This document shows, piece after piece, positions 1-38,465 of a stretch of DNA of 38,465 nt. A program made the position numbers and the translations under genes. Source of the DNA: Bacteroidales bacterium (GTDB lineage Bacteria > Bacteroidota > Bacteroidia > Bacteroidales > UBA932); contig JAFZED010000079.1 of assembly GCA_017560825.1 (NCBI GenBank), positions 1 through 38,465 of the forward strand, in the 5' to 3' direction. The notes under the pieces were generated by a model. That model searched no databases. It was not told the origin of the DNA and saw only the letters and a list, made by a program, of their open reading frames with translations. The number at the start of each line of letters is the position of its first letter. Within the stretch, counting starts at the first letter, position 1.

Positions 1-1434
1 GATACGGCTGTAATGGGAACAAGGTTTTCCTTGATGAGTGATCCCATAGAACTTACTCTTATGTCTGGTGGAACTGTGCTTTTTTATGTGTCTAAGGCCA
101 ATATCGCTAGAGATAGGGTGTTCGTGGATTATAAGAAATATATAGACTTATGTGGAGACATAGATAAAGAGTTAATAAAAGAATATCAAGACAGACTTAA
201 GGAATATACAGGAGCAAGAGATGATCGAAATAAGTTCTTTTATTCAGCTTCTTTAGATTTGTTAAAGAAAGGGATTGTTGTACATCATGGCTCTATGCCA
301 TTGAAGATGCGTTCAATAATTGAGGATTTTATAAATGCTGGTTTATGTAGAATATGTTTTGCTACCAGTACTATTGAGCAAGGGATTAATATGCCTTTCG
401 ATACCGTGTATATTACTAGATTTGAAAAAAGTAAACCTTTGGCTATTAAAAATCTTATAGGAAGAGCTGGACGGTCTACAGCTGCTAAGAAACTTGATGT
501 GGGTAGAGTCATTATTAATAGCAACAATGTTACAGATTTCCGAAAGATTGTTAACGAAGATTATAAGGTGCGTACTACATCATTGATTGAGGAACCTGTT
601 AAAGAATTGGGTTCCGATTTCGATGATTTTAGAGAGTCTATAATTAATGGAACTTTTGTTGAAGAATTTAATATGCCACAGAAGCAAGTTGATATTTTGA
701 GCGCTGAAGAACTACAAGGCAAAATATCAGAAATTCTACCTACGCTTATTAATAATGACAACTCGCTAAATGAGATTTATAAACTTTCAAAAGATAAATC
801 AGATTCTATATATCAATTGCTAATTGATATATATGAAAGGCATCTTAATAGAAATGTTGTAGATGCAGAAAGGGCAATTTTAATACATGCATTGCATATA
901 TTGTTTTATAGAATGTATTATAAAACCTTTAGTGCCATATGCAAAGTGCGTTATAAGAGATTGTGTAATTTCGAACAGATTAAAAAACTTCATTCTCTGG
1001 GTAGAGATTATAGTAGAGTCAAAGTGCAGTATTTACCAGCCTATAGCGATATACCAAATTCAAACTTGCAACGATTCCCTTTAGTTGAACTATCTAGATT
1101 TGCAAAGGATGTCGATTTTGATGTTGTTGTGTATGATACATATGACTATTTGGATAAATTAATAGGTTTTAAATTGTCAGATATTTACTATGCGGCTTTC
1201 AAAGTTAATTATGAAAAGACTGATGATGAGAGAGCTTTAGTATTTGCAAATCTAATTAAATATGGAACATCAGATGAGAAAGAAATTTATATGATTAGGT
1301 ATGGATTGACTCTGGATGATATTAATACTTTGGAGCCATTTATTGATAATATTGATGCTACAGGAATCACTGTTCTTCCGGAATTTTATAATCTCTCTGA
1401 AGATGTCAAAAAGCCTCTTGAGAGATTTGTGTAG
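1..1434 (+). CDS. SF2 DEAD/DEAH-box helicase, C-terminal part (5' end outside window)
   Basis: The reading frame is open to the first base, so the gene begins left of the window; the ATG at 13 is internal. What is visible is the second RecA-like domain and a long helical C-terminus. Helicase motifs are clear: HHGSM near residue 92, a TSTIEQGINMP stretch (motif V type) near 120, and LIGRAGR (motif VI) near 148. This order is that of Ski2/Hel308-like or HamB-like SF2 helicases, which move along nucleic acid using ATP. The Walker motifs must lie upstream. It sits in AT-rich DNA next to a tRNA-derived attachment site and other defence-like genes, so a role as the helicase of an antiviral system (for example Hachiman HamB) is possible but is inference. 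A plausible coding extension in another frame after the stop is treated as a finding. Confidence 0.85.
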   Translation, partial: DTAVMGTRFSLMSDPIELTLMSGGTVLFYVSKANIARDRVFVDYKKYIDLCGDIDKELIKEYQDRLKEYTGARDDRNKFFYSASLDLLKKGIVVHHGSMPLKMRSIIEDFINAGLCRICFATSTIEQGINMPFDTVYITRFEKSKPLAIKNLIGRAGRSTAAKKLDVGRVIINSNNVTDFRKIVNEDYKVRTTSLIEEPVKELGSDFDDFRESIINGTFVEEFNMPQKQVDILSAEELQGKISEILPTLINNDNSLNEIYKLSKDKSDSIYQLLIDIYERHLNRNVVDAERAILIHALHILFYRMYYKTFSAICKVRYKRLCNFEQIKKLHSLGRDYSRVKVQYLPAYSDIPNSNLQRFPLVELSRFAKDVDFDVVVYDTYDYLDKLIGFKLSDIYYAAFKVNYEKTDDERALVFANLIKYGTSDEKEIYMIRYGLTLDDINTLEPFIDNIDATGITVLPEFYNLSEDVKKPLERFV

Positions 1435-1733
1435 AGGTAAGTTTAATAGGTTAGGCAACTGCAATGAAAGATTCTTTGGAATTATCCTCAATATAATTAA
1501 CTCTGTAGACCCAACAGGAATTTACGTTCTTTAAAATAAAAGCTGGTTAGGTTTGATGCTAAAACTGTATTAAACTCTATCAAACTATAACTCAAAGCCG
1601 CTGAAAAACTAACCTTGATAATCGAACTCTAATAGACCCTAAAGGACTATAAAGTGGTAATCAAAAATAACTGTTTGCTAATCTGTTGTTCATTTTTGAG
1701 ACCTTATTTGAGAATCAATGCGTTATAAATCAT

Positions 1734-1761
1734 ACTATGCTCCCTGGGGGAGCACGAAAGG
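1734..1761 (+). repeat. Attachment-site-like copy of the tRNA-Lys 3' end (att A)
   Basis: Bases 1742-1761 are identical over 20 bases to 7772-7791, which cover the T-stem 3' strand, the acceptor 3' strand and the first bases after tRNA-Lys(CTT). The left flank (actat, R, ctccct) instead matches the other copy at 7495-7516. A mixed identity of this sort, tRNA-like core and right side with an element-like left side, is what an attR junction of a tyrosine-recombinase element looks like. No 5' tRNA half is present, so this is not a tRNA gene. Confidence 0.75.
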
Positions 1762-1789
1762 AGTTCAGAAATGAACTCCTTTTTCTTTT
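1757..1789 (+). terminator. Rho-independent terminator after att A
   Basis: An eight-base-pair perfect stem (1759-1766 with 1773-1780) around loop AGAAAT is followed by a run rich in T. It has the same position relative to the tRNA 3' end, and the same type of loop, as the hairpins at 7523-7549 and 7787-7815, though the stem sequence differs. Confidence 0.85.
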
Positions 1790-1844
1790 ATCAGCTCTTA
1801 AGCATCTGCAATGTATAGGGAAGTTTATTAGAATTCACAAAAAT

Positions 1845-1863
1845 GTTGGTAAATCGGTTGGTA
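1845..1863 (+). repeat. Arm-type-like repeat, left copy
   Basis: The 19-base sequence is TTGGTA repeated twice around AAWCGG, preceded by G. It differs at one base from the copy at 7446-7464 in the same orientation. The two copies lie inside the segment bounded by the tRNA-Lys 3' copies, about 90 and 30 bases from the cores. The segment GGTAAAA (1860-1866) is also repeated inverted at 1881-1887. Integrase arm-site function is inferred. Confidence 0.6.
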
Positions 1864-1915
1864 AAATAATTCTAAATTAGTTTTACCAGCATGTCTATTT
1901 AAGACATCCCTTATT

Positions 1916-1998
1916 CTAAGATATAATGTCCATGAAACCTCGATTTTGTGGACATTAATTGTTTATAATGTATGCGTTTTGCGATTTTGTGGACATTA
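1916..1998 (-). repeat. Orphan promoter-like repeat array
   Basis: Two identical 17-base direct repeats lie at 1941-1957 and 1982-1998, 41 bases apart. The nine bases 1923-1931 are the inverted complement of 1949-1957. Read on the minus strand, a TATCTTAG box (1916-1923, one base off TAnnTTTG) follows the repeats. The layout resembles the repeats and -7 box upstream of the DUF4143 ATPase gene at 5098-5183. Here only a three-codon frame (ATG TCT TAA) follows, so no gene is attached. Confidence 0.5.
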
Positions 1999-2221
1999 TA
2001 ACCAGATATGATGAGGGGTAGATTTCTGAGGCAATATTCATATCTGTGGGTAATGCAGCACAAACCACATAGAACGCCATAACCCTAACCTCCTCACCCA
2101 CCTCAAAAGACTCAACCGCACACCCGCAGTGTCACTATTCTGTATGCGATTCTGAAGATTTCTTTCTGGTAGAGGATCATAATATTCCGGAATATGTGAG
2201 TTGACATTATGTTAAATATTC

Positions 2222-2266
2222 TTTTGTTCACTATGAACATTATTCTATATCTTTGTGTTAAAGATA
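2222..2266 (+). promoter_or_regulatory. Promoter of the TIR gene with overlapping inverted repeats
   Basis: TTTTG at 2222-2226 and TATCTTTG at 2248-2255, 21 bases apart, match the Bacteroidota -33/-7 pattern. Between them is an inverted repeat GTTCA-CTA-TGAAC (2227-2239). A perfect 7-5-7 inverted repeat (2248-2266) covers the -7 box and the likely start of transcription. Both are possible operator sites; no regulator gene is adjacent. Confidence 0.6.
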
Positions 2267-2312
2267 TAATGTGACATTATAAGTTTACATTAAGTAGATA
2301 GAGATATTAAGC

Positions 2313-3734
2313 ATGACAGAAATTAAAATCACCCAATCAGAGATTGCTAGAATCAAAGATTTAAGATCTAATTATGATGCTTTGATTGCAGAGCCCAATA
2401 GCTATTCGGCTATTGAAGCGTATCACTTATGGTATGATGAATCAAGCGTTGTATTTAGTCGTTACTTCGATGATGGCAATAAGGAATACAGCAGCTTTAC
2501 TAATGTAGATAATAATGGTAACGGGTATGTGTTGAGGGGAAATTATCAAAAGATTCGCAAGGATTTCTGTGTGTTGGTAGATAAATTAGAGCGAGGCGCT
2601 TTCGGTGTTGATAAGCCTACTATAGTTGAATGTGCACCAAACATAATGGTATCTTCTAAGAAAAGAATTTTTATTAGTCATGCGTCAAAAGACAAAGAGT
2701 TGATTGGCAAATTTGTGGATTCAATTTTTCTGTTGGGAATGGGGGTTGACTCTGAAATTATTGCATATACCTCTCGTGAAGATACTGGTGTTCCACCAGG
2801 TGAAAGCATCCCTGAATTTATTCAAAGTAATATTGCGTGTGCTGATATTGTCTTATTAATGATTTCTGACAACTATAAAGATAGTGAAGTATGCCTAAAT
2901 GAAATGGGGGCAGCTTGGGCATTGAATAAATATATTATCCAAATCCTACTACCTAATACGTCATTTGACAAATTGGGTTGGTTGTGTTCATTGGATAAGG
3001 CTATCAAAATAATTAATCCAGAATCTATTGATATACTATGTGAGGTGATTACTGACAGATTAGACATCGGTATCAAGCCAACTGTATGGAACAGGAATAA
3101 AAACGCATTTACATCGTACTGTGCAACATTAATATCTGCAATTTTGCCAGCAATTATAGAACCAGAGGTTGTTGATGCTGAGGAAACTGATGAAGACGAG
3201 TTTGGATTTATGGATTATAAGGAACAGCTTGAATCAGAAGTAGAAAAAACTAATAAGGTATGTTTAATTATTACAGAGGCGCAACAAGAATGTACCTTAG
3301 GGATAGAAGCTAACGCCGCTAAATTAAATGGCCTTAATCCTCAATGCCCCAATATTGCACAGGTGAAGGGTGTTATGGTGGCAACTGCTAAAGTAATGGA
3401 TAAATTATCTGATGTTCAAGAAAACAATACCGATTTGTTAAAGCAACATTTCTTCCGTATGGTTGATATTGCCCTTAAAATGAGGTCTGTTTCAACTCCT
3501 AATACGGAGGAAGAGGTGATAACAGAGTTTGATTCTGTGCGACAATTACTTACGGCAATTCATGGGGCCAAGTTGGGGCTTGGTTCATTTAAAGCCGCTG
3601 TGGATGAGTTGCCTAAGGCTGAGAGTACAATTATTAAGGCTCGCAAACGATTGTCAAGCAGCCTCAATGATTTGTTGATTGTGTTAGATGAGTGTTTGGC
3701 AAAAGGTCAAGAACTTATCCATGTTGTATTGTAA
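2313..3734 (+). CDS. TIR-domain protein, probable defence NADase
   Basis: This 473-residue protein has a TIR domain at about residues 117-245. It opens with RIFISHASKDKEL, has the PPGESIPEFIQSNI helix, and ends its core with SDNYKDSEVCLNEMGAAW. Glu187 in that last motif occupies the place of the catalytic Glu of NAD-cleaving bacterial TIR domains. The first 110 residues form an unrecognised domain. After an acidic linker (about 288-300) comes a helical C-terminal region of about 170 residues. There is no signal peptide or membrane segment. Family knowledge says such TIR proteins degrade NAD or make nucleotide signals when phage is sensed; here that is inference. The gene has its own promoter and stands alone, convergent with the ATPase gene 57 bases away. 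No adjacent ThsA-like gene is seen. Confidence 0.85.
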   Translation: MTEIKITQSEIARIKDLRSNYDALIAEPNSYSAIEAYHLWYDESSVVFSRYFDDGNKEYSSFTNVDNNGNGYVLRGNYQKIRKDFCVLVDKLERGAFGVDKPTIVECAPNIMVSSKKRIFISHASKDKELIGKFVDSIFLLGMGVDSEIIAYTSREDTGVPPGESIPEFIQSNIACADIVLLMISDNYKDSEVCLNEMGAAWALNKYIIQILLPNTSFDKLGWLCSLDKAIKIINPESIDILCEVITDRLDIGIKPTVWNRNKNAFTSYCATLISAILPAIIEPEVVDAEETDEDEFGFMDYKEQLESEVEKTNKVCLIITEAQQECTLGIEANAAKLNGLNPQCPNIAQVKGVMVATAKVMDKLSDVQENNTDLLKQHFFRMVDIALKMRSVSTPNTEEEVITEFDSVRQLLTAIHGAKLGLGSFKAAVDELPKAESTIIKARKRLSSSLNDLLIVLDECLAKGQELIHVVL

Positions 3735-3791
3735 TTAATGACGCTTAATTATAGAGTCCCTATCAATATGTAGCTGTAATTATAAGAACTT

Positions 3792-5084
3792 TTACTGCTT
3801 CAAACATCCGATAGGAACCACATAAATTCCGTCCTCAGTACGTCTATATGCATACTCTCCAGTTGCAGTCAAAATCATCTTGAATGCTGGACTTTTCATT
3901 CGAGTTGTGTCAATCTGCTCTTCCAATGCGTTGAGGGTTGTTGCCCCGTCCTTAATCAATGAGTCGCCGCCTAACTTGATTTCAATCAGACCATATTGAC
4001 CATTTCGAAGATGTACTACAGCATCGCACTCTAAGCCGCTCTTATCACGATAGTGATATACTTTTCCATTAAGAGCTTCTGCGAAGACGCGTAAGTCTCT
4101 TACGCACATTGCTTCAAAGAAGAATCCCATTGAATTAAGATCATTCATCAAATCAGTCGGGCCCAAACCTAGTGCAGCGGTTGCAATCGAAGGATCAACG
4201 AAGTAGCGTGTATCAGTAGTGCGTATAGCAGTCTTTGAACGAAGATTAGGGTTCCAAGCAGGCATATCCTCAACGACAAAGATCTTCCTCAACGCGTCAA
4301 GGTATGAACTTATTGTGTCTTCGTCCAATGTCGTAGTGTCGTTATTTTTAAGATCTTCCTTTAGCGTGGCAATAGATGCTTGTGTGCCTTGATGGCGGGC
4401 ATATGCTCGCATAAGACGTTGAACCCTTTCTGAAGCTCTCTTGACTCCATCCACGTTGGTGACGTCTTCCTTTGTAACGGCGTCGTAATAGTCAAATGCC
4501 TGTTCCAATGCAGCTTCTTCTGGCAAACCAACAGCAATTGGCCAACCTCCACGGCATATTAGGAATGCTATATCAGAAAGTTTGAGGTCATTCTTTTGTA
4601 GAATTTTGTCTGGAGCCAGGAATAGTTCACCAAGGCTTACCGTTCCGTTTGACTCTCCTGATTCAAACAATGTCATAGGGCGCATGGTAAGCCAAGCGAA
4701 GCGACCTGTGCCAGAGTGTTCTCTTTCTTTTTCTGCATCTTTATCAGGTACTGCTGAACCTGTGAGGATGAATTGTCCCATAGCATGACGATGGTCAACA
4801 GTATATCGTACTGCATCCCATAACTTAGGAACAGTTTGCCACTCGTCGATGAGCATAGGTGTTTCTCCGGCAAGTGCAGCATCGGAATCTATTTCCAAAA
4901 GACTCTTAAAATGATCCTTGATATCTGGTTTAGCTAACATTATCTTGCTAGCTGCTATTTCTTCCGCAGTAGTAGTCTTTCCACACCACTTTGGACCTTC
5001 AATAAGGACGGCTCCTTTGGCCTGGAGTTTTTTCTCCAACAAGCTGTCCAGAATTCTGCGTTTGTAATTCTTCATTTCTCTCAT
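3792..5084 (-). CDS. AAA ATPase with DUF4143 nuclease-like C-terminus
   Basis: This 430-residue protein begins with an AAA_14-type ATPase domain: Walker A GPKWCGKTT at about residues 30-38, Walker B PMLIDEWQ at about 76-83, and a sensor-like FILTGSA near 105. The C-terminal half is DUF4143, with CDAVVHLRNGQYGLIEIKLG near 360, a D...ExK arrangement as in PD-(D/E)XK nuclease folds. This is a very common Bacteroidota family, often highly duplicated, whose biological role is not settled. The ATG at 5084 is used; a second ATG three codons later is possible. The gene runs opposite to both flanking genes. Its upstream region contains three 23-base-period repeats that overlap the expected -33 position, so expression is likely controlled at those sites. 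Confidence 0.88.
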   Translation of the reverse strand: MREMKNYKRRILDSLLEKKLQAKGAVLIEGPKWCGKTTTAEEIAASKIMLAKPDIKDHFKSLLEIDSDAALAGETPMLIDEWQTVPKLWDAVRYTVDHRHAMGQFILTGSAVPDKDAEKEREHSGTGRFAWLTMRPMTLFESGESNGTVSLGELFLAPDKILQKNDLKLSDIAFLICRGGWPIAVGLPEEAALEQAFDYYDAVTKEDVTNVDGVKRASERVQRLMRAYARHQGTQASIATLKEDLKNNDTTTLDEDTISSYLDALRKIFVVEDMPAWNPNLRSKTAIRTTDTRYFVDPSIATAALGLGPTDLMNDLNSMGFFFEAMCVRDLRVFAEALNGKVYHYRDKSGLECDAVVHLRNGQYGLIEIKLGGDSLIKDGATTLNALEEQIDTTRMKSPAFKMILTATGEYAYRRTEDGIYVVPIGCLKQ

Positions 5085-5097
5085 ATCTTAATGAGCA

Positions 5098-5105
5098 CAA
5101 AATTA
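5098..5105 (-). promoter_or_regulatory. -7 box of the DUF4143 ATPase gene
   Basis: On the minus strand this reads TAATTTTG, a TAnnTTTG box, 13 bases before the ATG. The -33 element would fall at about 5124-5127, inside the first repeat of the array at 5121-5183, where no TTG is present. The promoter may therefore need an activator, or be blocked by a protein bound to the repeats. Confidence 0.45.
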
Positions 5106-5120
5106 ATTAATTATTTCAAT

Positions 5121-5183
5121 TTTCGGTAATTCGGCATTAAATTTTTCGGTAATTTGGCATCTGTTTGTTCGGTGTTTTGTCTT
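5121..5183 (-). repeat. Three iteron-like repeats, 23-base period
   Basis: Copy 1 (5121-5137) and copy 2 (5144-5160) share 16 of 17 bases (TTTCGGTAATTYGGCAT on the plus strand). A third, degenerate copy at 5167-5183 shares 12 of 17 with copy 2, exactly one period further on. Twenty-three bases is close to two helical turns, so the copies would face the same side of DNA. They lie in the divergent promoter region between the ATPase and PIN genes. Confidence 0.7.
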
Positions 5184-5237
5184 TGTCTTATGTGCTTAAG
5201 TATAGACATCGAGATATACTTTATTGAATAAAATAAC

Positions 5238-5245
5238 TATCTTTG
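5238..5245 (+). promoter_or_regulatory. -7 box of the PIN-domain gene
   Basis: TATCTTTG matches TAnnTTTG and lies 21 bases before the ATG at 5267. No good TTG occurs at the normal -33 distance, so this is a partial match. Confidence 0.45.
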
Positions 5246-5266
5246 ATGAGCATAGAACATTAAGGT

Positions 5267-7381
5267 ATGAATAAATGTAACTTTACGCTCATTACTGCTA
5301 TTTATGATCAGCAGACGGCAAACTTATATAGTGAAATATATTTCCCTATTATCTCTTATGAGATATCGAGATTGTTCCATGAGTCATCGTCTTGTCAAAA
5401 GTACTACGATATAACAGCCTTGAAAGATTCTATTCAGGATAGTTTCGGTGTGTCGATTCCCCTAATCGTGTTGAAAAGAGCTGTAAAGACATTATCGGAA
5501 AATAGAAAGACTGGGCTGAAGATTTCATTATATGAAACAGGTGAGAAATTTTTAATTGAACAACCGTGGGATGAGTCAATAGGGGTTTCTATAGATCAAA
5601 AATTTGAAGAATTGAACCTTAAGTTGGGTAAACTTGAGGAAAAGTTCTGTGCATATTTAGAAGAAAACGGTATCCCATCTCAATTGTCTTTTGCTCAATT
5701 CTTCGAGGATCATAAAGAGGATATAATAGCATTGTTGAATGCGAATGATACAAGTACGAAGATTGACGGTGAATATGTACATTATGTAACATTCCTTCAA
5801 GATATAAGGAAAAGTGATCCTAAGTTATATGCAACTGCAAATGAGGTGTTTTGGGGAACTGTCATATCAGGTTTTCTGCAAAGAGAAAAAGTGGAGTTTG
5901 ATGTAAAGGTGAGTGAGTCGGTAAGGTATTATTTGGATACTTCCCTAGTGATGTCTCTTTTAGACCTGGATACCACTGAGAATCATCAATATGCGGTTGA
6001 ACTTTGTGAAATAATTAATAAGTCTGGATGTCAAGCATGGGTTCATCCTATAACGATAAAAGAGATTGATGGAATTTTACAAAAGGTTGAACAATATGGC
6101 CCAGCAAGTGCGATGCATATTAGTGCAGCGGTTGAAAGGCGTGATCTTACTCCATCAAAAATTACAAATATTCGAGCTTCTCTAGAGGGGTTAATAAAAA
6201 AGGCGGGAATAAATGTTCTTAATTTATCTCCGAACAAGGTCCGTGAAATAATATCAGACTATAAAGACAAAGGTTCTGTCAAAGCTCTAGGAGAAGCTAG
6301 GCGCGGGCATAATAAAGAATCTATTGCTGATATTCATGATGTGTTTATGTATGACTATATTTCTAACAATAGAAGGTATACTAGTACATTTATGGAGAAA
6401 AATGATCTATATTTTGTGACTCTTAATAAAGATCTGATCAGATATTTCAGGGAGCAACAGGCTCAAGGTACTTCTCCTATAATGTTGCATCCATCAAGAG
6501 TGATTGTGGATTTGTGGATGCATAATGCTGAAGGCCTATCTGTTAAAGGAGATGGTTTAAGTGAAGTGATGTCAAGATGTATAGCTCTTAATAAGACAGA
6601 TGCGAGGAAACGTATAACAGATTTTGTGAAAAAATTTAATGATTCTGAGCAGGCTTTTACTGAGGAGGTTGTGCAAAAGGTATATTCTGCTTTAGTAAAT
6701 AGGTCTTCTGCTGTGGTTAATTCTATCGATGATCTTATGGAGTCTGAAACGGAGTCGAAGGATGAATTAAGACTTAAAATAGCTACTGTTGTGGATCACG
6801 CCGTTAAATGGGAAGAAAGTAGACGGCAAATGATTCAAGACTCTAAAGATAATTATGAAAGACAGACATTAGAGCAACAAGAGACAATTGCTCAGCGTGA
6901 TGAGAGGATTAAAATACTAGAAGAAAGTATTAAGATAAAGAATGAAATAGAGGACTTAGATGAACAAATAATTGATAAAACTAATGAATTGGAAGAACTG
7001 GAAAGAAATAGGGATTCATCTATTTCGATGTTCCGACCTTATTCCTTCTTTATAGTTGGATGTATTGCTGCTCTTGCTACTTTGGCAATAATAATTCATT
7101 TGGCTTTTGAACTTAAAACAATAGGAGGCTTTGGACCTTTAATCAAGGAACAGAGGTTGGAAATAATTATTATGCTTGTGACGCTTCTGCCACATTTAAC
7201 AGCTTTGGGAAGTCGGAACTCGTATATTCTTAATATTTGCAAAATGAGACAGGAGCATTTAGCAAATAGTAGAAAAGAATGGGAAAAGCAGCATCCTAGA
7301 TATGATGAAGTTAGTAGACAATTAACAGAGTTGAAGAAATCTAGGATTGAACTCAAGGCTAAAAGGAAGAATTTATTATAA
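5267..7381 (+). CDS. Membrane-anchored PIN-domain protein with coiled coils
   Basis: The product has 704 residues. Residues 1-160 are a helical N-terminal region that may include a winged-helix-like fold. A PIN-type nuclease domain spans about 218-415, with the acidic residues expected of the family: Asp224 in YYLDTS, Glu266 in ITIKEID, Asp355 and Asp358 in ADIHD, and Asp389 in FVTLNKD. A coiled coil (about 515-583) leads to two hydrophobic helices (about 592-614 and 631-649), then a second charged helix to the end. PIN domains are metal-dependent RNases. The hairpin of two membrane helices would hold the nuclease at the inner membrane. I know of no named family with this full architecture. 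It lies just inside the right attachment-like site and is a candidate defence effector by context. Confidence 0.75.
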   Translation: MNKCNFTLITAIYDQQTANLYSEIYFPIISYEISRLFHESSSCQKYYDITALKDSIQDSFGVSIPLIVLKRAVKTLSENRKTGLKISLYETGEKFLIEQPWDESIGVSIDQKFEELNLKLGKLEEKFCAYLEENGIPSQLSFAQFFEDHKEDIIALLNANDTSTKIDGEYVHYVTFLQDIRKSDPKLYATANEVFWGTVISGFLQREKVEFDVKVSESVRYYLDTSLVMSLLDLDTTENHQYAVELCEIINKSGCQAWVHPITIKEIDGILQKVEQYGPASAMHISAAVERRDLTPSKITNIRASLEGLIKKAGINVLNLSPNKVREIISDYKDKGSVKALGEARRGHNKESIADIHDVFMYDYISNNRRYTSTFMEKNDLYFVTLNKDLIRYFREQQAQGTSPIMLHPSRVIVDLWMHNAEGLSVKGDGLSEVMSRCIALNKTDARKRITDFVKKFNDSEQAFTEEVVQKVYSALVNRSSAVVNSIDDLMESETESKDELRLKIATVVDHAVKWEESRRQMIQDSKDNYERQTLEQQETIAQRDERIKILEESIKIKNEIEDLDEQIIDKTNELEELERNRDSSISMFRPYSFFIVGCIAALATLAIIIHLAFELKTIGGFGPLIKEQRLEIIIMLVTLLPHLTALGSRNSYILNICKMRQEHLANSRKEWEKQHPRYDEVSRQLTELKKSRIELKAKRKNLL

Positions 7382-7445
7382 AATACAACCTGATACTACA
7401 CTACAATAAAGAAAATTTAACTTTTTTACACTTTTTTGAATTTAA

Positions 7446-7464
7446 GTTGGTAAAACGGTTGGTA
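7446..7464 (+). repeat. Arm-type-like repeat, right copy
   Basis: GTTGGTAAAACGGTTGGTA has one base difference from 1845-1863 and the same orientation. It lies 31 bases before the right attachment-like core. The pair marks the two ends of the 5.8 kb segment. Confidence 0.6.
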
Positions 7465-7494
7465 GTCTTTATAACTCATTGATACTCAACCTTT

Positions 7495-7520
7495 ACTATA
7501 CTCCCTAGGGGAGCACAAAA
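7495..7520 (+). repeat. Attachment-site-like copy of the tRNA-Lys 3' end (att B)
   Basis: Bases 7495-7516 match 1734-1755 at 20 of 22 positions, including the ACTAT flank. They contain the tRNA acceptor 3' strand GGGGAGCAC, with CCCTA in place of the T-stem CCCTG. No tRNA 5' part precedes it. It is read as the right junction of the TIR/ATPase/PIN element. Confidence 0.72.
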
Positions 7521-7522
7521 AG

Positions 7523-7549
7523 GCAGCTCAGAAATGAGCTGCTTTTTTT
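7523..7549 (+). terminator. Rho-independent terminator after att B
   Basis: The perfect stem GCAGCTC/GAGCTGC with loop AGAAAT is followed by seven T. It would end transcription coming from the PIN gene, or from a tRNA reconstituted at this site. Confidence 0.88.
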
Positions 7550-7630
7550 GTTGTATTTGATTCTGTACACAGTGCCGCCTCAGCATGTTGTGATTTTTTT
7601 GATAAAATTAGGATTATCCTAAAGAAAAAG

Positions 7631-7661
7631 TTGCATCTCTCACCGACATTGTCTATATTTG
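7631..7661 (+). promoter_or_regulatory. Promoter of tRNA-Lys
   Basis: TTG at 7631-7633 and TATATTTG at 7654-7661, 20 bases apart, match the Bacteroidota consensus. The start of transcription would lie about 45 bases before the mature tRNA. Confidence 0.75.
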
Positions 7662-7711
7662 CAGCCCCAAACGAAAAAAGGGGTTTGTAAGAAGTTCTTT
7701 TTTCAAATATT

Positions 7712-7784
7712 GCTTCCCTAGCTCAGTTGGTAGAGCACGACACTCTTAATGTTGGGGTCCAGGGTTCGAGCCCCTGGGGGAGCA
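7712..7784 (+). tRNA. tRNA-Lys (anticodon CTT)
   Basis: All four stems can be drawn. The acceptor pairs GCTTCCC (7712-7718) with GGGGAGC (7777-7783). The D stem is GCTC/GAGC. The anticodon stem is CGACA/TGTTG with loop CTCTTAA, giving anticodon CTT at 7745-7747. The T stem is CAGGG/CCCTG with loop TTCGAGC. A is the discriminator base and CCA is not encoded. The 3' end of this sequence is repeated at the two attachment-like sites to the left. Confidence 0.96.
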
Positions 7785-7786
7785 CG

Positions 7787-7815
7787 AAAGGTCAGCAGAA
7801 ACGCTGACCTTTTTT
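7787..7815 (+). terminator. Terminator of tRNA-Lys
   Basis: An eight-base stem (7789-7796 with 7803-7810) with loop AGAAAC is followed by six T. Its tail runs directly into the -33 element of the next gene's promoter. Confidence 0.9.
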
Positions 7816-7817
7816 CG

Positions 7818-7848
7818 TTGCAGGATGTCAGCTTTCTGGCTATCTTTG
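7818..7848 (+). promoter_or_regulatory. Promoter of the metallophosphoesterase gene
   Basis: TTG at 7818-7820, 20 bases, then TATCTTTG at 7841-7848. The ATG follows 27 bases later. Confidence 0.7.
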
Positions 7849-7875
7849 TAAGATGTTAGTAATTCCGGATACGTT

Positions 7876-9057
7876 ATGAAGATTTCTGTAAAGGTTGCGT
7901 TGGCGGGCATAATGATGGTGCTTGCAGGTTTGGTAGGTTTTGCGCAGGATGTGCCTGTAGCTGATGTGAAATGCGGCCCTTGGGTCACTAATGTGAGTGA
8001 TGAGGCCTTCAATGTGCTTTGGACGTCGAATTACAGGACACTTTCCTATGTTGAGGTGGCTCCCGACGACGGAAGCGATTTCGATGCCTGCAGGAGGCAG
8101 AGGTTCTATCAGACAGTGTCGGGCAGAAGGGTCATAGATACATTCCATAATGTCAGGGTGACCGGGCTCGAAAAGGGAGTAAAGTACCGTTACCGGATTA
8201 TGTCGAAGGCGGTTCTCAATGATGACAGTGCCTATCACACCGATTATGGAGAGCTTGTACAGTTGCCTGTGGCAGGGGAGTCGGCAGTCAGAATCTTGAA
8301 TCCTGAGGCAGAGACCTGCAGATTCACAATGCTTAATGATGTACACGCCGATGATGAAAAGTACAGAAAGCTTGTGAAGGACGTGCAGCCCGATGATATG
8401 GATTTTCTCGTCCTTGCAGGTGATATGATGTCATATATCAATGATATCGACGCTATGGTAAGCCACGTATATGGCCCTGTGCCGGAATTGGTTGCCAATG
8501 TCCCGACGTTCTACACGAGGGGCAACCACGAGACTCGTGGCAAGTATGCCTATCTTTTCCAGAAATATAATCCTACCGTCAGCGGTGACACATATTTCCT
8601 GCTTCGTCACGGTCCTGTGGCGGTGGTTGTTCTGGATGCCGGTGAGGATAAGCCCGACAGCAGCAAGGAGTACTCTGAAGCTGTGGATTTCGATCTCTTC
8701 CGCCAGCAGCAGCTCGAGTGGCTGAAGACTGCTGTCGAAGATCCTGCATTTAGGGAGGCTCCTGTGAAGGTCGCTGTAATGCACATCCCTGCCTTCAATT
8801 CCGAAGGAAGCTGGTACGGCGAAAAGAGGGCAAATGAAATGCTGGTGCCGGTGCTGAATGAGGCCGGTGTCGACATTATGCTGAGCGGCCATTACCATAA
8901 GTATGTCCTGGCAGAGAAAGGCAGGTATGGCAACGATTTCCCTATCCTTGCAAACGACAATGTCAGCCGCCTTGATTTCAGTTCGGATGGCAATGGATAT
9001 GAAATCCGCATCTACGACCTGGAAGGCAAGCTGACACGTTGTGTGACTGACCGGTAA
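7876..9057 (+). CDS. Secreted calcineurin-like metallophosphoesterase
   Basis: The 393-residue product begins with a signal peptide (MKISVKVALA... ending near FAQ, residue 24). A fibronectin-like domain similar to the N-terminal part of purple acid phosphatases spans about 30-130, followed by a metallophosphoesterase domain. Metal-ligand motifs are complete: NDVH (Asp155, His157), GD (182-183), GNHE (216-219), His303 in VMHIP, and GHYH (338-341). It should hydrolyse phosphate esters in the periplasm or outside the cell with a two-metal centre; the substrate is unknown. It has its own promoter and faces the minus-strand desulfidase gene end to end with a 7-base gap. Confidence 0.9.
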   Translation: MKISVKVALAGIMMVLAGLVGFAQDVPVADVKCGPWVTNVSDEAFNVLWTSNYRTLSYVEVAPDDGSDFDACRRQRFYQTVSGRRVIDTFHNVRVTGLEKGVKYRYRIMSKAVLNDDSAYHTDYGELVQLPVAGESAVRILNPEAETCRFTMLNDVHADDEKYRKLVKDVQPDDMDFLVLAGDMMSYINDIDAMVSHVYGPVPELVANVPTFYTRGNHETRGKYAYLFQKYNPTVSGDTYFLLRHGPVAVVVLDAGEDKPDSSKEYSEAVDFDLFRQQQLEWLKTAVEDPAFREAPVKVAVMHIPAFNSEGSWYGEKRANEMLVPVLNEAGVDIMLSGHYHKYVLAEKGRYGNDFPILANDNVSRLDFSSDGNGYEIRIYDLEGKLTRCVTDR

Positions 9058-9064
9058 GTCAATG

Positions 9065-10387
9065 CTATTTGCAGACCATTATGTCAAGGATCATATTGTC
9101 GGTGTTCTGCATTCCGACTGATCCGATACGTCCGAGGTTCTGGACTGTCTTTTCGATGTCTTTCTCGATGATTCCGTCGTGCTCTGAGATGCATATGCCT
9201 TCTCGGGCAAGAACGGCCGACTGAAGGGCGCTTGAGACTCCTGAAGCCACTTTCATTGCACAGCCGACCTTTGCACCGTCACAGACCATTCCTGTGATGT
9301 TTCCGATCATATTCTTGATTGCTGCGCAGATCTGCTCGTAGTCTCCGCCACGCAGGTAGACAAGGCCGCAGGCGGAGCCTGTAGAGGCGATTACGCAGCC
9401 GCATAGTGCAGACAGCTTGCCGAGGTAACCCTTGATGTGGATCGCTATGAGATGGCTGAGTACAAGTGCTCTTGCAAGTTCCTCGTCGCAGGTGCCGTAG
9501 CGCAGTGAGTAGGCGATGACAGGCATTGTGACAGTAATGCCCTGGTTGCCGCTTCCGGAGTTGCTCATTGCAGCAAGTGTGCAGCCCGCCATCCTGGCGT
9601 CTGAGGCTGCTGCTGTAAGTGACATAGCATAGCAGAGGAAGTCACCTCCGAACACCTCTTTATTCTCGTTCAAGGCAATTGCGTAGCCCACTTTGAGGCC
9701 ATAGGTGCCTTTGAGGCCTTCCTGTGCCAGTGCAAGGTTGAGCGTGCGTGACTCGAGTATGAACTCGATGTCCTCATAGGCCACGGTCGAAGCAAATTCG
9801 TATATCTCTTTTACTGTGAGCTTGTAGTCGAGGGTGCTCTTGGACTCCTTGACCTCTCCGTCTGCCTTCTTCTGTGAGGAAGTCAGTATCTGGCCGTCAA
9901 ATGAAGTCTCCACGATGTTGTCGTGGTCGCCTGCAATTACAGCGCTGGCCTTGTGGCCGTCAGACAGAACGCTTGCCTTGACATAGAGCTTCAGGTCGGT
10001 TTCTGCAAGACCGATCTTGACAGAGTCCTCTTCAACCATCTTCTTGGCCTGGCCGATAGATACCGGATCAAGGTCGCTGAGCACTTCCAGACCATATCTT
10101 GATTTGCCGCATACGGCTCCCAGGGCAGAAGCAATGTGAAGGCCGACCATTCCGGTGCCCGGGATTCCGACTCCCATACCGTTTTTAAGGATGTTTCCGC
10201 TGACTTCGATGTCAAGGGTGTAGCCTTCCTGCATTCGCCAGTCAGAGCCGGTGTAATCGCATTTTTCTTCGATGATTTCCATCGCTTTTGCAACGGCGAG
10301 CGCCACTGCAATCGGCTCGGTACATCCCAGAGCCGGCTTTACTTCTTTACGGATCAGTTCGATGATCTCTGCCTGTCTTGCGGTCAT
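9065..10387 (-). CDS. L-cysteine desulfidase / UPF0597 family (YhaM/CyuA-like)
   Basis: The 440-residue protein matches the serine-dehydratase-alpha-like UPF0597 family. It has the N-terminal ALGCTEPIA motif (Cys22) and later Cys-containing stretches, STGSACGLVYL and MVCDGAKVGCAMK, the places where the family binds an iron-sulfur cluster. Characterised members break L-cysteine down to pyruvate, ammonia and sulfide in the cytoplasm. The start ATG overlaps the stop of the upstream amidase gene by four bases (ATGA), showing translational coupling and membership of the same operon. Serine or another beta-substituted amino acid is an alternative substrate. Family is secure; exact activity is inferred. 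Confidence 0.9.
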   Translation of the reverse strand: MTARQAEIIELIRKEVKPALGCTEPIAVALAVAKAMEIIEEKCDYTGSDWRMQEGYTLDIEVSGNILKNGMGVGIPGTGMVGLHIASALGAVCGKSRYGLEVLSDLDPVSIGQAKKMVEEDSVKIGLAETDLKLYVKASVLSDGHKASAVIAGDHDNIVETSFDGQILTSSQKKADGEVKESKSTLDYKLTVKEIYEFASTVAYEDIEFILESRTLNLALAQEGLKGTYGLKVGYAIALNENKEVFGGDFLCYAMSLTAAASDARMAGCTLAAMSNSGSGNQGITVTMPVIAYSLRYGTCDEELARALVLSHLIAIHIKGYLGKLSALCGCVIASTGSACGLVYLRGGDYEQICAAIKNMIGNITGMVCDGAKVGCAMKVASGVSSALQSAVLAREGICISEHDGIIEKDIEKTVQNLGRIGSVGMQNTDNMILDIMVCK

Positions 10388-13300
10388 TTGTTGAAAAATT
10401 CTAAGGTTATAGAAATAATGTTGTCAATGCTTTTCTTCTCTTTCAGGGTCTCGATAGGGAAGCCCAGACACACAGTCTTGTAGCCTGTTCCTTCGAAGCA
10501 TATTCCTGCTGAAAGTCTGGTGTCCTTATAGTACAGGAAGGTACTTCCTTTCCTTGATGCCGGGGCAATCGCGTCAGGCGCCTCCACGCTGTAGCATACG
10601 GAATTGATGGTGTTATGGAAACTGCCGGCCTCTTCCTCCGCGGTTCCGGCACGCGAGCTTTCTTCAAACATCAACTCGCCTGTCCTTGATCCATAGTTCC
10701 TTGTCCACTTGTAGCCGAGTACCTCACGAGCGAATTTCTTGCTTGAGTCACGGAATGCCTTTTCAAATGTGACAGGATAGACCTCGTCCCAGATGTCTGT
10801 GGCAATGTGTGCGCCGCTCACGAGGATGTTTCCTCCGGCCTGTGCAAAAGAAGTCAATGCCTGCTGCATATCTTCTGTAAATACGGTAAATCTCTGCACC
10901 TCTCCAGCCTGATTTACGGTAGTTACCTGCTTGCCGCAGATGATATCGGCACTCCAGGCTGCCTGCCTGAAGGTCGAGTCTGCCGCGAAGGCTTCATTGC
11001 TGCAAGAGTAGAAGGCGTATCCGGCCTTGAGTATCGATTTTCCGTGTACATATGGATAGTCAAAGGTGTTTCCCGCCACGACCTTTCCTGCATAGTCTGA
11101 GTACGACGCGCCGAACCCCGGATTGTCATTTGTGATGAACTCGAACGAGCGTCTGTTCTGGTACATCTCTCCTATATAGGTAATGTCGTATATATGCGGA
11201 ACTCCGCTGTCAAGCGAATTGTCGAATCCGGCATATTCCGGAGTGTCGAAGAACGCCGGTGCGCTGATTCTGTCGAAGTTGTTGACTATGAGTACCTTCT
11301 GCTCGGTGCTGCCTTTCTTTGGCATACCTATGCTGACCGTCTCTGACGGGAAACTGCGGCCTCCGTCGTTATATGCCTCGATCCTGAAGCTGTAGATATG
11401 TCCGGGTTCGATGCCGACTCTGAATGAGAGTGTTCCGTCCTCGGCGGCGGTAGGTATGACGGTGGCGCCGCAATCGAATGCTCCCTCATCCTTTCGGGTA
11501 TATAATATATATCCCTCCGCTGACGCTGTCGGTTCAAGTGGGTCCTCGACCGCCTTCCAGCTTATCACCGCCTCCCGGTCGGACGCGAAGGCAACTCCCA
11601 TATTGTCGACGGGCAGCGGCTGTACCTCGTAAGGCACGCCGTACCTGTTTGAAAGGTATTTGAGCATACCTTTATATATGGCCCTGCTGACTGTAAAGCG
11701 GAAGCCCGGATCAAGACCGTACTTCATATCCGCGAAATTCTGGTGCGACAGAAGTTCGAGGAGCATAGACGGTGATGACGGTGTGCGGGATTCGCGATAG
11801 CCTCTGTCCCAGACACATCTGCGGCTCCACTGAGGGTCGAATGTGCTGCATATGTCGTGTACTATCTGGCTTTGAACCAGGTCAGCATACTCACGGCTGG
11901 TCATACGGTTTTCATTGTTGGGGAGCTTCTCCCTGTTCTCTGATTTGAGGGTGTAGATGGCGAGCGTGCCGACAATGGAGTCGTTCGGAGTCACCCCGGC
12001 ATCAGAATGGAAGCCTAAAGTAAGGTCGACAGGGATTCCTTTACCTCCTGTCTTGCCTGGATTCATATCCGAACCACGGCTGATCCACTCCACCCAGTCT
12101 CCGCGTGACATATAGTCGTCTGCGTAGTCATCCTTGGATTCATTCGGTGTGAATATGTCTTCTGCTGCGCCGGCCCACTGCAGCCAGTATCTTGCTCCTT
12201 CGGCCGATCTTGGCATTCCAGACACAACAGGCTCGTCCTTGGATCCTCTCTTCGCTCTTGCTATATTTCCCATTCCACCTCCGAAGCGTACGGCGTCAGC
12301 TGTTATGACGCTGCCCTTTTCGTGGAAATAGCCCTGAGGTGTGCTGTTGTCCAATGTCACATATCCTTCCTGACCTTCAGCGAACTCGAAAGTTCCGAGG
12401 TAGATCCAAGTGCCTCCACCGATGCTCTGGTTCACGATGAACTCGCTTTCGCCTCCGAGGTGATGGACTGTGTAATGAGCGGCTTTTGTGCTTTCAGGCA
12501 GGGATTTGTAGGAGATGTGGACTGCGTATCTTCCTCTTTCCGGGATAGACGGCCTCCACTCGACAGAAGCGGTTGATCTGGAGTCCTTTGCACAGTCTGC
12601 CTTGCGTGCGGTTCCGGTGATAAAAGGATTCTCCAGCCCTGTGTATATTTCCTTCTTGGCAGCGAAACCTGTTCCTGCATCTGTCCATCTGCCTTTTTCA
12701 TAGTACTCCGCCACTCCGTATCTGCGGTGTGAGGCGTCCTGGTCTGCAATGACTTCGTTTGTCTGTATGTCCCTTTCTCGAGGCATCAGTACATAGGCGC
12801 CGGCATTTTCAAGCATAGGCACGAGGTAGGGGAGAACGTAGCCCTGGGTGTACATATCCTCGACGGTCTGAAACAGGCACGGCCTCTGCCATTCCCACTC
12901 GCCGTTGTTCTGGTTGAAGTACCTTCCGTGGCTTTGCCATACTGCTATATTGCGTCCTGTGAGGCCCTTGGTGTAATTGTCTTCTGAAAGCCTTGTCACC
13001 AGCGGGTGGGGTCTGGAAGGAATCCCTATCCTTCCTTTTGTCTGGTCTGGGGTTCCGTCAAAACCGAGTTCGGGTGTGGTAAGGCGTTCAATTGCGACCT
13101 TGTTGCTGTAGATCACGCCGATTCCGTAATTCTTGTATTTTTCAGGGAATCTCTTCTTCAGTTCTTTTCTGAACCATTCCGGCTCACCTTCCCTCCAGGG
13201 ATAGTCTCCGAGAGAGTTTGTGAAATAAAAGTCCAGATTCTCTTTTCTCTTCATCACGTTCTTGAGCTGAAGGCTTCCCTTTACGTCGCGGTTTCTCTTG

Positions 13301-13416
13301 AGCATCGCGTCAAGAGAGTCGCAGACCGGTTTGAAGTCCTTTACAATCGAGTTCTGTGATGAGGCTGCAATAGAGAATGTCATCGCAGCGAGTATGGTGA
13401 GGATTATTCTTTTCAT
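10384..13416 (-). CDS. N-acetylmuramoyl-L-alanine amidase with inserted golvesin/xanthan-lyase domain
   Basis: The 1010-residue protein has a signal peptide (MKRIILTILAAMTFSIAASS). The catalytic amidase_3-like domain is split. Its first half carries AVWQSHGRYF near 160 and the acidic helix LFQTVEDMYTQGY; its second half carries LTLGFHSDAG near 465 and LLELLSHQNF near 555. Between them is a golvesin C-terminal-like beta domain (about 285-380), recognised by VEWRPSIPERGRYAVHISY. A fibronectin type III domain follows (about 615-700), then a C-terminal region of about 300 residues typical of Bacteroidota proteins often labelled xanthan lyase. Likely role is cell-wall cleavage in the periplasm. 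It shares ATGA overlaps with both neighbours, so it is in one operon with VanZ and the desulfidase. Confidence 0.85.
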   Translation of the reverse strand: MKRIILTILAAMTFSIAASSQNSIVKDFKPVCDSLDAMLKRNRDVKGSLQLKNVMKRKENLDFYFTNSLGDYPWREGEPEWFRKELKKRFPEKYKNYGIGVIYSNKVAIERLTTPELGFDGTPDQTKGRIGIPSRPHPLVTRLSEDNYTKGLTGRNIAVWQSHGRYFNQNNGEWEWQRPCLFQTVEDMYTQGYVLPYLVPMLENAGAYVLMPRERDIQTNEVIADQDASHRRYGVAEYYEKGRWTDAGTGFAAKKEIYTGLENPFITGTARKADCAKDSRSTASVEWRPSIPERGRYAVHISYKSLPESTKAAHYTVHHLGGESEFIVNQSIGGGTWIYLGTFEFAEGQEGYVTLDNSTPQGYFHEKGSVITADAVRFGGGMGNIARAKRGSKDEPVVSGMPRSAEGARYWLQWAGAAEDIFTPNESKDDYADDYMSRGDWVEWISRGSDMNPGKTGGKGIPVDLTLGFHSDAGVTPNDSIVGTLAIYTLKSENREKLPNNENRMTSREYADLVQSQIVHDICSTFDPQWSRRCVWDRGYRESRTPSSPSMLLELLSHQNFADMKYGLDPGFRFTVSRAIYKGMLKYLSNRYGVPYEVQPLPVDNMGVAFASDREAVISWKAVEDPLEPTASAEGYILYTRKDEGAFDCGATVIPTAAEDGTLSFRVGIEPGHIYSFRIEAYNDGGRSFPSETVSIGMPKKGSTEQKVLIVNNFDRISAPAFFDTPEYAGFDNSLDSGVPHIYDITYIGEMYQNRRSFEFITNDNPGFGASYSDYAGKVVAGNTFDYPYVHGKSILKAGYAFYSCSNEAFAADSTFRQAAWSADIICGKQVTTVNQAGEVQRFTVFTEDMQQALTSFAQAGGNILVSGAHIATDIWDEVYPVTFEKAFRDSSKKFAREVLGYKWTRNYGSRTGELMFEESSRAGTAEEEAGSFHNTINSVCYSVEAPDAIAPASRKGSTFLYYKDTRLSAGICFEGTGYKTVCLGFPIETLKEKKSIDNIISITLEFFNK

Positions 13417-13817
13417 TTGTCAAGTCTGTGTCGGGCAAGGATAATCATTAGGGTTATGACTGCTCCTGCAGCTATCCCTGCGATGTTGGCATAGAAGTCC
13501 TTGATGTCATAATTCCTTCCTGCGGCGATCTGCAGACGTTCCACACCCATTGACATTGCGGTTCCGACTACGATGATTGCGGCCAATGCGATGAGATGGA
13601 TGCTCACACCCTTTCTGTCAGGGCGGAATGATATATATGCAAGGATAGGGTAGGGAAGGAACATTATGAAATGTATGACCTTGTCTGTCGGTATTCCGAA
13701 TATGAACTGTTGCAGGACAGGGATGCTGCCGGGCTTGAGAAAGCACAGGTAGGCCACTGCCGCAAGGTAAAATGCGAACAGCAGTATTGCCATATGCCTT
13801 CTTTTAAGCGCTTTCAT
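13413..13817 (-). CDS. VanZ-like membrane protein
   Basis: This small protein of 134 residues is very hydrophobic, with about four predicted membrane helices. It contains the VanZ-family features FLKPGSIP and GIPTDKVIHFIMFLPYPIL (the DK-x-x-HF pattern). VanZ-like proteins are of uncertain function; the founding member gives low-level teicoplanin resistance. It begins two bases after the ABC transporter stop and overlaps the amidase start by four bases, so it is translated as part of the operon. Confidence 0.88.
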   Translation of the reverse strand: MKALKRRHMAILLFAFYLAAVAYLCFLKPGSIPVLQQFIFGIPTDKVIHFIMFLPYPILAYISFRPDRKGVSIHLIALAAIIVVGTAMSMGVERLQIAAGRNYDIKDFYANIAGIAAGAVITLMIILARHRLDK

Positions 13818-13819
13818 CT

Positions 13820-15652
13820 CTACAGTGCCTGCATATCGTTAAGTTTCTTGTAATAGCCGTCAAGGGCGAGAAGTTCCTCGTGGCGGCCTCTTTCGACGAT
13901 GCGTCCCTCGTGCATCACGCAGATCTCATCGGCATTTCTGATGGTCGAGAGCCTGTGGGCGATGGCGATGGTGGTCCTGCTGGATGTCAGCCTGTCGAGG
14001 GCTTCCTGTACGAGCTTTTCGGATTCTGTGTCAAGAGCAGATGTAGCTTCGTCAAGAATGAGGACAGGAGGGTTCTTCAGGATGGCACGTGCAATGCTGA
14101 TTCGCTGTCTCTGGCCTCCTGAAAGCTTGCTTCCTCTGTCACCGATGTTTGTCTGGTAGCCTTCCTCTTTCTCCATAATGAAGTCGTGGGCATTGGCAAT
14201 CTTGGCTGCAGCGATGACCTGGTCCATCGTGGCTCCCTCCACTCCGAAGGCTATGTTGTTGAATATGGTGTCGTTGAAGAGGATGGCCTCCTGGTTTACG
14301 TTTCCGATAAGGCTTCTGAGGTCCTTTACGCGGAAATTGCGGATGTCTGTGCCGTCCAGGGTGATGGAGCCGCTGCAGACGTCATAGTAGCGCGGGATAA
14401 GGTCTACCAGGGTGGACTTTCCTGATCCGGACTGTCCTACAAGGGCTACTGTCTTGCCTTTCGGGATGGTGAGGTCAATGTCAGTCAGCACTTCCTTGCC
14501 CTCCTCATAGCTGAATGAAACTCCCTTGAACTGGATCTTGTCGTTGAAGCTGTCCAGTGAAGCTGGCTCGGCTATCTCCCTGATGTCGTTTTCGGCATTC
14601 ATAATCTTGTCCACTCGCTCCATTGAAGCAAGTCCCTTAGGAATGTTGTAGCTGGCCTTCGAGAACTCCTTCAGAGGCGCAAGGACGCTGTAAAGGATGG
14701 TCATATAGAATATGAACGCAGGAGCGTCGATCGGAGCCCTGTCGCTCAGGATCAGCGTACCTCCGAACCAGAGGACTATCATAATCATAATCGAGCCGAG
14801 GAACTCGCTCACAGGGTGGGCGGAAGCCTGTCGTGTGGCCACTCTGCCGGATGCCTTGCGGTACTCGTTGGCGGTGACTGTGAATCTTTCCTTCATCTTG
14901 TCTTCCGCGATGAAGGCCTTGATTACGCGGAGTCCTCCGAGAGTCTCATCAAGTTGGGCCATTGTTTCACTCCATTTGTCCTGAGCCTCAAGGGATTGCC
15001 TCTTGAGCTTCTTTCCTATTGCACCCATTCCCCAGGCCATCAAAGGGACTACGGATATGGTGAAGAGGGTCAGCTCCCAACTGAGGTAGATGAGGGCACC
15101 GAAGTAGCAGATTATAAGGATAGGGTTCTTGATCAGCATATCAAGCGAGCTGACGATGGACACCTCGATCTCTGTCACGTCGCCGCTCATCCTTGCTATG
15201 ATGTCTCCCTTTTTCTGCTTCGAGAAGAAGCCCATCGGAAGGCTGAGGAGCTTGTTGTAGACCATAGTCCTGATGTCGCGTACGATACCGGTTCTCAGAG
15301 GGATCATCACAGCTGAGGAAGCGAAGTAGCAGCTGGTCTTGAGCAGGGTCATTCCTCCGAAGATGAGTCCGAGAATAAGAAGGGCATTTGAGCCTCCTAC
15401 CTTGTCTACAAGCTGGCTGACATAGTAGTAGAAGTTGTTCATTATCACTTCCTTGCTTGGAATTCCTGTTCCCCACGGCATAAACTCATAGACGTTTGTG
15501 TCCAGTTTGAACAGGATGTTCAGGATGGGGATCAGAAGGGCGAAGGAGAAGATGTTGAATACGGCCGAAAGAAGGTTCAGGATGATCGAACCTCCAAGGT
15601 ATTTCTTATATGGAGCGGCGAAGCGCTTTAAGACTTTCCAGAATGCTTTCAT
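13820..15652 (-). CDS. MsbA-like ABC exporter (fused membrane and ATPase domains)
   Basis: At 610 residues this is a standard half-size exporter. Six membrane helices fill about residues 1-320. The ATPase domain follows with Walker A GQSGSGKS (406-413), signature LSGGQ (510-514), Walker B LILDEATS (531-538) and a switch His in AIAHRLST. Such proteins work as homodimers and flip lipids, such as lipid A core, or export small molecules. In Bacteroidota this form is usually annotated as a lipid A export permease, but the substrate cannot be read from sequence. It leads a tightly packed run with VanZ, amidase and desulfidase. Confidence 0.92.
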   Translation of the reverse strand: MKAFWKVLKRFAAPYKKYLGGSIILNLLSAVFNIFSFALLIPILNILFKLDTNVYEFMPWGTGIPSKEVIMNNFYYYVSQLVDKVGGSNALLILGLIFGGMTLLKTSCYFASSAVMIPLRTGIVRDIRTMVYNKLLSLPMGFFSKQKKGDIIARMSGDVTEIEVSIVSSLDMLIKNPILIICYFGALIYLSWELTLFTISVVPLMAWGMGAIGKKLKRQSLEAQDKWSETMAQLDETLGGLRVIKAFIAEDKMKERFTVTANEYRKASGRVATRQASAHPVSEFLGSIMIMIVLWFGGTLILSDRAPIDAPAFIFYMTILYSVLAPLKEFSKASYNIPKGLASMERVDKIMNAENDIREIAEPASLDSFNDKIQFKGVSFSYEEGKEVLTDIDLTIPKGKTVALVGQSGSGKSTLVDLIPRYYDVCSGSITLDGTDIRNFRVKDLRSLIGNVNQEAILFNDTIFNNIAFGVEGATMDQVIAAAKIANAHDFIMEKEEGYQTNIGDRGSKLSGGQRQRISIARAILKNPPVLILDEATSALDTESEKLVQEALDRLTSSRTTIAIAHRLSTIRNADEICVMHEGRIVERGRHEELLALDGYYKKLNDMQAL

Positions 15653-15684
15653 TTGCTCGAATCAGAACGGGTTTCTTAATCTTG

Positions 15685-15692
15685 CAAATATA
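15685..15692 (-). promoter_or_regulatory. -7 box of the ABC transporter operon
   Basis: On the minus strand it reads TATATTTG, 32 bases before the ATG, in the gap after the M28 peptidase gene. It suggests the transporter operon starts here and is not read only from the peptidase promoter. Confidence 0.55.
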
Positions 15693-15707
15693 AGCAATAT
15701 TTTCGCT

Positions 15708-16721
15708 TTACAGCATTGTTTCTACCCAGTGATATATCAAATATATCCTCTTTCGGAGCACATCCATATTCAAGGTCGAGACTTTGTCTCGGAGCTTGTT
15801 GTTGTTCATTGTGATTCCGGATGTGAACATTACCGACGGAATGCCGTTGTCAGCGAATATCTTCTGGTCGCTGAGCTTCCAGAAAAAGTCGGTGAACTGG
15901 CGGCTTCCGTAGTACGACAGACAGATGTCCAGGCCGATGTCGTAGGTGCTGTTGCAGGAGAAGAGAAGGTTTTTTCTGACCGCGTCAAGTGTCTGACTGC
16001 CAAGCATTAATATATAATCTTCTCTTCCTTTGGTGATGGGGGAGAGCGAACTGCCGATCTGGTCTATATTGACCATAAGCGTGATCTTGTCTTTGGTTAT
16101 CTTGCGGCCTGTGACCGGGTCTGTCAGCCTGCCTTCCTTGATGGATTTCCATAGGGCTGCAGATCCTGCCATATCCATTTCCTTTGCGTCAAGTCCTGCG
16201 AAGATGATGTTAGTGCCGAAGGTGCTGCCTACAGACTTCATTGCAGTGAACATTTCGGCCAGCAGGACTACTGCCGCTGTACCGGATGCGTTTGCGTCTG
16301 CACCAGGATAGGCCTTACCGTTCAGCACCCCGAGATGGTCGTAATGTGCAGCTATGATTATGTATTTGTCTGAAGGCTTTTTCAATGAGCCGGGGACCAT
16401 CCCTATTATGTTGTGGCCTGTGGTTCCGTTGGCAGTCTTGAAAGACTGGCTCCAGCTGCGGTCAAGGGGAATGAGTCCGACGTCTCTGAACTGTCTTGCA
16501 ATCCAGAATGCCGCCTCTGCCCCTCCTTGTGTACCGGTTCCTCTTCCGTGGCAAAGGGTGTCTGACAGAAAGCTTATATGGGATTCCATCTTTTCTGTCC
16601 AGATCATATTTCTCGCAGGCGCGTGTGGTGCCGTCTTGAAACTTTGAGCTGCAGCAGATACCGATGATAATGATAACATTATCATAAGAACTGTTTTCAA
16701 GACGTGATTTTTTCTTTGCAT
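15708..16721 (-). CDS. M28-family metallopeptidase with altered zinc-ligand region
   Basis: The 337-residue protein has a signal peptide (to about SAAAQ, residue 26) and an M28 aminopeptidase-like fold. Expected metal-site motifs are AHYDHLG (His126), GADANASG (Asp142), DAKEMDMAGS (Glu181) and NIDQIG (Asp220). The last zinc ligand of the family is a His shortly after a TxG motif; here that segment reads TSGITMNNNK (301-309 region) with Asn in place of His. It is therefore either an enzyme with an altered metal site or an inactive relative. It is probably periplasmic. It is divergent from the TPR gene, whose promoter reaches into its start region. Confidence 0.85.
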   Translation of the reverse strand: MQRKNHVLKTVLMIMLSLSSVSAAAQSFKTAPHAPARNMIWTEKMESHISFLSDTLCHGRGTGTQGGAEAAFWIARQFRDVGLIPLDRSWSQSFKTANGTTGHNIIGMVPGSLKKPSDKYIIIAAHYDHLGVLNGKAYPGADANASGTAAVVLLAEMFTAMKSVGSTFGTNIIFAGLDAKEMDMAGSAALWKSIKEGRLTDPVTGRKITKDKITLMVNIDQIGSSLSPITKGREDYILMLGSQTLDAVRKNLLFSCNSTYDIGLDICLSYYGSRQFTDFFWKLSDQKIFADNGIPSVMFTSGITMNNNKLRDKVSTLNMDVLRKRIYLIYHWVETML

Positions 16722-16745
16722 ACGCGCTGGAAATGCTTATATTTG
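16716..16745 (+). promoter_or_regulatory. Promoter of the TPR-led operon
   Basis: TTG at 16716-16718, 19 bases, then TATATTTG at 16738-16745. The -33 element lies inside the first codons of the divergent M28 gene. This leaves an untranslated leader of about 70 bases before the ATG at 16824. Confidence 0.65.
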
Positions 16746-16780
16746 TAAATTGGTCCGGTCCTGCTGCCGGTTTGGGCCGC

Positions 16781-16788
16781 CAAAATTA
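16781..16788 (-). promoter_or_regulatory. Possible -7 box of the M28 peptidase gene
   Basis: Minus-strand TAATTTTG fits TAnnTTTG. The nearest TTG is only 14 bases upstream, so the -33 element is not convincing. Confidence 0.35.
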
Positions 16789-16823
16789 GGAAAAATAGAT
16801 AACAACAGAAAATAAAAACATAT

Positions 16824-18842
16824 ATGAATCACCTTTTGAAGTTCCTTCTCGTCTCCTGCCTGATGATTCTGGCAGGCCTGCAGGACCTTCAGGCTCAATA
16901 CGATAAGGATGTTTTCTACTTCAGAGGAAGGCAGGCGCTTGCCGACGGCAAGTATGCCCTTGCCATAGAAAACTTCAACATACTCTCCCAGCTGGACACA
17001 GCCGACTACTACACCTTTTTCTTCAGAGGAATCGCCAAATACAACCTCGGCGACCTTCGAGGAGCAAAAAGGGACTTCGACCGTTCGGTGCGTATAAACC
17101 CTGTCTTTACGTCGGGATATCATTACAGAGGCATCACCGAAAGCCGTTTCGGCAACTACGACGCTGCCCTTGCCGACCTTCAGAGGGCCATTGACCTTCG
17201 CCCGGGCTACGAAGGAATATATTTCAGCAGGGGAGTGACCTATTTCCTTGCCCAGCAGTTCGAGACAGCCATCAAGGATTTCGACAAATATATCCGTAAG
17301 GAACCGAAGGACCCTTCGGCCTACCTCAACCGAGGCGCGAGCTACCTCTTCCTCGGCGACACCCTCAAGGCCGTGGCGGACTACAACAAGGCCATAAAGC
17401 TCGACCGCTTCGATCCGGAAGGATATGTAAGAAGAGGCCGCCTCTACGCTTCGCAGAAGAACTATGAACTTGCGATGGCGGATATGGACAAGGCCATAGA
17501 ACTCGATTCCACCAACACCTTCGCCTACTTCAACAGGGCCATTATGCACTACGAGCAGGAAAGGTACCAGGAGGCGATGAACGATCTGAACAGAGTGCTC
17601 GAGGATGAGCCTGGCAACGCGCTGACCCTCTACAACCGAGGTCTTATAAGCGCGCAGCTGGGTGCCTATGAGGACGCTCTCGAGGATATGGACAGGGTCC
17701 TGAACATAAATCCGGAGAATGTGCTTGCGTACTTCAACCGTGCTTCCATCTTCATCGAGCTGGGTATGTACCGCAATGCCCTGGAGGATTACGACAAGAC
17801 CATCGAACTCTATCCAGACTTTGCCAAAGCATATATGAACCGTTCATATGTCAAGAATCTCCTCGGCAGGCATAAGGAGGCACGCAGCGACTATGAGACA
17901 GCTCAGAAGAAGGTAGCAGAGTACCGTCAGCGTAATGTGACGGATGCCGGCTCCTTTGCAGACACGACCAAGAAGTACAGCGCTCTCCTGTCTCTTGATG
18001 CGGAATTTGCAAAGAAGGACTTCAATGATGAACTTCTCCAGCACCGTGACATCGACATAAGGCTCAGACCTCTCTACAAGTATGTGCTCACAGGAAAGAA
18101 GGATGAGACGAAATATGCCCTGGACCGTGGTTTCGAGCATCCTCTTATGTCAAGGTTCGAGAACTCTATGCCGGTGGGAGTGGACATCCTTGGACAGGAC
18201 GTTGTCCTTGCAGAGTCGGATCTTCAGGAGGTGGAATCCGCTGCCTGGTCCGGTGAGGTGACTTCTGGAAACCTCTTCCTGAGAGCTTTGTATGACTACA
18301 CAGGCAAGCAGTTCAACTCATCGCTTGCGTACTACTCGCAGGCGGTCGAGGACGCAGTTGAGGAAGGTGGTTATGAAAGCCTCTACTCGGCATTCTACAG
18401 ACTGAACAGGGGAGTGCTCCGTGCAGAGATGATCGAATTCATTTCGTCGATGGAGAGCAATGTCCAGGTCCTCTCGATGGATGATTCCGGAACGACCAGG
18501 GCGAGAGTGAAGGACCAGATCACACGTCAGTACGACTACACTGAGGCTATAGAGGATATGCAGAAGGCGGCAGAACTCGTGCCGAACCTGCCGTACGCCT
18601 ACTACAACCTCGGCAACCTGTACTGCCTGTCGTCGGAGCTGATAAATTCAATTGACAACTACACGAAAGCCATAGATCTGTACCCGTATATGGGAGACGC
18701 CTACTTCAACAGAGGACTGGTGCTCATCTACCTGAAAGACAAGGAAAAAGGTTGCATTGACCTTTCCCGTGCCGGAGAATTGGGAGTTCAGGATGCCTAT
18801 GGCGTGATAAAGAAATATTGTGAACAGGAAAATGAACAGTAA
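16824..18842 (+). CDS. Secreted TPR-repeat protein
   Basis: The 672-residue protein starts with a signal peptide (cleavage probably after LQAQ, residue 25). About nine tetratricopeptide repeats fill residues 30-360, each with the pattern A-Y-x-N-R-G/A...L-x-x-Y-x-x-A-x-x-D. A less repetitive middle (about 365-560) and two or three more repeats near the C-terminus (about 575-655) complete it. TPR arrays are protein-binding scaffolds; this one should act in the periplasm or at the outer membrane. It heads a long plus-strand run that includes murF, so a link to envelope assembly is possible but unproven. Its last codons overlap the start of the HAD gene. Confidence 0.88.
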   Translation: MNHLLKFLLVSCLMILAGLQDLQAQYDKDVFYFRGRQALADGKYALAIENFNILSQLDTADYYTFFFRGIAKYNLGDLRGAKRDFDRSVRINPVFTSGYHYRGITESRFGNYDAALADLQRAIDLRPGYEGIYFSRGVTYFLAQQFETAIKDFDKYIRKEPKDPSAYLNRGASYLFLGDTLKAVADYNKAIKLDRFDPEGYVRRGRLYASQKNYELAMADMDKAIELDSTNTFAYFNRAIMHYEQERYQEAMNDLNRVLEDEPGNALTLYNRGLISAQLGAYEDALEDMDRVLNINPENVLAYFNRASIFIELGMYRNALEDYDKTIELYPDFAKAYMNRSYVKNLLGRHKEARSDYETAQKKVAEYRQRNVTDAGSFADTTKKYSALLSLDAEFAKKDFNDELLQHRDIDIRLRPLYKYVLTGKKDETKYALDRGFEHPLMSRFENSMPVGVDILGQDVVLAESDLQEVESAAWSGEVTSGNLFLRALYDYTGKQFNSSLAYYSQAVEDAVEEGGYESLYSAFYRLNRGVLRAEMIEFISSMESNVQVLSMDDSGTTRARVKDQITRQYDYTEAIEDMQKAAELVPNLPYAYYNLGNLYCLSSELINSIDNYTKAIDLYPYMGDAYFNRGLVLIYLKDKEKGCIDLSRAGELGVQDAYGVIKKYCEQENEQ

Positions 18843-19467
18843 AAAGAATATAAAGGCGCTCATCTTTGATATGGGAGGCGTGCTTGTGGACCTTGACATC
18901 GAGGACTGCAAGAAGGCCTTCAAGGAGAGCCTGGGCTATCACAAGATCGATGACATCATCGATGCTTGCCATCAGAAGGGAATATACGGAGAGCTGGAGC
19001 AGGGACTGCTCACAGGAGATGAATTCAGGAGGATTGTACTTTCCGAGTCACGTCCCGGATCAAAGCCTGAGGATGTGGACAAATCGATGTACCACATCCT
19101 TGTGGGTATCGCTCCGGAAAAGGTCAGTCTGCTTAAGGATCTTTCTGCAGAGTACGACCTCTATCTTCTCAGCAACAACAACGAGATCTGCCTTCCTTGC
19201 GCGCGCGGTATGTTTGAGCAGGCCGGCATCCCTCTCGACAAGATCTTCAGAAAGTGTTTCTACTCGTTTGAGATGAAGGCTCTGAAGCCGTCAGAGTCAT
19301 TCTACAGAGCTGTGGTGGAGCAGATAGGCATCCCGTCGGAGCAGATGCTCTTCATTGATGACTCGATGGCAAATGTTGAAGGCTCGATCGCAGCAGGCCT
19401 TCCTGCCATATATTACAAACCAGGCACAGACCTCGGAGCTGTGATCGATAAAGCACTGGAGGACTAG
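18832..19467 (+). CDS. HAD-family phosphatase (YihX-like)
   Basis: I choose the ATG at 18832 (211 residues); an in-frame GTG four codons earlier is the alternative. Either start overlaps the TPR gene, implying translational coupling. Motif I is IFDMGGVLVD near residue 12, of the D-x-G type seen in YihX-like HAD enzymes, where Gly replaces the second Asp of the usual DxD. Motif II is LLSNNN near 117, the motif III Lys lies in ALKPSE near 145, and motif IV is FIDDS near 172. A small helical cap lies between motifs I and II. It likely dephosphorylates a sugar phosphate or similar small molecule in the cytoplasm. Confidence 0.88.
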   Translation: MNSKKNIKALIFDMGGVLVDLDIEDCKKAFKESLGYHKIDDIIDACHQKGIYGELEQGLLTGDEFRRIVLSESRPGSKPEDVDKSMYHILVGIAPEKVSLLKDLSAEYDLYLLSNNNEICLPCARGMFEQAGIPLDKIFRKCFYSFEMKALKPSESFYRAVVEQIGIPSEQMLFIDDSMANVEGSIAAGLPAIYYKPGTDLGAVIDKALED

Positions 19468-19469
19468 GG

Positions 19470-20264
19470 ATGATAAAGTTTATGAGCCTTTCCAGCGGAA
19501 GCTGCGGAAACTGCTATTATCTGGGTACTGAAAACGGGGGCATAATCATCGACGCCGGCGTAAGCCTGCGACGCCTCAAGAAGGTACTTCAGGAGTACGA
19601 TATGGATATGGATGCGTTCTCGGCTGTCCTGGTGACCCACGACCATCTTGACCATATCCGCCACCTCGGATCTTTCTGCAAGCGTCTCACAAAGCCGGTA
19701 TATACCGCCAAGACCATTCACGACGCCTTGGCAAGGCACACCTTCACAGCACCGACCATCGGTCCGTGCAGGCGTATCCTTGAGGAGGGCGAATGGAACG
19801 AGGTCGCAGGGATGAAGGTGAGGTACTTTGTCGTCCCTCACGACGCGACGCAGACGGTAGGATATGCGATCGAGGTCGACGGACGCAAGTTCGTGATAAT
19901 GACGGATATAGGAAGAATGACCGACGAGGCTGTGGAGTACGCCCGCCAGGCGGACACAGTGGTGATTGAGTCGAATTATGATATGGATATGCTGATGAGC
20001 GGCCCATATACCTACGAACTCAAGATGCGTATCGTACAGGGCTGCGGCCACCTAAGCAATGATGAATGTGCCTCTGCGCTCAAGCGCATATGGCACCCTG
20101 GCCTCCGTAACATATTCCTATGCCACCTCAGCGAGAACAACAACACGCACGAACTGGCGTACCGTTGCTCGATGGCGGCTCTGCAGGAGATCGGAGTTGA
20201 GAAGGGGACTGTAGCACTGCGCTGCCTGCCTCGTCAGTATCCTTCGCAAATGTTTGAATTATAA
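19470..20264 (+). CDS. MBL-fold metallohydrolase (YycJ/WalJ-like)
   Basis: This 264-residue metallo-beta-lactamase-fold protein begins SLSSGSCGNCYYLG and has the metal-binding HDHLDH motif near residue 54. Further ligands follow: the DIGRMTDE region, a SNYD motif, and LCHLSENNN near 213. The opening and the last motif are characteristic of the YycJ/VicX/WalJ branch. Firmicute members are encoded with the WalRK cell-wall regulators and act as nucleases; here there is no such neighbour. It begins two bases after the HAD stop, so it belongs to the same operon. It lacks a signal peptide and should be cytoplasmic. Confidence 0.9.
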   Translation: MIKFMSLSSGSCGNCYYLGTENGGIIIDAGVSLRRLKKVLQEYDMDMDAFSAVLVTHDHLDHIRHLGSFCKRLTKPVYTAKTIHDALARHTFTAPTIGPCRRILEEGEWNEVAGMKVRYFVVPHDATQTVGYAIEVDGRKFVIMTDIGRMTDEAVEYARQADTVVIESNYDMDMLMSGPYTYELKMRIVQGCGHLSNDECASALKRIWHPGLRNIFLCHLSENNNTHELAYRCSMAALQEIGVEKGTVALRCLPRQYPSQMFEL

Positions 20265-20270
20265 TTTATT

Positions 20271-21158
20271 ATGAAAGAGAATCACAATAAAAACCTTACA
20301 CCGGAACTTCGTGAAAGACTCTCGAAGATCAGGCATCTCGCCCTTGATATGGATGGAACCATCTATCTGGGCAGCACTCTTTTCCCTTACACCTTGAAGT
20401 TCCTTGCGGATATGAAGGAGGCCGGCATAGGCTATTCTTTCCTTACCAACAACCCGTCGCGTTCGGTGGCGGACTATCTCAAGAAACTTGAAGGTCTGGG
20501 AATCCAGGCTGATGAGGAAAATATGTACACGACTTCGCTGGCTGCTATCGACTACATCAAGACTCATTATCCTGAGGCTAAGCGCCTCTTCCTGCTTGGA
20601 ACCCCAAGTATGATCTCGCAGTTCGAGAAGGCAGGATTCGAGTCTTGCGCGGATGATCCGGATGACGTTCCGGATGTTCTGGTTGTGGCCTTCGATATGA
20701 CCTTGAACTACCAGAGACTTTGCCGTGCAGCCTGGTGGGCTTCGCAGGGAGTTCCGTACATCGCTACCAATCCTGACAGAGTCTGCCCTACGGACCAGAA
20801 GGTGGTGCTTGTGGACTGCGGATCTATGTGCAAGTGCATAGAACACGCGACCGGAAGGCAGCCTGACATCACTCTGGGCAAGCCTGACCCTAATATGCTT
20901 TACGGCATTATGGAACGCCTTGATCTCAAGCCTGAAGAGGTTGCGATGGTCGGAGACCGTATATATACCGACACGGCCACAGCCCACAACGCAGGCGCCT
21001 TCGGCGTGCTTGTCCTTTCCGGTGAGACTACCCTTGAGGTGGTTGACAAGGTAGCAGAGGATGCAAGAAACAATCCGGCTCCGGAATTCTTCCCGCCTGA
21101 CCTTGTCTGCAGAGATGTCAAGGAACTCGGAGAATTATTGATTGAAAGCAGAAAATAA
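20271..21158 (+). CDS. HAD-IIA family phosphatase (NagD/PNPase-like)
   Basis: The 295-residue product has HAD motif I LALDMDGTIYLG near residue 23, motif II FLTNNPSRS near 60, the Lys of motif III in LGKPDPNM near 203, and motif IV MVGDRIYTDTATAHNAG near 223. A large C2-type cap lies between motifs II and III, as in NagD and p-nitrophenyl phosphatases. These clear small phosphorylated metabolites. The gene starts seven bases after the WalJ-like gene stop. Confidence 0.9.
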   Translation: MKENHNKNLTPELRERLSKIRHLALDMDGTIYLGSTLFPYTLKFLADMKEAGIGYSFLTNNPSRSVADYLKKLEGLGIQADEENMYTTSLAAIDYIKTHYPEAKRLFLLGTPSMISQFEKAGFESCADDPDDVPDVLVVAFDMTLNYQRLCRAAWWASQGVPYIATNPDRVCPTDQKVVLVDCGSMCKCIEHATGRQPDITLGKPDPNMLYGIMERLDLKPEEVAMVGDRIYTDTATAHNAGAFGVLVLSGETTLEVVDKVAEDARNNPAPEFFPPDLVCRDVKELGELLIESRK

Positions 21159-21177
21159 CTGATAACCCAACACTTAT

Positions 21178-23496
21178 ATGAAACTAAAAAACTTATTTAT
21201 CTATTGCGCAGCTGCAGTAATCGCTGCATCTTGCTGCTGTAAGACATCTGTTGCCCCTGCAATCCCGCAGGACAAGGAAATCGAAGCGAAGATTGAGAAG
21301 ATTCTCAAAAGAATGACACTTGAGGAGAAAGTCGGTCAGATGACTCAGATCACTGCAACAGCTCTCGCAAACGGCGTCGAGCTTACTCCTGCAGGTGACT
21401 CTATCCTCAGAACCTACAAGATCGGTTCTGTACTCAACACCCTTGCAGATTGCGCTCAGACTCCTGAGGCTTTCAACAACTTCATCAAGGAAGTGAACCG
21501 TATCTCTCTTGAAGAGACAGGCATCCCTACTCTTTATGGTCTTGACCATATCCACGGAACATCATATGTTCTCGGAGGTATCCTTTTCCCTCAGGAAATC
21601 AACATCGCTGCATCTTTCAACAGAGAGCACGCCTACAATATGGGTGCTGTGACTGCCTATGAGAGCCGCGCTGCAAACGTTCCTTGGACTTTCTCTCCTA
21701 CAATGGACCTCGGACGCAATCCTGAGTGGCCACGTATGTGGGAAAGCTTCGGTGAGGACACTTACCTCAATGCACAGATGGCTGTGGCTGAGGTGAAGGG
21801 TATGCAGGGTGATGACCCTAACCACGTCGGACCTTTCAACATCGCCGCTTGTGCAAAGCACTTTATGGGTTACGGTGTGCCTGTAACAGGCCAGGACCGT
21901 ACTCCTGCTTCAATTGCTGCGTCAGAGCTTCGTGAGAAGCATTTCGAGCCTTTCAAGGAGGCTATGAATGCAGGCGCCCTCACAATTATGGTTAACTCTG
22001 CAAGCAACAACGGTGTTCCGTTCCACTGCAACACAGAGCTCCTTACCCAGTGGGTGAAGGAAGACCTGAACTGGGACGGTATGATCGTTACAGACTGGGC
22101 TGACATCAACAACCTCTACACTCGTGAGCGTGTCGCTTCATCGAAGAAGGAGGCTGTGAAGCTCGCAATCAATGCAGGTATCGATATGGCAATGGTTCCT
22201 TATGAGTGCCAGTTTGCAATCGACCTCAAGGAACTCGTTGAGGAAGGTGAGGTTCCTATGTCAAGAGTTGATGACGCCGTTCGCCGTATCCTCCGTCTGA
22301 AGTTCCGTCTCGGTCTCTTCGACCAGCCTGACACTCTTCTTGAGGACTATCCTGAGTTCGGCAGCGAGGCTCACGCAAAGCTCGCTTACGAGGCTGCATT
22401 GGAGTCAGAGGTTCTCTTGAAGAACAACGGAATCCTTCCTTTGAAGAAGGATCTCAAGATCCTCGTTACCGGTCCTAACGCAAACTCAATCAGAACACTC
22501 AACGGTGGCTGGTCATACACTTGGCAGGGTCACGGAGCGTCAATCCCTGCATTCACAGACAAGTACAACACTATCTATGAGGCTCTCGATGCGAAGTTTG
22601 ACAATGTTACATATGTACCAGGCGTAGAGTACGACCTTATGACTCCTAACTGGAAGCACGACGAGGCTACAAGCATCAAGGAGGCCGTAAGAGCTGCAAG
22701 ACAGTCTGACGTAATCATCACTTGTATCGGTGAGAACACTTATTGCGAGACTCCTGGTAATGACGAGGATATGGATCTTTCTGAGAATCAGAAGAAGCTT
22801 GTGAAGGCTCTTGCTGAGACAGGTCGTCCAATCGTGTTCGTCCTCAACGAGGGCCGTCCACGTATTATCAGCGACATCGAGCCTCTTGCAACAGCTGTTG
22901 TTGACATCCTCCTCCCGGGTAACTATGGTGCAGATGCTCTTGCAACCCTCCTCGCAGGTGAGGAGAACTTCAGCGGAAAGCTTCCTTTCACTTATCCTAA
23001 GTACACAAACAAGTTCGCAGTTTACGATTACAAGCCGGCAGAGAACCAGACTACAATGTTCGGTGTGTACAACTACGACGCAGTTATGGATGTTCAGTGG
23101 CCATTCGGACACGGTCTCAGCTACACAACATTCGAGTACTCGAATATGACAGTTTCTGCAACTGAGTTCGATTCTGACGACGTGCTTAAGGTGACTGTTG
23201 ACGTTACAAACACAGGCAAGGTTGCAGGTAAGGAGAGCGTCCTTCTCTTCTCTACAGATATGTACGCAAGCTCAACTCCTGACGTTCGCCGTCTCCGCGC
23301 ATTCGACAAGGTCGAGCTCGCTCCGGGTGAGACCAAGACTGTAACCCTCCAGGTGACTGCCAAGGATCTCGCATTCGTGAACTACTACGGCAAGTGGACT
23401 CTCGAGGCAGGTGACTTCGCACTTTCAGTGGGTGGTCTCAGCCAGATGATCAAGTGTACCGAGACCATCGTTTGGGAGCAGCCTAACATTGACTAA
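21178..23496 (+). CDS. Glycoside hydrolase family 3 beta-glucosidase-type lipoprotein
   Basis: The 772-residue protein begins with a lipoprotein-like signal (AASC, Cys19), so it is probably anchored in the outer membrane or periplasm. The GH3 TIM-barrel domain (about 35-390) contains [24 protein letters not shown], the KHFMGYG motif (Lys227-His228), and the nucleophile Asp306 in GMIVTDW. The alpha/beta sandwich domain (about 400-620) contains [10 protein letters not shown] fibronectin type III-like domain closes the C-terminus. It should release terminal beta-linked glucose or a related sugar from oligosaccharides. Codon choice is more restricted than in its neighbours, suggesting high expression. 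It follows the HAD-IIA gene by 19 bases. Confidence 0.93.
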
Positions 23497-23501
23497 GACT
23501 T

Positions 23502-23933
23502 ATGAAAGTAAAGATTGTAAACAAATCAGCTTGGCCAACTCCTGCATATGCGACTGAAAAGTCTGCCGGAATGGACCTCAAGGCTGACATCACAGAGCCG
23601 GTTACTCTCGGACCTCTTGAGAGGGCTATGATACCTACAGGCCTTTACCTTGCGCTTCCTGACGGAACGGAAGCGCAGGTACGACCTCGAAGCGGTCTTG
23701 CAGCCAAGTACGGCATCTCGGTGCTGAATTCTCCCGGCACTATCGATGCTGATTACAGAGGCGAGGTGAGAGTGATCCTTGTGAACCTTTCCAACGAGCC
23801 TTTCGTGATCAATCCGGGTGAGAGAATCGCCCAGATGGTCGTGGCAAGGTATGAAAAGGTAGAGTGGGATGAGGTCGAGGTGCTCGATGAAACAGAAAGA
23901 GGTGCCGGCGGCTTCGGCAGTACCGGACGATAA
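23502..23933 (+). CDS. dut: dUTP diphosphatase
   Basis: At 143 residues this is a full-length trimeric dUTPase. It hydrolyses dUTP to dUMP, keeping uracil out of DNA and supplying thymidylate synthesis. The five family motifs are present: [34 protein letters not shown] and the C-terminal [11 protein letters not shown] arm that closes over the active site. It starts five bases after the GH3 stop. A hairpin follows before murF. Confidence 0.97.
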
Positions 23934-23945
23934 CTTATAAATGAT

Positions 23946-23975
23946 ATATCCCCGGCTGGTCCGGGGATATTGTTT
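23946..23975 (+). terminator. Hairpin between dut and murF
   Basis: A perfect ten-base stem, ATATCCCCGG (23946-23955) with CCGGGGATAT (23961-23970), has a five-base loop and is followed by TGTTTC. The T run is poor, so it may be a weak terminator, an attenuator or an RNA-processing site. Confidence 0.6.
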
Positions 23976-23980
23976 CAATT

Positions 23981-25327
23981 ATGATTATATTAGATATCTA
24001 CAAAAAGTTTCTTGAATGCGGTGTCGTGACTACAGACAGCCGCGCAATCAAGGGCGGAGAGATGTTCTTTGCCCTGAAGGGTGATAATTTTGACGGCAAT
24101 GAGTATGCACTCAAGGCATTGGAAGCAGGTGCTGCTTATTCTGTCGTTAATGCAGAAGGCCCTGCAGGTGGGTCTGATGATCCTCGTCTGATCAAGGTGG
24201 AGGACACGCTCAAGACCTTGCAGGAACTTGCCAGATGGCACAGGTCTATGACTATAGTCGACGGAAAGCCTTTGACAGTCATCGCTCTGACAGGAACAAA
24301 CGGAAAGACTACCACCAAGGAACTCATACGAGAGGTCCTTTCGGTCAAGTATTGCGTTACAGCGACAGAAGGCAACCTGAACAACAGTATCGGTGTTCCT
24401 CTTACCCTCCTGAAGATCAATCCTCAGACTCAGCTTGCAGTCGTGGAGATGGGTGCAAGTCATCCGGGAGACATCAAGGAACTCGTGGATATCGCACTTC
24501 CTAATTACGGCCTTGTGACTAATGTGGGCAAGGCACACCTTCTTGGTTTCGGCAGCTTTGAGGGAGTGAAGAGCACCAAGGGTGAACTTTACGACTATCT
24601 TCGCCGAACTTCGGACAAGGTGTTCCTGAATGTGGACAATCCGCATCTGTGTCAGATGGCTTCTGAGCGTAACCTCCAGTCCGATCCGGAGCGTCCGTAC
24701 TCTCTCATATTGCCATATGGACTTGACTATTCAGGCGCTAAGGTGCTGCCTTCATCTCCGGAATATCCTTACCTGCGCATCGACCTTGACGGCCGTGTCA
24801 TCGCCACAAATCTAGTGGGGGCGTACAACGCCGATAACGTGATGGCGGCTCTAGCAGTGGGAGAGTATTTCGGTGTTTCAAGAGAGGAGGCTGTGAAGGC
24901 TGTTGAGGCCTATGTGCCTTCAAATAACCGTTCGCAGATGGTCAAGACAGAACGTAACACCCTTATTGTGGACGCATACAATGCCAATCCTACAAGTATG
25001 GCTGCTGCATTGTCAAACTTTGCAAATGTGCAGTCTGACAGCAAGGTGGCTATGCTCGGAGATATGCTTGAGCTTGGAGCAGACTCGGTGGCTGAGCACG
25101 TCAAGGTGGTGGGCCTTGCCGTAGAGACAGGCCTTTCTGAGGTTTGTTTTGTCGGATCGGAGTTTGAGAAGGCCTTGAAAGAGGTCGAGCATCCTGCCGG
25201 TTACAGAAGCTTCCAGACTTCACAAGAACTGGCCGACTATCTGAAGTTAGCCAGTGTATCAGGTTCTGTAGTTCTTATCAAGGGATCCCGAGGAACAAGA
25301 ATGGAAAAGGTTATAGAGACTCTATAA
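23981..25327 (+). CDS. murF: UDP-N-acetylmuramoyl-tripeptide--D-alanyl-D-alanine ligase
   Basis: The 448-residue Mur ligase adds D-Ala-D-Ala to UDP-MurNAc-tripeptide, the last cytoplasmic step of the peptidoglycan nucleotide precursor. The N-terminal substrate domain carries TTDSRAIKGGEMFFALKG, typical of MurF. The ATP-binding domain has ALTGTNGKTTTKE near residue 101, and the C-terminal domain begins around NNRSQM near 315 with DAYNANPTSM. A 47-base gap with a hairpin separates it from dut. Its last six bases overlap the convergent PAP2 gene. Confidence 0.97.
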   Translation: MIILDIYKKFLECGVVTTDSRAIKGGEMFFALKGDNFDGNEYALKALEAGAAYSVVNAEGPAGGSDDPRLIKVEDTLKTLQELARWHRSMTIVDGKPLTVIALTGTNGKTTTKELIREVLSVKYCVTATEGNLNNSIGVPLTLLKINPQTQLAVVEMGASHPGDIKELVDIALPNYGLVTNVGKAHLLGFGSFEGVKSTKGELYDYLRRTSDKVFLNVDNPHLCQMASERNLQSDPERPYSLILPYGLDYSGAKVLPSSPEYPYLRIDLDGRVIATNLVGAYNADNVMAALAVGEYFGVSREEAVKAVEAYVPSNNRSQMVKTERNTLIVDAYNANPTSMAAALSNFANVQSDSKVAMLGDMLELGADSVAEHVKVVGLAVETGLSEVCFVGSEFEKALKEVEHPAGYRSFQTSQELADYLKLASVSGSVVLIKGSRGTRMEKVIETL

Positions 25328-25906
25328 CCTGCATCTTCTGATCACATATTTGGCAAGCATCGCAAAGGCGACTCCTGCAGCTGCTCCTATGAGGGAGCCG
25401 GCGAGGACGTCGCCTAAATAGTGTTTGCCCACAAATATGCGGCTCAGTGCCACTAAAGTCGCCCAGATGAATATCCACGCAGCGTAGCCGTTGTATTTCA
25501 GTCTTGTGTCCATCCTGAAACAGGTGACAGTGCACGCTGCAAGTCCGAATGAATTTGCCGCGTGGGCAGAGAAGAAACTGAAGCTGCGGCTTCCTTTTTC
25601 CAGGACATTAAGTCCGGAGGCCAGCATAAACTCGTCGTTCAAAGGACGTACGCGTCCTACGAGATCCTTTATGAGGTTCGAGAACTGGTCGCAGAAACCA
25701 AAGGTTATCAATGCGGCAGCAGTGGCTATAAGACCCTTCTTCCATCCCAGCCTCATAAAAAGGAAGACTATTATGATGACATACATCGGTATCCAGACAG
25801 GAATGTCCGAAAAGAACTGCCAGATACGGTCTGTGATGGCCGAATCCCAACTGTTGATGGCCAGCGTAAGCTGCTGGTCAAGTCTGTGAACTTCCTGCCA
25901 GAACAT
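25322..25906 (-). CDS. PAP2-family membrane phosphatase
   Basis: This 194-residue integral membrane protein has the three PAP2 motifs: KDLVGRVRPLND (K-x6-RP), FFSAHAANSFG (the PSGH-type motif, here SAHA), and SRIFVGKHYLGDV (SR-x5-H-x3-D). About five or six membrane helices are visible. The family removes phosphate from lipid phosphates, including undecaprenyl pyrophosphate and lipid A. Which of these applies is not shown by the sequence. It starts two bases after the obg stop codon and is probably cotranscribed with it. Confidence 0.92.
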   Translation of the reverse strand: MFWQEVHRLDQQLTLAINSWDSAITDRIWQFFSDIPVWIPMYVIIIVFLFMRLGWKKGLIATAAALITFGFCDQFSNLIKDLVGRVRPLNDEFMLASGLNVLEKGSRSFSFFSAHAANSFGLAACTVTCFRMDTRLKYNGYAAWIFIWATLVALSRIFVGKHYLGDVLAGSLIGAAAGVAFAMLAKYVIRRCRL

Positions 25907-25908
25907 CT

Positions 25909-26964
25909 TTAAAGCACTTTTTCGTTGTCGTCGTTAGGGAAAAGTATGACTGGAGCATCTTCTACCTCCACTTCCTTGTGAAGAGCTTCCCAGAGAAGGT
26001 CCTTCAACTCCTTGATTCCTTCCTGTGTGAATGATGAGATGAACACGTGCGGAAGGTCAGTAGGGAGCTGTTCGCGGATCTCGCTCTTGAGCTGATCGTC
26101 CAACATATCCGACTTGGTGATTGCAAGAACACGGTCTTTGACCAGGAGCTCCGGATTGTACTCGCGAAGCTCGTTGAGGAGGACCTCATATCCCTGCTTG
26201 ATGTCGTCCTGGTCAGCAGCTACCATAAACAGAAGGATGGAGTTGCGTTCGATATGGCGGAGGAAACGCATACCGATGCCCTTTCCTTCGTGTGCTCCCT
26301 CGATGATTCCCGGGATGTCTGCCATTACGAAAGACTTGTCGTCGTAATAGCTTACGATACCGAGGTTAGGCTCAAGAGTCGTGAACGGATAGTCTGCGAT
26401 CTTAGGGCGCGCTGCCGAGACTGTAGAAAGCAGTGTAGACTTGCCGGCGTTAGGGAAACCTACAAGACCCACGTCAGCAAGAAGCTTGAGCTCAAGGATG
26501 AACCAGCCTTCTTCGTATGGCTCACCCGGCTGAGAGTAGCGTGGAGTCTGGTTAGTAGCAGTCTTGAAATTGTTGTTGCCAAGACCTCCGCGGCCACCCT
26601 TCACAAGGATTCTCTCCTCGTATGGCTCCACGAGCTCGAACAGGATCTCCCCTGTCTCTGCATCCTTGGCAACTGTGCCGAGCGGAACATCAAGGTAGAT
26701 GTCGGCACCGTTCTTTCCCTTCATCAGCTGTCCGCTTCCTGCTGCACCGTGCTCCGCCATAATATGCTTGCGGTACTTCAGATGGATCAATGTCCAGAAC
26801 TGCGGATTCGCTCTGAGGATGATATGACCTCCGCGGCCGCCGTCACCTCCGTCAGGACCGCCCTTCGGGATATACTTCTCTCTTCTCATATGCGTAGAAC
26901 CCGCACCACCATTGCCCGAACGGCAAAATATCTTTACATAATCAATGAAATTCGAATCCGCCAT
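25909..26964 (-). CDS. obgE: Obg-family GTPase
   Basis: The 351-residue protein has the glycine-rich Obg fold at residues 1-158 (with [20 protein letters not shown]) and a GTPase domain with G1 GFPNAGKS near 165, the TTLEPN switch, G3 DIPGIIEGA and G4 TKSD. The C-terminal OCT domain of Bacillus-type Obg is absent and only a short acidic tail is left, a common form in Bacteroidota. Obg is an essential factor linked to large-subunit ribosome assembly and growth control. A -7 box precedes it, so it is separate from the adk operon. Confidence 0.96.
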
Positions 26965-26989
26965 AATCTTTTACCTTTTGTTCAATCTG

Positions 26990-26997
26990 CAAAGATA
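26990..26997 (-). promoter_or_regulatory. -7 box of obgE
   Basis: Minus-strand TATCTTTG, 25 bases before the ATG and just downstream of the adk terminator. Confidence 0.55.
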
Positions 26998-27030
26998 GAT
27001 AATATTTTCGAACACAGAGTGCTACGGAAA

Positions 27031-27066
27031 ATAAAACCGCCCGGACAGCTTGTGTGCTGTGGGCGG
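27031..27066 (-). terminator. Terminator of the hpt-adk operon
   Basis: Read on the minus strand, CCGCCC-ACAGC pairs with GCTGT-cc-GGGCGG around a six-base loop, and TTTTATTTT follows. It lies about 20 bases after the adk stop. Confidence 0.85.
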
Positions 27067-27087
27067 ATATGTGTGATATATGTATCT

Positions 27088-27660
27088 TTAGAGTCTGTCC
27101 ATTACCTCGAATATGCGTTCCTGCACTTCTTCGATTGTGCCGACGCCGTCGATTTCGTTGTACCTGCCGGCCTTGCTGTAGTACTCGATGAGAGGCTCGG
27201 TCTGGTTGTGGTAGGTCACGATTCTGTTGTTGATGATGTCTTCGCTGGCGTCATCCGCACGGCCTTCCTTGAGGGCGCGTCCTTTGATGCGTTCCATAAT
27301 CATCTGGTCAGGAATCATAATCGACACTGTTGCTGTCACTTCTTCTGATGTTTTGGCAAGAATCGCGTCAAGGGCTTCAGCCTGTGGGATTGTGCGTGGG
27401 AAACCGTCGAGAAGGAATCCGTCCACTCCTGTGACTGTCTTGAATTCGTTTTCAATCATTCCCTCTACTACTTCGTCAGGTACGAGACATCCTTTCTCGA
27501 TGAGGGCTTTGGCCTGGAGGCCGAGCTCTGTTCCTGCTGCGATCTCCTTACGGAGAAGGGCTCCTGTTGAAATGTGGTGAAGGTTGTATTTCTCAACCAT
27601 TGCTGTGGCCTGGGTGCCTTTTCCTGCACCCGGAGGGCCGAATAAGATGAAATATTTCAT
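27088..27660 (-). CDS. adk: Adenylate kinase
   Basis: At 190 residues this is the short form of adenylate kinase, converting AMP and ATP to two ADP. The P-loop GPPGAGKGTQA is at residues 8-18, the AMP-binding STGALLR follows, and LLDGFPRT is near 85. The lid is short and lacks the zinc-binding Cys of long bacterial forms. It sits 21 bases after hpt and is followed by a strong terminator, so hpt and adk form a two-gene purine-metabolism operon. Confidence 0.97.
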   Translation of the reverse strand: MKYFILFGPPGAGKGTQATAMVEKYNLHHISTGALLRKEIAAGTELGLQAKALIEKGCLVPDEVVEGMIENEFKTVTGVDGFLLDGFPRTIPQAEALDAILAKTSEEVTATVSIMIPDQMIMERIKGRALKEGRADDASEDIINNRIVTYHNQTEPLIEYYSKAGRYNEIDGVGTIEEVQERIFEVMDRL

Positions 27661-27681
27661 AAATACCTGTTGGAGGATGTG

Positions 27682-28224
27682 TTATGCGTCTAATGTGTAA
27701 ATGTCTTTGTAGTTGCGTCCGAGCTCATCGTAGTCAAGACCAAAACCTACTATGAAGTCATTTGGAATCTCCATCGCCACATAGTCGATCTTGATGTCCT
27801 TCTTGTAAGCGTCAGGCTTGAGAAGAAGGGTGCAGATGTAAGAAGCTGCAGCGCCTTTATCCTTGAGGATCTCCTTGAGTTCTACGATGGTGTTGCCGCT
27901 GTCCACTATGTCCTCGACAATGATCACACGGCGTCCGGTGATGTCGGCTGTCAGGCCCATAGCCTGCTTCACGCGTCCTGTAGTGCTGGTTCCTTCGTAT
28001 GATGTAAGCTTTGTGGATACTATCTGGCAATTGAATCTGAGCCTCTGCATCAGTTCTCCCATAAACATTATCGAGCCGTTGAGGACACACAGAAGTACCG
28101 GGATGTCCTCGCAGCCTTCAAAGTCTGCATTTATCTTTTCTGCGACACTGTCAACGGCCTTGGAGATCTCCTCGTAAGGGATGGCCTTCCTGAAGGTCTT
28201 GTCGTGTAGAGTGATTTTGGTCAT
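27682..28224 (-). CDS. hpt: Hypoxanthine phosphoribosyltransferase
   Basis: The 180-residue enzyme salvages hypoxanthine (and usually guanine), joining it to PRPP. The PRPP-binding motif VIIVEDIVDSGNTI is near residue 98, and the family's VLNGSIMFMGEL and DFIVGFGLDYDE segments are present. It leads the operon with adk and is divergent from the helix-hairpin-helix gene. Confidence 0.96.
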   Translation of the reverse strand: MTKITLHDKTFRKAIPYEEISKAVDSVAEKINADFEGCEDIPVLLCVLNGSIMFMGELMQRLRFNCQIVSTKLTSYEGTSTTGRVKQAMGLTADITGRRVIIVEDIVDSGNTIVELKEILKDKGAAASYICTLLLKPDAYKKDIKIDYVAMEIPNDFIVGFGLDYDELGRNYKDIYTLDA

Positions 28225-28247
28225 AGTCTCAATATTGTTAAATCATA

Positions 28248-28255
28248 CAAATTTA
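28248..28255 (-). promoter_or_regulatory. -7 box of the hpt-adk operon
   Basis: Minus-strand TAAATTTG, 23 bases before the ATG of hpt. No TTG occurs at the preferred distance. The long palindrome at 28286-28310 lies just beyond the expected -33 position. Confidence 0.45.
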
Positions 28256-28285
28256 TACAAAACCTTTCAAAAAAAGAAAAATCAT

Positions 28286-28310
28286 TTGTTGTTTTACCCT
28301 AAAACAACAA
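28286..28310. promoter_or_regulatory. 25-base palindrome between divergent genes
   Basis: TTGTTGTTTTA and TAAAACAACAA are perfectly complementary, 11 bases each, around CCC. It lies between the hpt and HhH promoters. It could be an operator for a dimeric regulator controlling either gene. A terminator role is unlikely, as no transcript should end there. Confidence 0.55.
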
Positions 28311-28329
28311 GAATTTAAAGGATAGCCCA

Positions 28330-28337
28330 TACTTTTG
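28330..28337 (+). promoter_or_regulatory. -7-like box of the HhH/barrel gene
   Basis: TACTTTTG fits TAnnTTTG but ends only five bases before the ATG at 28343, so a transcript starting from it would be almost leaderless. No matching -33 is seen. Confidence 0.35.
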
Positions 28338-28342
28338 GTTCT

Positions 28343-30076
28343 ATGTTGAAAAGAATTGTGTTCACAGCCCTCGTTGCCGGCTGTTTCGTGCCTGCAGTGG
28401 CGCAGAGTGTTGAAGAAATGGAAAAGATCCTTCTTTTCTACGGCGTGTCATCTCCTGAGGAGGTGGATCCTTATGACGTGGAGAGGCTTTCCGACCTGCT
28501 GTCACATCCGCTTCAGGTGAACCTCGTTACCCCGGCGTCCTTGTCTGGGAGCGGTCTGCTTACGCCCTACCAGGTCGCCTCCCTGACAGATTACCGTAAG
28601 CGCCACGGGGATGTGATGTCTTATGAGGAACTCTCTGCTGTAGACGGTTTTGGAAAGATAGTGGTCGAGAAGCTCAGTCCCTTCATTTCTCTTCGGGGAA
28701 CTAAGCTCTCTGCTGATGAGTATGTCGCCGGAATAAGCAGTACATTGGACATAAAGACCGGCTGGAAAATGGACGGTATTCCCAGCTATGGGTTGAGGTA
28801 CAAGATGAAGACCGGGAGACAATTGTCTGCGGGACTGGCGCTGTCACGTTCTTCCAAGGCTGATGGTGCTGCTCCTGATGCCTTTACCGGAAATGTCTGC
28901 CTGGCTTTCAGAAAAGTGCCGGGGAAGATTGTGCTTGGCGACTTCAATGCCCGTTTCGGACAGGGCCTGGCTCTATGGAACGGCCTGAGTCTCAGCGGAC
29001 TGTCTTCGCCTTCATCATACTTGAAAAGGGCTTCAGGACTGACTCCCTCCTCTTCTTTCACGGGCACTTATTCTATGCGAGGGGCTGCAGCTGACCTTAC
29101 ATTGAACAAGGTCAAGGTCTCGGCATTTCTTGCTGCACAGACAGGAAAAGACAGCTATAGTCTCCTCCCGGCTGTAAATGTCGGCTGGCTGCGCAGAAAC
29201 GGAATGCTGTCATTTACCCACTATGCTGATTTTGCCAATGCGGGTGGGACATTCTCCATTCCGGATATGAAGACGGCTTTTGATATAGCCCTATGCTGCA
29301 ACGGGACTGATGTATTCGCTGAAGCAGCCTATGATTGGGTAAGCGGCGTGGCAGCTTCCCTTGCCGGGATAGTGTTCCCCGTGAGCGAGGATGTCCGGCT
29401 CGCCTCTATGTTCCGCTACTATCCTGCAGCTTACTCCTCGGGCAGAGGAGGAGCTGCCGCGAGCACAACAAAGAGTACAAACGAGTACGGATTCTCTCTA
29501 AGCAGTGAATTTGTCAGAGGTACACTGGCTGCAGATCTGGCATATTTTCCGACAGCAAAGGCCGGAGATGACACCCGGTCGAGTCTTCAGGCTAAGCTGC
29601 AGTCTGAATGGAACATAAACATAGCATCTTCCCTTAAGCTGAAGGTGCGTTTCTCAGAAAGGCTCCGTTCCTGGGGCCGGCAGTGGCGCACTGAGGCAAG
29701 GGCAGACATTTCATATATATACGGAATCTGGAATGCGGCTCTGCGCGCTGATATGGTCAGGTCTGACGGCTATGGCTTCCTTGGATATGCCGAAGCCGGC
29801 CGAAAGGCCGAAGACATATCCATATATATAAGGTATGGAATGTTCCGGATCGACGATTGGGACGACAGGATCTATGTATATGAGAGGGATGCGCCGGGCT
29901 CCTTCAATGTCCCTGCCTTTTATGGCAGGGGATTGTGGGGCGCGCTCACCTTCGGATGGCGCTGCACCCGTTATATCCGCCTTTACGGCAGGGCTGCTCT
30001 CACGTCATATCCCTTTATGAAAAGCAAAAAGTCCGGCAGAGCCGAACTTAAATTGCAGGTTATGTCAGAATTCTGA
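28343..30076 (+). CDS. Helix-hairpin-helix protein with outer-membrane barrel-like C-terminus
   Basis: The 577-residue protein has a signal peptide (to about AVAQ, residue 21). Residues 25-120 carry ComEA-like helix-hairpin-helix segments (LLTPYQVASLTDYRKRHG, LSAVDGFGKIVVEKLSPF). The remaining 450 residues alternate polar and hydrophobic residues with many aromatic strand ends, ending LKLQVMSEF, as in outer-membrane beta-barrels. This fusion is common and poorly characterised in Bacteroidota. HhH motifs usually bind DNA without sequence preference, so a role in DNA handling at the cell surface is possible but is inference. It is convergent with the transglycosylase gene with a three-base gap. 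Confidence 0.8.
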   Translation: MLKRIVFTALVAGCFVPAVAQSVEEMEKILLFYGVSSPEEVDPYDVERLSDLLSHPLQVNLVTPASLSGSGLLTPYQVASLTDYRKRHGDVMSYEELSAVDGFGKIVVEKLSPFISLRGTKLSADEYVAGISSTLDIKTGWKMDGIPSYGLRYKMKTGRQLSAGLALSRSSKADGAAPDAFTGNVCLAFRKVPGKIVLGDFNARFGQGLALWNGLSLSGLSSPSSYLKRASGLTPSSSFTGTYSMRGAAADLTLNKVKVSAFLAAQTGKDSYSLLPAVNVGWLRRNGMLSFTHYADFANAGGTFSIPDMKTAFDIALCCNGTDVFAEAAYDWVSGVAASLAGIVFPVSEDVRLASMFRYYPAAYSSGRGGAAASTTKSTNEYGFSLSSEFVRGTLAADLAYFPTAKAGDDTRSSLQAKLQSEWNINIASSLKLKVRFSERLRSWGRQWRTEARADISYIYGIWNAALRADMVRSDGYGFLGYAEAGRKAEDISIYIRYGMFRIDDWDDRIYVYERDAPGSFNVPAFYGRGLWGALTFGWRCTRYIRLYGRAALTSYPFMKSKKSGRAELKLQVMSEF

Positions 30077-30079
30077 CCT

Positions 30080-31936
30080 TTATTTTACAGGAATCTTGAG
30101 CGTCATTCCTGGCTTCAGACTTGAGCTGGTCAGGCCGTTGAAGTCCATAATGTTCTGTGCGCTGACTCCAGGGTAGTTCTTGGCTATGCTGTAGAAAGAG
30201 TCGCCGCTCTTGACTACGTATGTTGTGTGGCTGCCCGACTGTGCGACTGCAGGTGCTGACTGGCTGGCTGTACCCTTAACTTTCAGATTCTGGCCGATCT
30301 TGATGTTGTTGCTTGTCAGACCGTTCAGCGCTTTCAAGTCTGCAACTGAGATTCCGTGTCTGCTCGCTATGCCTGACAGGGTGTCGCCGCTCTTGACTGT
30401 GTAAGTCGTTGTTCCTGATGTGGATGAGCCGGAACTTGCAGGTGTGCTTGATGACGGACTTGAAGTCGAGGCCGATGAGGTGCCTGCAGATGATGAGGCC
30501 GGTGCTCTTCCGCCTCTGTAGATTACAAGTCTCTGACCCACGCGTATGTCGTTGCTCTTGAGGTTGTTCCATCTCTTGATCTGAGCTACTGTACATCTGT
30601 GGTTTGTCGCAATCCTTCCTAGATAGTCTCCGCTCTTGACACGATAGATGATTCTTTCACCGTCTCCACCGTCCTGGATCTTCTTGAGGGTTGTAGGGTT
30701 GAGGTACTCATCCACCTTGTGGCGGTAGATCGAGTCTTCCTGCTCGATGAAGGCATTTGTGTAGTTGTATGGCAGACGGAGAATGTACTCGCGGCTTGTT
30801 CCGGGGATGATGTCGTGACGATACTGTGGATTCAGGTTCTTCAGTTCTTCAAGAGGTGCTCCTGTGAGGTCGGCTACCTGCTTCAGGTGCAGCTGCTTGT
30901 TGATCTTGAATGTGTCGACCTGGACAGGCATACCCACTGCCTCAGGCTTGATGCCGTGCTCTTTGTGGTAGTGCATTGCATAAAGGGCTCCGACAAATGC
31001 AGGCACATAACCTCTTGTCTCGCGAGGGAGGTACGGCCATATGTCCCAGAATGCCCTGCTGCCGCCGCTTCTTCTGATTGCCTTGTTCACGTTACCTGCG
31101 CCGCAGTTGTATGACGCAATGGCGAGACTCCAGTCACCGAAGATCTTGTAGGCATCCATCATATACCTTGCTGCCGCATCAGCTGACTTTACCGGGTCAA
31201 GACGCTCGTCCACAAAAGAGTCTATGTGAAGACCGTACATCTTGGCAGTGGCGTACATAAACTGCCACATACCCTTTGCGCCAACCCTTGACACTGCAAC
31301 AGGGTTCAGGGCTGATTCGATCACTGCCATAGCCTTGAGCTCTTCCGGCATATCGTACTTGTTCAATGTCTCCTCGAAGATAGGCATATAGTACTTGCCG
31401 AGGCCGAGCATATGAGCCATCTTGGTAGGCATCTTCTCCGAATAGAGGATGATGTAGTTCTTCACGATCTCGTTGTACGGAAGTGTGATGAACGAGTTCA
31501 TCTGTCTGAGTCTTTCTATGTAAACTTCGTCAGGTACATTCGACTGGAAACGCACAGAGTCCATATCGTACTCCTCTATGTCTGATTCTGTGGCCATCTG
31601 ATGTGCATACCAGATGTTGAGGAGACTGTCGGAAATTTCTGCTGTGTAGTCCTCTGGAGCTATGTAGGTAGATGTGCTGTCTTGAGAATCATAGTAGATT
31701 CCTCCCATCAATTCATTGGCAACGCTGTCTGAATAGGCCAGCTCGGCACGATACAGGTCTATTTCCTGTCTCAGTGAATCAAGCTTTTCCTTGAGCTGTC
31801 TGTTCTCCTCCTTGAGAGTTGTACGTTTCTTAAGGAACTTGAGCACATCTTTCTTTGTGCTCTCTGCCGCCTGCGCTGTGCCGCCGGCAAGAAAAACAGT
31901 CGCTGCCGCGACTGTGAATATAATCAGTTTCTTCAT
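30080..31936 (-). CDS. mltD: MltD-like lytic transglycosylase with three LysM domains
   Basis: I use the ATG at 31936 (618 residues), which starts the signal peptide MKKLIIFTVAAATVFLAGG. An ATG seven codons upstream overlaps the DUF5683 stop as TGATG and is the alternative. A coiled coil (about 40-75) precedes the SLT domain with catalytic Glu207 in AVIESALNP and GAKGMWQFM. Three LysM domains follow, each beginning YxVKSGD, at about 430-475, 505-550 and 570-615, separated by a Ser-rich linker. It cleaves peptidoglycan glycan strands to anhydro-muropeptides. It is the last visible gene of the parA-parB-DUF5683 run. Confidence 0.93.
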   Translation of the reverse strand: MKKLIIFTVAAATVFLAGGTAQAAESTKKDVLKFLKKRTTLKEENRQLKEKLDSLRQEIDLYRAELAYSDSVANELMGGIYYDSQDSTSTYIAPEDYTAEISDSLLNIWYAHQMATESDIEEYDMDSVRFQSNVPDEVYIERLRQMNSFITLPYNEIVKNYIILYSEKMPTKMAHMLGLGKYYMPIFEETLNKYDMPEELKAMAVIESALNPVAVSRVGAKGMWQFMYATAKMYGLHIDSFVDERLDPVKSADAAARYMMDAYKIFGDWSLAIASYNCGAGNVNKAIRRSGGSRAFWDIWPYLPRETRGYVPAFVGALYAMHYHKEHGIKPEAVGMPVQVDTFKINKQLHLKQVADLTGAPLEELKNLNPQYRHDIIPGTSREYILRLPYNYTNAFIEQEDSIYRHKVDEYLNPTTLKKIQDGGDGERIIYRVKSGDYLGRIATNHRCTVAQIKRWNNLKSNDIRVGQRLVIYRGGRAPASSSAGTSSASTSSPSSSTPASSGSSTSGTTTYTVKSGDTLSGIASRHGISVADLKALNGLTSNNIKIGQNLKVKGTASQSAPAVAQSGSHTTYVVKSGDSFYSIAKNYPGVSAQNIMDFNGLTSSSLKPGMTLKIPVK

Positions 31937-31956
31937 ATTCTTTATTTGTCCTGGCA

Positions 31957-32961
31957 TCAGAATGTAAGTCCTATCCTCATTCCGAATGCGTTGTTTGCGC
32001 CCATCTGCGGTGTGTTTATCGCGTAGGCGTTGTATGGTGAGATCAATGCCGGCTCTACGTGCATTGTCAGATCTTCCGTCACTTCAAAATCGTGCATATA
32101 GGCAAAGACATTCGCGTCGATGACCTGAAGCAGGTAGACTGCTGCTGTTGCGACGACGGAGTAGTCCCTGTATCTTCTGTATACGTCTCTGTACCACTTT
32201 GCAGTCTCTCCGGAGATGTTCTGACTATAGTTCGGATCTGTTGTGGCTTCGTTGTGTATTCTCTTGAATCTCTGGTAGTTCCTGTTGAAGTTCATTGTGC
32301 AGTGTATGGAGACCATAAGTCCTCCCCAGTAGATCGGCAGCTTGAAGTACTCGCCGTTGTAGATCTGTCCCAGACCAGGCAGGAGTGCCGAATAGAGTGT
32401 TGCTCGGCCCGGAAGAGGCTCGCTGTCTGATTCGTAGTTTATGACTCCGTCCAGGAGTGTCGCCCAGTAGATCAGACCTGCTCCAGCCATAAGCCAGGTT
32501 CCTGTCTTCTTTGACTGAAGGTCAAGTGCAGGAGCTTCAAAAGGGTACTCTGTCTTGTACGCTTCCTCAAAGGCGGTCTTGTCTGCGCTCCACGCATCAT
32601 AGCGTTTCTGAGTGATATTGTACTTGTGAAGGTAGTAGCCACCTGTTCCGGCAAGTGTTCCGATACCTCCGTAGATGACAGGAAGCTTCCAATAGTCCTT
32701 GTTGTAGATCTGAGCCGAACCAGGTACCATCACGGAACCGGCGAACATCGTTCCTATCTTCATCTTGTTCTTGTGAGCCAAGGCTCCCGCAAATTCCTTG
32801 AATGAGAAGAGCTTGTCAGCTGTGTCGGCTCTTGCTGTGGAATCGACGTTGTTGTAGGTCTGCTTGAAAGCCTCCTCCTTGAACTGGGCTTTACTCTGGA
32901 GGGCAAACCCTGTAAGGAAGAGGATGACTGTGAATATATGTCTGATGATTCTTTTCTGCAT
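31957..32961 (-). CDS. DUF5683 membrane-associated protein
   Basis: I choose the ATG at 32961 (334 residues), which opens the signal peptide MQKRIIRHIFTVILFLTGFA and lies 16 bases after the parB stop. Starts at 32991 (ATG) or 32997 (TTG) would overlap parB. The protein has the repeated family motif: MVPGSAQIYNKDYWKLPVIY near 75-95, echoed by LLPGLGQIYNGEYFKLPIYW near 190-210, each followed by hydrophobic helices. DUF5683 has no established function. It is found between parB and the LysM transglycosylase across Bacteroidota, suggesting a role tying chromosome segregation to the envelope, an inference from gene order. Confidence 0.85.
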   Translation of the reverse strand: MQKRIIRHIFTVILFLTGFALQSKAQFKEEAFKQTYNNVDSTARADTADKLFSFKEFAGALAHKNKMKIGTMFAGSVMVPGSAQIYNKDYWKLPVIYGGIGTLAGTGGYYLHKYNITQKRYDAWSADKTAFEEAYKTEYPFEAPALDLQSKKTGTWLMAGAGLIYWATLLDGVINYESDSEPLPGRATLYSALLPGLGQIYNGEYFKLPIYWGGLMVSIHCTMNFNRNYQRFKRIHNEATTDPNYSQNISGETAKWYRDVYRRYRDYSVVATAAVYLLQVIDANVFAYMHDFEVTEDLTMHVEPALISPYNAYAINTPQMGANNAFGMRIGLTF

Positions 32962-32977
32962 CTGCTGTCTGTGCGGC

Positions 32978-33910
32978 TTATATCTTGGCATCTTCAAGCG
33001 CCTTGAGGAATCTTCCGACTTCTTCGTCTGAGCCGAAGTGGATTGTCATTGTGCCCTTTCCGGTGCCTGAGCGCTTGAGGCTGATGTTGTTTTCAAAATA
33101 CTTGCCGACGATTTCCAGCACCTTGAAGTACTGGTCCGGGAGATCCTGGGCCTGAGCCTCTTCTGGCTGCTTCTGCTCTGTCATCTTGCGAAGCTTTTCT
33201 TCAAGCTGTCTCACTGACATATCGTCCTTGATGACAAGGTCGCAAAGGTACTCCTGCAGCTTGCGGTCTTCCACTCCGAGAAGAACTTTTGCGTGACCTA
33301 CGCTCAGAAGGCCGACCTTGAGGTCGTGCTGTATCTTGGCAGGAAGCTTGAGAAGACGGAGGTAGTTGGTGATCGAAGCGCGCTTCTTGCCCACTCTTAC
33401 CGCCATCTGCTCCTGTGTCAGGGCGCATTCTTCAATGAGCCTCTGGTAGCTCATCGCGATCTCGATAGGGTCGAGATTCTCTCTCTGGATGTTCTCGACG
33501 ATGGCCATTTCCAGCATTCCCTGGTCTGTGGTGTCCCTGATGTAAGCTGGGATCATATCCATACCTGAGAGTCTGCAGGCTCTGAATCGGCGTTCTCCGC
33601 TGATGATCTGGTAACGTCCTTCCGCTATTCTTCTTACTGTTATCGGCTGGATGAGTCCGAGTGACTGGATCGACTCCGCAAGTTCCTCGAGAGCCTCCTG
33701 GCCGAAGCTCATACGCGGCTGATAAGGGTTAGGCTCGATCATATCCACAGGAATCCTGAGGATGTCGGCTGTGTCCTGCACCTGGACAGGGCTTGCCTGA
33801 CTCACGACTCCCTTGTTTACATATCCTACCGGCTGTCTTACAGGTGAAAATCCCGGATCGCCCAGAAGCGCTCCGATGCCTTTACCTAATCCTCTTTGCT
33901 GTTTGGCCAT
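32978..33910 (-). CDS. parB: Chromosome partitioning protein ParB/Spo0J
   Basis: The 310-residue DNA-binding CTPase begins RGLGKGIGALLGD. The ParB N-terminal domain has NPYQPRMSF and the CTP-binding GERRFRA motif near residue 110. The KorB/helix-turn-helix region (KKRASITNYLRLLKLP) recognises parS, and a C-terminal dimerisation domain follows a Gln/Glu-rich linker. It clamps onto parS and spreads, working with ParA. The gene follows parA by 32 bases. Confidence 0.96.
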   Translation of the reverse strand: MAKQQRGLGKGIGALLGDPGFSPVRQPVGYVNKGVVSQASPVQVQDTADILRIPVDMIEPNPYQPRMSFGQEALEELAESIQSLGLIQPITVRRIAEGRYQIISGERRFRACRLSGMDMIPAYIRDTTDQGMLEMAIVENIQRENLDPIEIAMSYQRLIEECALTQEQMAVRVGKKRASITNYLRLLKLPAKIQHDLKVGLLSVGHAKVLLGVEDRKLQEYLCDLVIKDDMSVRQLEEKLRKMTEQKQPEEAQAQDLPDQYFKVLEIVGKYFENNISLKRSGTGKGTMTIHFGSDEEVGRFLKALEDAKI

Positions 33911-33942
33911 ATCTGTCGGTCTGTTTTTCTGTTGTTATTGTC

Positions 33943-34758
33943 TTATTCTGCTTCTTCTGCAATCTCCACTGTGAGCCCGTTTCTTTCGAGCACTTCCTTT
34001 GCAAGGTTGAGGTAGTTGGTGGTACCGTTGCAGATCACATCATACAGGATGATAGGTTTTCCGTGCGAAGGTGCTTCGCTGAGGCGTATGTTTCTCTGTA
34101 TGATGGAGTTGAATACCATTTCCTTGAAGTGCTCGCGGAGCTCTGCAAGGACCTGATTGTGTACCTTTGTCCTGCCGTCGAACATTGTGACCACGAATCC
34201 TTCAATCGTGAGGTCAGGATTTACGCCGTTCTGTACGAGCCTGATGGTCTGAAGGAGCTTTCCGAGTCCTTCAAGAGCAAAGAACTCCGGCTGGACAGGG
34301 ATGATCACAGAATCAGCGGCTGTGAGACAGTTCACTGTGATGAGTCCGAGTGAAGGAGAGCAGTCTATGATGATGAAGTCATAGTCGTCCTTGACCGGAG
34401 CCAGGGCTGCCTTCAGAGCTGATTCCCTGTTCTCGTTTTCGAGGAGCTCGATCTCGGCTCCCACGAGGTTGATGTGTGAGGGTACCATATGCAGGCCTGC
34501 TATCTCGGTCTGAATAAGAGCATCATAGATGCCTATTCCGCCCTCGATGCCTGCGGCTCCCATCATCACTTCGTATAAGGTTCTCTTTTGATCGCTTTCA
34601 GGGGAGAAGTTAAGGCCAGAAGTCGTGTTGGCCTGGGGATCGGCATCAATGATGAGCACCTTTTTCTCCAGGACTGCCAGTGAAGCGGCAAGGTTGATGG
34701 CGGTAGTGGTCTTTCCCACTCCACCTTTCTGATTTGCAATAGCTATTACTTTTCCCAT
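33943..34758 (-). CDS. parA: Chromosome partitioning ATPase ParA/Soj
   Basis: I choose the ATG at 34758 (271 residues), as MGKVIAIANQKGGVGKTT is the normal ParA beginning; the ATG nine codons upstream adds an untypical leader. The deviant Walker A KGGVGKTT lies at residues 10-17, Walker A' is IIDADPQANTT, and Walker B is IIIDCSPSLG near 119. ParA binds DNA as an ATP dimer and moves ParB-parS complexes to segregate the chromosome. It leads the parA-parB-DUF5683-transglycosylase run. Confidence 0.96.
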   Translation of the reverse strand: MGKVIAIANQKGGVGKTTTAINLAASLAVLEKKVLIIDADPQANTTSGLNFSPESDQKRTLYEVMMGAAGIEGGIGIYDALIQTEIAGLHMVPSHINLVGAEIELLENENRESALKAALAPVKDDYDFIIIDCSPSLGLITVNCLTAADSVIIPVQPEFFALEGLGKLLQTIRLVQNGVNPDLTIEGFVVTMFDGRTKVHNQVLAELREHFKEMVFNSIIQRNIRLSEAPSHGKPIILYDVICNGTTNYLNLAKEVLERNGLTVEIAEEAE

Positions 34759-34786
34759 ATTCTTTTTTATAAAGACATAAATCACG

Positions 34787-34794
34787 CAAATTTA
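34787..34794 (-). promoter_or_regulatory. -7 box of the parA operon
   Basis: Minus-strand TAAATTTG, 28 bases before the chosen parA ATG. If transcription starts a few bases downstream, the upstream ATG at 34785 would leave essentially no leader, which favours the start at 34758. Confidence 0.5.
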
Positions 34795-34826
34795 CAAAAA
34801 TTATTTCATACCTTGGCTGAAATTGC

Positions 34827-34834
34827 TACTTTTG
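34827..34834 (+). promoter_or_regulatory. -7 box of the lipid kinase gene
   Basis: TACTTTTG fits TAnnTTTG and lies 57 bases before the ATG. The nearest TTG is too close to serve as -33. Confidence 0.4.
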
Positions 34835-34891
34835 TTGATAACTTTAGGTGAGCCGTGCAGGTTCGCCGTCTAACCCACAAAATCAATCATA

Positions 34892-35857
34892 ATGGAAGTG
34901 TCTGAAATCAAAGAAAAGTGGCTTGTCATAGTGAATGTCTTTGCAGCCTCGGAGAAGGCCGGGTCTATATGGAAAAGGTCGGCTGCATATATGGAGGCAG
35001 AAGGTATATCATATGAAGCAAGGTACACCGGGGGAGAAGACAATGCGACCGAGCTGGCCCGTAAGGCCTGCGGCGAGGGTTTCCGCAGATTCGTTGCAGT
35101 GGGAGGTGACGGCACAATTCACGACATCGTCAACGGAATTGCCGGATTTGCTGAAGATAATAAAGTGAAACTCAGTGAGTTTACCCTGGCAGTGATTCCT
35201 CTTGGATCAGGTAATGACTGGGCCAGGACCTTCGGTATATCAAAGAATATAAAGTCGGCTCTTCGCCTCCTTAAGGACGGCCGCGTCGCTCGTCAGGATA
35301 TGGTAAAGGTGTCGCTTCTGAATGCGTCGGGCGCCGAGGTGGGATCAAGGTATATGGCGAATATCGCCGGTATCGGCCTGGATGCGCGAGTGTGCGAGAT
35401 CGTCAATCATAAGAAGAAACAGGGATATAGGGGTAAGAAACTGTATGTCAGTGCCTTGTTCTACTGCATAAAGCATCGTGTCCCTGTCGCTGCAAAAGTG
35501 ATGTGTGACGGTCAGACCATCTTTGACGGCAAGTACCTGTCGATGGCTTTGGGAACCGGAAAATATTCTGGTGGCGGAATGAGGCAGACCCCTCTCGCTG
35601 TACCCGATGACGGCTTGATAGATGTGACGATAATTCCGGATATACCTATGTCTGTCATCGCCAGAAAGGTTATAACCCTGTTTACTGGAACCTTCCACAC
35701 TGTGAAGCAGCTTATCCTTGCCCGTGGTTCGGAGGTCGTTGTACTTCCGTCCGGACAGGCTGCCAAGGAGCCTCTTGAGGTTGACGGAGAAGTGGTGGGA
35801 CGTGTGCCTGCAAAATTCAAAGTCCTTGAAGATCAGCTGAATGTGATGGTGCCGTAA
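34892..35857 (+). CDS. Diacylglycerol/lipid kinase family protein (YegS/DgkB-like)
   Basis: The 321-residue protein has the DAGK catalytic motif AVGGDGTIHDIVNGI near residue 70, the IPLGSGNDWARTFG motif near 107, and a C-terminal beta-sandwich ending in LEVDGEVVG, typical of the YegS/DgkB/BmrU family. These soluble enzymes phosphorylate lipids such as diacylglycerol using ATP at the membrane surface. The exact lipid is unknown. It is a single gene, divergent from parA and convergent with priA. Confidence 0.92.
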   Translation: MEVSEIKEKWLVIVNVFAASEKAGSIWKRSAAYMEAEGISYEARYTGGEDNATELARKACGEGFRRFVAVGGDGTIHDIVNGIAGFAEDNKVKLSEFTLAVIPLGSGNDWARTFGISKNIKSALRLLKDGRVARQDMVKVSLLNASGAEVGSRYMANIAGIGLDARVCEIVNHKKKQGYRGKKLYVSALFYCIKHRVPVAAKVMCDGQTIFDGKYLSMALGTGKYSGGGMRQTPLAVPDDGLIDVTIIPDIPMSVIARKVITLFTGTFHTVKQLILARGSEVVVLPSGQAAKEPLEVDGEVVGRVPAKFKVLEDQLNVMVP

Positions 35858-35894
35858 ATGCGGTCCTGTCTTAAGTTCTGCAAGCGGTAAGATT

Positions 35895-38210
35895 CTATGA
35901 GGGGTCTACGTTGAGGGTTATATGCCCGCTGTACTTGTTGGCCTTCTCGAATTTCTGCACAATGTCCATAATGTCACTTTTTCCTGAGACGAGATTGCGG
36001 TCCTTCTTCAGGCTTATCCTCATTGCGCGTATATATTCGTCTGCAATCTTGTCCACCGCCGGTGTGTAAGGGCCGCTCAGTTTCATTCCGAATCTTTTTG
36101 TCAGTGCGTCAGCAAGCCTGCCGGCCATTCTTTCAGCCCTGTCTGCATATCTGTCCCTTATATCGATCTCGATGATTCTTGAATATGGCGGGAAATTGAA
36201 GGTCTCTCGCTCAAGCAGGAGGCTGTCGTTGAAATGGATGGCCTCGTTTCTCTGAATGCGTTGATATATAGGGTGTTCCGGCTGTGAGGTCTGGATGACG
36301 AAGAGTCCCTTTTCGCCTCTGCGTCCACTTCTTCCGCGGAACTGTTCCAGCAGCTGGAGAGCCTTTTCGTCGGCTCTGAAGTCTTGAAGACCAAGGAGGG
36401 TGTCGGCTGATATTACCGCAACCAGATGAAGGTTGCTGAAGTCGAATCCCTTCGACAGCATCTGAGTGCCGATGAGGATGTCTATCTCACCCTTGCTGAA
36501 GTCCTTGATGACCTTTGTCTCAAATGTCTTGCTCTGGGCGGTGTCGCTGTCCAGTCGTGCAATTCTGGCACTTGGGAAGAGTGCTGCGGCCTCCTCTTCA
36601 ATCCTCTGCGTACCTGCGCCGAGGCTTTTCAGCGCCCCGCCGCACTTGTCGCAGCGTCCTGTGAAGACGGCCTTGTGGCCGCAGTAATGGCAGGTCATAC
36701 TGCCTTCCTGACCGTATTTGTGAAAGCTCAGACTTACGTTGCAGTGCGGACATTTCGGGATCTCGCCGCACTCCTCGCACTGGAGGGCAGGAGCCCACGA
36801 ACGGCGGGAGCGCAGGATCATAACCTGACCTCCTTTGCCGAGGGTGCGCTGGATGTGGTCAATCAGCTTGCGTGAGAAATTGCCCTGCATTCCGCGTTTG
36901 CGTCGTTCGGCCTTGGTGTCGATGATTTCTATGTCGGACTCCTGTGAACCGTGGTATCTTTCCTGCAGCTCCACAAGGTGATGCTTGCCGTATCTGCAGT
37001 TGTAAAGTTCTTCAAGTGAGGGAGTTGCGGAGCCAAGAATGATTCTGCATTTCTGAATGACAGACAGCATCAGGGCTGTGTCCCTGCCGTTGTATCTCGG
37101 AGCAGGGGAGTCCTGTTTGTAGGAGCTGTCGTGTTCTTCATCCACAATGATGAGTCCCAGGGTGTGATGTGGCAGGAACAGGGACGAGCGTGTTCCGAGC
37201 ACTATGTAGTTGCTGTCAGATCCCTTGAACGATCTGATCGTTTCCGCTGTGTTTCTCTTGCTTGCGGCTGTCTCTCCCGAGTGGAAAGTCAGGTGCCTGT
37301 CTCCGAAATGGATCTGGAGACGTTCTTCCAACTGTCTGCTCAGGGCGATTTCAGGTACCAGATACAGCACGTTCTTGCCGCTCTTGAGGGTCTCCTGCGC
37401 CAATTTTATATATATTTCCGTCTTGCCTGAGCCTGTGACTCCGTTCAGCAGGACCGGCTTTCCGGAGGTGAAGCCTTCGCGTACGGACTTATATGCCTTT
37501 TCCTGAGCAGGGCTGAGGTCAATCTTTGCCCAAGGAAGGTCATCGCTTTGCTTTGCGGCGTTTGCAGCTCCGCTGCGGGTGGCCTTTCCGCTGCTTGCGG
37601 CTCCTCTCTCGTAGAGTGCTTCTGCCTGCTTCAACGCCTCGCGTGCGGCCTCGAGTTCCTGCTTTATGCGCTCGGCGTCTTCTGTGTTGCGGATTCTTGT
37701 CTTTGTGCCTTCCTTCGCCTTTGCTGCGCTTTCGAGCTTCTTGTTGAGCCTCTCTTCTGTCTTTGCAATCCTGGCCCTCATATTATCCAGCAGCTTCTCC
37801 CGGCTTCTGCGCGCCTTCTCCAAGGCTGCAGCACGCGCTTCCTCGAGGTTGATCTTGCCGATAGGGTAGGCGGCCTTGTAGACTTCGCCGATACTGCAGA
37901 GGTAATAGCCGGCCACCTGTCTCCACAGCTCCAGTTCCTCCTCGAGAACCGGCTCCAGGCCCTCATCTACGCCGATGATGGACTTTATCTTGGACGGGTC
38001 TGTTTCCGGCTTCACACCGACTTTGCTCACTACTCCCGAGTAGACCTTCCCGGCAAACTGCACCTTCACACGGTCTCCGACCTTCACACTGCCTTTCGCC
38101 TGGGTTCCGCTTGTGACGTCTCCGCCATTCATCCCTGCAGGCAATGAATAGCACGGCTCCCACTCAAGCTTGAGCGGAAGGATGACCGATATGTAGAAAG
38201 CACCGTCCAT
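35895..38210 (-). CDS. priA: Primosomal protein N' (replication restart helicase PriA)
   Basis: I choose the ATG at 38210 (771 residues); the longer frame needs a GTG and adds 14 untypical residues. The N-terminal 3'-DNA-binding domain covers about 1-105. A charged Ala/Lys/Glu-rich stretch at about 123-226 precedes the helicase core with Walker A GVTGSGKT near 257-264, DEEHDSSYKQD, and LGSATPSLE. The zinc-binding cysteines (CEECGEIPKCPHC, CHYCG, CDKCG) and GTQMLSKGFDF follow. PriA reloads the replication machinery at stalled or collapsed forks. The coiled-coil-like insert is longer than expected and is treated as a finding. Confidence 0.95.
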   Translation of the reverse strand: MDGAFYISVILPLKLEWEPCYSLPAGMNGGDVTSGTQAKGSVKVGDRVKVQFAGKVYSGVVSKVGVKPETDPSKIKSIIGVDEGLEPVLEEELELWRQVAGYYLCSIGEVYKAAYPIGKINLEEARAAALEKARRSREKLLDNMRARIAKTEERLNKKLESAAKAKEGTKTRIRNTEDAERIKQELEAAREALKQAEALYERGAASSGKATRSGAANAAKQSDDLPWAKIDLSPAQEKAYKSVREGFTSGKPVLLNGVTGSGKTEIYIKLAQETLKSGKNVLYLVPEIALSRQLEERLQIHFGDRHLTFHSGETAASKRNTAETIRSFKGSDSNYIVLGTRSSLFLPHHTLGLIIVDEEHDSSYKQDSPAPRYNGRDTALMLSVIQKCRIILGSATPSLEELYNCRYGKHHLVELQERYHGSQESDIEIIDTKAERRKRGMQGNFSRKLIDHIQRTLGKGGQVMILRSRRSWAPALQCEECGEIPKCPHCNVSLSFHKYGQEGSMTCHYCGHKAVFTGRCDKCGGALKSLGAGTQRIEEEAAALFPSARIARLDSDTAQSKTFETKVIKDFSKGEIDILIGTQMLSKGFDFSNLHLVAVISADTLLGLQDFRADEKALQLLEQFRGRSGRRGEKGLFVIQTSQPEHPIYQRIQRNEAIHFNDSLLLERETFNFPPYSRIIEIDIRDRYADRAERMAGRLADALTKRFGMKLSGPYTPAVDKIADEYIRAMRISLKKDRNLVSGKSDIMDIVQKFEKANKYSGHITLNVDPS

Positions 38211-38337
38211 AATTCTGCGAAGATACCAAATCTCTCCAAAATACACCCACAAAACCTCAGAAAACCCATCAAAACCTTTTGAAACCTCCCGAAGCCCTCC
38301 AAAAATGCAAAATTTTCAATATTTTTTGCAGAAAAAT

Positions 38338-38367
38338 TTGCAGGTTAAGAAAAAATGCCTACCTTTG
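38338..38367 (+). promoter_or_regulatory. Promoter of tRNA-Phe
   Basis: TTG at 38338-38340, 19 bases, then TACCTTTG at 38360-38367, a good Bacteroidota match. The tRNA begins 41 bases after the -7 box. Confidence 0.75.
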
Positions 38368-38407
38368 CAATCCCAATCGGAAGAAAGGGTAGTTCTAAAG
38401 AAAATCT

Positions 38408-38465
38408 GGTGCCATAGCTCAGTTGGTAGAGCAAAGGACTGAAAATCCTTGTGTCCCTGGTTCGA
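38408..38465 (+). tRNA. tRNA-Phe (anticodon GAA), cut by the right edge
   Basis: Visible parts are the acceptor 5' strand GGTGCCA (38408-38414), D stem GCTC/GAGC, anticodon stem AAGGA/TCCTT with loop CTGAAAA (anticodon GAA at 38441-38443), and the T-stem start with GGTTCGA. The T-stem 3' strand and acceptor 3' strand lie beyond the window. Confidence 0.93.

Follow-up and report, generated by a model that had tools for sequence, protein, structure and literature searches.

A probable integrase-less, CIME-type element accreted behind an integrase-bearing element at tRNA-Lys in a Bacteroidales bacterium

How does a segment without an integrase gene come to lie between copies of a tRNA 3′ end, and could it move? 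This question is raised by a 38,465-nucleotide stretch of Bacteroidales DNA (the window), in which three genes are enclosed by two copies of the tRNA-Lys 3′ end. Our reading of the sequence suggested that positions 1742-7516, called unit 2 here, are most probably an integrase-less element of the CIME type that carries probable defence genes and has accreted behind a unit with an integrase (unit 1).

Layout of the tRNA-Lys locus

The window is the whole of contig C3 of a draft genome. Its left end and another contig, C25, have exactly 141 bases in common, and this overlap lies within a single open frame, that of a HamB-type helicase; continuity of the frame was derived from the ORF coordinates on both contigs. 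C25 carries a tRNA-Lys(TTT), a tRNA-Lys(CTT) with the same 3′ end, a tyrosine integrase of 447 aa and an operon in which the helicase gene is last. The order is tRNA-Lys, unit 1 (integrase, HamB), the att copy at 1742, unit 2, the att copy at 7501 and the tRNA-Lys(CTT) at 7712-7785, and the left edge of the window (1-1741) is the last part of unit 1. The anatomy is seen directly, and so is the stacking in the contig overlap, by which units 1 and 2 are placed in tandem and unit 2 shares its site with an integrase-bearing element. The initial annotation had predicted that a tyrosine integrase and an intact tRNA-Lys ending in the same 3′ sequence would lie side by side to the left, and that two elements would be stacked, with the integrase in the outer one; C25 and its order relative to C3 agree with both predictions. 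GC content is 35-37% in units 1 and 2 versus 49-51% in the chromosomal flanks. The features outside unit 2 and at its borders are as follows.

C25 2992-4335, - strand: tyrosine integrase of unit 1, 447 aa
1..1434, + strand: C-terminal part of the HamB-type helicase, frame continuing into C25 (PADLOC HamB on both pieces)
1524..1755, + strand: non-coding right-end module of unit 1 with its att core (233 b aligned at 91% to the corresponding end of the unit in G039)
1742..1755, + strand: att core copy where units 1 and 2 join (exact match to the 3′ end of tRNA-Lys)
7501..7516, + strand: att core copy closing unit 2 on the right (13-base CCTGGGGGAGCAC block matches the tRNA at all but one position)
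7517..7549, + strand: terminator-like hairpin after the att core
7712..7785, + strand: intact tRNA-Lys(CTT), the second CTT copy at the locus (ARAGORN)

Unit 1 is an integrase-bearing unit of 6.2 kb at tRNA-Lys(CTT), with 311 b between the tRNA and the integrase gene. Its HamB-type helicase belongs to a two-gene operon with overlapping frames, and the PADLOC HamB models matched the two helicase pieces at 1.1e-19 and 3.7e-32. In these respects the operon is like Hachiman (HamAB). Unlike in Hachiman, HamA was not recognized: the 233-aa partner matched no PADLOC, Pfam or PHROGs model. From position 1498, the right end of unit 1 was 85% identical over 258 b to the right end of a unit in G187. Unit 1 may be a chimera, because even with two mismatches allowed no 14-mer occurs in direct orientation at both of its ends; the one inverted match is weak.

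The 20 bases at 1742-1761 are identical to 7772-7791, which contain the 3′ end of the tRNA-Lys(CTT) gene. The flank ACTAT-R-CTCCCT precedes both core copies, at 1734 and 7495. This common left flank extends over about 12 bases only, and further out the two copies are preceded by end modules of two different kinds. Because ARAGORN finds a single tRNA in the window, neither core copy is a whole gene. Sequence comparison and ARAGORN thus bore out the earlier claim of tRNA-Lys 3′-end copies at 1742-1761 and 7501-7516 with the same left flank and no 5′ half. We searched 400 genomes of the genus for the ACTATNNYYCCTNGGGGAGCAC pattern and found 10 occurrences in eight of them (own genome counted), while the backward pattern occurred 0 times in the same 400 genomes. 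The att-core pattern exceeds chance.

Ends and cargo of unit 2

The features of unit 2 are listed below.

1742..2011, + strand: left-end module with core, terminator hairpin and tandem arm-like motif (88% over 283 b to G288)
1845..1863, + strand: arm-like tandem motif, left copy (motif search, at most 4 mismatches)
2060..2169, + strand: IS1-type transposase gene remnant (124 b aligned at 72% to the part of the G187 unit containing an IS1 fragment)
2313..3734, + strand: TIR-domain protein, 473 aa, SpbK-like in the TIR region (Pfam TIR_2 4e-11; PADLOC spbK; PDB 9phb_G)
3792..5084, - strand: AAA_14-DUF4143 ATPase, 430 aa (Pfam AAA_14 and DUF4143; PADLOC candidate PDC-S01)
5267..7381, + strand: membrane protein of 704 aa, PIN-like (hydrophobic stretches around residues 590-650; acidic residues by eye)
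7406..7516, + strand: right-end module including the att core (right ends in G257, G374 and G210 match at 81-82% over 100-111 b)
7446..7464, + strand: arm-like tandem motif, right copy (motif search, at most 4 mismatches)

A 19-base tandem motif lies just inside each end of unit 2, and even with 4 mismatches allowed the window has no sites other than those at 1845 and 7446. The best 19-mer shared by the two end stretches agreed at 18 of 19 positions, versus 12-15 in 60 shuffles. Unit 2 thus has attL-type and attR-type sites, with cores at 1742 and 7501 and the arm-like motif at both ends, and it looks like an element in its own right. Unit 2 may have arisen from an ICE or IME by deletion. The right end is shared with a G257 locus bearing a DUF3408 gene, and the IS1 remnant lies near the left end. 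For this remnant, the Pfam IS1 match falls on the G187 copy, and the frame is seen in the window.

The TIR protein matched PADLOC spbK at 6.9e-33 (112 bits, residues 89-268) and the SpbK chain 9phb_G of PDB at 8.9e-21, and its TIR region is of the SpbK type. Like SpbK of ICEBs1, as presented in an excerpt of PMC8880864, it is a TIR protein on an integrative element with homology in the TIR region. Unlike SpbK, it has 473 aa against the 290 residues of the PDB chain, with about 200 residues beyond the matched part, and its carrier has no transfer genes. The AAA_14-DUF4143 ATPase shares 95.5% amino-acid identity with a gene of G026. The 704-aa protein had no match above the cut-off in Pfam, PADLOC or PHROGs and none in PDB; it appears PIN-like from a pattern of acidic residues read by eye. 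Relatives of this protein at 25-30% identity were found in three other genomes of the 400, and in this genus-wide search, with the PIN-like protein alone as query, the gene set of unit 2 was not met again.

All three cargo frames are open. None of the three ORFs matched integrase, conjugation or mobilization families, and a tblastn search of positions 1-7800 with 67 integrase queries found nothing at E 0.01. The gene content given in the initial annotation (a TIR protein, a DUF4143 ATPase and a PIN membrane protein, with no recombinase) is thereby upheld, by Pfam, the tblastn queries and, for PIN, inspection by eye. The cargo of unit 2 is probably made up of defence genes.

The same kinds of ends in related genomes

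In other species the same kinds of ends enclose different cargo, and this is directly seen. The left end of unit 2 stands after an intact tRNA-Lys in G288, a different species, with Abi_2 as cargo. A unit 2-type right end occurs in G257, where the element next to it has a DUF3408 gene, and the core in G374 has lost its 3′ half. The unit 1-type right end closes a unit with HipBA and an SF1 helicase in G039, and one with an AAA_14 ATPase and an nSTAND NTPase in G187; neither unit showed an integrase by Pfam on the ORFs or by an integrase HMM. The earlier proposal of a satellite-like defence cassette would have been contradicted by the lack of a tRNA-Lys or integrase upstream together with a gene order fixed in all relatives; the relatives show varied cargo instead. 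Identity of the ends, compared with that of the alignable chromosome left of the tRNA, was 91 versus 78% in G039, 85 versus 72% in G187 and 88 versus 69% in G288.

As DNA, the left end of unit 2 matched in 9 of 330 genomes and, beyond its own genome, at full length only in G288. The partial matches comprised six genomes with the terminator part only (35-45 b), and G287 with 70% over about 110 b. Because the hairpin of this left end also follows tRNA-Lys in G059, where no element end is seen, the hairpin alone is no mark of an element. The two unit 2-type ends occurred together in no genome examined, and none stood beside an integrase in the loci scanned.

An element in G026 has a Toprim gene and a gene 73% identical in DNA to the TraG gene of G393, and ends in ACTAT and the same core. 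A stretch of 175 b in G026 matches the unit 1 integrase gene, which is not open there. The right ends of the G288 and G026 units were not located, as a search for cores at up to 3 mismatches gave unlikely sites only. Because the genes to the right of the tRNA-Lys array vary between the genomes compared, an empty site is not definable.

Possible mobility and alternative readings

The accretion of a CIME behind an integrase-bearing element is a known kind of arrangement. Accreted CIMEs are reportedly found with ICEs or IMEs in Streptococcus thermophilus, and at tRNA-Lys in S. agalactiae. In passages of PMC5704250, CIMEs are described as lacking integrase and transfer genes while keeping both att sites, and a tandem model with an integrase-bearing element is given. 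Unit 2 is like these CIMEs in its lack of integrase and transfer genes, its two att sites and its tandem position at a tRNA 3′ end. It differs in lying in Bacteroidota, in cargo made up solely of probable defence genes and in end modules common across species with different cargo. A tyrosine integrase supplied by a neighbour would recombine the tRNA-derived cores, so that unit 2 could excise by itself or joined to unit 1 as a composite, and it might travel when a conjugative element is present at the same tRNA. Each core is followed closely by a terminator hairpin, which would let transcription of the tRNA terminate no matter which unit adjoins.

We surveyed integrases with an HMM built from 67 integrases, that of unit 1 included. 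It matched in 2 of 35 tRNA-Lys loci, the one studied here and that of G041. Among the 35 are two overlapping loci from a single genome, and the set was chosen for downstream room and partly for element ends, not as a random sample. The tRNA positions cover 34 loci, 33 of them with at least 3 kb downstream of a CTT gene. An integrase scan of named genomes gave 76 loci, some of which were used in the HMM and all in the arm-motif scan, with relatives at no more than 42% identity. No integrase-bearing parent of unit 2 appeared among 30 integrase loci from G257, G374, G210, G288 and G287, and the arm motif was absent from these loci at up to 3 mismatches, with one weak site at 4.

The accretion reading can be narrowed to a proposal that we hold tentatively and a little short of even, namely that the unit 1 integrase is the working helper of unit 2. 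Unit 1 adjoins unit 2 and has the same tRNA core, and a half-site matrix of unit 2 found two or three similar motifs in the 311 b between the tRNA and the integrase gene. These resemble the end repeats of unit 2 in layout, but the likeness varies with the threshold: the fraction of shuffles reaching the motif count ran from 0.026 to 0.508 over three thresholds, and the count exceeded shuffles at the highest only. The right end of unit 1 gave no half-site motif at the two higher thresholds, and the absence of the arm motif from the 30 loci in five genomes also counts against this helper.

A decayed, immobile island would have much the same look as a mobile unit 2. The locus could be a set of decayed elements fixed in tandem, with cores that have stopped recombining, and be kept only for its genes; we give this reading somewhat less than an even chance; it would narrow the CIME reading, and the two are not exclusive. 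The mismatch in the right core, the IS1 remnant, the unmatched ends of unit 1 and the integrase-like stretch in G026 that is not open are in its favour. However, the arm-like motifs are near-identical at both ends of unit 2, the three cargo frames are open, and in each of the three genomes compared between-species identity is higher for the end modules than for the alignable chromosome. It is extremely unlikely that the 3′ copies are relics of decayed tandem tRNA-Lys genes rather than traces of integration. Arrays with two CTT genes do occur in relatives (e.g., G187, G032, G056 and G288), but the copies have no 5′ half, the element ends preceding them recur in other species without a tRNA there, and an integrase lies at the predicted place.

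The initial annotation called the segment satellite-like, a term that points to a phage as helper. Unit 2 would resemble a phage satellite or tycheposon-like island in being small and tRNA-borne, with probable defence cargo and no transfer genes of its own. Against such an origin, which we consider very unlikely, PHROGs matches for seven proteins of units 1 and 2 were to integrase, helicase and unknown-function families only, with no structural, packaging, capsid or phage-regulation gene among them. IMG/VR gave no exact match for the arm motif or for the unit 1-type end pattern, which is narrower than the genus pattern and excludes the right end of unit 2. Elements with related ends carry Toprim or DUF3408 genes, and a cis-mobilizable element fits better.

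Returning to the CIME-type reading, the integrase-less state might be a stable way of life and not decay, which we regard as unlikely. Several end-module types would then form a cassette system at tRNA-Lys(CTT) in the genus, in which short ends and terminators are kept, defence cargo is swapped, and the units are moved by integrases of any conjugative or integrase-bearing element docking at this tRNA. If mobile, such units would need only about 100-300 bases per end and a neighbour's integrase, and they would explain the spread of defence genes without a visible mobility gene among uncultured Bacteroidota. They would escape island finders that depend on an integrase. Further units can be sought through the exact boundaries marked by the att copies, and where common ends hold different cargo, strain comparison can test the choice of helper and the exchange of cargo.

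Similar arrangements are known from other systems. As far as the consulted portion of PMC3146451 goes, the ssrA islands of Dehalococcoides lie in tandem, bounded by copies of an RNA-gene 3′ end, and 15 without an integration module were suggested to be cis-mobilizable. Those islands involve a serine recombinase, tmRNA and dehalogenase genes, whereas a tyrosine integrase, tRNA-Lys and probable defence cargo are found here. CALIN, in the excerpted text of PMC11389934, likewise have cargo bounded by recombination sites and depend on the recombinase of another element. Unlike CALIN, the present locus is built of units of 5-6 kb with two asymmetric tRNA-type ends.

Layout of the locus and the contig join

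C3, the contig that makes up the window, is complete at 38,465 bases, and the draft genome consists of 82 contigs and is 77% complete. The first 141 bases of the window (1-141) are an exact overlap with the end of C25, a second contig of the same genome, when C25 is read on its minus strand. An overlap of this kind is the trace of a de Bruijn assembler at a branch. A frame check from coordinates showed that one open frame runs from C25 position 1017 to window position 1434 and spans the overlap; thus, the tRNA repeats are not its explanation. The initial annotation had predicted a tRNA-Lys and a tyrosine integrase to the left of the window, and both were found on C25, where the tRNA-Lys(CTT) has the same 3' end. 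The locus is composed as follows.

C25, minus strand: tRNA-Lys(TTT), tRNA-Lys(CTT), 447-aa tyrosine integrase, 173-aa ORF, 233-aa ORF, N-terminal part of a HamB-type helicase
Window 1-1741: remainder of unit 1, the integrase-bearing element that begins on C25; right-end module at 1524..1755
Window 1742-7516: unit 2, an element without integrase; left-end module at 1742..2011, right-end module at 7406..7516
Window 7712-7785: second tRNA-Lys(CTT)

Four att cores, which are copies of the tRNA-Lys 3' end, are located in the tRNA-Lys(CTT) of C25, at 1742, at 7501 and in the second tRNA-Lys(CTT). The copies at 1742 and 7501 carry the left flank originally described for them, and neither is a whole tRNA. 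It is very likely that two units are stacked at the tRNA-Lys, with C25 to the left of the window. Among named genomes, relatives of the unit 1 integrase occur in Bacteroidales and other Bacteroidota.

Each of the two contigs is broken at a tRNA gene: a truncated tRNA match lies at the end of C3 (38408-38465) and another at the far end of C25 (60247-60307). Upstream of the second tRNA-Lys(CTT) (7517-7711) lie a terminator-like hairpin and a stretch that by eye resembles a promoter, an arrangement that differs from the closely spaced CTT pairs in G187 and G288, two genomes of the same genus. This tRNA could belong to an att-bounded, tRNA-carrying unit or be an old separate locus.

Unit ends and their distribution in the genus

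We found that a hairpin and then a T-rich stretch directly follow the core on its 3' side in 17 of 17 sites, against 11 of 300 random window positions at which the same call was made; by eye, no hairpin follows the broken core of G374. A terminator hairpin is expected beside a tRNA, and one hairpin type occurs both at unit junctions and beside a plain tRNA-Lys (G059), so it may belong to either side.

Both ends of unit 2 contain an arm-like motif of 19 bases, with two repeats at 12-base spacing, at 1845 and 7446 (the best 19-mer agreement between the end stretches is 18/19, and 60 shuffles gave 12 to 15). No third site exists in the window at up to 4 mismatches. With at most 1 mismatch, the motif was detected seven times in 6 of 400 genomes of the genus, and the control gave none. 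In G288 an intact tRNA-Lys is followed, about 100 bases past its 3' end, by the motif, which lies in a left end 88% identical to window 1742-2011 (283-base alignment). An Abi_2 gene comes next, and no integrase was seen before the contig stops 3.2 kb further along. In G257 and G374 the motif sits in right ends that share 81-82% identity with the unit 2 right end, and in G287 it belongs to a left end that is less closely related. The match in G315 lies within an ORF and is probably due to chance. A separate search added G210, whose unit 2-type right end has a one-base gap in the motif. Apart from our own, no genome showed both unit 2-type ends.

The AT-rich stretch 1910-2011, with repeated inverted motifs, is conserved at the left end of the G288 unit and is perhaps a regulator or directionality-factor site. 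Three tandem 12-base repeats follow a tRNA-Lys array in G056 (locus L070, about 4508-4545), in a layout like that of the unit 2 arms.

Units of G039 and G187 share the right end of unit 1, with 91% identity over 233 bases and 85% over 258 bases, respectively, and each of these two units begins at a tRNA-Lys(CTT). We compared these values with the chromosome left of the same tRNA, using the alignable part of our own sequence (2.0-3.3 kb). The chromosomal identity was 78% with G039, 72% with G187 and 69-70% with G288, G024, G026 and G056, whereas the shared end modules were 91, 85 and 88% identical in G039, G187 and G288, respectively. The GC content of units 1 and 2 is 35-37%, compared with 49-51% for the chromosomal flanks. 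From these comparisons we infer that the end modules have moved between species.

Cargo and kind of element

The suggested comparison with related genomes gave the same ends with other cargo in G039, G187 and G288. The G039 unit carries HTH, HipA and an SF1 helicase with DUF2726; the G187 unit carries an IS1 fragment, an AAA_14 ATPase (DUF4143 match just below the cut-off) and an nSTAND NTPase. Both ends are known for four units (our units 1 and 2, G039 and G187), and three of these lack an integrase.

The TIR protein of unit 2 matches SpbK over the TIR region; PMC8880864 describes SpbK as carried on ICEBs1 and acting via abortive infection. The DUF4143 ATPase matches the PADLOC candidate PDC-S01. 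The 704-aa protein gave no family match and appears PIN-like by eye. Defence models also fit cargo elsewhere: the G039 helicase matches MkoA/MkoC, the G187 NTPase PDC-S60, and the G288 Abi_2 protein PD-T4-5 and AbiD, several of the matches in other units covering a single domain, such as the helicase core.

PMC5704250 describes cis-mobilizable elements (CIMEs), which have lost integration and transfer genes, retain attL and attR, and form tandems with an integrating element; one such tandem lies at a tRNA-Lys of S. agalactiae. Other reports give 15 Dehalococcoides ssrA islands without an integration module (PMC3146451), and 275 CIMEs and 754 ICEs with defence genes in ICEberg 3.0, with restriction systems reported in Bacteroides ICEs (PMC10767825). 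Defence-bearing CIMEs in Bacteroidales did not appear among the literature matches listed, which does not prove their absence. We consider unit 2 likely to be a CIME-type element with probable defence cargo. The chances that it is still mobile seem about even, and its movement by the integrase of unit 1 is less likely than not. The CIME kind itself is already known; the interest lies in the setting and in the way ends are reused while the cargo changes.

Relatives in G026 and G393

A G026 element that carries a Toprim gene terminates at the core. A further gene of this element is 73% identical (DNA, 1,335 bases) to a G393 stretch with a Pfam-confirmed TraG gene, so the element is of conjugative type. 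The next left end is 93% identical to that of unit 1 over 104 bases; beyond it lie 175 bases 84% identical to part of the unit 1 integrase gene, then a gene with a metallo-beta-lactamase-fold match and a DUF4143 gene. Within unit 1, a stretch of 150 bases matches the G026 element at 81% identity, at a place in that element some 0.4-0.5 kb short of its right end. This suggests that unit 1 may derive from an element like that of G026.

The DUF4143 genes of G026 and unit 2 are 86% identical in DNA over 1,367 bases. Window 3792-5158, the gene with its upstream region, matches G026 in a different context, and this gene seems to travel singly. The G393 HTH-HipA stretch is 87.5% identical in DNA to that of G039 over 1,696 bases and is immediately preceded by 125 bases that match the G026 element's right end exactly. 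G039 (L073, about 5470-5705) and G026 (L095, about 11116-11353) have a 238-base stretch in common (93% identical), which by coordinates covers the 3' end of the helicase gene in G039, so a remnant of that gene may be present in G026.
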